From positions 744,001 to 808,000 of the forward strand of contig NZ_CP043476.1 of NCBI RefSeq assembly GCF_009769165.1: a stretch of 64,000 nucleotides of DNA, in the 5' to 3' direction. The position numbers and the translations under genes were made by a program. The notes under the pieces are model-generated. The model did not search any database, had not been told where the DNA came from, and saw only the letters and a list, made by a program, of their open reading frames with translations. This DNA comes from Xanthomonas hyacinthi (lineage in GTDB: Bacteria; Pseudomonadota; Gammaproteobacteria; Xanthomonadales; Xanthomonadaceae). Below, piece after piece: positions 1-64,000 of the stretch. How positions within the stretch are numbered: position 1 is the first letter of the stretch; every line of letters begins with the position of its first letter.

Positions 1-482
1 AGGCCGGCGCCGACCGTGGCGCCGTCGCCGTAATGCGTGCCGGCGGCATGCCGCGCGGCATGGATCTGCTCGGCACGCGCCAGCGCCGCGCCCTGCCCGA
101 GCTTGTTGGCGGTGACCACGTGCACCCCGCGCGCCAGCCACCCGGCATGCCGCTGCGCCACCGCCTCGCTGGCGGTGGCATCGACCACGATGTCGCCGCC
201 GCGCAGGTCGGCGGGCTGCGGCGCGGCGCCATGATTGCCGCGCGCGGCGGCGTTGGCCACGGCCAGCGCCTGCGCCGGCGCTTGCCCGCACTCCTGCAGG
301 ATCCGCGAATTGGCCAGCCAGGCGAACGCCGGCAAGCCCGGGCGGCGCTGCTGCAGCACCTGGTAGCGCGCGACGAAGGCGCGGCCTACCGTGCCGGTGC
401 CGAGCAGGCCCAGCCGCGGCGCCAGCGCCTCGGGCGCCCGCGCCTGCGCCGACGGTATTGCCTGGGCGACGCTGCCGCTCAC
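1..482 (-). CDS. hom: Homoserine dehydrogenase, N-terminal part (runs off the left edge)
   Basis: NAD(P)-dependent reduction of aspartate semialdehyde to homoserine, the branch point to threonine and methionine. The frame starts at a GTG (482-480) that overlaps the metB stop codon by four bases. The visible residues contain a dinucleotide-binding glycine motif (LGLLGTGTVGRAF) near residue 30, an IVVDATASE stretch and a VVTANKLGQG motif, as in the NAD-binding half of homoserine dehydrogenases. There is no sign of an aspartokinase domain at the N terminus, so this looks like the monofunctional form unless a kinase domain follows outside the window. It is third gene of the metX-metB-hom operon and so probably shares the upstream SAM-I riboswitch. 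About 160 codons are visible. Confidence 0.9.
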   Translation of the reverse strand, partial: MSGSVAQAIPSAQARAPEALAPRLGLLGTGTVGRAFVARYQVLQQRRPGLPAFAWLANSRILQECGQAPAQALAVANAAARGNHGAAPQPADLRGGDIVVDATASEAVAQRHAGWLARGVHVVTANKLGQGAALARAEQIHAARHAAGTHYGDGATVGAG

Positions 483-1696
483 GCGTCCACCCGTTTGCGC
501 GCCACCGCCTCGCCGGCCTGCTGCGCACGCAGCAGACCCGCCTGCAGGTCGGCGATCAGGTCCGCGCTGGATTCGATGCCCACCGACAGGCGCAGCAGGC
601 CGTCGCCGATGCCGGCGTTGGCGCGCGCTTCGGCGGTCATCGCCGCATGCGTCATCGACGCCGGATGCGCGACCAGGCTCTCGACCCCGCCCAGCGACTC
701 GGCCAGGGTGAAATAGCGCAGGCCATCGACGAAGGCGCGCACCTCGGCCTCGCCGCCGGCCAGCTCGAAGCTGATCATCGCGCCGAAGCCGGTCTGCTGC
801 CGCGCCGCCACCGCATGCCCCGGATGCGTGGCCAGGCCCGGGTAGTAGACCTGGTTGACCGCGGCATGCCCGTCGAGCAGCGCCACCACCGCCTGCGCAT
901 TTTCCTGGTGCACGCGCAGGCGCGCATCCAGCGTGCGCAGCCCGCGCAGGGTCAGGAACGCATCGAACGGCGAACCGGTCAGGCCCAGCGCGTTGGCCCA
1001 CCACACCAGCTGCTGGTGCAGGTCGGCGGTGGCGGCGATCACCGCGCCGCCGACCACATCGCTGTGGCCGTTGACGTACTTGGTGGTGGAATGGATCACC
1101 AGATCGGCGCCGAAGGCAATGGGCTTTTGCAGCGCCGGCGACAGGAAGGTGTTGTCGACCACCGCCAGCGCGCCGGCCTTGTGCGCGGCGTCGATGACGA
1201 AGCGCAGGTCGGTGATGCGCAGCAGCGGATTGGACGGGGTCTCGATCAGCACCAGCTGCGGCGACTGCGCCAGCGCCTCGGCCAGCGAGCGCGGGTCGGT
1301 CAGGTCGGCGGTGATCAGCTCGAAATGGCCCTTCTGGGCCAGCGCGTTGAACAGGCGCCAGCTGCCGCCGTACGCGTCGTGCGGCACCACCAGCTTGTCG
1401 CCCGGCTGCAGCAGCGCGTTCAGCACCAGGTTGATCGCGCCCATGCCGGTGGCGGTGATGACGCCGCCGGCGCCGCCTTCCAGCTCCGCCAGCGCTTCGC
1501 CGAGCAGGTCGCGGGTCGGATTGCCGCTGCGGGTGTAGTCGTACTGGCGCTTGTTGCCGAAGCCGTCGAAGCTGAAATTCGACGACAGCACGATCGGCGG
1601 GGTCACTGCGCCGTAGGCGGTGTCGCGGTCGATGCCGGCGCGCACCGCGGCGGTGGCGGCGCTACAGGGCAGATCGTTGTCGTGGGCAGTGCTCAT
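479..1696 (-). CDS. metB: Cystathionine gamma-synthase / O-succinylhomoserine (thiol)-lyase, PLP enzyme
   Basis: A 405-residue PLP-dependent Cys/Met metabolism enzyme that joins activated homoserine with cysteine (or sulfide) in methionine synthesis. The PLP lysine is K206 in STTKYVNGHSDV. The N-terminal QYDYTRSGNPTR and the SLGGVESL..HPASMTH segment near the C terminus are family hallmarks. The length is normal. The start ATG overlaps the metX stop by four bases (ATGA) and its own stop overlaps hom, so the three genes are translationally coupled. Closely related enzymes (MetZ, MetC) share these motifs. The context next to metX supports a synthase role, but the exact sulfur donor cannot be read from sequence. 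Confidence 0.92.
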   Translation of the reverse strand: MSTAHDNDLPCSAATAAVRAGIDRDTAYGAVTPPIVLSSNFSFDGFGNKRQYDYTRSGNPTRDLLGEALAELEGGAGGVITATGMGAINLVLNALLQPGDKLVVPHDAYGGSWRLFNALAQKGHFELITADLTDPRSLAEALAQSPQLVLIETPSNPLLRITDLRFVIDAAHKAGALAVVDNTFLSPALQKPIAFGADLVIHSTTKYVNGHSDVVGGAVIAATADLHQQLVWWANALGLTGSPFDAFLTLRGLRTLDARLRVHQENAQAVVALLDGHAAVNQVYYPGLATHPGHAVAARQQTGFGAMISFELAGGEAEVRAFVDGLRYFTLAESLGGVESLVAHPASMTHAAMTAEARANAGIGDGLLRLSVGIESSADLIADLQAGLLRAQQAGEAVARKRVDA

Positions 1697-2742
1697 GCGG
1701 TAGCTCCGGTGGGGCGAAGGGCGGTGGCGAGGATCGCGTCGATGCGGTTGGTTTCTTTCAGGAAGGCGTCGTGGCCGTACGGCGAGCGCAGCACGCGCAG
1801 GCTGCCGCGCGGCCCCAGCCCTTCGACCAGGGTGACCAGGTCGGCCAGCGGCACCAGGCGGTCGCCTTCCACCGCGACCACCACGGTGGGCACGGCGACG
1901 GCGGCCGGATCGATGCGGTGCAGGTCGATGGATTCGGACAGGCGCAGGTAGGCATTGACCTGGGTGCGCGCCACGTACTGCGCGCCGGCCGCATCCAGGT
2001 AGTCCTCGGCAGCGACGCGCACGCGGCCGTTGATCACTTCCGGCGGTGCATCGAAGCGCTCGCCGAACTCTTCCGGAGTGCGGTAGCTGAGCATCGCGAA
2101 CTGCCGCGCCAGCGACAGCCCGTGGCTCTCGGCGCACTGCAGCTGGCCCAGCGCCACCGCGCGGCGCTGCAGCGCGCGCCACGCCGCGGCATACGGATGC
2201 GCGCGGTGCGCACCGCTGACCGCGACCAGCTTGTGCAAGCGCTGCGGATGCCGCACCGCCAGCTGCAGGCCGATCAGCGCGCCATAGGAATAGCCGACGA
2301 ATCCGTGCAGTTGGGCGATGCCCAGCGCATCCAGCAGCGCGGCGATCGCATCGGCCTGGTCGGCGCTGTCGATCGGCACGTCCAGGCTGCCGTCGGCACC
2401 GACGAAGTCGAACCCGAGCAGGCGCCGCTGGCCCGGATCCAGCGCCCGGCCCGGCCCGACCAGGCCTTCGGCCCAGCCTTTCTCGGGGAAGCTCGCGTTG
2501 GCGGCGAGATGGCGATGCGCGGAAATGCCGCCGGCGACGAACACCACCGGGGCATCGGCCGGGCCGCTCAGTTCGTAGCGCAGGCGCAGCAGCTGCACGC
2601 CGGCGTGGCGCAGCGGCAGCGCCACCGCCACTTCGCCGCGCATCGCGAGCACGCCGTCGGCGGCCGGCGCGACGGCGGCGGCATAGCGGTCGAGCGAGGC
2701 ATTCACAGCAAGGGGGCGATTGGGCGTATTCACGAGACTCAT
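1693..2742 (-). CDS. metX: Homoserine O-acyltransferase, alpha/beta-hydrolase (MetX) family
   Basis: A 349-residue MetX-family acyltransferase that activates homoserine for methionine synthesis. The nucleophile is S152 in GYSYGAL, and the triad is completed by D294 (VEGDRLV) and H324 (PYGHDAF). The start at MSLVNTPNR was chosen because longer versions rely on a TTG inside the riboswitch region. Members of this family in Xanthomonadaceae may use succinyl-CoA rather than acetyl-CoA, or may act on serine, so acyl donor and acceptor are uncertain. It is first gene of the operon with metB and hom, 72 nt downstream of a SAM-I aptamer. No strong Shine-Dalgarno sequence is seen at the ATG, which fits control of translation by the leader. 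Confidence 0.9.
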   Translation of the reverse strand: MSLVNTPNRPLAVNASLDRYAAAVAPAADGVLAMRGEVAVALPLRHAGVQLLRLRYELSGPADAPVVFVAGGISAHRHLAANASFPEKGWAEGLVGPGRALDPGQRRLLGFDFVGADGSLDVPIDSADQADAIAALLDALGIAQLHGFVGYSYGALIGLQLAVRHPQRLHKLVAVSGAHRAHPYAAAWRALQRRAVALGQLQCAESHGLSLARQFAMLSYRTPEEFGERFDAPPEVINGRVRVAAEDYLDAAGAQYVARTQVNAYLRLSESIDLHRIDPAAVAVPTVVVAVEGDRLVPLADLVTLVEGLGPRGSLRVLRSPYGHDAFLKETNRIDAILATALRPTGATA

Positions 2743-2814
2743 GGCGGTATCCGGGGAGGAACGGCCATCGAGCTTCGCGGAGCTCGCGTTCGACGTGCGC
2801 AAGGCACGAATCGA

Positions 2815-2929
2815 ACCATCTTTCGGTGGACGCGGTGGTCCCCGCAGGATTTGGCACCGACACGGTCGCTTGCGCGTCCGCTGGCTGCCCCGGCATCAAA
2901 GGGCCTGTCCCTCCGCCGGTCTCGATGGT
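2815..2929 (-). promoter_or_regulatory. SAM-I (S-box) riboswitch aptamer upstream of metX
   Basis: On the minus strand the leader of metX contains the S-box core in order: ACCATC, then GAGA, GGAGGGACAGGCCC, TTTGATGCC, GGGGCAGCC, then GGTGCCAAATCCTGC, and finally GAAAGATGGT. The first and last elements (2924-2929 and 2815-2820) pair perfectly as helix P1. The 115-nt spacing and all conserved internal segments match the SAM-I class, which represses methionine genes when S-adenosylmethionine is plentiful. Downstream, a hairpin with CGAGCT/AGCTCG arms lies before the metX ATG without a U-tract, so control is more likely translational than by intrinsic termination. A SAM-I element in front of this operon has been described in X. 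campestris. Confidence 0.9.
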
Positions 2930-2935
2930 GCGGTC

Positions 2936-2964
2936 ACGATGCCAGCGTTTTCCGGCGTTGTCAA
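2936..2964 (-). promoter_or_regulatory. Probable promoter of the metX leader
   Basis: A consensus -35 hexamer TTGACA (2964-2959, minus strand) is followed after 17 nt by a weak -10 (CATCGT). Transcription would start just upstream of helix P1 of the riboswitch. The -10 is a poor match, so only the -35 is convincing. Confidence 0.5.
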
Positions 2965-3065
2965 ATCTCTTTATTCGGATGGAGCGATATAAGAAGCCGC
3001 AACCGCGGCTGCCGCATACTGCGCACCGCCACGGCACTCCCCCCACGCCGCCGCCAGGAGCCCCG

Positions 3066-4085
3066 ATGCCCGGCCAGTGCCCGGCCCCCGCCGCTGTCCG
3101 CGACGCCGCCACCACCCGGTTGCGCGCTGCGCCGCGCTGGCTGCTGCTGGCCGTGTGCGGGTCGGCACTGGCGCCCGTCTCCGGCGCGTCCGGCACGCTG
3201 TATGCGTGGCGGGACGCCAACGGCATCGCCCACTACGGCGACCACGCCGCCGATCCGCAGCGCGATGCGGAGGTCGAACCGCCGCCGCCAGCGAGCGCCG
3301 AGCTGTCGCTGGCACAGCTGCGCCTGGACGGCCAGGCCCCGCGCCAGCAGGCCTGGGCCGACAACCGCCTGGACGGGCCGCTGCAGGTGCAACTGCGCTC
3401 CCGCCGCGCCGACAATCTCGCCGCAGTCCCGGCACTGCCGCTACGCGCGGTGCTGCCCGCCCGCGGCAGTGCGCTGCTGTCGCGGCTATACCCCAGCGAC
3501 CCGCGCTACGCCAGCCCGTTCGACCTGGTCCTGGAGGCCGTGCCCGGCGACCCGGCCGCCAAGCCGCAGGACGCGCTGTACCGACTGCCGTTCGCCGCGG
3601 CGCCGGTGCGCGTGGACCAGGGCGTGGGCGGCCACTTCAGCCACCACGACGCGCAGAACTACTACGCGCTGGATTTCGCCCTGGCCGAAGGCACCCCGGT
3701 GCTGGCCGCGCGCGCCGGCACGGTGATGCAGGTGGAAGCGGGCTTCGCCGCGGCCGGGCTGGACCGCGAAACCTTCGGCGGCCGCGCCAACTTCGTGCGC
3801 ATCGTGCACGCCGACGGCAGCATGGCGCTGTACGCGCACCTGGCGCCGCAGGGCGTGGCGGTACGTCCGGGCCAGCGCATCGCCGCCGGCGAACGCCTGG
3901 CACTGTCCGGCAACACCGGCCTGAGCAGCGCGCCGCACCTGCATTTCGCGGTGCAGGTCAACCGCGGCATGCGCCTGGAGTCGATCCCGTTCCGCATGGC
4001 CGGCGCGCGCGGCGAGCTCAAGCTGCCGCGCGGCGAGGACGCCACGGACGCCGCGCAACCCGTGGCCGGCGCCGCGGCGCTATAA
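3066..4085 (+). CDS. Secreted M23 (LytM-type) peptidase with N-terminal DUF4124 domain
   Basis: A 339-residue exported protein. A hydrophobic segment near residues 24-40 is a likely signal peptide. Residues 43-62 ([17 protein letters not shown]) form a DUF4124-type W-x-D-x-x-G-x-x-HYGD motif, and residues 185-300 an M23 metallopeptidase domain. Expected zinc and catalytic residues are present: H194/D203 in [16 protein letters not shown]258 in YAHLAP and H291/H293 in HLHF. LytM enzymes or their regulators cut peptidoglycan cross-links. All ligands look intact, so it may be an active endopeptidase. The start has a good ribosome site (CAGGAG, 3055-3060). It is divergent from the met operon and followed 46 nt later by prfC. 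Confidence 0.85.
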
Positions 4086-4131
4086 TTCCGCCCTTCCCTG
4101 TAGCCGTGATCGCCCAGTGGGCGCCGTTGCC

Positions 4132-5736
<1,605 letters not shown>

Positions 5737-5835
5737 GGCGACGGACCGAAGCGGCAAGCGCGGGCGTGAACCGCGCGCCAATTGCTGCATCGCAACGGAG
5801 GCGAACCGCGCGCAATTGCGGTACCGTTTCGGGCC

Positions 5836-6507
5836 ATGCAAGCAGACCCGCGGTCCTCGCCCATGCACACCGACGCGCCGCCTTCTACGGACTGGCGCGA
5901 CGAACTCGCCAGCGCCCTGACCCATGGCCTGGGCGCGATCGCCGCACTGGCCGGCAGTTCGGTACTGATCACCCTGGCCGCGATCCACGGCGACGGCTGG
6001 CAGCTGGCCGGCGCGATCGTGTTCGGGGTCGCCTTGCTGCTGCTGTACACCGCCTCCACGCTGTATCACGCCATCTCGCATCCCGGCGCCAAGGCACGGC
6101 TGCAGGTGCTGGACCATTGCGCGATCTATGTGCTGATCGCCGGCACCTACACCCCGTTCACCCTGATCGGCCTGCGCGGCCCCTGGGGCTGGGGCCTGTT
6201 CGCGGCGATCTGGACCATCGCCCTGGCCGGGGTGATCTTCAAGCTGTTCTTCACCGGCCGCTTCCGGCTGCTGTCGACCATCCTGTACCTGGCGATGGGC
6301 TGGCTGATCGTGGTCGCGATCGAGCCGCTGCTGCACTCGGTCGATGTGCGCACCCTGTGCTGGCTGCTGGCCGGCGGCCTGTTCTATACGCTGGGCACCT
6401 GCTTCTACCAGCGCGACACGGTGCGCTACTTCCATGCGATCTGGCACCTGTTCGTGCTCGCCGGCAGCGTCTGCCACTTCGTCGCGGTGACCGCGCAAGT
6501 GCTCTAA
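5836..6507 (+). CDS. Hemolysin III / TrhA (PAQR-like) family membrane protein
   Basis: About 223 residues with seven predicted membrane segments after a short polar N terminus. Family motifs are present: LTHGLGA at the start of the first segment, TLYHAISHP, LDHCAIYVLIAGTYTPF and a C-terminal HAIWHLFVLAGSVCHF. The conserved His and Asp residues place it in the CREST/PAQR superfamily. Members are called hemolysin III for historical reasons, and their role in most bacteria is unknown (membrane homeostasis or hydrolase activity has been proposed). Two starts are possible: ATG 5836 and ATG 5863. Neither has a clear ribosome site, so the N terminus is uncertain. Confidence 0.85.
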   Translation: MQADPRSSPMHTDAPPSTDWRDELASALTHGLGAIAALAGSSVLITLAAIHGDGWQLAGAIVFGVALLLLYTASTLYHAISHPGAKARLQVLDHCAIYVLIAGTYTPFTLIGLRGPWGWGLFAAIWTIALAGVIFKLFFTGRFRLLSTILYLAMGWLIVVAIEPLLHSVDVRTLCWLLAGGLFYTLGTCFYQRDTVRYFHAIWHLFVLAGSVCHFVAVTAQVL

Positions 6508-6569
6508 GCAAGCCTCGCGCGGCGTGCGCCTTTCGCACCCCGTGCACGTGCGCCGCCTAGTATGGCCGG

Positions 6570-8549
6570 ATGGATCGCGAGCCCACTTCTGCATCGCGTG
6601 GCCGGCGCCGCTCCTGGCCCTGGCGCCGCCCCGACGGCCGCTTGCGGCGTTGGCCGTTGGTACTCGGCGCACTGCTGCTGGTGCTGCTGATCGTCATCCT
6701 GGTATTCGACTGGAACTGGTTCAAAGGTCCGGTGGAACGCGCGGTGCAGGCCAACACCGGCCGCGAATTCCACATCGACGGCAACCTCGACGTCGCCCTC
6801 GGCGGCACCACCACCATCCGCGGCGACGGCCTGCGCTTCGCCAATGCGGACTGGTCGAAACAGCCGCAGATGGCCAGCGCGCAACGTGCCGAGATCGACC
6901 TCGCACTGTGGCCGTTGCTGCGCGGCAAGCTGCGCATTCCCGAGATCCGCCTGACCCAGCCGCAGCTGCTGCTCGAGACCGGGCCGAACGGGCAAGCCGG
7001 CAACTGGAGCTTCGGCAGCAGCGACGGCGGCATGCAGGCGACCCTGGGCCGGTTGCTGGTGCAGCAAGGCCGCTTGAAGTTCCAGGACCTCCCCGGCCGC
7101 ACCGACATCGACGTCAGCGTCGACAGCCTGACCGCGCAGCGCCGCCGCGGCGATGCCGCACCGCCGATCGCGGTCGCCGGCGATGGCCGTTGGCGCGGCA
7201 ACCCGTTCACGCTCAAGGGCAGCACCGCCTCGCCGCTGGAACTGAGCGAAAGCGACCATCCGTTCAAGATCGACCTGCGCGGCAGCGCCGGCAGCACCCG
7301 CGCGCATATGCGCGGCACGCTGACCAATCCGTTCCAGTTGCGCGTGTTCGACCTGCAGCTGAGCCTGGCCGGCACCGACATGCAACACCTGTATCCGCTG
7401 CTCGGCATCGCCATTCCCTCCACCCCGCCCTACCAACTGGACGGCCGGCTCAAGCGCAATGGAGACGTCTGGCGCTATGAAGACTTCAACGGCCGCGCCG
7501 GCGACAGCGACCTGGCCGGCAGCGTGCAGATCGACACCGCCGGGCAGCGCCCGTTCCTGCGCGCCGACCTGCGCTCGCGGCGCCTGGACTTCGACGACCT
7601 GGCCGGCTTCGTCGGCGCGCCGCCACGCACCGGCGCCGGCGAGACCGCCAACGCCGAACAGAAGGCGCAGGCGGCCAAGCTCGCCGCCGACGCCAAGGTG
7701 CTGCCGGCCACGCCGTACGACCTCGGCAAGCTGCGCGCAATGGACGCCGACGTGCGCTGGAAGGCGCAGCGGATCAACGCGCAGAAACTGCCGCTGGACG
7801 ACATGGACGCGCACCTGAAGCTCAACGACGGCGTGCTGCTGCTGCAGCCGCTCGACTTCGGCGTGGCCGGCGGCAACATCCGCTCGGACATCCGCATGGA
7901 TGCGCGCAAGCCGACCATCGCCACACGCGCGCAGATCTCGCTGCGCGGCATGCAGCTGGGCAAGCTGTTCCCGGACGGGCAACTGGCCAAGGAAGCCTCC
8001 GGCGCGATCGGCGGCGAGATCGCGCTCGCCGGCACCGGCAACTCGATCGCGCAGATGCTCGGCAGCGCCGATGGCAGCATCGCCATCGGCATGGGCAAGG
8101 GCCACATCAGCAACCTGATCATGGAGCTGGCCGGGCTGGATATCGCCGAATCGCTGAAGTTCCTGATCACCAAGGACCGCGAGATTCCGGTGCGCTGCGC
8201 GTTCGGCGATTTCGCGGTCAGGAATGGAGTGATGGACGCGCGCGCGCTGGCCTTCGACAGCACCGACACATTGATCGTCGGCAGCGGCAACATCGACCTG
8301 GGCGACGAGACACTGGACCTGCTGCTGAAGGCGCGGCCGAAGGATCGCAGCATCCTGTCGCTGCGTTCGCCGCTGCGCGTCGGCGGCACCTTCAAGGATC
8401 CGACCTTCCGCCCCGACGTCACGGCACTGGGCATGCGCGGCGCGATCGCCCTGGCGCTGGGCAGCATCGCCCCGCCGGCGGCCTTGCTGGCCACGCTGGA
8501 AACCGGCCCGGGCAAGGACGCCGATTGCGGCGGGCATTATGCCAAGTAG
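6570..8549 (+). CDS. AsmA-family inner-membrane-anchored protein
   Basis: A 659-residue protein with an Arg-rich N terminus, one membrane segment at about residues 28-46 (LVLGALLLVLLIVILVFDW) and a large periplasmic region. The sequence after the anchor (GRE..IDGNLDV.LG..TTI.G.GLRFAN) and the C-terminal repeat-like part (DLGDETLDLLLKARPKD) are typical of AsmA/YhdP-like proteins. These belong to the repeating beta-groove superfamily linked to phospholipid or outer-membrane lipid transport. I infer a role in envelope lipid homeostasis; a specific substrate cannot be stated. A palindromic repeat follows the stop codon and separates it from the convergent CBS gene. Confidence 0.85.
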   Translation: MDREPTSASRGRRRSWPWRRPDGRLRRWPLVLGALLLVLLIVILVFDWNWFKGPVERAVQANTGREFHIDGNLDVALGGTTTIRGDGLRFANADWSKQPQMASAQRAEIDLALWPLLRGKLRIPEIRLTQPQLLLETGPNGQAGNWSFGSSDGGMQATLGRLLVQQGRLKFQDLPGRTDIDVSVDSLTAQRRRGDAAPPIAVAGDGRWRGNPFTLKGSTASPLELSESDHPFKIDLRGSAGSTRAHMRGTLTNPFQLRVFDLQLSLAGTDMQHLYPLLGIAIPSTPPYQLDGRLKRNGDVWRYEDFNGRAGDSDLAGSVQIDTAGQRPFLRADLRSRRLDFDDLAGFVGAPPRTGAGETANAEQKAQAAKLAADAKVLPATPYDLGKLRAMDADVRWKAQRINAQKLPLDDMDAHLKLNDGVLLLQPLDFGVAGGNIRSDIRMDARKPTIATRAQISLRGMQLGKLFPDGQLAKEASGAIGGEIALAGTGNSIAQMLGSADGSIAIGMGKGHISNLIMELAGLDIAESLKFLITKDREIPVRCAFGDFAVRNGVMDARALAFDSTDTLIVGSGNIDLGDETLDLLLKARPKDRSILSLRSPLRVGGTFKDPTFRPDVTALGMRGAIALALGSIAPPAALLATLETGPGKDADCGGHYAK

Positions 8550-8550
8550 C

Positions 8551-8662
8551 CGGGATTGGGGATGACCAGCCATTCGGCTGTGAAAAGCCGGGATTGGGGA
8601 TTCGTAAAAGCAGAAGCAGGCCGACGTGCTTTTGACTTTCCGAATCCCCAATCCCCAATCCC
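8551..8662. repeat. Intergenic palindromic repeat (GGGATTGGGGATTCG family)
   Basis: Between convergent genes, GGGATTGGGGATTCG (plus strand) is mirrored by CGAATCCCCAATCCC about 30 nt later, giving a long hairpin with an AAAAGC/GCTTTT extension. A preceding partial unit carries GACCAGCCATTCGGCTGTG. The same building blocks recur at 47416-47623 and, in diverged form, inside hrpA (50908-51008), so this is a dispersed element. It may also terminate transcription from both sides. Confidence 0.75.
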
Positions 8663-8665
8663 GCG

Positions 8666-9094
8666 TCAGCTAGTGATATAGCGCTGCAGCTGATCCAGTT
8701 CCTGCCGCTGTTCCTCGATCACCGCCTTGACCAGGTCGCCGATCGAGATCACCCCGATCACCGCGCCGGCCTGCACCACCGGCAGATGGCGGATGCGCTG
8801 CCCGGTCATCAGCTCCATGCATTGCTGCACGCTCTGCGCCGGATCGACCGTGTACACCTTCGCGCTCATGATGTCGCGCACCGGCGTGCTCGCCGAAGAC
8901 CGGTCCTGCAGCACCACCTTGCGCGCGTAGTCGCGCTCGGAAAGGATGCCGGCCAGGCGCCCGTCCTGCATCACCAGGACCGCGCCGATGCCCTTGTCGG
9001 CCATCAGCCGCAGCGCATCGACCACCGCCGCATCCGGCGTCACCGCGTGGATCTCACCGCCCTTGTCGCCCAACAACTGTCGTACCGTACGCAT
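8666..9094 (-). CDS. Stand-alone tandem CBS-domain protein
   Basis: A 142-residue protein made of two CBS domains. The first covers roughly residues 12-60 (VVDALRLMADKGIGAVLVMQDGRLAGI) and the second 75-125 (VQQCMELMTGQRIRHLPVVQAGAVIGVISIGDLVK). Such pairs bind adenine nucleotides and usually act as energy sensors or partners of other proteins. No enzyme domain is attached. A GGGAGG ribosome site precedes the ATG. The first 41 nt overlap the 3' end of the upstream glycosyltransferase gene in a different frame, so the two are probably co-transcribed and translationally coupled. Confidence 0.88.
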   Translation of the reverse strand: MRTVRQLLGDKGGEIHAVTPDAAVVDALRLMADKGIGAVLVMQDGRLAGILSERDYARKVVLQDRSSASTPVRDIMSAKVYTVDPAQSVQQCMELMTGQRIRHLPVVQAGAVIGVISIGDLVKAVIEEQRQELDQLQRYITS

Positions 9095-10076
9095 CGCTGC
9101 CTCCCGGTTCGCTGGATCGCACGGCCGAGGATACTCCTCCGCCCGGTGCGTGCCAGGTGTCGACCAAATATAGCGGCCGCCGCTTGGATTCCTCGTACAG
9201 GCGGCCCAGGTATTCGCCGATCAGGCCCAACGCGATCAGCTGCGCGCCGCCCAGGAACAGGATCACCGCCATCATCGTCGGCCAGCCGGCGACCGGATCG
9301 CCCCACAGCGCCGCCTTGATCACAATCCAGGTTCCGAACAGGAACGCGCCCACCGCGGTCGCCAGGCCCAGATAGGTCGCCACCCGCAGCGGCGCGGTGG
9401 AAAAACTGGTGATGCCTTCCAGCGCGAAGTTCCAAAGCCGCCACAGGCCGAACTTGCTGCGCCCGGCCAGGCGCGGCGCACGCCGGTACGGCAACGCCAG
9501 CTGGCGGAACCCGACCCAGCCGAACAGCCCCTTCATGAACCGATGGCGCTCGCGCAACTGCGCCAGCGCCGTCAGCGCGCGCGGCGACAGCAGGCGGAAA
9601 TCGCCGGTGTCGGCCGGAATCGGGGTCTTCGACAGGCGCCCGATCAGCCGGTAGAACAGCGACGCGGTGCCGCGCTTGAGCCAGCCCTCGCCGTCGCGCG
9701 CGATGCGGGTGCCGTAGATGTCGTCGTAGCCGGCGCGCCAGTGCGCGACGAACTGCGCGATCAGCTCCGGCGGATCCTGGCCGTCCGCGTCCAGCAGCAT
9801 CGCCGCGCCGTGCTCGACGAAATCCAGGCCCGCGGTCAGCGCCAGCTCCTTGCCGAAATTGCGCGACAGGCGCAGCGCGCCGACCCGCGGATCGGCCGCG
9901 GCCAGCGCCAGGATCGCCTCCCAGGTCGCGTCGCGGCTGCCGTCGTCCACATACAGCACCCGCCCCTCCAGGCCGTCCACGCCATCGAGCGCGGCGAGGA
10001 TGCGCGGATGCAGCAGCGGCAGGGTCTGCGCCTCGTTGAAGGCGGTGACGACGACGGTCAGGCGCTCGGATTCCAT
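9054..10076 (-). CDS. Polyprenyl-phosphate glycosyltransferase, GT2 (GtrB/DPMS-like)
   Basis: About 340 residues. The N-terminal GT-A domain shows VVVTAFNEAQTLP, LYVDDGSRDAT and the metal-binding LLDADGQDPPE, followed by GTR. Two C-terminal membrane segments follow (about residues 225-300: ATYLGLATAVGAFLFGTWIVIK and MMAVILFLGGAQLIALGLIGEYLGR). This architecture fits enzymes that load a sugar onto undecaprenyl phosphate for later use at the cell surface. The start MESERLTVVV (10076) fits the family N terminus. The last about 25 residues past RPLYLV extend into the CBS gene and look unconserved. The transferred sugar is unknown. Confidence 0.88.
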   Translation of the reverse strand: MESERLTVVVTAFNEAQTLPLLHPRILAALDGVDGLEGRVLYVDDGSRDATWEAILALAAADPRVGALRLSRNFGKELALTAGLDFVEHGAAMLLDADGQDPPELIAQFVAHWRAGYDDIYGTRIARDGEGWLKRGTASLFYRLIGRLSKTPIPADTGDFRLLSPRALTALAQLRERHRFMKGLFGWVGFRQLALPYRRAPRLAGRSKFGLWRLWNFALEGITSFSTAPLRVATYLGLATAVGAFLFGTWIVIKAALWGDPVAGWPTMMAVILFLGGAQLIALGLIGEYLGRLYEESKRRPLYLVDTWHAPGGGVSSAVRSSEPGGSDAYGTTVVGRQGR

Positions 10077-10115
10077 GGACCGATGGTACGGAGCCGATCG
10101 CGGGTTCACCAGCGG

Positions 10116-10859
10116 CTACGGCGCCTGCAGATACGCCGGCCCGCCCAGCTGCCGCGTCTGCCGCTGGATCCAGTTGGCGCGGCGCTGCACATACGGCCCC
10201 GGGCGCGCGGCGGCGTAGCGCTGCGGCGCCGGCAGCACCGCCGCCAGCAGCGCGCTCTGCGCCGGACTCAGCTGCGCCGCATCCTTGCCCCAGAAGCTGC
10301 GCGCCGCCGCCTGCGCGCCGTAGACCCCGTCACCGAACTCGGCGACGTTGGCATACACCTCCAGGATCCGCTGCTTCGACCACAGCGCCTCGATCAGCAC
10401 CGTGTACCACGCCTCCAGCCCCTTGCGCAGCCAGCTGCGGCCCTGCCACAGGAACAGGTTCTTGGCCACCTGCTGGCTGATCGTGCTGGCGCCGCGCAGG
10501 CGGCCGCCGCGCGCATTGTGGTCGCGCGCCTTCTCGATCGCATCCAGATCGAAGCCGTGGTGGCTGGGGAAGCGCTGGTCCTCGGCGGCCACCAGCGAAA
10601 TCGGCAGGCTCGGCGCGATCTGCGCAGTGTCGCGCCAGTCGTAGGCGACGCGGAACGACCAATCGCCCTCGCCCCAGGCGCCGAGTTGGCGCGCAAGCAT
10701 CATCGCCGAGAACGGCGGGTCGACGAAGCGCAGCGCGATCACCTGCGACGTGCTCGCCAGCGCGAACAGCAGCGGCGCCGCCAGCAACCAGCGCAGCCAA
10801 CGGCCGCGCGGCGACCGCGGCACGGCCGCGCCACTTGCAACGCCCCGCGTCGCCCCCAT
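10116..10859 (-). CDS. mtgA: Monofunctional biosynthetic peptidoglycan transglycosylase
   Basis: A 247-residue GT51 glycosyltransferase that polymerises lipid II into glycan chains without a transpeptidase domain. An N-terminal anchor lies at about residues 22-42 ([18 protein letters not shown]). Catalytic and family motifs follow: [14 protein letters not shown] with the catalytic Glu, [16 protein letters not shown], and [15 protein letters not shown]. Length matches E. coli MtgA. The start at MGATRGVAS was chosen for its AGAAGG ribosome site seven bases upstream. It is divergent from hslO with 82 nt between the start codons and lies 39 nt upstream of the glycosyltransferase gene. Confidence 0.94.
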
Positions 10860-10941
10860 TGCTATGCCTTCTTCGACGTTGTCCACTCGAGATGACCCAC
10901 TATCCTGCGGTCGCCATCTTCCCATGCGCAGCGAGGCCGCG

Positions 10942-11838
10942 ATGAGTTCTTCCGACCACGATCACCTGACCCGCTTCCTGCTGCCCGGCGCCGGCGTGCG
11001 CGGCGTGCACGTGCGCCTGCAGGCGGCCTGGCGCGACATCCTCGCGCCAGCCAGCTATCCCGCCGCGGCGACCGAGTTGCTGGGCGAGGCCTGCGTGGCC
11101 GCGGCCCTGTTCACCGGCCACACCAAGGTCGACGGGCGCCTGTCGGTGCAGTTGCGCAGCCAGGGCGCGCTGCGCACCCTGTTCGCCGAATGCACCGCGG
11201 CCGGCACCCTGCGCGGCATCGTCCAGCTGACCGAGGGCAGCGACGCCCCGCGCGATCTGCGTGCGCTCGGCGCCGGCGCACTGCTGGCGATCACCATCGA
11301 AAATCCCGGCCTGGACCCGCGCGAACCGCAGCGCTACCAGAGCCTGGTGACGCTGTCGGCGGCCGAACTGGGCGAAGCCTTCGAAGACTATTTCCGCCAG
11401 TCCGAACAGCTGCCGACGCGCCTGATCCTGGCCGCCGACGGCCACCAGGCGGCCGGCCTGTTGCTGCAGAAGCTGCCCGGCGACAGCGGCGACGAGGACG
11501 GCTGGAACCGCGCCGGAGCCTTGTTCGAGACCGTGAGCGAAGCCGAATTGCTGGCCCTGCCGGCGGCAACCCTGCTGCACCGGCTGTTCCACGAGGAAGC
11601 GCCGGAACTGCTGGGCACCAAGCCGCTGCGCTTCGGCTGCTCCTGCTCGCGCGAGCGGGTGGCGGCCATGTTGCGCTCGCTGGGCGAGGAAGAAGCCCGC
11701 GCCGCCGCCGAGGCAACCGGCCAGGTTGAGATACGCTGCGAGTTCTGCGGCCGGCACTATGACTTCCCCTTGACGGAATTCGGCGTATTGTTCGCGGCAA
11801 CACCGGCTGAACCGGCGCCATCGGAGCGCTTGCAATAG
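10942..11838 (+). CDS. hslO: Redox-regulated chaperone Hsp33
   Basis: A 298-residue holdase chaperone activated by oxidation in the cytoplasm. The C-terminal zinc switch has the expected C-x-C and C-x-x-C pairs: C233/C235 in [10 protein letters not shown] and C266/C269 in [10 protein letters not shown]. The N-terminal folding domain and linker are complete, for example [12 protein letters not shown]. The start MSSSDHDHL has GAGG at five bases. An in-frame ATG 18 nt upstream is less well placed. The gene is divergent from mtgA. Confidence 0.96.
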
Positions 11839-11871
11839 TCGGGAATGCGCATTAGGGCCGGGGAGTCCGAC

Positions 11872-11900
11872 TTGTTAAAGAAACATAAACCCACTAGCAT
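11872..11900 (+). promoter_or_regulatory. Probable sigma-70 promoter for the exported protein at 11956
   Basis: TTGTTA (11872-11877), a 17-nt spacer and TAGCAT (11895-11900) lie 55 nt ahead of the ATG, in the AT-richer part of the gap after hslO. Confidence 0.5.
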
Positions 11901-11955
11901 CGCCCCCCCTGCCCGGCGGGAACTTTAGTTCCTGCCCGAGAGTCATAGACTGCCG

Positions 11956-12816
11956 ATGCGAGACCTATTGCGCCTGCCACTTGCCCTGCTGATCGCCCTT
12001 GCGGCGAGCACGGGCGCGCATGCGCAGAGCAAGCCCGCCGGCAGCCACGACCGTACCGTGCTGCCGATCTGGAACAAGGGCAGCGGCAAGGTCGAGGCCT
12101 TGCTGTACCTGGAACCGACCGGCGAACAGGCGGTCGGCGCACGCTGGCGCTTCGGCCGCAATTCGCTCGACGCCGCCTTCGGCCTGTCTTCCGGCGACTC
12201 GCTCGGCCTGCTGTGCAACAGCGCCAGCGGCAGCAGCATCAGCGGGCTGGCCAGCCATTGCATGCTCGCCAGCCTCGGCGACGACGACGGCGATGTCGGC
12301 CACCACGTCGCCGCGACCACCACCTTCAACCGTCCCGGCGGGCGCCTGTCGCTGTCGGCGGGGACCGGCCGCGAGAACATGCCGGCGTGGCTGGCAGGAC
12401 CCAACAAGACCCCATCGCTGCGCATGGAGCAGAACGACCTGACCGTGTTCGCGCAGCAGAACATCGGCCGCGAAGGCTTCGTCTCGATCGGCGGCACCTA
12501 TGCGCGTGCGCGCCTGGTCCCGATCGCCGATGCCTCGGAAGCCCTAGTCAACCAGTGGGACAGCAAGAGCCTGAGCATCGGCGGCGGCTATGGCGCTTTC
12601 AGCGCCAACGTGATCGGCCGCGTGGTCGACGCGCCGGGCCAGCCCGGCAAGTGGTCCGGCCTCGGCGTGGGCCTGACCTGGCGCACCCCGTGGAGCGGCC
12701 AGCTGACCGTCGGCGCCGAGAACGTGATCACCCGCGGCAAGAACCCCTTCGCCCCGAACAACATCAGCACCGAGGAAGGCACCATCCCCTACGTGCGCTA
12801 CGAGCAGGACCTGTAA
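11956..12816 (+). CDS. Exported protein, probable beta-barrel, function unknown
   Basis: A 286-residue protein with a clear signal peptide (LLRLPLALLIALAASTGAHA, cut after about residue 23). The rest is rich in alternating hydrophobic/Gly/Ser strands such as VSIGGTYARARL, LSIGGGYGAFSANVIGRVV, LGVGLTWRTPW and LTVGAENVITRG, which suggests an outer-membrane beta-barrel. I recognise no named family. A strong Rho-independent terminator follows the stop by about 20 nt, so it is a single-gene transcript with its own promoter, placed between hslO and a TonB-dependent receptor. Confidence 0.75.
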   Translation: MRDLLRLPLALLIALAASTGAHAQSKPAGSHDRTVLPIWNKGSGKVEALLYLEPTGEQAVGARWRFGRNSLDAAFGLSSGDSLGLLCNSASGSSISGLASHCMLASLGDDDGDVGHHVAATTTFNRPGGRLSLSAGTGRENMPAWLAGPNKTPSLRMEQNDLTVFAQQNIGREGFVSIGGTYARARLVPIADASEALVNQWDSKSLSIGGGYGAFSANVIGRVVDAPGQPGKWSGLGVGLTWRTPWSGQLTVGAENVITRGKNPFAPNNISTEEGTIPYVRYEQDL

Positions 12817-12839
12817 GCCCCTGTTCTCCCGCAGGTTTC

Positions 12840-12872
12840 AAAAAAGCAGGCGCCCAACAGGGCGCTTTTTTG
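12840..12872 (+). terminator. Rho-independent terminator
   Basis: GCGCCC (12850-12855), AACA loop, GGGCGC (12860-12865) and a T-run, with a matching A-run on the left side. It lies just after the beta-barrel gene. Confidence 0.85.
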
Positions 12873-13055
12873 TGATGAATGCGAGGTATCCGAAGACCCG
12901 CATTCACTCCATTCCATCAATTTGTTAACGCTACTTTAATTCTTGCTCAAGGCGGGATACCATCGGGTCACCCTGAAGGTCTTGGCGTCGCTCTTTCGAC
13001 TCCACCGGCAGGCACACCATGGGTCAACCCCAGATCTCATTCGGAGAGAGAGCTA

Positions 13056-15935
13056 ATGAATTGCAAGACCAACAAACTGCGCGATGCCGTTGTGCTCGCG
13101 CTTGTGGTGAGCGCCAGCGGCGCGACGGGCGCTGCGTTTGCTCAGGATGCAGGAAGCACAAGCCCGACCAACCTTGATCGCATCGAAGTGACCGGTTCGC
13201 GTATCCGTTCGGTCGACGTTGAAACCGCCCAGCCGATCTTCACGGTGTCCTCCGAGGAAATCAAGAAATCGGGGTTGGTCAGCGTCGGCGACATTCTGCA
13301 GAACCTGACCGTTTCCGGCACCCAGACCTTCAGCAAAGCTGCCGTGCTGACCTCCAACCCAGAACAGGGCGGCCAGTACGTCAACCTGTACAACCTGGGC
13401 GAACAGCGCACCTTGGTGCTGGTGAACGGCAAGCGCTGGACCTCGAGCCTGGCCGGCTTCACCGACATGTCGACCATCCCGGCCGCCCTGATCGAACGCA
13501 TCGAAGTGCTGAAGGACGGCGCCTCGGCGATCTACGGCTCCGACGCCATCGCCGGCGTGGTGAACATCATACTGCGCAAGAACTTCGAAGGCGCCGAAGT
13601 CTCGGCCCTGATCGGTCAGAACAGCCGCGGCGACGGTCAGAAGGAGGCCTACTCCTTCACCCTCGGCGCCAGCGGCGAACGCTCCTCGATCGTCTTCGGC
13701 GCCAGCTACTCCAAGGAGGATCCGGTGTGGGCGAAGGATCGTGCGTTGACCCGCACCACCTATGGCCCGAACCACCCGCGGGATGCACTTAGCGCGACCG
13801 GCCCGTGGGGCCGCTTCAATTTCGGCGGCAGCACCTACGTCCTGAACCACACCGGGACCTGGGATGGCAACGGCATCGGCGCTGATTCGCGCGACCTCGC
13901 CAACTACCATAATGGCGTGAGGACCGACGACCGCTTCAACGCCACTCAGCAGATGATGCTGGCGCAGGAAACCGAAACGAAGTCGATCTTCACGACCGGC
14001 AGCTTCGAGATCAACGACTACGTCACCTTCAAGTCGACGGCGATGTACTCCGAGCGCAATTCCGAGCGCCAGGTCGCCGGCTATCCGCTGAGCGCAACGG
14101 CGCAACCGACCTACCCGGTTGCAATCAGCGGCGAGAGCTACTACAACCCGGTTGGTCAAGATATCACCTCCTGGTTCCGCCGCACGATCGAAATCCCGCG
14201 CGTTTCGCAGAACAACGTGAAGAGCTATCACTTCGACGCCGCGCTGGAAGGCGCGTTCGAAGTCGGCACGCACGGCTGGAACTGGGACGCCGGAATCAAC
14301 TACAACAAGTTCGACGTCACCCAGATCGGCACCGGCAACATCAACCTGCTGGCGCTTGAGAAGGCCTTGGGTCCGTCGTTCTTGAACAGCCAGGGCGTGG
14401 TGCAGTGCGGTACTGCAGCCAACCCCATCCCGCTGGGCACCAGCCTGTCGGCCGGGCAGTGCATTCCGTGGAACGTCCTCGGCGGTCCGTCGGCCTCCAC
14501 TTCCGACGCGCTAAAGTACATCAACACTCTTGGCCAGGCCACCCAACAGAGCGTGAGCAAGCAGTACTTCGCCAACATCACCGGCGGCCTGTTCGACATG
14601 CCGGGCAACGCCGGCGAATTCGCCTTTGCGGCCGGTGTCGAGCACCGTGAAGTCTCCGGCTACGACTACCCGGACCAGCTGTCCAGCGCCGGTTACACCA
14701 CCGACCTGGCCGCTGGCGCGACGACGGGCAAGTACAAGACCGACGAAGTCTACCTGGAGCTGATGATCCCATTGCTGAAAGATCTGCCGCTCGCCAAGGA
14801 ACTGTCGTTCGACGTAGCCAGCCGCTATTCCGACTACGATCGTTTCGGCGACACCACCAACAGCAAGTTCAGCCTGACCTGGAAGCCGGTTGAGGACCTG
14901 TTGGTCCGTGCCACCTACGGCAAGGGCTTCCGTGCCCCTACTCTGGACGACACCTTCGGTGGCGGTTCGCAGTCCTTCGACTACCTGACCGATCCGTGCG
15001 ATGCCCGCTTCGGCCAGCTGTCCAACCCGATCGCAGCAGCACGTTGCACCAGCGAAGGCCTCGCACCGACCTTCCGCCAGACCGACAACGCAGGCGTGCC
15101 GGTGACCGCGCGTGAAACCCAGGGCAACGCCCCGTTCCAGGCCGGCGTCGGCAATGCCAATCTGGAACCGGAATACAGCAAGACCCGTACCGTCGGCTTG
15201 GTATTCAGCCCGCGCTGGATCCAGGGCCTGGACTTCTCGCTTGACTGGTACAAGATCAGTATCTCCAATGTAATCACTGCAGTCAGTGCGACCTATGTGC
15301 TGAACCAGTGCTACAACGGAGTGACCTCGTTCTGCAACTACACTCGTGACGCCACCAGCGGTCAGATCGTCACCCTGAGCCGCGGCAACACCAACCTGGG
15401 TGCGCTGGAAACCCAAGGCTACAACTTCGTCGTGAACTACCGCCTGCCGGAATTCGCCGCGGGCCAGTTCTCGCTCCGCCTGGACAGCAACTACCTGGTT
15501 GCGTTCCGCCAGCAGAGCGACAACAGCGCCCCTTGGGACGACTACGCAGGTTACTGGAACTACCCGCGCGTACGCGCCACGCTGGGTGTGAATTGGGCGA
15601 AGGGCGACCTGTCGGCCAACTGGAACCTGCGCTATTACGGCGGCTACCGCGACTTCTGCTACGACGCGGACGAGTGCAACGAACCGAACTACCAGACCGC
15701 CAACGGCGGCTGGGGCGGCGGCGTAGGGGCCAACAAGAAGGGGTCGATCAGCTACCAGGACGTCTCGGTCAGCTGGGCAGCCCCGTGGAATGGCTCGGTC
15801 ACCTTGGGTGCCCGCAACGTCTGGAACAAGCAGCCGCCGATCACGTACTCGCTGACCAACAACAGCTCGTCGTCGATCGATCCGATGCTGGATTACGACC
15901 GTTACCTGTTCATGCAGTACACCCAGAAGTTCTGA
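13056..15935 (+). CDS. TonB-dependent outer-membrane receptor
   Basis: A 959-residue receptor that imports a ligand across the outer membrane using TonB energy. It has a signal peptide (cut near AFAQDAG, about residue 29) and a plug domain starting at LDRIEVTGSRI (TonB box region). Conserved plug motifs include LVLVNGKRW and IERIEVLKDGASAIYGSDAIAGVVNIIL. The C-terminal barrel ends in the aromatic YDRYLFMQYTQKF. Its length and plug match the oar-less large receptors abundant in Xanthomonas; the substrate (often plant carbohydrates or iron complexes) is not evident. The start has GGAGAGAG upstream. A 182-nt leader precedes it and a strong terminator follows. No transporter or sugar enzymes are adjacent. 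Confidence 0.94.
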   Translation: MNCKTNKLRDAVVLALVVSASGATGAAFAQDAGSTSPTNLDRIEVTGSRIRSVDVETAQPIFTVSSEEIKKSGLVSVGDILQNLTVSGTQTFSKAAVLTSNPEQGGQYVNLYNLGEQRTLVLVNGKRWTSSLAGFTDMSTIPAALIERIEVLKDGASAIYGSDAIAGVVNIILRKNFEGAEVSALIGQNSRGDGQKEAYSFTLGASGERSSIVFGASYSKEDPVWAKDRALTRTTYGPNHPRDALSATGPWGRFNFGGSTYVLNHTGTWDGNGIGADSRDLANYHNGVRTDDRFNATQQMMLAQETETKSIFTTGSFEINDYVTFKSTAMYSERNSERQVAGYPLSATAQPTYPVAISGESYYNPVGQDITSWFRRTIEIPRVSQNNVKSYHFDAALEGAFEVGTHGWNWDAGINYNKFDVTQIGTGNINLLALEKALGPSFLNSQGVVQCGTAANPIPLGTSLSAGQCIPWNVLGGPSASTSDALKYINTLGQATQQSVSKQYFANITGGLFDMPGNAGEFAFAAGVEHREVSGYDYPDQLSSAGYTTDLAAGATTGKYKTDEVYLELMIPLLKDLPLAKELSFDVASRYSDYDRFGDTTNSKFSLTWKPVEDLLVRATYGKGFRAPTLDDTFGGGSQSFDYLTDPCDARFGQLSNPIAAARCTSEGLAPTFRQTDNAGVPVTARETQGNAPFQAGVGNANLEPEYSKTRTVGLVFSPRWIQGLDFSLDWYKISISNVITAVSATYVLNQCYNGVTSFCNYTRDATSGQIVTLSRGNTNLGALETQGYNFVVNYRLPEFAAGQFSLRLDSNYLVAFRQQSDNSAPWDDYAGYWNYPRVRATLGVNWAKGDLSANWNLRYYGGYRDFCYDADECNEPNYQTANGGWGGGVGANKKGSISYQDVSVSWAAPWNGSVTLGARNVWNKQPPITYSLTNNSSSSIDPMLDYDRYLFMQYTQKF

Positions 15936-15967
15936 TCGCTGTTGATCGCGATCTGATCGTCTGAAGC

Positions 15968-15998
15968 AACGGCCCCGCAAGGGGCCGTTGTTTTTTTG
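15968..15998 (+). terminator. Rho-independent terminator of the TonB receptor gene
   Basis: AACGGCCCC, GCAA loop, GGGGCCGTT, then GTTTTTTT, starting about 33 nt after the stop codon. A nine-base-pair perfect stem with a T-run. Confidence 0.93.
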
Positions 15999-16188
15999 GG
16001 CGGGCCCAGGCCTGTAATGGATTGAGCTATGGGCCCGGGATTGAGATGTATGCAAAGGAGATGTGTCAGGAGACGCCTTATTTTTTGTAGGGGATTTCTG
16101 ATATTCGAAAATCCTAGATGCAAGTCTAAAAAAAGAAATCGCACTTGAGATATTTTTAATAGATGGAAATTAAATAGGGAGAACAGCT

Positions 16189-17064
16189 GTGCTTAAACTT
16201 TCTTTCGGAATGACGATTTTATTATTTGCTCTTTACTCCGCGCCATCCAAATCAGATGCCGCCAACATCCGCTGTGACACATGCGTAGTCGATGACGACT
16301 TCAGGGAACAAGCATTGGTTCACGGGCAAGGCACTCACAATATTTACAATCTTTTAGACAACACTATTCAGACCTGGAAAGTTCCAAAACAGGACGCAGG
16401 AACAGACCCACTAAAAGCGGGAGCTGGCCGCGTCACGATACAGGCAGGATCACAACCCCCGGTCAAAGTAAGCACAACCTCCGCAGCAATTACTGAACTG
16501 GACCGCGCGCACAAAGTCTTCGTAATCGGGAGGTACACACTACGCCCCATCATAAATGTACCTGTCGGAATTGTTGATGTGCCTTCCGCGCAGGACAAGA
16601 CCGCAACAAATTTTCTATCCGATCAAAACCTCCGCGCAATGTTGTCCTCTGCTATTGCAAGCAACAGTGTATATTCCACTGTCGTGGGAACGAACCTCGC
16701 AACAGCTATCGCTGATCTAATGGCTGTCGCGGCTTCGCCACTAGGCCTCAAACAGCAGGTCAACTTAATATTTCGCTTAGTAATGACTGATGGCAGCTCC
16801 GTTGATTTCAATATAACACTTGACAGCGCCACTGGCCATTACATCGAAGGAAGTGCACGTACGCCGGCTGGTCAATTAGTCCCGGACAAAATTGATCAGG
16901 TCCAAGGAGAGTGGACGGACGCAGGGGGAGACGACCTCAACTCGCTGGCTAGTTACATGGGAAGTTTGGGAGCAACGATGCAATGGTCAGGTAGCGGCCA
17001 TGTCACCCGCATTGCATGCGTGACGGCAGGCGAACAGCGCGTCTGCACGGTAGTCACTCAGTAA
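16189..17064 (+). CDS. AT-rich exported protein of unknown function
   Basis: A 291-residue protein starting at GTG with a GGGAGA ribosome site. The N terminus (LSFGMTILLFALYSAPSKSDA) is a signal peptide. The mature part contains CDTC near its start and a Cys pair at the C terminus (IACVTAGEQRVCTVVT), so disulfides are likely in the periplasm. I recognise no domain. Base composition and codon use (many A/T-ending codons) differ strongly from all neighbours, pointing to recent transfer. A hairpin terminator follows. An internal ATG at 16210 is an alternative start. It stands alone between a TonB receptor and a convergent tetR gene. Confidence 0.72.
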   Translation: MLKLSFGMTILLFALYSAPSKSDAANIRCDTCVVDDDFREQALVHGQGTHNIYNLLDNTIQTWKVPKQDAGTDPLKAGAGRVTIQAGSQPPVKVSTTSAAITELDRAHKVFVIGRYTLRPIINVPVGIVDVPSAQDKTATNFLSDQNLRAMLSSAIASNSVYSTVVGTNLATAIADLMAVAASPLGLKQQVNLIFRLVMTDGSSVDFNITLDSATGHYIEGSARTPAGQLVPDKIDQVQGEWTDAGGDDLNSLASYMGSLGATMQWSGSGHVTRIACVTAGEQRVCTVVTQ

Positions 17065-17081
17065 AGACTAGGTGGCCGGCA

Positions 17082-17118
17082 GGGCGGGCCTCGATGTGAG
17101 GTCCGCCCAATTAATTTT
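17082..17118 (+). terminator. Terminator after the AT-rich gene
   Basis: GGGCGGGCCTC (17082-17092), GATGT loop, GAGGTCCGCCC (17098-17108), followed by AATTAATTTT. An 11-bp stem with one G-T pair. Confidence 0.75.
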
Positions 17119-17192
17119 CCGCCCTACCAACTCTCAAGAATTCCAATGGCCGACGCATCTAAAATTGCGATGTACATCCGTACACATATAAT

Positions 17193-17211
17193 AGAATATT
17201 ATAGATATTCT
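17193..17211. repeat. Short AT-rich palindrome
   Basis: AGAATAT-TATAG-ATATTCT, with a second small inverted repeat TGTAC-ATCC-GTACA at 17171-17184, in the AT-rich gap between the orphan gene and the tetR stop codon. It could terminate tetR transcription or mark a junction of foreign DNA. No function can be assigned. Confidence 0.4.
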
Positions 17212-17226
17212 CATCTACTCAGTTAA

Positions 17227-17838
17227 TCACCCAGGAATCAGGGTCACGATGACGTGCTCGACATAAGCCTCGAATTCCTCGCGCGCCTGCTTGGGCTGGT
17301 GCAGCTGCAGCGACAGCTGCAGGAACCCGACGTAGGCGGCATAGGCCAGCCGGGCGCGGTGCTGGGCATCGGTGCGGCTGAGGCCGGCCTGGCGGAACGA
17401 GGCGATCAGGTACTCCATGCGCCGCTGCGAGACGCGGTCGATGACCGGGCGCACCGCCGGATGGTCCAGCGCCTTCAGCAACTCGCTGTAGATGATGTGC
17501 GGTTTGACCTCGTGCGCGACCAGCTGGAACAGCGCGCGCAAGCGGGTGCGCGGATCCGGCACTTCCTCCAGGCTGCCGAACACCTGTTGCTGCTCGACCA
17601 GTTCCCAGCGCTCCAGCGCGGCCTGCAGCAAGGCGTCGCGCGAGGGGAAATGCCAGTAGAAGCTGCCCTTGGTCACGCCCAGGCGCCGCGCCAACGGTTC
17701 CACCGCCACCGCGTTGACGCCTTGCTCGGCGATCAGGTCCAGCGCGGCCTGCGCCCAATCCTCGGCGCTGAGCCGGTTGTTGCGGCCACCGCTCGGAGCG
17801 GCGGCATCGTCGGGGGAAGACACGGAAGCATTGTTCAT
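17227..17838 (-). CDS. TetR-family transcriptional regulator
   Basis: A 203-residue repressor-type protein. The N-terminal helix-turn-helix covers about residues 20-68 (AALDLIAEQGVNAVAVEPLA, then RRLGVTKGSFYWHFPSRDAL). The C-terminal ligand domain is unclassified. It is transcribed away from a hydrolase-fadE pair, and the 139-nt gap holds two near-identical 18-bp palindromes, so it very likely represses those genes and perhaps itself. By analogy with fatty-acid-degradation regulators the ligand may be an acyl-CoA; that is inference. The start MNNASVSSPDD was chosen since the upstream in-frame region overlaps the operators and the start of the divergent gene. Confidence 0.9.
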   Translation of the reverse strand: MNNASVSSPDDAAAPSGGRNNRLSAEDWAQAALDLIAEQGVNAVAVEPLARRLGVTKGSFYWHFPSRDALLQAALERWELVEQQQVFGSLEEVPDPRTRLRALFQLVAHEVKPHIIYSELLKALDHPAVRPVIDRVSQRRMEYLIASFRQAGLSRTDAQHRARLAYAAYVGFLQLSLQLHQPKQAREEFEAYVEHVIVTLIPG

Positions 17839-17927
17839 CCGTCGATTTAACCATACGGGGCAGTCGATTGCAGTATGTGCCCCCCATGAATCGCACGCAA
17901 ATGCCCGGCAGCATTGGCTTTTCGTTT

Positions 17928-17945
17928 CCATACTGCATCGTATTG
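17928..17945. promoter_or_regulatory. TetR operator 1
   Basis: CCATAC-TGCATC-GTATTG, an inverted repeat with one mismatch, same half-sites and six-base spacing as operator 2. It overlaps the -35 (TTGACA, 17943-17948) of the hydrolase promoter. Confidence 0.65.
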
Positions 17946-17963
17946 ACATCACTGACGACTCCT

Positions 17964-17981
17964 CCATACTAGCTCGTATGG
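17964..17981. promoter_or_regulatory. TetR operator 2 over the -10 region of the hydrolase promoter
   Basis: CCATAC-TAGCTC-GTATGG, perfect half-sites. It covers the -10 (CATACT, 17965-17970; 16-nt spacer from TTGACA) and even the first possible ATG (17978) of the hydrolase. Bound repressor would block RNA polymerase. Confidence 0.72.
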
Positions 17982-18901
17982 TTTCCTCTCCTTCCAGCAT
18001 GCCGACTGCTGCTGCCTCCGCCCTGCTCGCCGGCGCGGACGATATGCGGCTGGCGGCGACCGTCATGGCCTCCGGCGAGGCGGGCAGCGTGCTGTTCGCG
18101 CATGGCTTCGGGCAGACCCGGCATGCGTGGCTGGCCAGCGCCGCGGCGTTGCAGGCGCATGGCTACCGCAGCGTCGCCTACGACGCGCGCGGGCATGGCG
18201 ACTCCGCGCGCAATCCTGCCGGCCTGGCGTACCGCGGCGAACAATTCACCGACGACCTGATCGTGGTCGCCGGCGAGATGGCGCCGGCGCCGGTGCTGGT
18301 GGCCGCCTCGATGGGCGGGCTGTTCGGGCTGATGGCCGAGGCGCGCTGGCCGAGCCTGTTCCGCGCGATGGTGCTGGTCGACATCACCCCGCGCTGGCAG
18401 CCGGCCGGGGTCGAACGCATCCTCGCCTTCATGACCGCGCATCCGCACGGCTTCGCCAGCCTGGACGACGCCGGCGATGCCATCGCCGCCTATCTGCCGC
18501 AGCGCTCGCGCAAATCCGCCGGTGCCTTGCGCAGCGTGCTGCGCCAGCACGACGACCGGCGCTGGTACTGGCACTGGGATCCGCGCCTGGTCGAGGAGCT
18601 GGCGCGCGACAGCGAACAGCACCAGGACACCATCGCCCAGGCCGCGCGCAACGTGCGCTGCCCGCTGCTGCTGATCAGCGGCGGGCGCAGCGACCTGGTC
18701 ACGCCGCAGACGATATCCGAGTTCCTGTCGCTGGTGCCGCATGCGCAGCACGCGCAGCTGCCCGATGCCACGCATATGCTGGCCGGCGACGACAACGGCG
18801 CATTTACCGCCACTGTGTTGCACTATCTGGACGCACTGCCACCGGCTAGCGCCGGCGCACCGTCCGCCGTCACCGAGCACGTCCCCGGAGCAAGCCCATG
18901 A
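17978..18901 (+). CDS. Alpha/beta-hydrolase
   Basis: About 307 residues. Oxyanion motif AHGFGQTRHAW near residue 41, nucleophile S111 in VAASMGGLFG and a C-terminal His in PDATHMLAGDD give a complete triad. YDARGHGDS resembles esterase, haloperoxidase and epoxide-hydrolase relatives; the substrate is unknown. Its stop overlaps the fadE start by ATGA, so both are one operon under TetR control, and a role in releasing or handling acyl groups is plausible. ATG 17978 lies at the predicted transcription start, implying a leaderless message; ATG 17999 (MPTAAAS) is the alternative. Neither has a Shine-Dalgarno sequence. Confidence 0.87.
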   Translation: MVSSPSSMPTAAASALLAGADDMRLAATVMASGEAGSVLFAHGFGQTRHAWLASAAALQAHGYRSVAYDARGHGDSARNPAGLAYRGEQFTDDLIVVAGEMAPAPVLVAASMGGLFGLMAEARWPSLFRAMVLVDITPRWQPAGVERILAFMTAHPHGFASLDDAGDAIAAYLPQRSRKSAGALRSVLRQHDDRRWYWHWDPRLVEELARDSEQHQDTIAQAARNVRCPLLLISGGRSDLVTPQTISEFLSLVPHAQHAQLPDATHMLAGDDNGAFTATVLHYLDALPPASAGAPSAVTEHVPGASP

Positions 18902-21378
18902 GCATCGTCGCCCCCTTCCTTGTGTTGTTGCTGGCAGGCGCCTTCGCCGCCTATCACCGCATGCGGCTCGCCGTCTGGGCCGCGCTGAGCGCCACGCTGC
19001 TGGTCGCGTGCCGGCTGTTCGGCGCCAGCCACACCGCCAGCATCGTCGCCGCGGTGCTGCTGGCGCTGGTCGCGGTGCCGCTGCTGCTGCCGTTCGTGCG
19101 CAAGCCGCTGCTCACCGCGCCAATGCTGAAGGTATTCCGCAAGGTGCTGCCGCCGCTGTCGCAGACAGAGCGGATCGCGCTGGAAACCGGTTCGGTCGGT
19201 TTCGAAGGCGAGCTGTTCACCGGCGACCCGGACTGGCAGAAGCTGCTCGACTACCCGAAGCCGCAGCTGACCGCCGAGGAGCAGGCCTTCCTCGACGGCC
19301 CGGTGGAAGAGCTGTGCCGGATGACCAACGACTGGGAAATCACCCACGTCCACGCCGACCTGCCGCCGGAGCTGTGGAGCTTCGTCAAGAAGCACAAGTT
19401 CTTCGGCATGATCATTCCGAAGGAATACGGCGGCCTGGGCTTCTCCGCGCTGGCCCACCACAAGGTGATCCAGAAGATCGCCTCGGTGTCGAGCGTGGTC
19501 AGCTCCACCGTCGGCGTGCCGAACTCGCTGGGCCCGGGCGAACTGCTGCTGCACTACGGCTCCAAGGAGCAGAAGGACTACTACCTGCCGCGCCTGGCGG
19601 TGGGCCAGGAAGTGCCGTGCTTCGGCCTGACCGGCCCGTTCGCCGGCTCCGACGCGACCTCGATCCCCGACTACGGCATCGTCTGCAAGGGCGAGTGGAA
19701 CGGCGCCAACGTGCTCGGCGTCAAGCTGACCTTCGACAAGCGCTACATCACCCTGGCGCCGGTGGCGACGCTGGTCGGCCTGGCGTTCCGCATGTACGAC
19801 CCGGACGGGCTGATCGGCGACACCAAGGACATCGGCATCACCCTGGCGCTGCTGCCGCGCGAGACCCCAGGCGTTGAAATCGGCCGCCGCCACTTCCCGC
19901 TGAACTCGCCGTTCCAGAACGGCCCGATCCACGGCCGCGAGGTGTTCATCCCGCTCAGCCAGCTGATCGGCGGCGTGGACATGGTCGGCAAGGGCTGGAA
20001 CATGCTCAACGAGTGCCTGGCCGTGGGCCGCTCGATCACCCTGCCTTCCACCGCCAGCGGCGGCGCCAAGTACGGCGCCATCGTCACCGGCGCCTACGCG
20101 CGCATCCGCAAGCAGTTCGGCCTGTCGGTCGGCCGCTTCGAGGGCGTGGAAGAGGCGCTGGCGCGGATCGGCGGCAAGGCCTATGCGATCAGCGCGCTGT
20201 CGCAGGCCACCGCCGCGGCGGTGGACCGCGGCGACGTGCCGTCGGTGCCGTCGGCGATCGCCAAGTACCACTGCACCTCGATGAGCCGCGAAGTCATCAG
20301 CGACGTGATGGACGTGGTCGGCGGCAAGGGCATCATCCTCGGCCCGCGCAATTTCGCCGGCCGCAGCTGGCAGGCGGCGCCGATCGCAATCACCGTGGAA
20401 GGCGCCAACATCATGACCCGCAGCCTGCTGATCTTCGGCCAGGGCGCGATCCTGTGCCATCCGTGGGTGATGAAGGAAATGAAGGCCGCCGGCAATCCGG
20501 ACCGCAAGGCCGGCGTCGACGAGTTCGACCGCAACCTGTTCGGCCACATCGGCTTTGCGATCTCCAACGCAGTGCGCTCGCTGTGGTTCGGCCTGACCGC
20601 CGCGCGCATCGGCGCCGCGCCTGGCGACGCCTACACCCGCCGCTTCTTCCGCAAGCTGGACCGCTACTCGGCGAACCTGGCATTGATGGCCGACGTGTCG
20701 ATGCTGATGCTCGGCGGCAAGCTCAAGTTCAAGGAATCGCTGTCCGGGCGCCTGGGCGACGTGCTGAGCCACATCTACATGACCAGCGCGATGCTCAAGC
20801 GCTACCACGACGACGGCGCGCCGGCGACCGACCAGCCGCTGCTGGCGTGGGCGTTCCACGACAGCGTGCACAAGATCGAACTGGCGCTGTCGGCGGCGCT
20901 GCGCAACTTCCCGATCCGTCCGGTGGGCTGGCTGATGTGGGCGCTGATCTTCCCGTGGGGCCGCCGCGCCGAAGCCCCGGGCGACCGCCTGGGCCACCGC
21001 GTCGCGGCACTGCTGATGACCCCGAACGAAGCCCGCGACCGCCTCGGCCAGGGCGTGTTCCTGACTCCGTGCGAGAACAACCCGGGCGGCCGCATCGCCA
21101 GCTACCTGACCAAGGCGGTGCTGGCCGAGCCGGTCGAGCGCAAGTTCCTGAAGGCGCTCAAGAGCAAGGGCATCGAGGCGCTGGACTTCGCCTCGCAGCT
21201 GGACGAGGCGGTGCGCGAAGGCGTGCTCTCGGCCGACGAGCGCCGCCAGCTGGAGGAACTGCGCGAGATCACCATGGACACGATCAGCGTGGACGACTTC
21301 GACGCCGACGAACTGCGCTCGGCCAGCTACTACCAGCGTGCCGCGAGCGGCAACGACCATTCGCGCGAGGCGGCCTGA
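18898..21378 (+). CDS. fadE: Acyl-CoA dehydrogenase, FadE type
   Basis: An 826-residue flavoprotein for the first step of fatty-acid beta-oxidation. Residues 1-70 hold two hydrophobic segments, as in E. coli FadE (814 residues). The acyl-CoA dehydrogenase core follows, with FGMIIPKEYGGLGFSALAH, CFGLTGPFAGSDATSI, and VVGGKGIILGPRNFAGR near the active-site region. The C-terminal DUF1974-like extension is present. The start overlaps the hydrolase stop (ATGA). A 14-bp perfect hairpin lies about 50 nt downstream. Regulation by the divergent TetR is inferred from the operators. Confidence 0.95.
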   Translation: MSIVAPFLVLLLAGAFAAYHRMRLAVWAALSATLLVACRLFGASHTASIVAAVLLALVAVPLLLPFVRKPLLTAPMLKVFRKVLPPLSQTERIALETGSVGFEGELFTGDPDWQKLLDYPKPQLTAEEQAFLDGPVEELCRMTNDWEITHVHADLPPELWSFVKKHKFFGMIIPKEYGGLGFSALAHHKVIQKIASVSSVVSSTVGVPNSLGPGELLLHYGSKEQKDYYLPRLAVGQEVPCFGLTGPFAGSDATSIPDYGIVCKGEWNGANVLGVKLTFDKRYITLAPVATLVGLAFRMYDPDGLIGDTKDIGITLALLPRETPGVEIGRRHFPLNSPFQNGPIHGREVFIPLSQLIGGVDMVGKGWNMLNECLAVGRSITLPSTASGGAKYGAIVTGAYARIRKQFGLSVGRFEGVEEALARIGGKAYAISALSQATAAAVDRGDVPSVPSAIAKYHCTSMSREVISDVMDVVGGKGIILGPRNFAGRSWQAAPIAITVEGANIMTRSLLIFGQGAILCHPWVMKEMKAAGNPDRKAGVDEFDRNLFGHIGFAISNAVRSLWFGLTAARIGAAPGDAYTRRFFRKLDRYSANLALMADVSMLMLGGKLKFKESLSGRLGDVLSHIYMTSAMLKRYHDDGAPATDQPLLAWAFHDSVHKIELALSAALRNFPIRPVGWLMWALIFPWGRRAEAPGDRLGHRVAALLMTPNEARDRLGQGVFLTPCENNPGGRIASYLTKAVLAEPVERKFLKALKSKGIEALDFASQLDEAVREGVLSADERRQLEELREITMDTISVDDFDADELRSASYYQRAASGNDHSREAA

Positions 21379-21429
21379 TCCAGGCCGGCCTGCTCCACAC
21401 CGGCACCATCCACGCCGGCAGCACACTCA

Positions 21430-21464
21430 CCACGACGGCGGACGTCGGTCCGCCGTCGTGGTTT
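21430..21464 (+). terminator. Strong hairpin downstream of fadE
   Basis: A 14-bp perfect stem (21430-21443 with 21448-21461) capped by GTCG and followed only by TTTG. The short T-run makes it a likely but not certain terminator. The rest of 21379-21706 holds no gene I can support. Confidence 0.6.
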
Positions 21465-21706
21465 GCGGGACATGCCATGCGCCGCCTGCGGTGGTTGCGC
21501 CGGTCGATGTGGTCGCAACGGTGCGCGCCGGGCATCCCGGACATGGGCGAAGGACATTGCGATCGCGGCCGCGGTCAGCGCGGAAATCCGGATTCAGCGC
21601 GATCCCGGACCATGCAGTTGCTCGCATCGCCATTCGGGTGCCGTCGCCCACGCGCACCGGTGCAACCCCAGCGGTCGCATGCGGCACGACGCCGCAGCCG
21701 TGGCGT

Positions 21707-22060
21707 TCAATAGGCCAGCAGCACCGCCGCGATCGCCAGCGCCGCCGGCACTGCCTGCACGAACAGGATCCGGCGGCTGACGCTCCACGCGCCGTACAGC
21801 CCGGCCACCACCACGCAGCCCGGGAAGAACAGCATCAGGTCGACGCGCTGCGCCGCCACGCCCCAGCCCAGGCCGGCGGCGAGGAAGCCGTTGTACAGGC
21901 CCTGGTTGGCCGCCAGCACCTTGGTCAGCTGCGCCTTGTCCGGCGTGTTGCGAAACGCCTTCATGCCCAGCGGCCGCGTCCACAGGAACATCTCCAGCAC
22001 CAGGATGTAGACGTGCAGCAACGCCACCAGGCATACCAGGCTCGAGGCCAGCAGGGTCAT
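21707..22060 (-). CDS. DUF1304-family small membrane protein
   Basis: A 117-residue protein with four hydrophobic segments. It begins MTLLASSLVCLVALLHVYIL, followed by EMFLWTRPLGMKAF, and includes LAANQGLYNGFLAAGL, matching the DUF1304 pattern (His in the first helix, Glu-x-x-x-Trp, and the NQG-YNGFLA motif). Function is not known for the family. A start at 22072 (MDARMTLL) is possible. The gap to the next gene downstream on this strand is the non-coding stretch after fadE. Confidence 0.82.
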   Translation of the reverse strand: MTLLASSLVCLVALLHVYILVLEMFLWTRPLGMKAFRNTPDKAQLTKVLAANQGLYNGFLAAGLGWGVAAQRVDLMLFFPGCVVVAGLYGAWSVSRRILFVQAVPAALAIAAVLLAY

Positions 22061-22145
22061 GCGCGCGTCCATCGGCAAAACAGAATGCGCAGCATAACGG
22101 TTGCCGCAGTGGCCGGCACCGAGGCTGCGCGGCCTGCGCGCAGGC

Positions 22146-23456
22146 TCAGCGCGTCGGCGCTGCCTCCGTCGCTGCCGCAGGCGCAGCGCTTTCGACCGCA
22201 CGCGCCAGGCGCCAGCCGATGACGCCGGAAAGCGTCGCCGCCAGCGCCGCCAGCGCGGCGAAACCGGGCACGCCCATGCCCAGCGCGCGCAGGCCGTTCA
22301 TCGCCGAGGTCACGGCCACGTCGCCGGCACGCCACACCGCCGTATCCACCGCATTCTTGCCCTGGTAGCGCAGCTGCCGCGGCACCCGCGTGTACAGCGA
22401 TTCGCGCGCCGGGCCGACCATGCCGTAGGTCAGCGACCGGGTGATCACCACCGGCAGCACCACCCACGGCACGACCCACACCGCCAGCGCGTAGGGATCC
22501 GGCGACAACGCGGTGGCCAGCAGCGTGGCCACGCTGATCAGCGCCCACAGCGCGATCACCGCGCCGGCGCCCTTCTTCATCAGCAGCCAGCGGGTCACGC
22601 TGAGCTGCACGGCGACCTGCAGCACATTGGTCAGCGTATCGATGTTGGCGGCGAACTGGGTGCGCTCGACCGCGTTGTGGAAGGTGGCGCCGGAGTAATC
22701 GGTCATCAGCGCATAGCCGGCCGTGCCGATGCAATCGCCCAGCAGCATCAGCAGCGCCATGCCGCGCATGAACGGATTGGCCAGGATCTGCTTGAGGCCG
22801 TCGAACATGCCGCCGCCGACCGCCGCCTCGTGGCCGGCATCGTGGCGGCGCGCGCCATGCACCCGCGCCCAGCGCCCGAGCAGGATCACGCAGACCAGCG
22901 CCACGCCGAGCAGCGCCGCCGACACCAGCAGCAGCGGCGCCACGCCGATCACCCCGACCAGCCCGCGGGTCAGCAGCGGCCCGGCCACCGCGCCGGCGGT
23001 GCCGCCCAGGCCGATCAGCGGGAACAGCCGCCGCGCCTGTTCGCTGCTCCAGATGTCGGCCATGAAGCTCCAGAACACCGACACCACGAACAGGTTGAAC
23101 ACGCTGACCCAGACGAAGAACACGATGCCCAGCACGCGCGGACTGAGTCCGCCCTGGCCGCTGAACAGCGGCACGAAGCCGAGCAGGCACAGCGCGAAGA
23201 ACACGTACACCGCCGGCACCACGATCCGCCGCGGCCAGCGCGCCGCCATCCACGCGAACAGCGGGGTCAGCAGCAGCGTGGCGACGAAGATCGCCATGTA
23301 GAACCAGGGCAGCTGGGTCGAGCCGACCGCCGCGGACAGCTGTTCGCGCACCGGCCGGATCACGTAGTACGCCGCCAGCACGCAGAAGAAATAGACGAAG
23401 GACAGCAGCACCGCGCGCAGCTCGCCGGTCTGGACGCGCTTGTTTTCCGCTTGCAT
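22146..23456 (-). CDS. MFS-type transporter, NTP/NDP exchanger-like
   Basis: A 436-residue integral membrane protein with about twelve hydrophobic segments. The first is preceded by a short charged tail (MQAENKRVQTGELRAVLLSF). YFFCVLAAYYVIRPVREQL and VFWSFMADIWSSEQARRLFP resemble the ATP/ADP-antiporter-like (Npt1/Npt2) proteins found in free-living bacteria, where the substrate is unknown. It could equally be classed as a general MFS permease. The start ATG at 23456 was chosen because the upstream open frame is a chance extension under the divergent oxidoreductase gene. The transported solute is not predictable. Confidence 0.78.
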   Translation of the reverse strand: MQAENKRVQTGELRAVLLSFVYFFCVLAAYYVIRPVREQLSAAVGSTQLPWFYMAIFVATLLLTPLFAWMAARWPRRIVVPAVYVFFALCLLGFVPLFSGQGGLSPRVLGIVFFVWVSVFNLFVVSVFWSFMADIWSSEQARRLFPLIGLGGTAGAVAGPLLTRGLVGVIGVAPLLLVSAALLGVALVCVILLGRWARVHGARRHDAGHEAAVGGGMFDGLKQILANPFMRGMALLMLLGDCIGTAGYALMTDYSGATFHNAVERTQFAANIDTLTNVLQVAVQLSVTRWLLMKKGAGAVIALWALISVATLLATALSPDPYALAVWVVPWVVLPVVITRSLTYGMVGPARESLYTRVPRQLRYQGKNAVDTAVWRAGDVAVTSAMNGLRALGMGVPGFAALAALAATLSGVIGWRLARAVESAAPAAATEAAPTR

Positions 23457-23633
23457 CGGCCTGCCGTTCGCCGGGTGGTTGCGCGCACGGTAGCCGATGC
23501 ACTGCAACATCGCCAGCGCCGCCGCCGCGCGCAGTCCCGCGCTCATCGCGGCATCTGCACGCCGCAGCGCGCGCCGAGCATATGCTCTATCCGCGGCGTC
23601 TAGCGTCGGCGCCACGAAAGAGGGGAGCGGCGG

Positions 23634-25232
23634 GTGTACGACTACATCATCATCGGCGCAGGCTCGGCAGGCTGCGTATTGGCCAATCGGCTCAGCGAGG
23701 ATCGCGACTGCAAGGTACTGCTGATCGAGGCCGGGCCGCGCGACCGCAATCCCTTCATCCACATGCCGGCGGGACTGGCGCGGCTGGCCGGCAACCGCCG
23801 CATCAACTGGAACTACCTCACCGCGCCGGAGCCGGCCTTGAACGATCGGCGCCTGTGGTGGCCGCGCGGCAAGGTGCTGGGCGGCTCCAGTTCGATCAAC
23901 GCGATGTGCTACGTGCGCGGCGTGCCCGCCGACTACGACGACTGGGCCGCCGCCGGCGCCGAGGGCTGGGACTGGCGCGGCGTGCTGCCCTATTTCCGCC
24001 GCAGCGAACGCAACAGCCGCGGCGGCGATGCGCTGCACGGCGGCGACGGGCCGCTGCACGTGTCCGATCTGCGTTACCACAACCCGCTCTCGGACGTGTT
24101 CATCGCTGCCGGAGAGCAGGCCGGCTTCGCCCACAACCGCGATTTCAACGGCCCGCAGCAACAAGGCGTGGGCCTGTACCAGGTCACCCAGAAGGACGGC
24201 GCGCGCTGCTCGGCGGCGGTCGCCTACCTGGCGCCGGCGCAGGCGCGCGCCAACCTGCAGGTGATCACCGACGCGCTGGTGCTGCGCCTGCTGCTCGAAG
24301 GCGAGCGCGTGGTCGGCGTGGCCTACGCGCAGCGCGGCGCCGAAGTGCAGGCGCGGGCCGCGCGCGAGGTGCTGCTCAGCGCCGGCGCGGTGAACTCGCC
24401 GCAGCTGCTGATGCTCTCGGGCATCGGCCCGGCCGACGAACTGCAGCGCCACGGCATTACCGTGCGCCTGGATCAGCCACAGGTCGGCGCCAACCTGCAG
24501 GACCATCTGGACGTGTGCACGCTGTACCGCACCCGCCCGGGCATCAGCTACGACCGCCGCAACCAGCTGAAGATCGCCGTCGACTATTTCCTGCGCGGCC
24601 ACCGCGGCGCCGGCAGCAGCAACATCGCCGAGGCCGGCGGTTTCATCCGCTCGCCGCAGGCGCCGGACGCGCGCGCCGACATCCAGCTGCATTTCGTGCC
24701 GGCGATGCTCGACGACCACGGCCGCAACCGGCTGCCCGGCGACGGCTTCACCCTGCACGCCTGCCACCTGCAGCCGCGCAGCCGCGGCCGCCTGTCGCTC
24801 AACGACGCCGACCCGCGTACGCCGGCACGGATCCAGGCGAACTATCTCAGCGATCCGGACGGCTTCGATCTGCGCATGCTGGTGGAATGCGCACGCCTGG
24901 CGCGGCGCATCCTGCAGCAGCCGGCGTTCGCTCCCTGGCGCGGCGCGGCGCTGCTGCCGGTACGCGAGGACCTGGACGAAGCCGGCCTGATCGCCTACAT
25001 CCGCGCCAAGGCCGAGACCATCTACCACCCGATCGGCACCTGCCGGATGGGCAGCGACGCGCAGGCGGTGGTCGATCCGCAGCTGCGCCTGCGCGGGCTG
25101 GACGGACTGCGCGTGATCGATGCGTCGGTGATGCCGCGCCTGGTCAGCGGCAACACCAACGGCCCGACGCTGATGATCGCCGAGCGCGCCGCCGACCTGA
25201 TCCGCGGCCACAGCGTGCTGCGCGCCGGCTGA
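23634..25232 (+). CDS. GMC-family FAD oxidoreductase (choline/alcohol dehydrogenase-like)
   Basis: A 532-residue flavoenzyme. It begins MYDYIIIGAGSAGCVLANRL with the GxGxxG FAD motif at residues 8-13. The GMC signatures WPRGKVLGGSSSINAM and GAVNSPQLLMLSGIG are intact, as is the C-terminal active-site region (YHPIGTCRMG, SGNTNGPTLMIAERAAD). Family members oxidise alcohols such as choline, glucose or aromatic alcohols. No BetB or cytochrome partner is adjacent, so the substrate is unknown. The GTG start has GAGGGGAG six bases upstream. Confidence 0.93.
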   Translation: MYDYIIIGAGSAGCVLANRLSEDRDCKVLLIEAGPRDRNPFIHMPAGLARLAGNRRINWNYLTAPEPALNDRRLWWPRGKVLGGSSSINAMCYVRGVPADYDDWAAAGAEGWDWRGVLPYFRRSERNSRGGDALHGGDGPLHVSDLRYHNPLSDVFIAAGEQAGFAHNRDFNGPQQQGVGLYQVTQKDGARCSAAVAYLAPAQARANLQVITDALVLRLLLEGERVVGVAYAQRGAEVQARAAREVLLSAGAVNSPQLLMLSGIGPADELQRHGITVRLDQPQVGANLQDHLDVCTLYRTRPGISYDRRNQLKIAVDYFLRGHRGAGSSNIAEAGGFIRSPQAPDARADIQLHFVPAMLDDHGRNRLPGDGFTLHACHLQPRSRGRLSLNDADPRTPARIQANYLSDPDGFDLRMLVECARLARRILQQPAFAPWRGAALLPVREDLDEAGLIAYIRAKAETIYHPIGTCRMGSDAQAVVDPQLRLRGLDGLRVIDASVMPRLVSGNTNGPTLMIAERAADLIRGHSVLRAG

Positions 25233-25616
25233 GGCGCCGCCGGCGCAACGGGCAGGCCCCCTGCCCTCAACGCGCGCGCGCCTGCCAGCGCCGCGCCCTG
25301 CCCAGCCACGCACACGCCCAGCGCGGTCGCACAGCCACGCTGACGGCCCGGAGCGGAACCCCATAGGCACCTGCGGGGCATGGCCCGCCGCGGCGCGACG
25401 CGGTACTGCGTAGGCATCGGGTCAGGCCAGGCCGGCGGCGACCGCGCCGGCGTCGGCGTCGGCGTCGGCACACCGGTTGCATGGGTTTGTTGCATGGGTT
25501 TGCGCACGCGCCGCGCCATCGCGGCAGCGCCGCGCGGACAGCGCCTTATACCGGCATTGTCGGCCCGGCAAAATCACCTGCAGGATCAAGACGATGCTCA
25601 TTCATCTTCTCCCGGT

Positions 25617-25646
25617 TTGTGCAATGGCGAAAAGCGGCGCTAGAAT
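25617..25646 (+). promoter_or_regulatory. Probable promoter of the serine hydrolase gene
   Basis: TTGTGC (25617-25622), 18-nt spacer, TAGAAT (25641-25646), 34 nt upstream of the ATG. The remaining part of the gap 25233-25616 is GC-rich with GTCGGC microsatellite-like copies and a doubled GCATGGGTTT. No gene is supported there. Confidence 0.5.
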
Positions 25647-25680
25647 CGGTTTCGGCAGCACCTCACAGGCCACACGCGCG

Positions 25681-27069
25681 ATGAAACAGAACAGCAGGCA
25701 GCGGCTCCTTCGACCGGTGGCAACCGGGTTGCTCGGGGCATTGCTGCCCTTTGCGATGTCCTCCACCGCGCAGACGCCGGCGCCCTCGCAACCGCTGCCG
25801 CCGCCGATCTACACCGAGGCCACGCGCTACACCTCGCCGACCCAGCCGCTGCCGTACCGCGCCGCGCTGCCGGACAGCAAGGTGCTGCCGCTGGCCCGGG
25901 ACTTCGATGTCGCCAGCCTGGAAGCGATGGCCGAGCAGCTCACCTACGGCGAGCGCGTGCCCGGCCTGGCGGTGGCGATCGTGCACAACGGCCAGGTGAT
26001 CAGCGCGCGCGGCTACGGTGTCACCGACGTCAACCGCCCCGAGCCGGTCGATGCGCACACCGTGTTCCGCCTGGCCTCGCTGTCCAAGGCCTTCGCCGGC
26101 ACCATGGCCGGCCTGCTGGTCAACGACGGCACCCTGCGCTGGGACAGCAAGGTCACCGACTACGTGCCCGGCTTCCAGCTCAGCGACCCGGTCGCCACGC
26201 GCCAGTTGAACGTGGCCGACCTGCTCAGCCATCGCGTCGGCCTGACCTACAACGCCTACGACCGCGACGTCGAGTCCAACACCGACTACTACACGCTCAG
26301 CCACAAGCTCGCCTACGCCCCGCTCAAGTGCGCGCCCGGCGAGTGCTATGCGTACCAGAACGTGGCCTTCAGCCTGATCGGCGACGTGGTGTTCGCCGCC
26401 TCCGGCAGCTTCTACGAGCAGTCGGTGGAGCGCCGCATCTTCAAGCCGCTGGGCATGAACGATGCCAGCATGGGCCTGGCCGGGATCCAGGCCAGCCCGC
26501 GTTGGGCGCGCCCGCACGTGCGCAGCCGCAACGGCTGGGTGTCGCTGATGCCCAAGCCCACCTACTACCGGCTGGCCCCGGCCGCCGGCGTCAACGCCAG
26601 CATCAGCGACATGGCGCAGTGGCTGATCGCGCAGACCGGGCACCGGCCGGACGTGCTGCCGGCGCCGCTGCTGGCGACCCTGCATGCGCCGCTGATCACC
26701 ACGCCCGGCGAGATGCGCTCGGGCTGGCGCCGCGAGCGGGTCAACTCGGCCAGCTACGCGCTGGGCTGGCGCATCTTCGATTACTCGGGCCACCAGGTCG
26801 TCTTCCATGCCGGTGCGGTGCAGGGCTATCGCGGCCTGGTCGCGCTGGTGCCGGAGCGCGACCTGGGCGTGGCGATCCTGTGGAACGGCGAGAGCGGCCT
26901 GCCCTCCGGCCTGCTGCCGACCATCCTCGACCGTGCGATCGGCCTGCCGGCGCAGCGCTGGCTGGACGTGGACACCGACTTCGGCAGCGACAACATGATG
27001 GCCGAGCGTGCGGACCCGAAGGACAAGAAGGGCGCCTCCGCGTCCAAGTCGGTCGCCTCGCCGCACTGA
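25681..27069 (+). CDS. Exported serine hydrolase, beta-lactamase/PBP4*-type fold
   Basis: A 462-residue protein with a signal peptide ending near residue 30 (FAMSSTAQ) and a Pro-rich linker. The class C beta-lactamase-like domain has S133-x-x-K136 (SLSKAF), Y225-x-N227 (AYQN) and a C-terminal HAG box (VFHAGAVQGY) in place of KTG. The motif set fits esterases, D-aminopeptidases and penicillin-binding-like serine hydrolases as well as AmpC. Resistance should not be assumed. Its own promoter and a downstream bidirectional hairpin indicate a single-gene unit. It likely acts in the periplasm. Confidence 0.88.
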   Translation: MKQNSRQRLLRPVATGLLGALLPFAMSSTAQTPAPSQPLPPPIYTEATRYTSPTQPLPYRAALPDSKVLPLARDFDVASLEAMAEQLTYGERVPGLAVAIVHNGQVISARGYGVTDVNRPEPVDAHTVFRLASLSKAFAGTMAGLLVNDGTLRWDSKVTDYVPGFQLSDPVATRQLNVADLLSHRVGLTYNAYDRDVESNTDYYTLSHKLAYAPLKCAPGECYAYQNVAFSLIGDVVFAASGSFYEQSVERRIFKPLGMNDASMGLAGIQASPRWARPHVRSRNGWVSLMPKPTYYRLAPAAGVNASISDMAQWLIAQTGHRPDVLPAPLLATLHAPLITTPGEMRSGWRRERVNSASYALGWRIFDYSGHQVVFHAGAVQGYRGLVALVPERDLGVAILWNGESGLPSGLLPTILDRAIGLPAQRWLDVDTDFGSDNMMAERADPKDKKGASASKSVASPH

Positions 27070-27424
27070 CGCTGCCAGCCTGCAGCAATTCGCGGAAGGC
27101 GGCGCAAGCCGCCTTTCCGCTGTCTGCGCTGCGCGCTGCACGATGACCGGCGCGGGCACCGAAGCGCCGCGCTGCGCCAGCGCCGGGGGATGCACAGCGT
27201 CGGCAGGCACTTTGCCTGTCGCAACGACGCGGCCGCTCGGCGTGATCGGGCGGCTTGGCCGATGCCCGCATCGCAGGTCCAGGGATCCGGATCGATCGGG
27301 CACGCAAGGCGCCGACAGCGTGCCATGGCAGCGACGCCGCCGGTTCGGGTATTGGCCACCATGCAGGCGGCACATCGGCGCCATGGCGAACAGCCTGCCG
27401 CGGCGACGGCAACAGGCCGCCGAT

Positions 27425-27461
27425 AAAAAAGCCGCTTTTCCTACGGGAAAGGCGCTTTTTC
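27425..27461. terminator. Bidirectional terminator between convergent genes
   Basis: An A-run plus GCCGCTTTTCC, TACG loop, GGAAAGGCGC and a T-run form an imperfect stem with A/T tracts on both sides. It ends the serine hydrolase (plus) and the lipoprotein (minus) transcripts. The stretch 27070-27424 shows nothing else I can support. Confidence 0.7.
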
Positions 27462-27522
27462 CCTCAAATCGCTCGACAGCGATTTGCCCCGGGACAGCAT
27501 CCTGCCGTCCCGCGCCGCGGCC

Positions 27523-28047
27523 TCAATACCGCTTCACCCCCGGCACCGTACAGCGCTCGATCTGCGCATGCGCGGACGCCGCGTTCTCCTTCTGCCCGCG
27601 CGCCAGCCGCGACTGCTCGATCGTGGCCCAGTGCCGCCGGCACAGCGGGCCGGTCTGCGAGCCCAGGTCGATGGCGCGCCTGGCGAAGGCCTCGGCCTGC
27701 GCATCGTCCTTCAGCAGCAAGGCCACTTCGGCGCGGTCCTGCAGCAGCGCCGGGTCTTCCGGCACCAGTTGCAGGGCCTGGTCCAGCGCCGCCGCCGCGC
27801 CGGCCAGGTCGCCGGCCGCGCGCTTGCGCTTGGCGCTGTCGCGCAGGTCCTCGACCTGCGGATCGCGCAGCGGCTGCACGCTCAGTTCGGTGTCGTCGGC
27901 GCCGCCGCTGGCCTCGATCGCCGCCAGCCGCTGCGCCGGGGTGGTGGTGTCCACCGGCCGCGGCGGCGGGGGCGGCGGCGCGCTGACGCAGGAGGCCAGC
28001 AGCAGGCTGAGCGCGGCGATGGCAACGGTGGGGGTGTATCGGGTCAT
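27523..28047 (-). CDS. Lipoprotein with TPR-like region
   Basis: A 174-residue lipoprotein. The signal peptide ends in the lipobox LLLASC (Cys about residue 20), then a Pro-rich linker (SAPPPPPPRPVD). A helical region resembles tetratricopeptide repeats (AAGDLAGAAAALDQALQLVP, AEVALLLKDDAQAEAFARRA). It sits directly downstream of mrcB, as outer-membrane lipoprotein activators of PBP1b do in other gammaproteobacteria. That functional link is inference and there is no LpoB similarity I can see. In-frame starts also exist at 28056 and 28068; the last would overlap the mrcB stop as ATGA. MTRYTPTV gives the best signal peptide. Confidence 0.78.
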   Translation of the reverse strand: MTRYTPTVAIAALSLLLASCVSAPPPPPPRPVDTTTPAQRLAAIEASGGADDTELSVQPLRDPQVEDLRDSAKRKRAAGDLAGAAAALDQALQLVPEDPALLQDRAEVALLLKDDAQAEAFARRAIDLGSQTGPLCRRHWATIEQSRLARGQKENAASAHAQIERCTVPGVKRY

Positions 28048-28064
28048 GGCAGGCATTCCGTGGA

Positions 28065-30503
28065 TCATTGCGCCGGAGGGGTGGACGCCGCGTCGGCAGG
28101 CGGCGTTTCTTTCTTCTTGTCCAGGCCGAACCAGCTGCGCCAGCCGCCGCCATGGCTCTCTTCGCCATCGGCGGACTGCGCCTGCTCGGGCAGCGCCTGC
28201 GGCGGCGCGCACGGCGCATACGCCGGGGCGAAGCCGACCACGAACGGGAACTGGCGCGCGCCGGGACAGCTGGCGTCGGTGCTGTTGCTGCCGGCCGGGT
28301 CCATCCACTGCCAGTCGATGCCCTTGCCCTGCACCTTCAGCGGCGAACTCGGCAGCCGCGCGAAGATGCCCGACCACACCCGCATCGCGCCGGTGGCGCC
28401 GTACAGGCCGGTCTGCTTGTTCTGGTCGTTGCCGATCCAGATCACCGCCAGATGATCGCCGGTGTAGCCGGCGTACCAGCTGTCCACGCCATCGTTGCTG
28501 GTGCCGGTCTTGCCAGCCGGGGACAGCTTGCCCAGGCCGTCGCCGAGCAGCTGCCGCGCGGTGCCGTTGCTGACCACCTGCTGCAGCGCCAGTCCGACCA
28601 GGTTGGCGGCGACCGAATCGCCTGCCTGCGCCGGCGCCGGGGCCTTGTCGTAGCGCTTGAGCAGCTTGCCCTGCGGATCGAGCACACCGCGCACCGCATG
28701 CAGCGGCTGGATCTCGCCGCCGGAGGCGAGGAACTGGTACAGCTGGGTCATCGCGTACGGACTCTGGTCGGTCGCGCCCAGGATCAGCGACGGATTGTTC
28801 TCGGCCTCGAGCCCGGCCAGCACCTTGATCAGCTGCGCCACCCGCTCCGGCCCGACCTGCATGCCGATCCGCACCGTGGCCTGGTTGTACGAATGCGCCA
28901 GCGCATCGACCAGGCGCACCGTGCCGTGGCTGCGGTTGTCGGCATTGCCCGGGGTCCAGCGCTTGCCGCGGCTGAGCTGCACCGTCACCGGCGCATCGTC
29001 GACCCAGCTGGCCAGCGAGTAGTGGTCCGGCTGCGCCAGCGCCAGCAGGTACACGAACGGCTTGAGCAGCGAACCGACCTGGCGCTGCGCCTCGATCGCG
29101 CGATTGAAGCCGGGCTGCGACACGTCGCGGCTGCCAACCACCGCCAGCACGTCGCCGTTGTGGGTGTCGGTCAGCACCAGCCCGGCCTGCAGCGGCGGCC
29201 GCTTCTTGTTGGTTCCCAGCGCGGTGAGGGTGCGCGTCACCGCGCCTTCGGCATAGGCCTGCGCCGACGGCGACATGCCGGTCAGCACGCTCAGCCCGGC
29301 GCCCTGCAGCGCGCTTTCCGGGTAGTCGCGCGCCAGCTGGCGGCGCACCAGGTCCACGTAGGCCGGGAAGCGGTTGGCCGCGACCAGGCCCGGACTGGCC
29401 GGCACCCCCAACGGCGCGGCCAGCGCCTGGCGGTAGGTGGGTTCGTCGATCAACTCGCTCTCGCGCAGCTTGCCGAGCACGAAGTTGCGCCGGTCCAGCG
29501 CGCGCTCGGGGAAGCGCCGCGGGTCGTAGTAGGACGGCCCCTTGACCAGGCCGATCAGCAGCGCCACCTGTTCCGGCGGCAGCGCATCCAGTTCGCGCCC
29601 GAACCAGAATTCCGCGCCCGAGGCCACGCCGTGGATCGCCTGGCTGCCGCGCTGGCCGAGGTACACCTGGTTCAGATAGGCCTCCAGGATGGTGCGCTTG
29701 TCGTAGCGCGCTTCCATGATCAGCGCGTAAAGGATCTCGTTGAACTTGCGGGTGAGCGTCTGTTCCTTGCCGATGCCGAGCAGGCCGCTGCGCGCCAGCT
29801 GCTGGGTCAGGGTGCTGGCGCCCTGCCGGCTCTTGCCGCCGGAGCGCACCATCACCCACGCCGCGCGCAGCATGCCGCTGAGGTCGATGCCGTGGTGGTA
29901 GTTGAAGTCGCGGTCTTCCACCGCCTGCAGGCCGGTGACCAGCAGCTCGGGCACTTCGTCCACCCGCACCAGCCGCCGCTCTTCCTGCTTTTGCCCGTAC
30001 AAGGTGGCGATGCGCGCCGGATCCAGCCGCGCGACAGTCAGCGACTTGCGTGTCTGCGCATCGCGCAACGCCGCCACGCGGCCGCCGGACAGGCTCACTT
30101 CCACGCGCCGGGGCGCGACCCGGCCATCCACGTCGATGTAGCCGCGGCTGGCGATGACGAAGCGGCTGCCGTCCTGCTGGTAGCTGCCGGGGCGCTGCGC
30201 GCCGGCGTCCTCGCGGTAGCTGGCCGCGTCCAGCTCGGTCTTCAGCGTCTGCGCGTCCATCGCCGTGTCCGCCGCCAGCGCCAGCGGGCGGGCGTAGACC
30301 CGGGTCGGAATCTGCCAGCGCAGCTCGCCGAAGCGCTGCGTCACCTGCTTGTTCAGATAGACCGTGTACGGGATCAGGAAGCCCAGGCCCAGCGCGGTCG
30401 CGGCCAGGCCCCAGGTGAGCAGGCGCCGGCGCCAGGGCGAGGCGCCGCTGTCGAGATCGTCGGTGTCCTGATCGTCGGTATCGTCGTCGTAGCGTCGTGG
30501 CAC
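28065..30503 (-). CDS. mrcB: Bifunctional penicillin-binding protein 1B
   Basis: An 812-residue class A PBP making and cross-linking peptidoglycan. An Asp-rich cytoplasmic tail (residues 1-20) and a membrane anchor at about 28-50 come first. The UB2H-like region follows, then the GT51 domain with catalytic E196 (AVEDRDFNYHHG) and GASTLTQQLARS. The transpeptidase has S478-x-x-K481 (GSLLKPF), SYNQ and KTGTS. All catalytic motifs are intact and the length is normal. The C-terminal tail is Pro/Glu/Ala-rich. The lipoprotein gene follows immediately. The gene is divergent from the two-domain glycosyltransferase with a 93-nt gap. Confidence 0.96.
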   Translation of the reverse strand: MPRRYDDDTDDQDTDDLDSGASPWRRRLLTWGLAATALGLGFLIPYTVYLNKQVTQRFGELRWQIPTRVYARPLALAADTAMDAQTLKTELDAASYREDAGAQRPGSYQQDGSRFVIASRGYIDVDGRVAPRRVEVSLSGGRVAALRDAQTRKSLTVARLDPARIATLYGQKQEERRLVRVDEVPELLVTGLQAVEDRDFNYHHGIDLSGMLRAAWVMVRSGGKSRQGASTLTQQLARSGLLGIGKEQTLTRKFNEILYALIMEARYDKRTILEAYLNQVYLGQRGSQAIHGVASGAEFWFGRELDALPPEQVALLIGLVKGPSYYDPRRFPERALDRRNFVLGKLRESELIDEPTYRQALAAPLGVPASPGLVAANRFPAYVDLVRRQLARDYPESALQGAGLSVLTGMSPSAQAYAEGAVTRTLTALGTNKKRPPLQAGLVLTDTHNGDVLAVVGSRDVSQPGFNRAIEAQRQVGSLLKPFVYLLALAQPDHYSLASWVDDAPVTVQLSRGKRWTPGNADNRSHGTVRLVDALAHSYNQATVRIGMQVGPERVAQLIKVLAGLEAENNPSLILGATDQSPYAMTQLYQFLASGGEIQPLHAVRGVLDPQGKLLKRYDKAPAPAQAGDSVAANLVGLALQQVVSNGTARQLLGDGLGKLSPAGKTGTSNDGVDSWYAGYTGDHLAVIWIGNDQNKQTGLYGATGAMRVWSGIFARLPSSPLKVQGKGIDWQWMDPAGSNSTDASCPGARQFPFVVGFAPAYAPCAPPQALPEQAQSADGEESHGGGWRSWFGLDKKKETPPADAASTPPAQ

Positions 30504-30596
30504 GGGGATGCGAGAATGTAAATTCCGGCGAGTCTAGCGCAGGCCAGCAGGCAGCGCGGCGCGGGGTCCCATTTGTTTAAGCTGGAGTTGCAACGG

Positions 30597-32693
30597 ATGT
30601 CGATGTCCTGGGCGAACCTGCGCTACGCCCTGAACCGTTTTGCCGGCCTGCTGCGGCGCGGCCTGGCCAGCCTGCGCTCGCGCGGCTGGCGCAGCACCTG
30701 GCAACGGCTGCGGGTGCATGCGCAGCCGTTGCCGCCGCCGCGGCGCACGCTGTTCGCGGTCGCGCCGCAGCCGTTCGCCGCCTTCGCCGTGCCGGCCAGC
30801 GACGCGCCGCTGGCCAGCATCGTGATCCCGGTCTACAACCATGTCGCGCATACCCTCGCCTGCCTGCGTGCGTTGGCCGCGCACCCGCCGGCGGCGGCCT
30901 GCGAAATCCTGGTGATCGACGACGGCAGCAGCGACGAGACCGTGCAGTGGCTGCCGCAGATCCACGGCCTGCACTACCACGTGCGGGCGCGCAACGGCGG
31001 CTTCATCGCCACCTGCAACGACGGCGCGGCGCGCGCGCGCGGCCGCTACCTGGTGTTCCTCAACAACGACACGGTGCCGCAGCCGGGCTGGCTGGATGCG
31101 CTGCTGGACACCTTCGCGCAGGTGCCGCAGGCCGGCCTGGTCACCGCGCAACTGCTGTACCCGGACGGGCGCCTGCAGGAAGCCGGCGGCGTGGTCTTCG
31201 CCGACGGCAGCGCCTGGAGCTACGGCCGCTTCGAATCGCCGGAGGACCCGCGCTACGCCTACCTGCGCGACATCGACTACGGCGCCGGCGCGGCGCTGGC
31301 GATCGAGCGCGAACGCTTCCTGGCGCTGGGCGGTTTCGACACGCGCTACCTGCCGGCCTACTACGAAGACACCGACCTCGCCTTCGCCGTGCGCAAGGCC
31401 GGACTGCGCACCCTGCTGCAGCCGGCGAGCCAGGTGGTGCACGACGAGGGCACCAGCAACGGCACCGATACCGGCAGCGGCATCAAGGCCTATCAGGTGC
31501 GCAACCGCGGCGTGTTCGCGGCCAAATGGGCCGATGTGCTGGCGCAGCAGTTGCCGCCCGGCACCGTGCCGACCCCGGCACGGCTGCACCGCCATCAGCG
31601 CCAGGTGCTGATCCTCGACGAGGCGCTGCCGCAGCCGGATCGCGACTCGGCCTCGCTGCGCCAGCTCAACCTGATCCGCCTGCTGCTGCAGGAAGGCGCG
31701 CACGTGGTGTTGGTGCCCAGCGGCCGCGCGCACGCCAGCCGCCACAGCGAGGCGCTGCAGCGGCTCGGCGTGGAGGTGTGGTATGCGCCGTACCTGAAGA
31801 ACCTGAGCTGGTTCCTGCAGCAGCACGGCGCGCGCTTCCATGCGGTGCTGCTGGTGCGCCACCACGTCGCCCACGCCTGCCTGCCGCTGTTGCGCCGCTT
31901 CGCGCCGCAGGCGCGGCGGCTGTTCGATACCGTGGACCTGCACTACTTGCGCGAACGCCGCGGCGCCGAGCTGGCCGGTGACGCGCGGCTGCTGCGCGAG
32001 GCCGAGCGCACCCGCGCGCGCGAGCTGGAGGTGATGGCCCAGGTCGATGTCACCGTGCTGGTCAGCGGGGTCGAGCGCGGACAGCTGCAGCGCGAGGCGC
32101 CGCAGGTGCGCACCGCGCTGATTTCCAATTTGCACGAGGTTGCCGGACCGGGCCTGCCGTGGGCGCAGCGTCGCGACCTGGTGTTCGTCGGCGGCTTCCG
32201 CCATGCGCCCAACGCGGATGCGGTGCGCTGGTTCCTGCAGGAGGTGTTCGCGCCGCTGCGCGCGCTGCTGCCGCAGCTGCGCTTCCACTGCATCGGCGCC
32301 GACCTGCCCGACGAGATCCGCCGTCTCGGTGCGGCCACGCCCGGGGTGGAATTGCTCGGCTACGTGCCGGACATCGGCACCTACATGGACGACATCCGCA
32401 TCGCGGTGGCGCCGCTGCGCTTCGGCGCCGGGGTCAAGGGCAAGGTCAACCTGAGCATGGCGCATGGCCAGCCGGTGGTGGCCACACCGTGCGCGGTGGA
32501 AGGCATGCACCTGCGCCACGGCGAGGACGTGCTGATCGCCGAGACCGCGCCGCAGTTCGTCGCCGCGCTGGCGCAGCTGTACACCGACGAGGCGCTGTGG
32601 AACACGCTGGCCGGCAACGGCCTGCGCAACATCGCCACGCACTTCTCGCTGGACGCAGCGCGCGCCACGGTGCGCCAGGTGTTTCTGGACTAG
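30597..32693 (+). CDS. Two-domain glycosyltransferase (GT2 fused to GT4-like)
   Basis: A 698-residue protein. The N-terminal half (about residues 65-320) is a GT2 domain: SIVIPVYNHVAHTL, EILVIDDGSSDET, FLNNDTVPQPGWL and YYEDTDLAFAVRKAG. The C-terminal half (about 335-690) is GT-B/GT4-like, with VFVGGFRHAPNADAVRWF, GVELLGYVPDIGTYMDDI and APLRFGAGVKGKVNLSMAHG. Fusions like this usually build O-antigen or capsule chains. No polysaccharide cluster surrounds it, so the product is unknown. The ATG at 30597 has GGAG nine bases upstream; an ATG six bases later is also possible. Confidence 0.88.
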   Translation: MSMSWANLRYALNRFAGLLRRGLASLRSRGWRSTWQRLRVHAQPLPPPRRTLFAVAPQPFAAFAVPASDAPLASIVIPVYNHVAHTLACLRALAAHPPAAACEILVIDDGSSDETVQWLPQIHGLHYHVRARNGGFIATCNDGAARARGRYLVFLNNDTVPQPGWLDALLDTFAQVPQAGLVTAQLLYPDGRLQEAGGVVFADGSAWSYGRFESPEDPRYAYLRDIDYGAGAALAIERERFLALGGFDTRYLPAYYEDTDLAFAVRKAGLRTLLQPASQVVHDEGTSNGTDTGSGIKAYQVRNRGVFAAKWADVLAQQLPPGTVPTPARLHRHQRQVLILDEALPQPDRDSASLRQLNLIRLLLQEGAHVVLVPSGRAHASRHSEALQRLGVEVWYAPYLKNLSWFLQQHGARFHAVLLVRHHVAHACLPLLRRFAPQARRLFDTVDLHYLRERRGAELAGDARLLREAERTRARELEVMAQVDVTVLVSGVERGQLQREAPQVRTALISNLHEVAGPGLPWAQRRDLVFVGGFRHAPNADAVRWFLQEVFAPLRALLPQLRFHCIGADLPDEIRRLGAATPGVELLGYVPDIGTYMDDIRIAVAPLRFGAGVKGKVNLSMAHGQPVVATPCAVEGMHLRHGEDVLIAETAPQFVAALAQLYTDEALWNTLAGNGLRNIATHFSLDAARATVRQVFLD

Positions 32694-32782
32694 GGCTCTG
32701 CGCAGCTGTCGGTCTCTGCCGGCCAGCGCATAGGGAGAGGCTCGGAGCGGCCAGAATGACCGGCCGCCGCTCAACCGTATCG

Positions 32783-32860
32783 CGTCGGGGCTGAAGCCCC
32801 TCCCACAGTGCACCCAGCACGCCTGCCGCAGCCCCCTGTAGGAGCGACTTCAGCCGCGAC
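32783..32860. repeat. Pair of dispersed REP-like palindromes in opposite orientation
   Basis: GTCGGGGCTGAAGCCCCTCC (from 32785) and TGTAGGAGCGACTTCAGCCG (from 32837) are inverted copies of the GTCGCGGCTGAAG..CTCCTACA element common in Xanthomonas intergenic DNA. Each forms its own hairpin. A third partial copy lies near 32930 (GGCAGGAGCGGTTCCGG). They occupy the 375-nt gap between two convergent genes; no gene is seen in the gap. Confidence 0.75.
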
Positions 32861-33068
32861 GCGGGAGTTTGGAACTGCCGCGGCTTCGGACGCGGTCCAG
32901 GCTGAGCCTGCAATGCACCAACCAGCCCCGGCAGGAGCGGTTCCGGGTGGCCTCGGGCCATCGACCGCCACACACAGCTGCGAAACAACGCGCTTCGACA
33001 GCCATAGGAACCAATCCCAAGGCCCAGACGGCCCTCCTGCAGGAATCGAGGTCCCCGCGCAACGCCGC

Positions 33069-34598
33069 TCAACGCCCAGGCGACAGGCTGCGCAAGCGGC
33101 GCGCGAACGCCGCCAGCTCCGGCGTGGCCGGATCGATCGCGCGAGCGCGGCTCAGCGCCTGCCGCGCGAAGTCGGCATCGCCGGCGCTCAGGCGCTCGTC
33201 GCCGACCGCGAGCCAGCGCTGCGCCAGACGCCGGCGCGCCGCGGCCACGCCGTTGCCGCCCGGCGCCAGCGCGCGCCAGGCGTCGTAGCACGCGCTCGCC
33301 GCCAGCACCCGGTTGCCGCGCAATTCATCGTCGAAGCAGCGCCGCAGCGCCGCCAGCACGCGCTGCTCGGCGCTGCGCACGCGCGCATCGCGCGGCGCCA
33401 GCACCTGCGCCGCGAGCAGGGTGTCGTAGGCGCTGGCGCCGGGCGGGGTCAGCCAGTCGCCACGCGCTTCGGCCGCCTGCAAGGCCGCCAGCAAGGCCTG
33501 CAGGCGCCGCTCGCGCTCGGCCGGCGACAGCTGCGAATGCAGCGTGGCCTGGCGCTGCCGCGCCCGCGACAGCGCCTGCCGCGCGTCGGCCAACGCACGG
33601 TTGTCGGGCGCCACCGCCTGCCCCTTCTGCAGCGCACGCTCAGCCTCGGCGAAACGGAAATCGGCGGCCGCGCGCGTGGCCTGCGCCGCGTACGCCGCGG
33701 CCACGCGTTCGGCGCCGTCGCGCGCCCCGGCGGCATCGGGAGCGGCGGCGCGCAGCTTGGCGAAGGCGCGCGCCGCCGCGTCCAGCCGCTGCCGGCGCAG
33801 GGCCGACTCGGCCTCGCGCTGCAAGGCTTGCAGCGCGCGATTGAGCGCGGCCTGCGCCGCCGGCAGCTCGACGTGCCCGGGGTCATAGGCGCGGGCGCTG
33901 TCCACCAGTGCTGCGGCGGCCGCCACCTCACCGCGCGCCAGCGCCGCCTGCGCGCGCTGCAGCAGTTCCGACAGCGCATCCTCGCGGCCTTCCAGCGCTT
34001 CGGTGCGTTCCGGAGCGAACTCCAGCACCTGCCGGTACAGCGGCAAGGCCGCGTTGGGCGCGCCATCCAGGCGGCCCTCGCGGCGCGCCTGCGCCGCCCG
34101 TTGCAGCAGTTGGTCGAGGCCGGCATGCGCGGCCTCGCGCTGGCGCAAGACGGCGTCGATGCGGTCGGCCTCGGCGCGCGGCACCTGCAGCGCGCGCGCC
34201 AGCGCCAGCGCCGAGCGCACCTGCGCATAGCGCCCGACGGCCAGCGCCGCACGCGCCTGGCCGAGCGCGGCGCGGCCGGTCGCGGCGAGTCCGGCGCGCG
34301 CCTGCAGGCGGTCGCCGTCCAGCGCCAGCGCCGCCTCGAAGCGCTCGCGCGCGCCGCTGCCGTCGGCGGCGCTGAGGCGGCCGGCGCGCAACGCGGCGTT
34401 GCCCTGGTCGAGCAGTTGCTGGATGCGCGTCTCCGGCCACAGCAGATCGGCCAGCGGGCGGCGGAACATCACCAGCGCCATCGCCGCCAGCAGCAAGGCC
34501 GCCAGCGCCCAGCGCCAGACCCGGCGATCGCGCCACAGCGGCACCGGCCGCGGCGGGCGCCGGGGTTCGTCCCTGACCTGATCTGGCGGCGTGCTCAC
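33069..34598 (-). CDS. Membrane-anchored TPR-like repeat protein
   Basis: A 509-residue protein starting at GTG. Residues 1-28 are charged and Pro/Arg-rich, residues 30-46 form one membrane segment (WALAALLLAAMALVMF), and the rest is Ala/Arg-rich helical repeat (for example FEAALALDGDRLQARAGLA, AERALQKGQAVAPDNRALAD). The spacing suggests degenerate tetratricopeptide repeats in the periplasm. A partner cannot be named. The composition is very Ala-rich, and similar scores can arise by chance, but the long frame, anchor and repeat periodicity support a real gene. It is 63 nt downstream of relA on the same strand. Confidence 0.75.
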   Translation of the reverse strand: MSTPPDQVRDEPRRPPRPVPLWRDRRVWRWALAALLLAAMALVMFRRPLADLLWPETRIQQLLDQGNAALRAGRLSAADGSGARERFEAALALDGDRLQARAGLAATGRAALGQARAALAVGRYAQVRSALALARALQVPRAEADRIDAVLRQREAAHAGLDQLLQRAAQARREGRLDGAPNAALPLYRQVLEFAPERTEALEGREDALSELLQRAQAALARGEVAAAAALVDSARAYDPGHVELPAAQAALNRALQALQREAESALRRQRLDAAARAFAKLRAAAPDAAGARDGAERVAAAYAAQATRAAADFRFAEAERALQKGQAVAPDNRALADARQALSRARQRQATLHSQLSPAERERRLQALLAALQAAEARGDWLTPPGASAYDTLLAAQVLAPRDARVRSAEQRVLAALRRCFDDELRGNRVLAASACYDAWRALAPGGNGVAAARRRLAQRWLAVGDERLSAGDADFARQALSRARAIDPATPELAAFARRLRSLSPGR

Positions 34599-34661
34599 CG
34601 CACAAGCTTAGCGCGCGTGCCTGGCAAGACCATGCATGCGCCCGGCCCGCGCGGCCGGCGT

Positions 34662-36818
34662 TCAACCCAGGCGCCGCGCCTCATCCACGCCGGGCAGCGC
34701 GTCGAGCTTGCCGAGCAGGGTCGACAGCTGGCCGTAGTCGCCGACCTTCAAGCGCAGCCGCAGCTGGGTGCGGCCGCTGTCGCGCACGTTGTCGCTGTTG
34801 ATCTCCAGCACGTGGGCATCCTCCTGCGCGATCAGGTTGGTGATGTCCTTGAGCAGCCAGCGCCGGTCCATCGCCCGCACCAGCACGTCGACCTCGTAGC
34901 CGCCGCCGGCCTGGCCCCACTCCACCGGCAGCACCCGTTGCGGATTGCCGGCGGCGAGCCGGGCGAAGACGGCGCAGTCGATGCGGTGCACGGTGACGCC
35001 GCGGGTGCGGGTCAGGTAGCCGGCGATCGGCTCGCCGGCGACCGGCTGGCAGCAGCGTGCCAGCTGCACCAGCAGATTGCCCACGCCCTGCACGGTGAAC
35101 TTGGACTTGGTCAATCCGCTGCGGCGTGCGCTCGGCCGCGGCGGCGCCGGCGCGGCCGGCTGCGCCACGGCGCGCTCGGCCTCGTGCAGGGCGCGGCCGA
35201 CCTGGCTGGGGCCGACGTCGCCGAGCGCGACCTGGATGTACAGCTCCTCGATGCCGTCGGCATGGAACTTCTTCGCCGCCGGCAGCAGGTCGGCGTGCTG
35301 CAGGCCCAGGCGCTTGAGTTCGCGTTCGAGCAGGTCCTTGCCGGCCTGCACGTTGCGCACACGATCGAGCTTGTGGAACCAGGCACGCACCTTGTCGCGC
35401 GAGCGGCCGCTGGCCAGGTAGCCGTTGGCCGGCAGCAGCCAGTCGCGGCGCGGCGCGGCCTCCTTGCCGGTCAGGATCTCGACGCGGTCGCCGCTGCGCA
35501 GCTTGTGGGTCAGCGGCACGATGCGGTTGTTGACCTTGGCGCCGCGGCAGCGGTGCCCGACCATGGTGTGCACGTGGTAGGCGAAATCCAGCGGCGTGGC
35601 GCCCTGCGGCAGATCGATCACCTCACCCATCGGGGTCAGCGCATAGACCCGGTCCTCGACCAGCTCGGCATCGAGCGCGCCGGCCAGCCCGCCCTGCTCG
35701 CCGTCCTGCGACTGTTCCAGCAGCTGCCGCATCCAGGTGATCTTGCGGTCGAACGCCTTCTCCGCGCCCTTGCCGCCTTCCTTGTATTTCCAGTGCGCGG
35801 CCACGCCCAGTTCGGCCTGCGCGTGCATCTCGTGGGTGCGGATCTGCACCTCGATCGTGCGCCCTTCCGGGCCGACCACGGCGGTGTGCAGCGAGCGGTA
35901 GTCGTTGGCCTTGGGCCGCGCGATGTAGTCGTCGAACTCGCTGGGCACCGGCGCCCACAGCGCGTGCACCACGCCCAGCGCGGCATAGCAGGCGGCGACG
36001 TCGTCGACCATCACCCGCACCGCGCGCAGGTCGTACAGCTGGTCGAAGGCCAGCCGCTTCTTCTGCATCTTCCGCCAGATGCTGTAGATGTGCTTGGGCC
36101 GGCCGCTGATCTCCGCATGCAGGCCCTGCTCGCCCAGCGCCTTGGACAGGATCTTCTTGACCGCCTCGATGTAGCGCTCGCGCGCCACCCGGCTCTCGTC
36201 CACCTCGCGCGCGATGCGCCGGTAGGTGTCCGGCTCCAGGTGGCGGAACGCCAGGTCCTCCAGTTCCCACTTCAACTGCCAGATGCCCAGGCGGTTGGCC
36301 AGCGGCGCGTGGATGTCGCGGGTCAGCTGCGCCAGCGCGCGGCGCTGCGCCTCGGGCAGCTTGTCGGCCACGCGCATCTTCGCCAGTTGCCGCGCCAACA
36401 GGATCGGCACCACGCGCAGATCCTGCACGATCGACAGCAGCAGCCGGCGCAGGCCCTCGCTGTTGCGCCCGGCCTCGCGCCCGGCGTGCAGCGCCCAGAC
36501 CTGGTCGGCCGCGTCCTGTCCATCGAGCAGGCCACCGACCGCCTGCGCGCGTGCCGGCGGCGCGACCGGCAACTGCGCCAGCTGCGCGCGCAACCCCGGC
36601 AGGTCGAACAGCAACGCGGCCAGCAGCGCCGCTTCGTCGGCAGACAGCAGCGCCAGCGCGTCCAGCGTATCGGCCAGCACCGGCCACGGCGCGCGCGCGG
36701 CCGGTTCCGGCTGCGCATGCCAGGCCTGCAGCAACGCCTCGCGCAGCGCGGGCGCCAGCGCTGCGGCAGCCGGACGCTGCAGCAGCGCCTCCAGGCCGTG
36801 ATGAGCGAAGAGAGTCAA
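34662..36818 (-). CDS. relA: GTP pyrophosphokinase (ppGpp synthetase I)
   Basis: A 718-residue RelA that makes (p)ppGpp on amino-acid starvation at the ribosome. The N-terminal hydrolase-like region lacks the HD metal motif, so it should be synthetase-only. The synthetase domain has GRPKHIYSIWRKM, FDQLYDLRAVRVMV and RPKANDYRSLHTAV, then a TGS domain (VYALTPMGEVIDLPQGATPL) and a C-terminal ACT domain (VRAMDRRWLLKDITNLIAQE). The start appears to be TTG at 36818 with no good ribosome site; no ATG or GTG fits further in without cutting conserved sequence. It is divergent from the candidate effector gene. Confidence 0.93.
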   Translation of the reverse strand: MTLFAHHGLEALLQRPAAAALAPALREALLQAWHAQPEPAARAPWPVLADTLDALALLSADEAALLAALLFDLPGLRAQLAQLPVAPPARAQAVGGLLDGQDAADQVWALHAGREAGRNSEGLRRLLLSIVQDLRVVPILLARQLAKMRVADKLPEAQRRALAQLTRDIHAPLANRLGIWQLKWELEDLAFRHLEPDTYRRIAREVDESRVARERYIEAVKKILSKALGEQGLHAEISGRPKHIYSIWRKMQKKRLAFDQLYDLRAVRVMVDDVAACYAALGVVHALWAPVPSEFDDYIARPKANDYRSLHTAVVGPEGRTIEVQIRTHEMHAQAELGVAAHWKYKEGGKGAEKAFDRKITWMRQLLEQSQDGEQGGLAGALDAELVEDRVYALTPMGEVIDLPQGATPLDFAYHVHTMVGHRCRGAKVNNRIVPLTHKLRSGDRVEILTGKEAAPRRDWLLPANGYLASGRSRDKVRAWFHKLDRVRNVQAGKDLLERELKRLGLQHADLLPAAKKFHADGIEELYIQVALGDVGPSQVGRALHEAERAVAQPAAPAPPRPSARRSGLTKSKFTVQGVGNLLVQLARCCQPVAGEPIAGYLTRTRGVTVHRIDCAVFARLAAGNPQRVLPVEWGQAGGGYEVDVLVRAMDRRWLLKDITNLIAQEDAHVLEINSDNVRDSGRTQLRLRLKVGDYGQLSTLLGKLDALPGVDEARRLG

Positions 36819-36970
36819 GGAGCGAGGGTCGCGATGAGGGATGCCGATACACTAACCCGCTTGCGCTGCGCGTCACAATCGCCCCGGCCCGAGCAGCGCC
36901 CCCCAGGATTCCGGGCCAGGCGCGCGCGCTGCCGGCTTGCGCCGCGCGGCGCGGCGCAAGCCGCCACGTT

Positions 36971-37032
36971 TTCGCCTGCGCCGATGACATTTCGTCTCTG
37001 CCGCTCGATCGCGCAGCGCCTCGTCCTAGGCT
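36971..37032 (+). promoter_or_regulatory. PIP box and -10 element (HrpX-type promoter)
   Basis: TTCGC (36971-36975), exactly 15 nt, TTCGT (36991-36995) matches the plant-inducible promoter consensus TTCGB-N15-TTCGB. A -10 of the YANNNT form, TAGGCT (37027-37032), begins 31 nt further, within the required 30-32 nt spacing. It stands 30 nt ahead of the effector ATG. The rest of the gap to relA shows nothing else. Confidence 0.88.
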
Positions 37033-37061
37033 CATGCACCGCCTTTCGGTCGAACGACGCC

Positions 37062-38102
37062 ATGAAAATCAACACCGACAGCCCCCTCAGACAATCGCAT
37101 TCGGAACCCGCGCGGGCCGGCAGCCACGGCGGCGGCGGCATCCGGCAAGCGGACGCCAGCTCCGGATCCGTCGTGGACGCCGCCTTCTCGCCGCTGCCGA
37201 AAGCAGCGTCGCTACGCCGCACACGTTCGCTCCCGGCCATGGCGCTCGGCGCGCCGCTGCCCAGCGCACGGCTGGATACGCTGTTCGGCAGCTGCCAGCC
37301 TGCCCGCGGCAAGATCCAGAAAGAAGCCGGCGGCCTGGTCAAGAAAACGCCGATCCAACCACAGGAAGTCGAGAATCTCGGCGAGGGCCTGGGGCGGGTC
37401 AAGATCAATCCGACCCGGATCGTGGTCGCCACCGCACAGCCTTTGCGCAAGCGCGCCGGTGCGGCAACCGCCACTGCCGCCGCCCGGGCGGCGGCTGAGC
37501 GGTTGCAACTGAGTGCGGAAGAGCTGCAGAAGATCGCCGAGCTGCCGGTCGCCATCCGTACCCAGGAACAGATCGAGAAAATGCAGCCCCACGTTCCAGG
37601 CGCGAGGCTGGCGCAGTGCCTGAACCTGGACGCGCTGCGCGAGCGGCGGGTTGAATACAAGTGGAACATTACCGGAAACGGCAGCCTGATCATCGGCGAG
37701 TCCCATCCGAATCACGAACTCACCGGCGACATGAAGAACAAGCAGGTACGCAAGCGGGCGCAGCCGTTCGCACAGGGGCATGTCACCCTGGTCGGCGGCC
37801 AGCAATGGAACACCCCATGGGAAAGCAACCGCATCCTCCCCGAATCCAGGATCTGCGGCACGCTGTACTACGATGAGGACAAGAAGCTCTGCATCGACAA
37901 CGACTCTGGCCGGTTCAGCGAATACGCGGACCGCACCACATCGCAGCTGGCCAATGTCGCGGCGCTTTTCGGGGAACTGGGCTTGGAGGTGGAAACCGCG
38001 TGGATGCAGAAAACCCCGATCGCGCTGTCCAACAAAACCCACCGCGCAGACGCCACCGCCCATTCGGCGACCGCGCCGTCCTCGGCCGACGCGTGTTCCT
38101 GA
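37062..38102 (+). CDS. Candidate type III secretion effector (XopV-like?)
   Basis: A 346-residue protein without signal peptide or membrane segment. The first 60 residues are rich in Ser, Pro, Ala and Gly and poor in acidic residues, as type III secretion signals are. Residues 135-175 are helical and Ala-rich. The C-terminal part (about 195-320) is compact, with WNITGNGSLIIGESHP, GHVTLVGGQQWNTPW, SRICGTLYYDED and DNDSGRFSEYADRTTSQL. This block resembles what I recall of XopV-type Xanthomonas effectors, but I cannot verify the family. A perfect PIP box plus -10 precedes it, so HrpX-dependent expression in planta is predicted. Composition is somewhat less GC-rich than its neighbours. An in-frame ATG inside the PIP box is rejected as start. 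Host target is unknown. Confidence 0.8.
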   Translation: MKINTDSPLRQSHSEPARAGSHGGGGIRQADASSGSVVDAAFSPLPKAASLRRTRSLPAMALGAPLPSARLDTLFGSCQPARGKIQKEAGGLVKKTPIQPQEVENLGEGLGRVKINPTRIVVATAQPLRKRAGAATATAAARAAAERLQLSAEELQKIAELPVAIRTQEQIEKMQPHVPGARLAQCLNLDALRERRVEYKWNITGNGSLIIGESHPNHELTGDMKNKQVRKRAQPFAQGHVTLVGGQQWNTPWESNRILPESRICGTLYYDEDKKLCIDNDSGRFSEYADRTTSQLANVAALFGELGLEVETAWMQKTPIALSNKTHRADATAHSATAPSSADACS

Positions 38103-38270
38103 TGTTCCTGATGCCGCGGAGGCTGCCTGACGGACCGGAAGCGGCCACCCTGCACGCCGGGCGTCGTCCGTCCGCTTTGCCGCCATTGGCCGGCCATCGC
38201 CCGCCAATGGCAGCGCGCCTGCGTCCGACGCACCTTTAGCGCAGTGTGATCGGACTTACATTTGCCAACT

Positions 38271-38283
38271 GTTTCACTGAAAC
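38271..38283. promoter_or_regulatory. Palindrome ahead of pqqA, possible operator
   Basis: GTTTCA-C-TGAAAC is a perfect 13-bp palindrome lying just after TTGCCA (38262-38267), a possible -35. A second hairpin (CGACG..CGTCG) follows in the leader. It is the only notable structure in 38103-38395. Regulator unknown. Confidence 0.4.
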
Positions 38284-38395
38284 TTCACAACAGCCGTCAA
38301 GTCCCTGCCTATTCTGCTCGCGACGCGCACTCGTCGTTGCGGCGAATGTAGAGCGTCGCTGGTGAGCTGTTCGAACCCTTCCAAGAGGTATGGCG

Positions 38396-38476
38396 ATGAA
38401 GACATGGAACAAGCCTGTGATCCGCGAAATCTGCGTCGGTGCGGAAATCAACTGCTACGCCTCCGGCGAGCTTTGA
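38396..38476 (+). CDS. pqqA: PQQ precursor peptide
   Basis: A 26-residue peptide whose glutamate and tyrosine are joined to make pyrroloquinoline quinone. The sequence MKTWNKPVIREICVGAEINC followed by YASGEL has the invariant E17-x-x-x-Y21 pair, the W-x-KP start and the typical gap. The ribosome site AGAGG is at good spacing. The gene is easily missed because of its size. It leads the pqqABCDE operon, 63 nt ahead of pqqB. Confidence 0.96.
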   Translation: MKTWNKPVIREICVGAEINCYASGEL

Positions 38477-38539
38477 TCGCGTGTCAGCCGCGTTGCCGAG
38501 ACGATGCGTGACCGGCCAGGCGTCGTAGGCGGAGACCGG

Positions 38540-39439
38540 ATGCACCTCATCGTATTGGGATCGGCGGCCGGCGGGGGGCACCCGCAATGGAACTGCCATA
38601 CGCCCGCGAGCCTGCGGGCGTGGCAACAGCTTGCGGGTGCCCAGCGTCGCACCCAGGCCAGTATCGCGGTCAGTGCCGACAACCAGCGCTGGCTGCTGAT
38701 CAACGCCTCGCCCGATTTCCGCCAGCAGCTGCTGGCGACCCCGGCGCTGTGGCCGCAACGCGACCTGCGCCATTCCCCGATCGCAGCGGTGCTGCTGACC
38801 AGCGGCGAGATCGACCATATCGCCGGCCTGCTGTCGATGCGCGAAAGCCAACGCTTCGACCTGTATGCCAGCGGACGCGTGCTCGACCTGCTGGCGCAGA
38901 ACCCGGTGTTCGACGCGCTGCACCCGGCCTACGTGCAACGCCATGGCTTCGCCCTGGACACGCCGCTGGCGCTGCTCGGCCTGCAGGTGACCCCGTTCGC
39001 GGTGCCGGGCAAGGTGCCGCTGTTCATGGAGAGCCGCCACAGCGGCGACCTGGCCGGTTCCGATGAAGAGACCCTGGGCCTGACCATCGACGACGGCCGC
39101 CATCGCATCCACTACATCCCCGGCTGCGCGGCGCTGACCGACGCCTTGCGTGCGCGCCTGCGCGGCGCCGAACTGGTGTTCTTCGACGGCACCCTGTGGC
39201 GCGACGACGAACTGGTGCGGCTCGGGGTCAGCGCCAAGACCGGCCAGCGCATGGGCCACCTCAGCATCGACGGCGAGGCCGGCACCCTGCGCGGGTTCGC
39301 CGACCTGGACGTGACACGCAAGGTCTTCATCCACATCAACACCACCAACCCGATCCTCAACGCCGGTTCGGCCGAACGCGCAGCGGTGGCCGCGCACGGC
39401 TGGGACGTCGCCCACGACGGCATGGACATCACGCTGTGA
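38540..39439 (+). CDS. pqqB: PQQ biosynthesis protein PqqB
   Basis: A 299-residue metallo-beta-lactamase-fold protein of the PQQ pathway, proposed to hydroxylate the tyrosine ring of the processed precursor. Family sequence is evident: MHLIVLGSAAGGGHPQWNC at the start, INASPDFRQQL, LLTSGEIDHIAGLLSMRE in place of the classic HxHxDH motif, and HINTTNPIL near the end. The start at 38540 has GGAG five bases upstream; an earlier in-frame ATG (38504) would add 12 non-conserved residues. Confidence 0.96.
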   Translation: MHLIVLGSAAGGGHPQWNCHTPASLRAWQQLAGAQRRTQASIAVSADNQRWLLINASPDFRQQLLATPALWPQRDLRHSPIAAVLLTSGEIDHIAGLLSMRESQRFDLYASGRVLDLLAQNPVFDALHPAYVQRHGFALDTPLALLGLQVTPFAVPGKVPLFMESRHSGDLAGSDEETLGLTIDDGRHRIHYIPGCAALTDALRARLRGAELVFFDGTLWRDDELVRLGVSAKTGQRMGHLSIDGEAGTLRGFADLDVTRKVFIHINTTNPILNAGSAERAAVAAHGWDVAHDGMDITL

Positions 39440-39464
39440 AACATCCGCCTGTGAGCATCCGCCC

Positions 39465-40211
39465 GTGAGCGCATTGCTGAGTCCCGAGCAGCTGGAAGCG
39501 GCACTGCGTGCGATCGGCGCGCGCCTGTACCACGATCAGCATCCGTTCCACGCGCTGCTGCACAGCGGCCGGCTCGAGCGCGGCCAGGTCCAGGCCTGGG
39601 CGCTGAACCGCTACGAATACCAGCGCTGCATCCCGCTGAAGGACGCGGCGATCCTGGCGCGGATGGACGATCCGGCGCTGCGCCGGATCTGGCGCCAGCG
39701 CATCGTCGACCACGACGGCAGCGCCGACGGCGAAGGCGGCATCGCGCGCTGGCTGCACCTGACCGACGCGCTGGGCCTGGACCGCGAACTGGTGCAGTCC
39801 GGCCGCGCGCTGCTGCCCGGCACCCGCTTCGCGGTGCAGGCCTACCTGCACTTCGTGCGCGAGAAGAGCCTGCTGGAAGCGATCGCCTCGTCGCTGACCG
39901 AACTGTTCGCGCCCGGCATCATCGGCCGCCGCGTGGCCGGCATGCTGCAGCACTACGCTTTCGTCTCGCGCGAGGCGCTGGCGTATTTCGAGCACCGCCT
40001 GCACGAGGCGCCGCGCGATTCGGACTTCGCCCTGGACTACGTCAAGCGCCACGCCGACACGGCGGAAAAGCAGCAACTGGTGCAGGACGCGCTGCGCTTC
40101 AAGTGCGGCGTGCTGTGGTCGCAGCTCGATGCGCTGCACTTCGCCTACGTGCAACCCGGCGTGGCCTGGCCGGAGGCGTTCGTCGCCGCACCGGCGCAGG
40201 CGGCGGCATGA
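39465..40211 (+). CDS. pqqC: Pyrroloquinoline-quinone synthase PqqC
   Basis: A 248-residue cofactor-free oxidase performing the last ring closure and eight-electron oxidation to PQQ. Conserved stretches include [51 protein letters not shown] and [14 protein letters not shown]. The length matches the family. The GTG start follows pqqB by 25 nt and its stop overlaps pqqD (ATGA). Confidence 0.97.
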
Positions 40212-40486
40212 GCGCCGCGGCGCCCGACAGCTGCCCGCGCCTGGCGGCCGGCGTGCGCCTGCAGCACGACCGCACCCGCGCGCAATGGGTGCTGCTGGCG
40301 CCGGAACGGGTGATCGAACTGGACGCGATCGCGCATGCGATCGTGTCGCGCTGCGACGGCGTGCGCTCGCTGGCGGCGATCGCCGCGGAACTGGCCGCGC
40401 AGTTCGAGGCCGACCCGTCCGAGGTCGAGCGCGACGTGCTCGAACTGGCCGCGCAGTTGCACGACAAGCGCCTGCTGCGCGCATGA
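40208..40486 (+). CDS. pqqD: PQQ peptide chaperone PqqD
   Basis: A 92-residue RiPP-recognition-element protein that holds PqqA and presents it to PqqE. Conserved features: [24 protein letters not shown], then a winged-helix part ([20 protein letters not shown]) and the C-terminal [15 protein letters not shown]. Start and stop overlap pqqC and pqqE by four bases each, so the three proteins are translated together. Confidence 0.96.
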
Positions 40487-41604
40487 ACGCCGACGTGCCG
40501 CCGCCGCTGTCGCTGCTGCTCGAGCTGACCCACCGCTGCCCGCTGGCCTGCCCGTACTGCTCCAACCCGATCGCCCTGGCCGGCCTGCGCGAGGAGATGG
40601 ACACCGCCGGCTGGCGTTCGGCGCTGGACCAGGCCGCGGCGATGGGCGTGCTGCAGGCGCATTTTTCCGGCGGCGAGCCGATGCTGCGCAAGGACCTGCC
40701 CGAGCTGGTCGCGCATGCGCGCGGGTTGGGCCTGTACAGCAATCTGATCACCTCCGGCGTGGCCGGCGGCGCGCCGATGCTGGCGCAACTGGCCGCCGCC
40801 GGGCTGGAACACGTGCAACTGAGCGTGCAGGACGCCGACGCCGCCGGCGCCGACCGCATCGCCGGCTACCGCGGCAGCCTTGCAAAAAAGCGTGAGTTCG
40901 CCGCCGCGGTGCGCGCGCTGCAGCTGCCGCTGACGATCAACGCGGTGATCCACCGCCACAACGCCGAACGGGTGCCGGCGATGATCGAACTGGCACTGGA
41001 ACTGGGCGCCGAGCGCCTGGAAGTGGCGCATACCCAGTACTACGGCTGGGGCCTGCGCAACCGCGCCGCGCTGATGCCCAGCCGCGCGCAGATCGACGCC
41101 ACGGTGGTCGCGGTGACCGCGGCGCGCGAACGGCTGCGCGAGCGCCTGGCCATCGATTTCGTCACCCCCGACTACTACGCGCACCGGCCCAAGGCGTGCA
41201 TGGGCGGCTGGGGCCAGCGCTTCGTCAACATCTCCCCGCGCGGCGACGTGCTGCCCTGCCACGCCGCCGAAACCCTGCCGGACATGGTGTTCGAAAACCT
41301 GCGCGAGCGGCCACTGGCGGCGATCTGGCGCGACGGCGAAGCGTTCGCCCGCTACCGCGGCACCGCGTGGATGCCGCAGGTGTGCCAGGGCTGCCCGAAA
41401 CGCGAGATCGACTGGGGCGGCTGCCGCTGCCAGGCGCTGGCGCTGAGCGGCGACGCGGCCACGCTGGACCCGGTGTGCGAACGCGCCCCGGCGCACGCTG
41501 AACTGCAGGCGCTGGCGCAACGCGAAGCGGCCGCCGCCGCACCGGCGTTCGTGTATCGGCGGCCGGCGCGCGCGCCGGCCACAGCCGCGGCCGCCGACGA
41601 CTGA
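40483..41604 (+). CDS. pqqE: PQQ synthase radical SAM enzyme PqqE
   Basis: A 373-residue radical SAM/SPASM enzyme that links Glu and Tyr of PqqA. The SAM cluster motif is C19-x3-C23-x2-C26 in [13 protein letters not shown]. The SPASM cysteines are at [29 protein letters not shown] and DPVCERAP. The protein ends in an Ala/Arg tail. No pqqF/pqqG protease follows, so precursor cleavage must use a protease encoded elsewhere. Downstream lies a decayed gene fragment. Confidence 0.97.
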
Positions 41605-41656
41605 GCTGTCGAGGCGGCGTCGCCAGCGGCGATCCCCCAGGCCTTGCGCATCCACG

Positions 41657-41775
41657 ACTTGCGACTACATTGCGGCGCATTCCGCTGCCCGGATTGCCGC
41701 CACGTCCATTGCGCGCCTGGCTTCCATGTTGAAGAACCACGGCTTCTTCGGCGTCGGCAGCCACGATGGAAAAGT
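41657..41775 (+). pseudogene. Decayed partial copy of the exported-protein gene at 45105
   Basis: About 65 nt (41659-41723) match the leader and first codons of the gene at 45105 (45062-45126) at roughly 80 percent. Shared landmarks are CTTGCGACTACA, CTGCCCGGAT and TTGCGCGCCT. After an internal gap of some 230 nt the match resumes: GAAGAACC.CGGCTTCTTCG..TCGGCAGCCA at about 41730-41763 corresponds to 45362-45394. The ATG and most of the coding region are lost. It lies on the pqqE side of the LytTR/acyltransferase cassette, while the intact gene lies on the other side. Confidence 0.8.
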
Positions 41776-41796
41776 ACAGGCAGCAAAAAGCAACCG

Positions 41797-42930
41797 TCAT
41801 TTCAAAAGACGACCGGAGCGCGGAGGCTTCTCCCTCATCCCGAAAACAAGACGCAGCCCTGCAAACCTGCGCAGGCATCCTTCGTAGAGCCCAAGGCACG
41901 CGGCCATGCTGAGGAGCAGGATGACGAAGTATTTGATCCATGGCCCCCACGAACACTGGATGACGTAGTAGCCGATCACGACAATGATCGTCTGGTGCAG
42001 GATGTAAAAGGGATAGCTGGCGTCTTTCGCCCAGGCAAGCACCCGGTTCGTCCGCGAGAGATAGCGGTAGCCGTAACCGAGAAACACCATCATCCATAGC
42101 CAGGTGAAGACATTGGCGCCAACCTGATCGATCAGGGAGTCGTGCTCGATGACCCCCAGACTGAACAGCGAGATCAGCAAGAAGAACGCCGCCAGCCCCA
42201 GGACGAGCGACCACCTGCGGACATCGGAGAGCCACTTCCAGACACCGGGCATGGATGCCATGAAGTATCCATATGCCGTCAGCAGCAGGTAGTGGCCGAA
42301 GATGTACCAATCGCTGACGAAATTGTGCGTCTCCGGGAACCGCAGCTTCAGAAAAGCTTCGTTGATGCCGAGCGGAATTCCCAGCAGGAAAAGCCACGTT
42401 CCTGGCGCAATTTGCGTTGCGGCCCGCCTCCACCACAGCATCGCGGGAAGCAGCAACAGTACGTACGCGTAGAGGTACAGGATGAACCACAGGTGGTGCC
42501 AGCCGAAATCCCCGGCCGGGTAGAATTTCAATTGCAGAACGCGTGTCAGGTAGAAATCCAGATAGCTTCCGCTCCATTGCCCATGCAGCAGCCGCTCGTA
42601 GTAGATCTGCGGCGGCACGACCAGGAACATGCCGACGATCAGCGGCAAAAGCAGTTTCTTCGTCCGTTCCTGCAGGAACTGCCCGGTACTGCGCCGCTGC
42701 AGCGCGAACCACATGCCGGCCCCTGCGATGACGAACAGCAACGGCATGCGCAAGCGGTGGGCGATATCCATCGGCCATTGCAGCGACGGAATGGTCTGGC
42801 TGTTGACGATATGCCAGCCCCAGCCGACGAAGATCATCCCGGTATGGAAGAAGAACAGCACGAAAATGGCGATCACGCGCAACCAGTCCAGGAAGTCGTA
42901 GCGCTCCTGCGGGTGTGTGGTGGCAAGCAT
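41797..42930 (-). CDS. Membrane acyltransferase, acyltransferase-3 family (OpgC-like)
   Basis: A 377-residue protein with about ten membrane segments. The N-terminal RYDFLDWLRVIAIFVLFFFHTGMIF carries the conserved Arg and His of acyltransferase-3 proteins, and RLRMPLLFVIAGAGMWFALQ follows. This family adds acetyl, succinyl or similar groups to surface glycans or lipids; MdoC/OpgC modifies periplasmic glucans. It is third in a minus-strand unit behind a LytS kinase and a LytTR regulator (102-nt gap), so its expression or substrate may be linked to that signalling pair. Base composition is slightly less GC-rich than in the surrounding genes. Substrate unknown. Confidence 0.85.
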   Translation of the reverse strand: MLATTHPQERYDFLDWLRVIAIFVLFFFHTGMIFVGWGWHIVNSQTIPSLQWPMDIAHRLRMPLLFVIAGAGMWFALQRRSTGQFLQERTKKLLLPLIVGMFLVVPPQIYYERLLHGQWSGSYLDFYLTRVLQLKFYPAGDFGWHHLWFILYLYAYVLLLLPAMLWWRRAATQIAPGTWLFLLGIPLGINEAFLKLRFPETHNFVSDWYIFGHYLLLTAYGYFMASMPGVWKWLSDVRRWSLVLGLAAFFLLISLFSLGVIEHDSLIDQVGANVFTWLWMMVFLGYGYRYLSRTNRVLAWAKDASYPFYILHQTIIVVIGYYVIQCSWGPWIKYFVILLLSMAACLGLYEGCLRRFAGLRLVFGMREKPPRSGRLLK

Positions 42931-43032
42931 CGATTGGGCCCCTGTCTCCGCGATACCGTGGAGCCTGAGCGAACGGCAGCCGGCCCGCAGCGGATTTGGG
43001 GTGAAAGGAGACCCGCCGGGGCGAGGCGGACG

Positions 43033-43773
43033 CTACCCGCCCATGCGAGCGAACAAGGCGTCGCGATAGCGCCGGCTGAGCCGCAGGGTGCGGCCGTTGC
43101 GGAGATGGAGGTCGTAGTCGCCCTTGAACAGCGGCGTCAGCGATCCAATGCAGGCGAGGTTCGCCGCGGCCGACCGGTGGATGCGGACGAAGCGCTGTTC
43201 GCCCAGCTGCGCCAGCAGATCCTGCAGCGTCCTGCGCATCAGGTAGGTGCGCGCGGCGGTATGCACATGCACGTAGTTGCCGTCTGCTTCCAGCCATTCG
43301 ATCGAGGCCGCATCGATCAGCTGTAGCCGCTCGCCATCGGGCACGAGCAGGCGCTCGCATGCAGGAGTGCGCGCGCGTCCCATCGCCACCGCCGCGGCAC
43401 CGGACTCGTGTGCGCTGAGCCGCTCGCGCACGCGCTGCACGGTCAGCGCGAGCCGGTCGCGGTCGTAAGGCTTGAGCAGGTAGTCGATCGCATTGAGGTC
43501 GAACGCCTTCACGGCATGCGCATCGAAGGCGGTCACGAACACGATCAGCGGCGCGCTCGACGGCTCGAGCTGCGCCGCGACCTGCAGCCCAGACAGCGTC
43601 GGCATCTGGATGTCGAGAAAGGCCACGTGCGGGCGCTGCTGCTTGATGCACAGGGCCGCGGACAATCCGTCCTCGGCCGATCCGACCACCGCGATGCCGG
43701 GCTGCTCCGCCAACCAGCGCTCGAGCTTTTCGCGCGCGGGGGCTTCGTCGTCGGCGATCACGGCGCGGATCAT
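43033..43773 (-). CDS. LytTR-family response regulator
   Basis: A 246-residue regulator. The receiver domain (residues 1-115) has the acidic pocket DDE (8-10), phospho-acceptor D54 (AFLDIQMPTLSG), T/K motif FVTAF and LLKPYD. The LytTR DNA-binding domain (about 140-240) includes IEWLEADGNYVHVHTAARTY, RIHRSAAANL and LRLSRRYRDAL. It overlaps the kinase gene by ATGA. LytTR proteins bind paired imperfect repeats; none was identified confidently here. Confidence 0.95.
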   Translation of the reverse strand: MIRAVIADDEAPAREKLERWLAEQPGIAVVGSAEDGLSAALCIKQQRPHVAFLDIQMPTLSGLQVAAQLEPSSAPLIVFVTAFDAHAVKAFDLNAIDYLLKPYDRDRLALTVQRVRERLSAHESGAAAVAMGRARTPACERLLVPDGERLQLIDAASIEWLEADGNYVHVHTAARTYLMRRTLQDLLAQLGEQRFVRIHRSAAANLACIGSLTPLFKGDYDLHLRNGRTLRLSRRYRDALFARMGG

Positions 43774-44879
43774 CGCGTGGCCTCCGCCAGCGGGATCGAG
43801 ACGCGCGCGGCAACGCCGTCGCCCTCGTTACGGACAATCAAGGAGGCGGCATCGCCGTAGATGATGCCCAGGCGCTCCCGGCAGTTGCGCAATCCCACCC
43901 CGTCCTGCCTCCCCGGCGCAGGCAGGGTGGAGCAGGAATTGTGCACCACGATCTCCAGCGAGCCGCCTGCGTGTCGCGCACTGACCGCGATGGCGATGGG
44001 CACCAACGTGGGCTCGACGGCATGTTTGAACGCATTCTCCAGCAAGGGCTGCAGCAGGAGCGCAGGGACACTGGCGTCGAGCAGTGCGGGGTCCACCTGC
44101 CATGTCAGCGTCACCCGATCCCGGAACCGCTCGCGCATGATGTCCGCATATCGCTCGAGTGTGCGCAGTTCCGCGGACAGCGGCGTCATCTCGTTCTCGA
44201 TGGTGCCAAGGCTGGTGCGCAGCAGGTCGCCGAGTGCCGCCAGCAGGCGGTCGGCGCGTTCCACGTCGCTGTGCATCACGGACGAGACGGTGTTGAGCGC
44301 GTTGAACAGGAAATGCGGCCGCAGCTGCCCCTGAAGCTGCGCCAGCTGCGCCTCGGCCAGCGCCTTCTGCGTTTGCAGCAGGCGATTCCGCTGCAGTTGC
44401 CACTGGTCATGGGACTCGAGCCCGAACAGAATCCCCAGCCATAGGCCCACAAAGACGCTCAGCTTGGTGGTCTCGTACACGAACAGGTAGCGCCAGCCCG
44501 GGTGCTCGTAGGTGAGGCCCATTGCGGCATAGATCCCGTGCCGTAGCGCATACACCGCCACGATGAAGGTGACGGCGATCACCGGCAACCAGCGCAGGTA
44601 GCTGCCGAACCAGATCAGGGGCTGGTCCAGATAAGCCGCATGACGTCCGCGCACGCGGACGGCAAGCCAGATCCAGCCGGTCGCGACCAACGCGGAACTT
44701 CCCTCCGACAGCACCCCTTCCCACCAGTGGGTCTGCGGATTACTCAGGCGCTCCTGCACGGAAACGCCGATCATGAGCAGCCAGAACGCCACCCACAACA
44801 CGATCAGCGCTTTCGGAGTGGACATCGCGCCGCTGGCAGCGAGGGCGCCTGCCCGTGGCGGACGAGATGGCGGGTTCAT
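43770..44879 (-). CDS. LytS-type sensor histidine kinase
   Basis: A 369-residue membrane kinase of the His_kinase (PF06580) type. Four hydrophobic segments lie within residues 23-155 with little periplasmic sequence, so the signal may be sensed in the membrane. A coiled region (LLQTQKALAEAQLAQLQGQL) precedes phospho-acceptor H189 in LRPHFLFNALN. The ATPase domain has LLQPLLENAFKHA (N box) and DGVGLRNCRERL (G box). It is co-transcribed with the LytTR regulator and acyltransferase. The start at MNPPSRPPR (44879) is preferred; MSTPKALIV, 18 codons later, is possible. Signal unknown. Confidence 0.92.
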   Translation of the reverse strand: MNPPSRPPRAGALAASGAMSTPKALIVLWVAFWLLMIGVSVQERLSNPQTHWWEGVLSEGSSALVATGWIWLAVRVRGRHAAYLDQPLIWFGSYLRWLPVIAVTFIVAVYALRHGIYAAMGLTYEHPGWRYLFVYETTKLSVFVGLWLGILFGLESHDQWQLQRNRLLQTQKALAEAQLAQLQGQLRPHFLFNALNTVSSVMHSDVERADRLLAALGDLLRTSLGTIENEMTPLSAELRTLERYADIMRERFRDRVTLTWQVDPALLDASVPALLLQPLLENAFKHAVEPTLVPIAIAVSARHAGGSLEIVVHNSCSTLPAPGRQDGVGLRNCRERLGIIYGDAASLIVRNEGDGVAARVSIPLAEATR

Positions 44880-45104
44880 GATGGGCAAGTGTACCCACGG
44901 CATTCCGGGCGGGCGTGGCCTGCGGGGCAAGCGGGACATACACGGGGCGAAAGGGCCGATAGCGGGGACAAGCTCCGTAGCACCCCATCGACCGGCATTT
45001 GGCTAAGCGACCGGACCCGGGGCTGGGCCGAGCGGCCGCCGCGGGCGCCAGACGCGGCGCGCTTGCGACTACACTACGCCGCACTCCACTGCCCGGATCC
45101 CGCC

Positions 45105-45617
45105 ATGCTGCTTGCGCGCCTCACTCCCCTGGTCCTGTGCGCGGTGCTCGCCGTGGCCGCCGCTCCCGCCGCCGCGCAGCGCGCCGTGGCCGGCGATTTG
45201 CAGACGCAGATGTCGGCGCAGCAGTTCAAGGCCGCCGGGCTGGACAAGCTGTCGCCGCAGGAACTGGCCGCGCTGAACGACTGGCTGCAGGGCAAGGTCG
45301 CCAACGAGACCGCGGTGGCGCTGCAGAAGGCCAAGGAAGAAGGCCGCCAGGAAGTGATCGTGAAGAACCGCGGCTTCTTCGACTTCGGCAGCCAGGAGCC
45401 GATCGAGAGCACCCTGGTCGGCGAGTTCACCGGCTTCTCCAAGGGCCGCCGCTACGTGCTGGCCAACGGCCAGGAATGGGAGCAGACCGAGTCCGCCAGC
45501 CTGAGCAGCGTGCACCGCAGCGCGCCCAAGGTGAAGATCACCCCAGGCATCATGGGCGTGTGGTACCTGCAGATCGACAATTACAACACCCGCGCAAAAG
45601 TCCGCCGTATCAAATAG
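45105..45617 (+). CDS. Small exported protein, conserved but uncharacterised
   Basis: A 170-residue protein with a signal peptide (LLARLTPLVLCAVLAVAAAP, cut before QRAVAG). The mature part has a Lys/Glu-rich helix (VALQKAKEEGRQEVIVKNRG) and a C-terminal beta-rich segment (FTGFSKGRRYVLANGQEWEQ, ITPGIMGVWYLQIDNYNTRA). I recognise no named family. It ends nine nt before the chloride channel gene. A decayed partial copy of its leader and an internal segment lies at 41657-41775, across the two-component/acyltransferase cassette. Confidence 0.78.
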   Translation: MLLARLTPLVLCAVLAVAAAPAAAQRAVAGDLQTQMSAQQFKAAGLDKLSPQELAALNDWLQGKVANETAVALQKAKEEGRQEVIVKNRGFFDFGSQEPIESTLVGEFTGFSKGRRYVLANGQEWEQTESASLSSVHRSAPKVKITPGIMGVWYLQIDNYNTRAKVRRIK

Positions 45618-45626
45618 GCGCGTGCC

Positions 45627-47415
45627 GTGAACGTGCGCCAGCACCGGCGGCTGGGCCTGGCCGATGCCTCGCACAGCCTCGCCGACGCGCTGCGCCGGCG
45701 CTTCCGCGCCAGCGATGTCTGGTTCATCGCGCTGGCCCTGCTGGTCGGCCTGCTCGCCGGCCTGCTGACCCTGCTGCAGAGCGGCCTGGCGCACGGCGCG
45801 CAGGCCTGGCTGTACGGCCTGGACGTCGATGCCCGGCTCAGCGCGATGCCCGAACTGAGCCTGGGCCAGTTGCTGGTGCTGCCGTTGGGCGGGCTGCTGG
45901 TCGGCCTGCTCGGCATGGCCGCGCGCGCGCGCAAGCGCCAGCTGATCGATGCGGTCGAAGCCAATGCGCTGTACGGCGGGCGCATGTCGATGCGCGACAA
46001 CCTGATCGTGTCCGCGCAGACTCTGCTGTCCAACGGCTGCGGCGCTTCGGTCGGGCTGGAGGCGGCGTACACGCAGATGGGCGCGGGCAGCGGCTCGCAC
46101 CTGGGGCGGATCCTGCGCCTGCGCCGCGCCGACATCCGCACCCTGGTCGGCGCCGGCGCCGGCGCGGCCATCGCCGCCGCGTTCGGCGCGCCGCTGGCCG
46201 GCGCGTTCTATGCGTTCGAGATCGTGATCGGCGCCTACTCGCCGTCGGCGCTGGCGCCAGTGGCGGTGGCCTCGCTGGGCGCGGTGTTCGTGGCCCAGGC
46301 CGCCGGCGTGCAGCCGTATCTGTTGCCGGCCTCGGCGGCGTCCGCGCTGGAGGCGCGTGACTACCTGCTGTATGCGTTGCTCGGCGCGATCTGCGCGCTG
46401 CTGGCGGTGGCGGTGATGCGCCTGGTCGCGGCGATCGAGCAGGCGGTCAACCGCAGCCCGCTGCCGCGCTGGGCGCGGCCGGTGGCCGGTGGCCGGCGGC
46501 CTGATGCTGATCCCGCTGGCGCTGATCACCCCGCAGGTGCTCTCCTCCGGGCACGGCGCGCTGCACCTGGACCTGACCAGCCCCACCTCGCTGCAATGGC
46601 TGGGCGTGCTGTTGCTGCTCAAGTGCCTGGCCTCCGGCATCTCGCTGGGCTTCGGCTTCCGCGGCGGCCTGTTCTTCGCCTCGCTGTTCATGGGTTCGCT
46701 GGTCGGCGGCCTGTTCGCCGGGCTGTTGAACCTGGGCAGCGGCATGGCCCTGGTCGACGGCACCGCCGCCTCGCTGGCCGGCATGGCCGCGCTGGCCGCG
46801 GCGGTGGTCGGCGCGCCGATGACGATGGCGATGCTGGTGCTCGAGGGCACCCACGATTTCGTGCTGGCCAGCGCGGTGATGGTGGCGGTGCTGGTGGCCA
46901 ACACCATCGTGCGCCAGGTGTTCGGCTATTCGTTCTCGACCTGGCGCCTGCACCTGCGCGGCGAGACCATCAAGAGCGCGCGCGACGTGGGCTGGGTCAA
47001 GCACCTGAGCGCCGGCCGGATGATGCGCCAGGACGTGCACCCGCTCGCCGCCACCACCTCGGTGGCCGAATTCCGCCGCCGTTTCCCGCTCGGCTCGGGC
47101 GTGCGCGTGGTGCTGGAGGACGCACACGGCCACTACGCCGGGCTGGTGACGCTGGCCGCGGCCTATGCCGACGGCGTCGATGCCGGCGCGGCGATCGTCG
47201 CCTACGCCGGCAACCGCGACGTGGCGCTGCGCGCCGAGACCGACGTGGTCACCGCGATGCGCCAGTTCGACCTGACCCAGAGCGACGAACTGGCGGTGGT
47301 CGACGAACACGGCAAGGTGCTCGGCGTGCTGACCGAAAGCTTCGTGCGCAAGCGCTACGCCGAGGAGCTGGACAAGCGCCAGCGCGAACTGATGGGCGAG
47401 CGGGTCGACGATTGA
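45627..47415 (+). pseudogene. ClC-type chloride channel with C-terminal CBS pair, frameshifted
   Basis: Two frames together encode a full voltage-gated ClC family protein. The first (GTG 45627 to about 46490) carries LLVLPLGGLLVGLLGMAAR and the selectivity region SNGCGASVGLEAAYTQMGAG and AFGAPLAGAFYAFE. The second (46489-47415) carries GFGFRGGLFFASLFMGSLVG, VVGAPMTMAMLVLEGT, and a C-terminal region with two CBS motifs. The frame changes at three near-identical 7-bp units: CCGGTGG (46479), CCGGTGG (46486), CCGGCGG (46493). Removing one unit restores ...RPVAGGLMLIP... without a gap. It may be a true mutation, a slippage switch or a sequencing error. As read, no full-length channel is made. Confidence 0.85.
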
Positions 47416-47623
47416 GTGAGGGGCCGGGATTGGGGATTGGGGATTCGTAGAAGCGACTACGGATGTCTGATGGGCAGGGATGACCAGCCATTCGGCTGTG
47501 GAAAAGCGGGGAATCGTGATTCGGGATTCGTAAAAGCGACTACGCATGTCTGATCGCGCGCTTTGCGCTTCTACGAATCCCCAATCCCCGCTTTTCCACA
47601 GCCGAATGGCTGGTCATCCCGAA
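47416..47623. repeat. Composite palindromic repeat with 34-bp perfect arms
   Basis: The left arm 47478-47511 (starts GGATGACCAGCCATTCGG, ends AAAAGCGGGG) is an exact reverse complement of 47586-47619. Inside and outside are further GGGATTGGGGATTCG-type units and a repeated GAAGCGACTACG(G/C)ATGTCTGAT (near 47451 and 47535). It fills the gap between the convergent channel and hrpA genes. The same family occurs at 8551-8662 and in hrpA. Confidence 0.85.
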
Positions 47624-50600
47624 TCACCGCACTCCAGCCACCCGCTGCGCCAGCTTCTTCGCCGAGATCCCGGGCTTGGCGCCCAGCTCCTGCGCGAACA
47701 GCGACACGCGCAATTCCTCCAGGTCCCAGCGCAGCGCCTGCCACTGCGGATCGGCGCTGCGCCCGGCCGCGGCGGCGTCCGCCAAGGCATCGACGAAGGG
47801 TTTGAGTTCCAGCATCCGCGCCTGGTCGCGCGCCGGATCGCGCTTGGCGCGTTCGGCGCGCAGAATCATCGCGCGCAGGTAGCGCGGGAACTGCGCCAGC
47901 GCCGTCGCCGGCGTTTCGCGCAGGAAGCCCGGATGCACCAGCGCCGCCAGCTGCGCGCGCAGGTCGTCGAGGTTGCCGCTGGCCCAGCCCATCAATGGCG
48001 ATTCCAGCTGCGGCTTCAGTTCCGCCGCCGCGCCCATGATCGCCTCGGCCAGCTTCAATCGCTCCATCGCCTCGCCGAACAGTTGCTTGCCGACCGCATC
48101 GCGGCGCTGGGCGAAGCCGCCCGGGTCACGGATCGCGTCCAGGCCCTGCTCGAGCAGCGCGTTCAACGCCGCGTCCACCAGGTCGCCGCACAGCCGCTCC
48201 TGCGACTCGATCGCCGCATACAGCAGCCCGGTCTTCGGCGACACCGGCAGCTGCTTGCGCGCCTGCTTGACCTTGTCGGCCAGCGCGATTTCCAGCAACC
48301 GGCGCACGCCGCGCGGATGCGCCGCCTCGGCCTGCGCGCGGTCGGCGAAGATGCGCAACGCCGCGGCCTCGCTCTCGTCCACCAACGCCGGATACGCCGG
48401 CACCCCGGCTTCGCCAGGCACCTGCAGCGGGATCGGCGCGGACGGGAACTCGCGCAGCCCGGCCGCGGCCATCTCGCGCCCGGCGCGCGCGGCGAACGCC
48501 TGCCCCGCGCGATCACCGAAGCGCGCGCGCAGCGCCCCCAGATCGCGCGATTCGGCCAGCACCTTGCCGGCATCGTCGCGCAACCGCAGATGCATGCGCA
48601 GGTGCGGCTCCAGCGCGCCGTCGTCGAAGTCCAGCACGCTCAGCGCCGCGCCGGTGGCACGTTGCAGGAAGCGCGCCAGCTCGCCGCGGATGTCGTCTGC
48701 GCTCGGTTGCGGGAACGCCTCGTAAAACGCGCGGGCGAAGTCCGGCGCCGGCACGTAGTTGCGCCGCAGCGCCTTGGGCAGGCTGCGGATCAGCGCCGCG
48801 GCCTTGTCGGCGACGAAGCCCGGCGCCAGCCACGACAGCCGCGCCGCGTCCAGCGCGTTGAGCAGGTGCAGCGGCACCTCCAGGGTCACCCCGTCGTCGG
48901 CCGCACCGGGTTCGAATGTGTAGTGCAGCGCCAGCCGCGCGTCGCCCAGCGCGAAATACTTCGGATAGCGATCGGCCTCGCTGCCTTCGCCCGGCAGCAG
49001 ATCGGTCAGCGACCAGTGCAGCGCGCGCCGCTGCTCCGGCGGCAGCGCCTTCCACCACGCGTCCAGGCCGGCGGCCGAGTGGATCTCGCCGGGGATCCGG
49101 TCCAGGTACCAGCGCGCCTGCCAGTCCTCGTCGGCGACGATGCCGGCGCGACGCAGCTTGGCTTCTTCCTCGTGCGCCTGCGCCAGCACTTTCTGGTTGT
49201 CGGCGACGACGCTGGCGCGGGTGTTGATCTCGCCCGGCACCAGGCCCTGGCGCACGAACAGTTCGTGCGCGCCGGGCGGGTCGATGCGGCCGTAATGCAC
49301 CGGCTTCTTCGGCGCCAGCACCAGCCCGAACAGGCTGATCTGCTCCGACGCCAGCACCTGCCCCTGCGCGCGCGACCAATGCGGGTCGAAATGCTTGCGC
49401 GCCAGCAGGTGCGGCAGCTCGGCGATGACCCAGTCCGGCTCGACCGCGGCGTTGGTCATGCCCCACACCTTCTGCGTGTCCAGCAGCGTGGCCGGCAGCA
49501 CCCACGGCGGCGGCTTGCGGGCAAGCGTGGAGCCGGGGAACAGCAGGAAGCGGCGCTGCCGCGGCGCCAGGAAATCGCCCTTCTCGGTGCGATGGCCGAC
49601 CTGGGTCGGCAGGCCGGCGAGCAGCGCGCGATGCAGCGCCTGGTAGGCGGCGGCGCGTTCGCGCTCGCTCGCACGTGGCGCGTCGTCGGTTTCGTTGGCG
49701 GGCGACGCGGGCCTGGGATCGACCGACGGCACTACGGCAGGCTCGCTGCGCCCTTCGCGCGCCAGCCGCGCCGCGCGATGCAGCTGCCCGCGCGTGGCGC
49801 GCGCGCTGGTCTGGGCATCGCGGGCCGGCGGCGGCGACGCGGCGCCGGCCAGCAGCGGCAGCAGCGAGGCCGCCGCCGGCTCCTCGCTCCAGCCCAGTTC
49901 CTCGCACAGCAGGTGCAGCTGGCGATGCAGTTCGCGCCACTCGCGCATGCGCAGGAAGCCGAGGAAATGGCGCCCGCACCAATCGCGCAGCTTGGACTGG
50001 GTCAGCTCCTCGTGCGCCTGCCGATAGCCGTCCCACAGGCGCAGGATGCCGACGAATTCCGAGCGCGCATCGGCGAACCTGGCGTGCGCGTTGTCGGCCG
50101 CCTCGCGCGCTTCCGGCGGGCGCTCGCGCGGGTCCTGGATGCCCAGGAACGCGGCGATCACCAGCATCGGCCGCAGGCAGCCGTGCTGCTGCGCGGCCAC
50201 CAGCATCCGCGCCAGCTTCACGTCCACCGGCAGCCGCGCCATCTGGCGGCCGATCTCGGTGAGCTTGCGCACCCCGTGGCGATCGGGCTCGCCGACCGCG
50301 CCCAGTTCCACCAGTTGCTGCCAGCCGTCGGCGACCGCGCGCTCATCCGGCGGTTCCAGGAACGGGAAATCCTCGATTCGCCCCAGCCCCAGCTGCAGCA
50401 TGCGCAGGATCACCCCGGCCAGGCTGGAGCGGCGGATCTCCGGATCGGTGAATTCCGGCCGCGCCTGGAAATCGGCCTCGGCGTACAGCCGGTAGCAGAT
50501 GCCTTCGGCCACGCGCCCGCAGCGGCCCTTGCGCTGGTTGGCGCTGGCCTGCGAGATCGGCTCGATGTGCAGCCGGTCCAGCTTCTGCCGCGGGCTGTAG

Positions 50601-51799
50601 CGCTTGACCCGCGCATAGCCGGGATCGACCACGTAGCGGATCCGCGGCACCGTCAGCGAGGTCTCGGCGACGTTGGTGGCCAGCACCAGGCGCCGCCGCG
50701 GGCCGGGATTGAACACCCGGTCCTGGTCGCTGTTGGACAGCCGCGCGTACAGCGGCAGCACTTCGGTCTCGCGGTACTTGCGCCGCTCCAGCGCCTGGTG
50801 CGCATCGCGGATCTCGCGTTCGCCGGGCAGGAACAGCAGCACGTCGCCGCGCGCATCCAGCCGGGTGATCTCGTCCACCGCGGCCACGATCGCATCGTTG
50901 ACGGTGAGGCCGGGATTCGGGATTCGGGATTCGGGATTCGTAACGGCGGATGGCCGTGAGCGTTCGGCATTCCGGGCTTCCGAATCCCTACTCTCCAATC
51001 CCGGCTCTTCCAGCGGCCGGTAGCGCACCTCCACCGGATAGGTGCGGCCCTCGACGCTGATCACCGGCGCGCCGTCGAAATGCTCGGCGAAGCGCGCGGT
51101 GTCGATCGTCGCCGAGGTCACGATCACCTTCAGCTCCGGGCGCTTGCGCAGCAGCTGCTTGAGGTAGCCGAGCAGGAAATCGATGTTCAGGCTGCGCTCG
51201 TGCGCCTCGTCGACGATGATCGTGTCGTAGCTGGACAGCCAGCGGTCGCTGGCGATCTCCGCCAGCAGGATGCCGTCGGTCATGAACTTGATCCGGGTCT
51301 CCTCGCCGACCCGGTCGTTGAAGCGCACCTGGAAGCCGACCGCCCCGCCCACCGGCGTGCGCAGCTCCTCGGCTACGCGCGCGGCCACCGCGCGCGCGGC
51401 GATGCGCCGCGGCTGGGTGCAGCCGATCATGCCGGCGGCGCCGCGGCCGGCGGCCAGGCACAGCTTCGGCAGCTGCGTGGTCTTGCCCGAGCCGGTCTCG
51501 CCGGCGATGACCACCACCTGGTGCGCGCGGATCAGCGCCACGATGCGCTCGGCCTCGCGCGCGATCGGCAGCTGCTCGTCCAGGGTGATCGCCGGCTGCG
51601 CCGCCGCGCGCGCCTGGCAGCGCGCCTGCGATTGCCCCAGCGCCTGCTCGAACGCTGCCTCCAATGCGGGATTGCCGGGCGCGGCCTGCCAGCGCGACCA
51701 TAGGCCGAACAGGCGGCCGCGGTCGCGGGTCAGCGCCGCGTCGATCGCGTCGCGGCGCTCGCGCAGGCGCACGCCCAAGTGTTTCTCGATAGCGTTCAT
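47624..51799 (-). CDS. hrpA: ATP-dependent RNA helicase HrpA (DEAH box) with in-frame repeat insertion
   Basis: A 1391-residue DExH helicase. Walker A GETGSGKT is at residues 100-107, DEAH at 197-200, SAT at 229-231 and QRKGRCGR in motif VI; HA2, OB and DUF3418 regions complete it. HrpA rescues stalled ribosomes and processes mRNA in E. coli. Residues about 266-297 (EPGLESRDSEARNAERSRPS, then AVTNPESRIPNPG) are coded by a GGGATTC-type intergenic repeat (50908-51008) that sits in frame between the two RecA-like domains. A low-complexity insertion of about 50 residues (near 690-740) is also present. The start MNAIEKHLGV is preferred. This is unrelated to the T3SS gene also called hrpA. Confidence 0.95.
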   Translation of the reverse strand: MNAIEKHLGVRLRERRDAIDAALTRDRGRLFGLWSRWQAAPGNPALEAAFEQALGQSQARCQARAAAQPAITLDEQLPIAREAERIVALIRAHQVVVIAGETGSGKTTQLPKLCLAAGRGAAGMIGCTQPRRIAARAVAARVAEELRTPVGGAVGFQVRFNDRVGEETRIKFMTDGILLAEIASDRWLSSYDTIIVDEAHERSLNIDFLLGYLKQLLRKRPELKVIVTSATIDTARFAEHFDGAPVISVEGRTYPVEVRYRPLEEPGLESRDSEARNAERSRPSAVTNPESRIPNPGLTVNDAIVAAVDEITRLDARGDVLLFLPGEREIRDAHQALERRKYRETEVLPLYARLSNSDQDRVFNPGPRRRLVLATNVAETSLTVPRIRYVVDPGYARVKRYSPRQKLDRLHIEPISQASANQRKGRCGRVAEGICYRLYAEADFQARPEFTDPEIRRSSLAGVILRMLQLGLGRIEDFPFLEPPDERAVADGWQQLVELGAVGEPDRHGVRKLTEIGRQMARLPVDVKLARMLVAAQQHGCLRPMLVIAAFLGIQDPRERPPEAREAADNAHARFADARSEFVGILRLWDGYRQAHEELTQSKLRDWCGRHFLGFLRMREWRELHRQLHLLCEELGWSEEPAAASLLPLLAGAASPPPARDAQTSARATRGQLHRAARLAREGRSEPAVVPSVDPRPASPANETDDAPRASERERAAAYQALHRALLAGLPTQVGHRTEKGDFLAPRQRRFLLFPGSTLARKPPPWVLPATLLDTQKVWGMTNAAVEPDWVIAELPHLLARKHFDPHWSRAQGQVLASEQISLFGLVLAPKKPVHYGRIDPPGAHELFVRQGLVPGEINTRASVVADNQKVLAQAHEEEAKLRRAGIVADEDWQARWYLDRIPGEIHSAAGLDAWWKALPPEQRRALHWSLTDLLPGEGSEADRYPKYFALGDARLALHYTFEPGAADDGVTLEVPLHLLNALDAARLSWLAPGFVADKAAALIRSLPKALRRNYVPAPDFARAFYEAFPQPSADDIRGELARFLQRATGAALSVLDFDDGALEPHLRMHLRLRDDAGKVLAESRDLGALRARFGDRAGQAFAARAGREMAAAGLREFPSAPIPLQVPGEAGVPAYPALVDESEAAALRIFADRAQAEAAHPRGVRRLLEIALADKVKQARKQLPVSPKTGLLYAAIESQERLCGDLVDAALNALLEQGLDAIRDPGGFAQRRDAVGKQLFGEAMERLKLAEAIMGAAAELKPQLESPLMGWASGNLDDLRAQLAALVHPGFLRETPATALAQFPRYLRAMILRAERAKRDPARDQARMLELKPFVDALADAAAAGRSADPQWQALRWDLEELRVSLFAQELGAKPGISAKKLAQRVAGVR
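50908..51008. repeat. Palindromic repeat inside the hrpA coding region
   Basis: Four tandem 7-bp units GGGATTC (50913-50940) preceded by CC, and a mirrored right arm CGAATCCCTACTCTCCAATC followed by CCGG. This is the same family as the repeats at 8551 and 47416. It lies in an open frame of hrpA and adds about 32 residues. Gain or loss of one 7-bp unit would shift the hrpA frame. Confidence 0.82.
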
Positions 51800-51893
51800 C
51801 AATCGGATGCCGTTGAACTTTGAATAACAGCGCATGCTTTAGTCTGTCTATTGTGACGCCATATCGTTCCCAACCCCTCAAGAGGATTCCCTG

Positions 51894-52460
51894 ATGGCCA
51901 AGAGCAAGACCCCCGGCAAGACCAAGAGCCCCGCCAAGCAGGCGGCGTCCACCACGCCGCTGGCGGCGCTGGCGCCGTCCGCGCCCAACATCGATATCGG
52001 GATCGGTGGCGGCGACCGCAAGAAGATCGCCGACGGCCTGTCGCACTTCATGGCCGACGCGTTCACCCTGTACCTGAAGACCCACAACTTCCACTGGAAC
52101 GTGACCGGGTCGATGTTCAACTCGCTGCATCTGATGTTCGAGACCCAGTACACCGAGCAGTGGGCGGCGCTGGACGACGTCGCCGAGCGCATCCGCGCGC
52201 TGGGCTTCAACGCGCCGGGGTCGTACAAGGAATACGCCGCGCTGACCTCGATCCCGGAAGAGCCGGGCCTGAGCGACAGCGCCGACTGGCGCGAGATGGT
52301 GCGCCAGCTGGTGGTCGGCAACGAGGCGCTGTGCCGCACCGCGCGCAAGGCGCTCAAGACCGCCGACGCCGCCGGCGACGACCCGTCGGTGGACATGCTG
52401 ACCCAGCGCCTGCAGACCCACGAGAAGTACGCGTGGATGCTGCGGTCGCTGCTGCAGTAA
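51894..52460 (+). CDS. dps: Dps-family DNA-protecting ferritin-like protein
   Basis: A 188-residue miniferritin that stores iron and binds DNA under stress. The Lys-rich N-terminal tail (MAKSKTPGKTKSPAKQ) probably contacts DNA. Ferroxidase ligands are in LKTHNFHWNVTG (H64/H67) and ALDDVAERIRALG (Asp/Glu). The ribosome site AGAGGA is seven bases upstream. It is divergent from hrpA with 94 nt between the starts. Control by OxyR or RpoS would be usual, but I see no clear binding site. Confidence 0.95.
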   Translation: MAKSKTPGKTKSPAKQAASTTPLAALAPSAPNIDIGIGGGDRKKIADGLSHFMADAFTLYLKTHNFHWNVTGSMFNSLHLMFETQYTEQWAALDDVAERIRALGFNAPGSYKEYAALTSIPEEPGLSDSADWREMVRQLVVGNEALCRTARKALKTADAAGDDPSVDMLTQRLQTHEKYAWMLRSLLQ

Positions 52461-52798
52461 GCCCTGGGGCTTCGCCCCCTGGCGGGCTTACCCAAAGTTT
52501 CGCCGATGGCGAAACCTTGGGCCCCTGCTCACTCGCCTGCCACAACCCGCGCCTGTCGGCGCGCGCCCTTGCCTCAAGGGGGTTGTGCGGCGGTGAGCTT
52601 CATGCTGCTGCAGCTGTGGGATCGCGAAATGCGACGTCCCCCCGGTTTTGAGTGGCAGACCGGTTTGGAATCCAATTCCCCATAGCGGCATGAAACCGAG
52701 CATGGTCCTGCGCGGCGCGGCGTCGTTCCGACCTTGGTCGAACGGCGCAGGCGGCGGCGCAGCGGCCGCGCCCGCCTGCGCCGCCGCCCGTGGACTAC
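52461..52798. other. Non-coding stretch with small hairpins
   Basis: It holds GGGGCTTCGCCCC and an imperfect inverted repeat (CCCAAAGTTTCGCC/GGCGAAACCTTGGG, 52491-52521) without a T-run, which may end dps transcription. No gene is supported in the rest. Confidence 0.5.
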
Positions 52799-55306
52799 CT
52801 ACTGCTTCTGCGCTGTCGCCTTCGCCGCAGCCGCGCGCGGCTGCGCATTCTTCACGTAGCGATCGAACCACTCCAGCATCTCCGCCACCACGTCCTCGTT
52901 GGACTCGCGCGCGCTATACCAGTGCGGTTCGAACGGCAGCAGTACCAGCCGCGCGGTGCCGCCGTTGCCGCGGATCGCCTGGAACAGCCGCGGTGCCTGG
53001 GTGGTTTCGGTGCCGGGGTTGGCGTCGTCCATGCCGTGCACGATCAACAGCGGTTCGTCGATCTTGTCGGCGTGGAAGAACGCCGAGGCCTGCGCGTAGA
53101 CCTCCGGCGCGGCCCAGAACGAGCGTCGCTCGTTCTGGAAGCCGAACGGGGTCAGGGTCTTGTTGTAGCTGCCGCTCGTCGCCACGCCGGCGCGGAACAG
53201 GTCGGTATGCGCCAGCAGGTTGGCCGCCATCAGCGCGCCGTGGCTGTGGCCGGTGACGCCGATCCGCTGCCGGTCGACCACGCCCAGCTCCACCGCCTTG
53301 TCCACCGCGGCGGTGGCGTTGTCCACCAGTTGCTGCAGATAGGTGTCGTAGGCGGTCCTGGGATCGCCGACGATCGGGAACGCGGTGTCGTCGATGATCG
53401 CGTAGCCGGCCAGTAGCAACAGCTGGTAGGAGCTCAGGCGGGTGAAATCGCGCTCGTTGGCGCCGCTGACCTGGCCGGCCTTGGACGGGTCGGCGTAGTC
53501 CAGCGGATAGGCGTACAGGATCGCCGGCACCCGCGTGCCTTCCTTGTAGCCTGGCGGCGTGTACAGGGTGAACGACAGCTCCACCCCGTCCTTGCGCGTG
53601 TAGGTCACCAGGCGCTTCTTGATCTGCCGTACCAGCGGCGTGGGATCGGGAAAGCGGGTGACCGGCGCGACGCTCGATGCGTAGACCGCTTCGCCCGCCG
53701 CCGCAGCGGGCTGCGCCTGGCCCAGCGCGCGCAGGTACACGTTCGGCGGATCGGTCGGCGACTGCCGCCAGGTCAGCAGCCGGGTGGTGTCGTCGCCGGC
53801 GAACCCGGCGAACACCTCGTCGACGCTGGCCTCGCTGCGGAACAGGCGCTCGGTCTTGCCGCTGGCCAGTGCGTAGCGGTCCAGGAACGCGCGGTCGCCG
53901 GCCGGCGTGGCGCCCTGCCCGCTCAGGAACAGCGCGCCGCGGTCCTCGTGCAGCACCGCTTCGCCGTTGCCCAGCACGCGCAGTTCCGGGGTGCCGGGAT
54001 CGGCGTACAGATCGTCGGTGGACAGGTCGAACAGCACCCGCCCGGGCGTGCCGGGGCGGTCGGCGTCGAGCAGCGTGGTGCGCCGCCAGTGCCGGTTCTC
54101 GTCGTATTCGTCCAGCAGCGCCTGGCCGCCCTGGGCGAACCAGGACAGGCCGGCGTAGCGCTGGGTCACCCGCGCCAGCTCGCGCGGCTTGGCGGTGAAC
54201 GGCGCCGCCAGAGTCAGCAATTTGTCGCGCGCGGGCACGGCGGCCTTCCAGTCGCCGCCGTCCAGCGCCTCGGCCCAGACCAGCGTGGCCGGCTGGTTGG
54301 CCCGCCAGGCGTACGCGCGCGGGCCGGTCGGCACGCCCTGCACCGGCACCCGGTCGGCCACCGGCAGCTTGGCCAGCACGCGCTCGCGGCCATTGGCCAG
54401 GTCCAGCACCGCCACATCGTGGGCGAACCGCGCATAGGTGGTGACGTAGGAATACGGCCGCTTGAGCCGCTCCACGCGCACATGGCGGCCGTCGGGCGCG
54501 CCATCGACCGCGGTATAGACCGCCGGCGCGCCGACCTTGCCCTGCTTGCCGCTGGCGGCATCGACGGTGAGCAGCTGCGAGGTGGCGTAATAGGTGAACA
54601 GCGCCTCGTCCTCGGGGCTGGACAGCGTGTCGCGCGCCTCGTAGGTGCTGCTCTCGCCCTTGCCCTGGATGGTTTCCTTGACCTCCGGGCCGGGCGGCAC
54701 CGCCGCCTTGCGCGGCGCCACGCCCAGGTCCTGCGGCACGGTCTTCAGCAGCAGCGTGTCGCTGCCGCCCAGCCACTGGATCTCGCCGCCCAGCACCGGG
54801 TTGAGCTGCACGCCGTCGATGCGGCGCACATCGCCGGTGGCCACATCGCCCAGCCACAGTTCGACGCGGTCGGCGGCGGTGTTGTTGAAGGCGAAACGGC
54901 GCCCGTCCGGCGACCACACCGGCAGCGCCGGACAGGCGCCGGCCGGCAGGGTCACCGCGCTCTGCCTGCCGCTGGCCACATCGACCAGGCTGAAGCCTTC
55001 CAGGCAGGCGCGGATGCCGTAGCCGTTGGACATGTCGTGGCGGCTGTGGCTGCGCGGCTCCACGCGCACCCCGGCCAGCTTCAGGTACGGCTCGGCAACG
55101 CGCGCGATCGGCGGATACTGGGTGCGCTGCACCAGCAGCAGGGTCTTGCCGGTGGGATCCAGCCGCGGCGACGGATTCAGCGGCGCGCGCATCACCCCCA
55201 GCAGCGGCTCGGGCGGCTGCCGGTAGCCGCTTTCCGCGGCCGAAGCGGCGAACGGCAAGGCGCTGGCGAGCGCTAGCGACAAGACCCACCGGTACAGCAT
55301 GACCAT
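52799..55306 (-). CDS. Exported S9 prolyl-oligopeptidase-family peptidase (glutamyl-endopeptidase-like)
   Basis: An 835-residue protein with a signal peptide (YRWVLSLALASALPFAASAA). A large beta-propeller-like region (about 60-560) and a C-terminal alpha/beta-hydrolase peptidase domain follow. The nucleophile is S688 in GVTGHSHGALMA, with Asp near 760 (HGMDDANPG) and H795 (EPHWYS). GSYNKTLTPFGFQNERR strongly recalls the plant chloroplast glutamyl endopeptidase subgroup, so cleavage after Glu is a reasonable guess. It likely acts in the periplasm. The start MVMLYRW has AAGGGAT upstream. It stands alone between dps and mdh. Confidence 0.9.
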   Translation of the reverse strand: MVMLYRWVLSLALASALPFAASAAESGYRQPPEPLLGVMRAPLNPSPRLDPTGKTLLLVQRTQYPPIARVAEPYLKLAGVRVEPRSHSRHDMSNGYGIRACLEGFSLVDVASGRQSAVTLPAGACPALPVWSPDGRRFAFNNTAADRVELWLGDVATGDVRRIDGVQLNPVLGGEIQWLGGSDTLLLKTVPQDLGVAPRKAAVPPGPEVKETIQGKGESSTYEARDTLSSPEDEALFTYYATSQLLTVDAASGKQGKVGAPAVYTAVDGAPDGRHVRVERLKRPYSYVTTYARFAHDVAVLDLANGRERVLAKLPVADRVPVQGVPTGPRAYAWRANQPATLVWAEALDGGDWKAAVPARDKLLTLAAPFTAKPRELARVTQRYAGLSWFAQGGQALLDEYDENRHWRRTTLLDADRPGTPGRVLFDLSTDDLYADPGTPELRVLGNGEAVLHEDRGALFLSGQGATPAGDRAFLDRYALASGKTERLFRSEASVDEVFAGFAGDDTTRLLTWRQSPTDPPNVYLRALGQAQPAAAAGEAVYASSVAPVTRFPDPTPLVRQIKKRLVTYTRKDGVELSFTLYTPPGYKEGTRVPAILYAYPLDYADPSKAGQVSGANERDFTRLSSYQLLLLAGYAIIDDTAFPIVGDPRTAYDTYLQQLVDNATAAVDKAVELGVVDRQRIGVTGHSHGALMAANLLAHTDLFRAGVATSGSYNKTLTPFGFQNERRSFWAAPEVYAQASAFFHADKIDEPLLIVHGMDDANPGTETTQAPRLFQAIRGNGGTARLVLLPFEPHWYSARESNEDVVAEMLEWFDRYVKNAQPRAAAAKATAQKQ

Positions 55307-55393
55307 AGAAATTATCCCTTGGCGAATGGCTGCGGAAACGTAGCACACCGTACTAGCTTCTCCAGTCACGCCACCAAACACACCGCAGCTGTT

Positions 55394-55575
55394 CCCTTCT
55401 CCCATCGGGACCATGGCCCCCTTTTCGGGGGAAGGTGGCCCGCAGGGCCGGATGAGGGTCCGGGCACAGCCTCGTGCACCCAACTCAGCGGGACGCTTCG
55501 CGCCGTACCCTCACCCCAAGAGGGGCTATGCACGACGGCTGCTCCCTTCTTCTCCGAAGGTGGCCCGCAGGTTCC
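55394..55575. repeat. Dispersed repeat of the GGTGGCCCGCAGG type
   Basis: GAAGGTGGCCCGCAGG occurs twice (55431 and 55556) in the same orientation, with CCCTTCTCC, GGATGAGGGT and CCCTCACCCC modules between, a familiar Xanthomonas intergenic repeat. It fills most of the 331-nt gap between the S9 peptidase and mdh. A GCCGGGC-AGA-GCCCGGC hairpin (55592-55608) next to it may end the mdh transcript. Confidence 0.65.
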
Positions 55576-55637
55576 GGCCGGCACAACGCAGAACGCCGGG
55601 CAGAGCCCGGCGTCCGGTGACGCGATCGCGCGTGCGA

Positions 55638-57059
<1,422 letters not shown>

Positions 57060-57124
57060 TCAACCGGGAAATGTTAGCACGCAGGCCAGCGGCGACCGAC
57101 CTGGGCGACCGGTCGCGGCGGCAC

Positions 57125-57619
57125 TCAGGCGCTGAGCAGGCGGTTCCACTCGGCGACGCGGTCGGCCTTGGCCGCCAGCACCGCATCGGCGTCGCCTTCG
57201 ATGGTGATCCCGTTGATCGCATCGCCCTGGGCGACGCTGTCGACCACGTCCAGGCCCTCGGTCACCTTGCCGAACACGGTGTGCTTGCCGTCCAGCCACG
57301 GGGTGGCGGTGTGGGTGATGAAGAACTGGCTGCCGTTGGTGCTGGGACCGGCATTGGCCATCGACAGCACGCCGCGCTCGTGGCGCACGCCGTTGCTGGT
57401 CTCGTCCTCGAAACGGTAGCCCGGGCCGCCGCGGCCGGAGCCTTCCGGGCAGCCGCCCTGGATCATGAAGTCGGCGATCACGCGGTGGAAGCTCAGCCCG
57501 TCGTAGAAGCCGCGCTTGGCCAGGTTCACGAAGTTGGCCACGGTCAGCGGCGCCTTGTCGGGATACAGCTCGATCGTGATCGGGCCGCGGGCGGTGTCGA
57601 AATGGGCGATCAGGGACAT
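57125..57619 (-). CDS. Cyclophilin-type peptidyl-prolyl isomerase
   Basis: A 164-residue cytoplasmic cyclophilin (PpiB-like) that accelerates proline isomerisation. Active-site motifs: FHRVIADFMIQGG, SMANAGPSTNGSQFFIT and WLDGKHTVFGKV. There is no signal peptide. The start MSLIAHFDT has AAGGAA upstream; an earlier start nine codons upstream is less likely. It is divergent from typA. Confidence 0.95.
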   Translation of the reverse strand: MSLIAHFDTARGPITIELYPDKAPLTVANFVNLAKRGFYDGLSFHRVIADFMIQGGCPEGSGRGGPGYRFEDETSNGVRHERGVLSMANAGPSTNGSQFFITHTATPWLDGKHTVFGKVTEGLDVVDSVAQGDAINGITIEGDADAVLAAKADRVAEWNRLLSA

Positions 57620-57818
57620 GGGATTCCTTGGAAACGGGGGCGTCATTTGGGGCGCATAGGATACACGGCGGCCTGTTTCGCCCGCTTCAGGCCCCCGCTC
57701 CCGGGACTGAACGGCCCTGCCGCCGGCCGCCGAATCCTGAACCGGCAGGCGCGCCGGGATGCAGGTATGATAGGCGGCTTACTCTCCTTCCTTTCTGGCG
57801 CCGGTTGGCCCCTTTCGC

Positions 57819-59648
57819 ATGTCCATCGAAAATCTTCGCAATATCGCCATCGTCGCCCACGTCGATCATGGCAAGACCACCCTCGTCGACTGCCTGCTGA
57901 AGCAGTCCGGCACCCTCTCCGAGCGCACGGTGCTGGCCGAGCGCGTGATGGACAGCAACGATCAGGAAAAGGAACGTGGCATCACGATCCTGGCCAAGAA
58001 CACGGCCATCACCTGGCAGGGCAACCGCATCAACATCGTCGACACCCCCGGACACGCCGACTTCGGCGGCGAGGTGGAGCGCGTGCTGTCGATGGTGGAC
58101 TCGGTGCTGATCCTGGTCGATGCGATGGACGGGCCGATGCCGCAGACCCGCTTCGTGACCCAGAAGGCATTCGCGATGGGCTTCAAGCCGATCGTGGTGG
58201 TCAACAAGATCGACCGCCCGGGCGCGCGTCCGGACTGGGTGATCGACCAGGTGTTCGACCTGTTCGACAAGCTCGGCGCGACCAACGAGCAGCTCGACTT
58301 CCCGATCGTCTACGCCTCGGCGCTGCACGGCTACGCGAGCCTGGACGACAGCGCCCGCGAAGGCGACATGACCCCGCTGTACGAAGCGATCATGAAGCAC
58401 GTGGCGCCGCCGCAGGTGGACCCGGACGGTCCGTTCCAGATGCGCATCAGCCAGCTGGACTACAACAACTTCGTCGGCCTGATCGGCATCGGCCGGATCC
58501 AGCGCGGCAAGGTCAAGAAGAACATGCCGGTCAGCATCGTCGACCGCGAAGGCAAGAAGCGCCAGGGCAAGATCCTGCAGGTACTGGGCTTCATGGGCCT
58601 GGAGCGGGTGGAAGTGGAAGAGGCCGAGGCCGGCGACATCGTCGCCATCTCCGGCCTCGCCGACATGAGCATCTCCGACACCATCTGCGCGCTGGACACC
58701 CCGGAAGCGCTGCCGGCGCTGACCGTGGACGAGCCGACCATCTCGATGACCTTCCAGGTCAACAACTCGCCGTTCGCCGGCAGCAAGGAACACAGCGGCG
58801 GCAAGTTCATCACCAGCCGCCAGATCCGCGAGCGCCTGGAGCGCGAGACGCTGCACAACGTCGCGCTGAAGGTCGAGGAAGGCTCCGACCCGGACAAGTT
58901 CCTGGTCTCCGGCCGCGGCGAGCTGCACCTGTCGGTGCTGATCGAGAACATGCGCCGCGAGGGCTTCGAGCTGGCGGTGTCGCGTCCGGAAGTCATCGTC
59001 AAGGAAATCGACGGCAAGCTGATGGAGCCGGTCGAGCAGCTGGTGGTGGACATCGAAGAGCAGCACCAGGGCGGCGTGATGGAGAAGCTGGGCATCCGCA
59101 AGGGCCAGCTGAAGAACATGGAGCCGGACGGCAAGGGCCGCGTGCGCCTGGACTACATGATCCCGGCGCGTGGCCTGATCGGCTTCCAGAACGAGTTCCG
59201 CACCCTGACCCAGGGCTCGGGCCTGCTGTTCCACGTGTTCGACCATTACGGCCCGAAGGAACAGGGCGCCATCGCCAAGCGCCAGAACGGCGTGATGATC
59301 GCCAACGCCGCCGGCGCCACCCCCGCCTACTCGCTGGGGCCGCTAGAAGAGCGCGGCCGCCTGTTCGCCGCTGAAGGCGACAACGTGTACGAAGGCCAGC
59401 TGATCGGGATCCACTCCAAGGACAACGATCTGACCGTCAACGCGATCAAGACCAAGCCGCTGACCAACATGCGCGCGTCGGGCAAGGACGATGCGATCAA
59501 GCTGACCCCGGCGATCAAGTACACGCTGGAACAGGCGCTGGACTTCATCGAGGACGATGAGCTGGTCGAAGTCACCCCGAAGGAAATCCGTCTGCGCAAG
59601 AAGTTCCTGACCGAAAGCGATCGCAAGCGCGCCGGTCGCGGCGGCTGA
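57819..59648 (+). CDS. typA: Ribosome-associated GTPase TypA/BipA
   Basis: A 609-residue translational GTPase that helps 50S assembly and growth under stress. G motifs [24 protein letters not shown] and [10 protein letters not shown] are in the N-terminal third; EF-G-like domains III and V and the BipA C-terminal domain follow (EAIDF-type helix here as [20 protein letters not shown]). The length is typical. ATG at 57819. The downstream DUF2127 gene begins 14 nt later and is probably co-transcribed. Confidence 0.97.
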
Positions 59649-59661
59649 TCGCCGAGTTCCC

Positions 59662-60144
59662 GTGGCCAGCAAGAAGGCGTACAACCCGGATCCGCATGCG
59701 CATCCAGGCCTGCACCTGATCGCACTGCTGGAGGCCGGCAAAGGCCTGCTGGCGGTGCTCGCGGCCACGGGCCTGGAACTGATGGGCCCGCTGCCGCTGC
59801 GTGCGGCGGTGGGCCGGCTGATCGTGCGCTTCAGCCTGGACCCGGAGCACGGCGCGCTGCCGTCGCTGCTCACCATGATCAATCCCGGCGCGGTGCACCT
59901 GGCCGCCGCCGGCATGCTCGCCTACGGCGTGCTGCACATCGTCGAAGCCTGGGGCCTGTGGCGCGCAAAGGCCTGGGCGTCGATGCTGGGCTGCATTTCC
60001 GCCGCCCTCTACCTGCCGTTCGACATCTACGCGATCGTGCGCCATCCCGGCTGGGCGTCCTGGGCGGTGCTGGCGATCAATCTCGCCGTGGTCGGCATCC
60101 TGGCCCGCGACCTGGTCCGGCGCCGGCGGCGTCCTGCGGTCTGA
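59662..60144 (+). CDS. DUF2127-family membrane protein
   Basis: A 160-residue protein with four hydrophobic segments. It has the family's HPGLHLIALLEAGKGLLAVL start, HLAAAGMLAYGVLHIVEAWGLW in the middle and SAALYLPFDIYAIVRHP near the end. Function is unknown. The GTG start is 14 nt after typA. The C-terminal RRRRR is cytoplasmic. Confidence 0.85.
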   Translation: MASKKAYNPDPHAHPGLHLIALLEAGKGLLAVLAATGLELMGPLPLRAAVGRLIVRFSLDPEHGALPSLLTMINPGAVHLAAAGMLAYGVLHIVEAWGLWRAKAWASMLGCISAALYLPFDIYAIVRHPGWASWAVLAINLAVVGILARDLVRRRRRPAV

Positions 60145-60528
60145 GTGCTTGCGCCCCTTGCGTCCACAGCGGTTTGCCAATCCCCATAGCGCTGCGCTGC
60201 CTCCCGGAGAACGACTCCCCGGGAACCTGCCGATGCGCGTGAGTATCATTGCGTGCCATAAGAAGCGTTTGCACAGGCTTCTTCGCTATTTGAGCACAGA
60301 GGCTCGCGCTGGATTTCCACTCTGAAAGGTAATCGCCTTCACTCTAAGAATCTGGAAAACTGAGGCTAGAGCATTGAAAGTCCATTTTGTGATGCACGCG
60401 TCCTTCGAAACGGATTTTTTAGCTCGGCAGTAGGGGTAAGAAGCGTGAGCGTTACACGTGGATTTCAGCGAAGGCCCGGACTGGAAATGCGGCGGCGTCG
60501 CGGGCTTTCGAAGGCATCGAAAAGAACC
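60145..60528. other. AT-richer gap, no gene supported
   Basis: This stretch is less GC-rich than the surroundings and contains short open frames on both strands without recognisable products. Together with the amidase remnant just downstream it looks like decayed DNA. Confidence 0.5.
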
Positions 60529-60690
60529 GACTCCCCCCGCAAAGACTTGCTGCACGGCATTCCAATTGCGCTGAAGGATTTATCCGACACCACGACACTG
60601 CCAACCTCCTATGGCTCACCGGCAGATGCCGGAAACCGTCATGTCATGGATGCCGCCTGCGTGGCGCTGGCGCTGGCGCTGGCAAAATAG
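60529..60690 (+). pseudogene. Amidase-signature gene remnant
   Basis: About 53 codons match the N-terminal region of amidase-signature enzymes (GatA-like): LLHGIPIALKDLSDTTTLPT followed by YGSPADAGNRHVMDAACVAL. The matching part contains the family's catalytic Lys in ALKDL, but the Gly/Ser-rich signature and the other about 400 residues are missing. The frame ends at TAG after a CTGGCG microsatellite-like repeat. It is a relic of a lost gene. Confidence 0.72.
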
Positions 60691-60831
60691 TTGGCGAAGA
60701 AGCCGCTCCTGAAGGTTTCATCGCATGCAAGCGGATGAGAGAAACATGCCGTAGGCCATGCACCACCGCAACAACGCATGCGCGATACAGACGGCTGCGA
60801 AGACGCGCATACACCACAGCAAAGCACCAGG

Positions 60832-62007
60832 CTATGCCGTGCCGGGCTTCGGCTCGGCCAAATCGGACGCCGCTGTCGCCGCCGGCGCGCCATCCTCGGC
60901 GCCGGGCGAACGCATCGCGGCCGAGTCGAGCGACGCCGCCGGCGCCGGGCGCAACGGCGGCGATGCTTCCGACGCAATCTCCGCACGCATCCGCGGCAAG
61001 GCATACGGATGTTCGCGGGTCAGAAAATCGATCGTCCGTTCGCGCACGATGCAGCGCAGGTCGAACGCATCGCCGGAGTTGCGCGCACTGACCAGCAGGC
61101 GCACCTGGATCGTGCTTTCGCTGGTCTCGGTCACCTGGGTCACGCAGACGCGGCCATCCCACAGCGGCTCGCTCTTGCAGATCCGCTCCAGCTCGGCACG
61201 CAGCTGCGGCAGCGGCGTGCGGTAGTCCAGCCACAGGAACGCGGTGCCGAGCAGATCGGCGCTGCTGCGCGTCCAGTTCTGGAACGGGTTCTCGATGAAC
61301 CAGGTCAACGGCACCACCATGCGCCGCTCGTCCCAGATGCGCACCACCACGTAGGAACTGCCGATCTCCTCGATGCGGCCCCACTCGCCTTCGACGATGA
61401 CCACGTCGTCGAGCCGGATCGGCTGGGTCAAGGCGATCTGCAAGCCCGCGATCAGGTTGCCGAACACCGGCTTGGCGGCGATACCGGCGACCAGGCCGAT
61501 GATGCCGGCCGATGCCAGCAGCGTGGTGCCGATCTGGCGGACCGCCGGGAAGGTCAGCAGCACCACCGAGGTGCCGAGCAGGACGATCGTGCCCATCGCC
61601 ACGCGTGCCAGCACCCGGGTCTGGGTCTGGATGCGGCGCGCGGTCAGATTGTCGGCCACTTCGATCGGATAGCTGCGCAGGATCGCCGCTTCCAGCGCGG
61701 CGGCGCCGCGCACCAGCAGCCAGGTCACGCAGGCGATCATGCCGATGTGCAGCAGATGCTGCAGGTCGGTCAGCGCGCGCTCGTCCAGCGGCGTGGATTC
61801 CAGCGCGAAGCTGAGCATCAGCATCGGCAGCAGGAACGCCATCGGCACGCTGAGCACGCCGACGATACGCGCGCGCCGGTAGTCGCGCCCGCGCATGCGC
61901 TGCGCGATCCGCAGCAGCAGCCACCAGGCGAGGAAACCGAGCACTACCGCAGCGCCGATCGGCAGCGTGTAAACGCGCCACGGGATCCAGTCGAGGTCCG
62001 GGTTCAA
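60832..62007 (-). CDS. MscS-family mechanosensitive channel
   Basis: A 391-residue membrane protein. Four or five membrane segments end in the pore-lining helix TTLLASAGIIGLVAGIAAKP, followed by VFGNLIAGLQIALTQPIRLDD and the beta domain DVVIVEGEWGRIEEIGSSYV, as in MscS relatives. The C-terminal tail is Pro/Ala-rich and acidic. It opens under membrane tension. It starts at TTG with AAGGAG six bases upstream, which decides the unusual start. The gap to the amidase remnant is non-coding. Confidence 0.92.
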   Translation of the reverse strand: MNPDLDWIPWRVYTLPIGAAVVLGFLAWWLLLRIAQRMRGRDYRRARIVGVLSVPMAFLLPMLMLSFALESTPLDERALTDLQHLLHIGMIACVTWLLVRGAAALEAAILRSYPIEVADNLTARRIQTQTRVLARVAMGTIVLLGTSVVLLTFPAVRQIGTTLLASAGIIGLVAGIAAKPVFGNLIAGLQIALTQPIRLDDVVIVEGEWGRIEEIGSSYVVVRIWDERRMVVPLTWFIENPFQNWTRSSADLLGTAFLWLDYRTPLPQLRAELERICKSEPLWDGRVCVTQVTETSESTIQVRLLVSARNSGDAFDLRCIVRERTIDFLTREHPYALPRMRAEIASEASPPLRPAPAASLDSAAMRSPGAEDGAPAATAASDLAEPKPGTA

Positions 62008-62155
62008 GATGCGCTCCTTGAAGGGGGGAGGCGTGGCGGCAGTGTGGCAAAGCAGGCATGAGCGCGATGTCGAGCGGCGCGGTACGCCGGCGCGGCGTCA
62101 TTGCAAGATGCCCGCGACGGCGTGCTAGCGATCGCACCCGGCTGCCTGCGCGGCC

Positions 62156-63553
62156 TCAGTCCGTGGTCAGCGGCACGCTGCGCCCGTTCTGCTTGCGCAC
62201 GATCGCCAGCGCGATCTCCAGCGACTGCTCGTAGTTCAGGCGCGGATCCACGCTGGAACGGTACGCACGCTCCAGGTCGCACTCGGTCAGTTCGCGTGCG
62301 CCGCCGGTGCATTCGGTGACGTCTTCGCCGGTCAGTTCCAGATGCACGCCGCCCAGGCGCGTGCCGGCCGCGGCATGGATGTCGAAAGAGTGCTCCACCT
62401 CGCCCAGCACGTTGTCGTAGCGCCGTGTCTTGTAGCCGTTGCTGGTGCTCTCGGTATTGCCGTGCATCGCATCGCACACCCACAGCACGCGGCGGCCGTC
62501 GCGCTTCACCGCGTCCAGCAGCGGCGGCAGTTTCTGCGCGATCTGCGCCGCGCCCATGCGATGGATGAAGGTCAGCCGGCCCGGTTCGTCCTCGGGGTTG
62601 AGCACGTCGATCAGGCGCAGCAACTGGTCCGGCTGCGCCGACGGCCCGACCTTGACCGCGATCGGATTGCGGATGCCGCGGAAGTACTCCACGTGCGCGC
62701 CGTCCAGCGCTGCGGTGCGCATGCCGATCCACGGATAGTGCGTACTGAGGTTGAACCAGCCCCACTGCCGCGGCACCTCGCGGCTCAGCGCTTCCTCGTA
62801 CGGCAGCAGCAGCGCTTCGTGCGAGGTGTAGAAGTCGATCCGGTTGAGGTTGTACAACTGCGCCCCGGACAGGGTCTCCATGAAGCGCACCGCGTCGCCG
62901 ATCGAGGCGACCATCTTCTGGTAGTCCTCGGCCAGTGGCGAGTAGCCGACCCAGCTCAGGTTCCAGTACTCGGGATGGTGCAGGTCGGCGAAACCGCCGT
63001 CGATCAGCGCGCGCACGAAGTTCATCGTCATCGCCGAACGCGAGTGCGCGGTGATCATGCGCCGCGGATCGGGCGCGCGCGCCTGCACGGTGAACTCCGG
63101 GCCGTTGACCACGTCGCCGCGGTAGCTGGGCAGGATCACGCCGTCGCGGGTCTCGGTGTCGGCCGAGCGCGGCTTGGCATATTGGCCGGCGTAGCGCCCG
63201 ACCCGCACCACCGGCAGGCGCAGTCCGTGCACCAGCACCAGGCTCATCTGCAGCAGCACCTTGAGTCGGTTGGAGATGGTACCCGACTCGCAATCGCTGA
63301 AATTCTCCGCGCAATCGCCGCCCTGCAGCAGGAAACGCTTGCCTTCCTGCGCCTCGGCCAGCTGCTTCTTCAGCGCGAAAATCTCCCACGAGGTGACCAG
63401 CGGCGGCAGCTGGCGCAATTCGTCCAGCGTCGTCTCCAGCGCCTGCGCGTCCGGATACACCGGCATCTGCAGCGCGGGCTTGCCGCGCCAGCTGGCGGGC
63501 GCCCAGGACGGCGGAACGGATTCGGGCGCGACGGCGGGGACGGACAGGTTCAT
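62156..63553 (-). CDS. Class II 3-deoxy-7-phosphoheptulonate synthase (DAHP synthase)
   Basis: A 465-residue plant/Mycobacterium-type DAHP synthase, first enzyme of the shikimate pathway. Motifs: LLQGGDCAENFSDC with the metal Cys, VGRYAGQYAKPRS, GDVVNGPEF, TSHEALLLPYEEAL, KVGPSAQPDQLLRLID and CDAMHGNT. The length fits the class. The start MNLSVPAV has AAGGAGTCC upstream. It is divergent from a TonB receptor. Confidence 0.95.
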   Translation of the reverse strand: MNLSVPAVAPESVPPSWAPASWRGKPALQMPVYPDAQALETTLDELRQLPPLVTSWEIFALKKQLAEAQEGKRFLLQGGDCAENFSDCESGTISNRLKVLLQMSLVLVHGLRLPVVRVGRYAGQYAKPRSADTETRDGVILPSYRGDVVNGPEFTVQARAPDPRRMITAHSRSAMTMNFVRALIDGGFADLHHPEYWNLSWVGYSPLAEDYQKMVASIGDAVRFMETLSGAQLYNLNRIDFYTSHEALLLPYEEALSREVPRQWGWFNLSTHYPWIGMRTAALDGAHVEYFRGIRNPIAVKVGPSAQPDQLLRLIDVLNPEDEPGRLTFIHRMGAAQIAQKLPPLLDAVKRDGRRVLWVCDAMHGNTESTSNGYKTRRYDNVLGEVEHSFDIHAAAGTRLGGVHLELTGEDVTECTGGARELTECDLERAYRSSVDPRLNYEQSLEIALAIVRKQNGRSVPLTTD

Positions 63554-63719
63554 GAAAGGACTCCTTGGCAGCCTGCGATGTTGGCAGAGCCAGGCCGCGA
63601 CGCAAAGCGCCGTGTCGCGTGGTGGCCAAACCGTGGCCATCGCGCGCCGGGACATGAACGGAAGGCAAAGCGCGCATGCCAGGCATGACTTCCGGCCTAC
63701 GCTAATGTTGCCGCGAAAG

Positions 63720-63739
63720 TAGAATGTTATGACATAACA
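63720..63739. promoter_or_regulatory. Palindrome TGTTATG-A-CATAACA, Zur-like operator over a -10
   Basis: A perfect 15-bp palindrome (63725-63739) abuts TAGAAT (63720-63725), a likely -10 for the receptor at 63781. It resembles the gammaproteobacterial Zur box core (GTTATA-ATATAAC type). A zinc-repressed receptor is a hypothesis. Confidence 0.5.
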
Positions 63740-63780
63740 AATCCACTCCCTTTTTTTTTATTCCAGGTCTCGCCCACGCC

Positions 63781-64000
63781 ATGACACCTCGCCCCCTCTC
63801 CGCCGCCATCGCCCTTGTCCTGCTGGCCGCCCCTGGCCTCGCGCTCGCCGCCGATACCGACCCCGAGCGCACCACCGACCTGGACGCGGTCACCGTCACC
63901 GCCAAGCTGGAAGCCGCGCGCAACGCGCTGTCGCCGGATATCGGCAGCAGCCAATACGCGATCACCGCCGCGGACATCGAACGGCTACCGCTGGGCGCCT
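63781..64000 (+). CDS. TonB-dependent receptor, N-terminal part (runs off the right edge)
   Basis: About 73 codons. The signal peptide (LSAAIALVLLAAPGLALAA) is followed by DLDAVTVTAKLEAARNALSP, a TonB-box/plug start, and the beginning of the plug (QYAITAADIERLPLGA). The rest is outside the window. The palindrome upstream hints at metal-dependent control. Confidence 0.82.
   Translation, partial: MTPRPLSAAIALVLLAAPGLALAADTDPERTTDLDAVTVTAKLEAARNALSPDIGSSQYAITAADIERLPLGA

Follow-up and report, generated by a model that had tools for sequence, protein, structure and literature searches.

Why do three minus-strand genes of Xanthomonas hyacinthi lie between pqqE and a gene for an exported protein, with that gene intact on one side and a decayed copy of its beginning on the other? 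The arrangement is found in a 64,000-nt stretch of the chromosome (contig NZ_CP043476.1, positions 744,001 to 808,000), which is called the window here and in which all positions below are counted. A first-pass annotation had offered two answers: the unit was inserted by a recombination that duplicated the flank, or it came with a homologous flank from a relative. The comparison of this locus (genome G000) with its counterparts in related species indicates that each answer describes a different event.

The locus and its three genes

To the left of the unit, pqqE (40483..41604, plus strand) scores 532 bits with the NCBIfam PqqE equivalog, for which the cut-off is 381. To the right, the conserved leader of the intact gene (45062..45104, plus strand) precedes the exported-protein gene itself (45105..45617, plus strand), whose product of 170 aa has an N-terminal hydrophobic segment and belongs to no Pfam family. 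The genome holds one more, distant paralogue of this gene (32% identity), which has no part in the event. A gene for a ClC-type chloride channel follows (45627..47415, plus strand); its frame is broken in this genome, and the family assignment was made on the intact copy of G019. Between these flanks, the minus strand carries a histidine kinase of 369 aa with an H-box (43770..44879; His_kinase, PF06580, 2.9e-21), a response regulator of 246 aa with a receiver and a LytTR DNA-binding domain (43033..43773; PF00072, 1.1e-20; PF04397, 4.9e-23) and an OpgC/OafA-like membrane protein of 377 aa from the Acyltransferase_3 family (41797..42930; PF01757, 1.6e-27). The genes for the kinase and the regulator share 4 nt, and that for the acyltransferase begins about 100 nt beyond. 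The ATG of the kinase at 44879 is present in all six genomes that carry the unit, so the longer start at 44939 is unnecessary.

The first-pass annotation had called the kinase LytS. It does have the His_kinase domain, but no Pfam match to 5TM-5TMR_LYT, which we take to be the name of the LytS-type membrane domain, appears at E values up to 10, and a crude scale gives only two clearly hydrophobic stretches of 19 residues. Because this domain is missing, the name can be used only loosely, for a kinase that partners a LytTR regulator; judged by domain content, the protein is not a true LytS. The regulator scores 171 bits for BtsR and 115 bits for LytR, under the NCBIfam cut-offs of 246 and 375, and it is the most conserved protein of the unit, with 98.4-99.6% identity between X. 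hyacinthi and the two other species with a filled site, G007 and G008. The acyltransferase reaches 91 bits with the MdoC equivalog, whose cut-off is 338, and by these scores it is a member of the Acyltransferase_3 fold family and not an MdoC/OpgC glucan succinyltransferase equivalog. The 10 further open reading frames of the unit have no Pfam match at E 0.001, and no integrase, recombinase or transposase occurs among the unit genes. A scan for promoters and terminators returned 0 and 2 sites, not above shuffled sequences. The three genes probably form a two-component system in which the membrane kinase phosphorylates its LytTR partner and this controls the neighbouring acyltransferase. Domains and gene order suggest that the acyltransferase would probably decorate a glucan or an envelope polysaccharide.

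A decayed gene copy next to pqqE

The stretch 41657..41766 (plus strand) derives from the gene at 45105: it copies the leader and the first ~98 codons, has decayed and lost an internal part, and ends at codon ~98, where the unit interrupts it. Two pieces are collinear with the intact gene: 41658-41718 matches 45062-45121 (80.3% over 61 nt) and 41730-41766 matches 45361-45397 (89.2% over 37 nt). Between them, about 228 nt of the intact gene are absent (41728 pairs with 45131 and 41730 with 45361). The degraded copy on the opposite side of the unit, proposed at the outset together with an internal loss of about 230 nt, is therefore real. The identity of about 80 percent given for it holds for the first piece and is too low for the second. 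The match has a local score of 57, and the highest that 1000 dinucleotide shuffles reach is 31. Under looser, gapped scoring it reaches 116.6, which exceeds all 1000 shuffles (maximum 80) and all 516 other 230-nt segments of the window that were tried (maximum 94), well above background identity.

The left edge at 41657 needs to be revised, as the homology to the intergenic DNA between pqqE and the gene in relatives begins further left, at ~41627 in the comparison with G010 (80.6% over 103 nt for 41627-41728). The interval 41605..41656 (plus strand) is accordingly a relic of that intergenic region. The same remnant was found in the two other filled sites (87.8% over 196 nt in G008 and 81.7% over 197 nt in G007), in both cases with a deletion junction identical to that of X. 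hyacinthi. The internal deletion, the cut at codon ~98 and an ACG in place of the start codon are common to all three carriers. Since the three share the remnant and its deletion, they go back to one founding event. The empty sites showed no second copy of the leader, which was seen only in the three filled sites and in an unrelated array in G019.

Distribution of the filled site among relatives

The genus search covered 20 genomes, one per species, all of which have the exported-protein gene; the neighbourhoods in the 19 others were compared using in-frame queries. In 15 of the 20, pqqE is directly followed by one intact copy of the gene, with a gap of 100-222 nt. The unit occupies the site in three (X. 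hyacinthi, G007 and G008), where the gap is ~3.5 kb, and the remaining two (G001, G019) have no pqqE within the compared stretch, although G001 has a pqqC fragment beside the exported-protein gene. Three named Xanthomonas loci from outside the species group (L003, L004, L009) are also empty, whereas four Stenotrophomonas loci gave no pqqE match. These data agree with the arrangement that the first-pass annotation had expected in strains without the unit, and the relatives do not all look alike. The presence of the unit departs from the species tree, and the three carriers do not form one clade by either flank.

A mosaic block in X. hyacinthi

The flanks were typed at positions that are fixed for different bases in two clades, clade A (G002, G003, G004, G014, G016, G017 and G018, with G019 on the right) and clade B (G005, G006, G009, G010, G011 and G013). 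Most of pqqE in X. hyacinthi is of clade A type, with nine A, no B and one other site in 40483-41282 and eight A and one B in 41283-41482. The picture changes in 41483-41728, where three sites are A and 10 are B (of these 13, three are one gap block), and the sliding identity to clade A falls from 95 to 81 to 77% at 41483-41582. Within this stretch, the intergenic relic is of non-clade-A type (one A and four B sites, three of the five being one gap block). On the other side of the unit, the spacer is donor-like up to ~45060 and clade A type resumes at 45105, with no fixed sites in 45061-45104 and 45221-45300. The exported-protein gene has 14 A and one B (45105-45617), and the ClC flank has 38 A and one B of 39 sites in 45618-47400 (20 and none in 45618-46400, 18 and one in 46401-47400). 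Both flanks are thus of one clade, and the segment between them, about 41.48-45.06 kb, is not. The left crossover took place inside pqqE, at about 41457-41481, so that the last ~120 nt of this gene belong to the incoming segment. The right crossover took place at or near the leader of the intact gene, at about 45.05-45.11 kb (about 45046-45108). For G008, the blastn match to X. hyacinthi (87.4% over 619 nt) is sounder than the global alignment, which misplaces G008 left of 45021.

Divergence and phylogeny point in the same direction. Between X. hyacinthi and G008, dS is 0.26-0.35 in five flanking genes and 0.07-0.13 in the three unit genes, and the relation is inverted for G003, with 0.09-0.20 in the flanks and 0.23-0.32 in the unit. 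The unit tree joins X. hyacinthi with G008 and then G007, with 100/100 on all branches, and the AU test rejects a grouping of X. hyacinthi with G002/G003/G014 (p 4.5e-5). In the flank trees, X. hyacinthi belongs to clade A and G008 to clade B, and the flanks reject X. hyacinthi, G007 and G008 as one clade (p 7.9e-5 left, 5.0e-4 right). Diagnostic sites, sliding identity, dS and the conflict between trees together support the conclusion that X. hyacinthi received the unit and the remnant from another Xanthomonas lineage by homologous recombination in the flanking genes. For this genome, the second of the two original answers has been upheld. The recombination that duplicated the flank also occurred, once and earlier, in another lineage, and it was not the route into X. 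hyacinthi.

The donor and the founding lineage

The sequence of the donor is not that of either sampled carrier. Along the segment, the carrier closer to X. hyacinthi is sometimes G007 and sometimes G008. G008 is of clade B type on both sides (10/10, 20/20 and 19/19 sites), except for a mixed pqqE end (41283-41482, four A and five B of nine sites). G007 stands between the clades (11 A and eight B of 19 sites in 46401-47400). Because of this mixed end and this intermediate position, the donor is, as far as these sites tell, an unsampled relative rather than G007 or G008. G007 may itself be a second recipient, as its exported-protein gene resembles clade B at 45108 and 45119 and clade A at 45216 and at all eight sites in 45301-45400, but the case is weaker because it is intermediate elsewhere too.

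The 5′ piece of the remnant scores best with clade B (with G010, which ties with others for the G007 remnant). A clade B origin throughout is not borne out by the 37-nt 3′ piece, which is at least as close to clade A. The comparison of the carriers indicates that the founding duplication arose once, earlier, in a lineage outside the clade of X. hyacinthi itself. The spacer between the unit and the gene leader (44979..45061), common to G007 and G008 and absent at empty sites, may hold a relic of the pqqE tail. In X. hyacinthi, the resemblance beats 300 of 300 shuffles, although with G003 only among the 15 empty sites, and in G007 and G008 it lacks significance, the score being equalled or exceeded by 109 and 77 of 300 shuffles. 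This hints that the right copy began in the pqqE tail.

A second site and the probable source of the operon

The acyltransferase (88-95% identity) and the kinase (81-94%) occur in the same six of the 20 genomes. The unit of G002, G003 and G014 is ~55 kb distant from the pqqE site, next to what we take to be a Crp-like gene and genes resembling RebB; in G002 and G003 an amino-acid permease stands on the other side. The limits of blastn homology between the two sites are 41786..44978, with 89.6% identity over this whole span in G003 and 87.9% and 86.2% over slightly shorter spans in G002 and G014. The homology covers the unit only, and no match to the exported-protein gene was found at these three loci.

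In a wider search, a draw of 247 genomes from the family gave four with the kinase at E<=1e-60, each of them a member of this genus, some of whose carriers the draw did not include. Among 299 genomes of the order, five have the acyltransferase at E<=1e-120, and three of the five belong to another family, which we infer to be the Rhodanobacteraceae. The three loci examined there keep the order kinase, LytTR regulator and acyltransferase, with protein identities of 59-64%, 75-80% and 70-75%, respectively. When the 8000 best candidates were scored, the named matches among the best 120 of 1469 and of 3252 proteins came from Xanthomonas, Rhodanobacter, Dyella, Luteibacter and a few others such as Steroidobacteraceae and Stenotrophobium. 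Operons of Dyella, Luteibacter and Rhodanobacter have the three genes in the order of the X. hyacinthi unit; unlike them, the unit of the Xanthomonas group is sporadic and occupies two sites. Because the operon is widespread in the sister family and sporadic here, transfer into Xanthomonas is the likelier direction, and the Rhodanobacteraceae are the probable source.

The relative age of the two sites was approached using trees in which one outgroup row is very long. With three outgroup sequences from the other family, G003 joins the pqqE-site units in the coding-DNA tree (support 97/98), where a single clade of all second-site units has an AU p of 0.043. The protein tree unites the second-site units (93/94), and there the alternative has an AU p of 0.098. 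Codon positions 1+2 do not decide between the two arrangements (AU p 0.25).

How the block was assembled

All these data are very probably explained by the entry of the operon, one founding duplication and a later transfer of the block into X. hyacinthi by homologous recombination. A kinase-LytTR-acyltransferase operon of the type common in Rhodanobacteraceae would have entered the Xanthomonas group. It lodged once between pqqE and the exported-protein gene, outside the clade of X. hyacinthi, by a step that left two copies of the gene around the unit. The intact copy kept the function, and the pqqE-side copy, cut at codon ~98, lost its start codon and ~228 nt. Later, the whole block with the remnant passed to X. 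hyacinthi through crossovers in the end of pqqE and at the leader of the intact gene.

The founding step, which this account leaves room for, is perhaps a homology-facilitated illegitimate recombination or a single-crossover integration of operon DNA that adjoined a copy of the gene; we regard this as a plausible suggestion that falls somewhat short of an even chance. By homology-facilitated illegitimate recombination, DNA can be gained through a homologous anchor at one end and a non-homologous join at the other, and a truncated copy of a gene can be left behind (PMC3240628; PMC5361080); the mechanism has been proposed for Vibrio effector modules (PMC5361080). Here, one end would have paired within the exported-protein gene and the other joined without homology, a scheme that we hold with the same reserve and that would give the observed truncated copy on the pqqE side and the full copy with its leader on the other. 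The layout of gene fragment, cassette and intact gene recurs in G019 with an unrelated cassette: the leader and ~36 codons, with a small internal gap, are repeated three times before the intact gene, and these repeats precede ~2.5-kb units, in which an XVIPCD-bearing, Tle1-like effector ORF is accompanied by another ORF. On the other hand, no source genome was found with the operon beside the gene outside the pqqE site, the loci of the second site having no match to the gene, and decay has made the join illegible in the right spacer, so that the founding junctions can no longer be identified as homologous or non-homologous ends.

The G019 array also raises the tentative, rather doubtful idea that the leader of the exported-protein gene is a recurrent capture site, at which a cassette and an extra 5′ gene copy were installed at least twice independently, once for the unit described here and once in G019. 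If so, the incoming DNA regenerates the target and the gene stays intact, and tandem amplification of the G019 cassette may afterwards have become possible through the extra copies.

It is very unlikely that the filled site is ancestral to the group and was repeatedly lost except in X. hyacinthi, G007 and G008. The remnant is indeed old and common to lineages on both sides of the clade split, and direct repeats around the unit could aid deletion. However, 15 of the 18 pqqE-bearing sites are empty, which would require many precise losses with no remnant left, and the plain form of this model is disfavoured by the lower dS in the unit than in the flanks between X. hyacinthi and G008 and by the conflict between unit and flank trees. 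Hardly credible is a site-specific integrative element for which the 5′ end of the gene is the attachment site and the remnant the second att copy. Two different cassettes do abut the same leader, each between copies of the 5′ end of the gene, but the start of the leader may just mark the end of conservation in both. An integrase island would bring an integrase and equal att repeats; neither the three unit genes nor the 10 further reading frames provide the former, and the repeats are unequal gene fragments, reaching codon ~98 here and ~36 in G019. A chance or low-complexity resemblance of the remnant, conceivable in a GC-rich region with many weak repeats, is ruled out for practical purposes by the shuffles and by its presence in two other species.

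Relation to known transfers and significance

The preferred account, transfer of a block founded elsewhere, has a precedent in Xanthomonas. The authors who described the raxX-raxSTAB cluster infer that it was transferred laterally, through general recombination in the core genes on its flanks (PMC6637879). The two systems are alike in that a patchy cassette with sharp boundaries and no recombinase gene lies between two conserved genes and its spread is explained by recombination in the flanks, the allele patterns of a flanking gene departing from the species tree (PMC6637879). In the present locus, too, a presence that departs from the species tree goes with an intact empty site, the flanks contain donor sequence and crossovers, and there is no recombinase or transposase. 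The genes and the site differ from those of the rax cluster, and here the cassette brings along a decayed duplicate of one flanking gene and also occupies a second site. The X. hyacinthi locus is a further example of rax-type transfer, in which the decayed duplicate additionally marks the history; the transfer of the unit into this genome is a known kind of event, informative and not exotic. A literature search on this LytTR/acyltransferase unit found no papers, and one on Xanthomonas, pqqE and insertion gave none on this locus among the titles and the beginnings of abstracts.

The decayed copy that travels with the cassette serves as a natural tag, and its shared deletion ties the three filled sites to one event. 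The mosaic flanks show that plain recombination, with no mobile-element genes involved, carried the cassette from one species to another. The unrelated cassette of G019 at the same leader makes it testable why this junction accepts DNA.

Flanks of the exported-protein gene

The exported-protein gene is followed in the window by a ClC-type channel gene (45627-47415, plus strand), whose reading frame is broken near 46.49 kb in the X. hyacinthi genome as assembled. An unbroken, single-frame match of almost full length was found in 18 of the 19 other genomes of the genus, and no match to the channel gene was found in the other one, G015. The frame break in X. hyacinthi may be either a real mutation or an assembly error. 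At the G015 locus (L053), the exported-protein gene is present without the channel gene after it, and the next large ORF is similar to a gene located downstream in the window, which we take to encode a helicase.

In G001, a small genome, the exported-protein gene is adjoined by a fragment of pqqC (L039). Because pqqC is only a fragment and neither pqqD nor pqqE had a match within the fetched stretch, the pqq cluster of this genome looks decayed. The pqq genes are missing from the G019 locus (L057:2412-10510), where three tandem units of about 2.5 kb each have a cation-efflux gene on one side and the exported-protein gene on the other. The 5′ end of the exported-protein gene stands at the head of each of these units, and the ORF that each one carries is Tle1-like and includes an XVIPCD domain (PF20410, PF09994).

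Variability of the second site

The second chromosomal location of the three-gene unit, about 55 kb away, is variable too (loci L062, L078, L063 and L082). In G003 and G002, the unit is bordered by a Crp-like gene on one side and by a permease gene on the other, and no match to the permease was found at the G014 site. In G018, the unit is absent and the site contains pieces of a large ORF, presumably Rhs/XVIPCD-like. The kinase gene of the G014 unit (L063:9595-10758) contains a single in-frame TAG, and its dS between G014 and G002 is 0.32, well above the 0.09-0.14 of the neighbouring genes.
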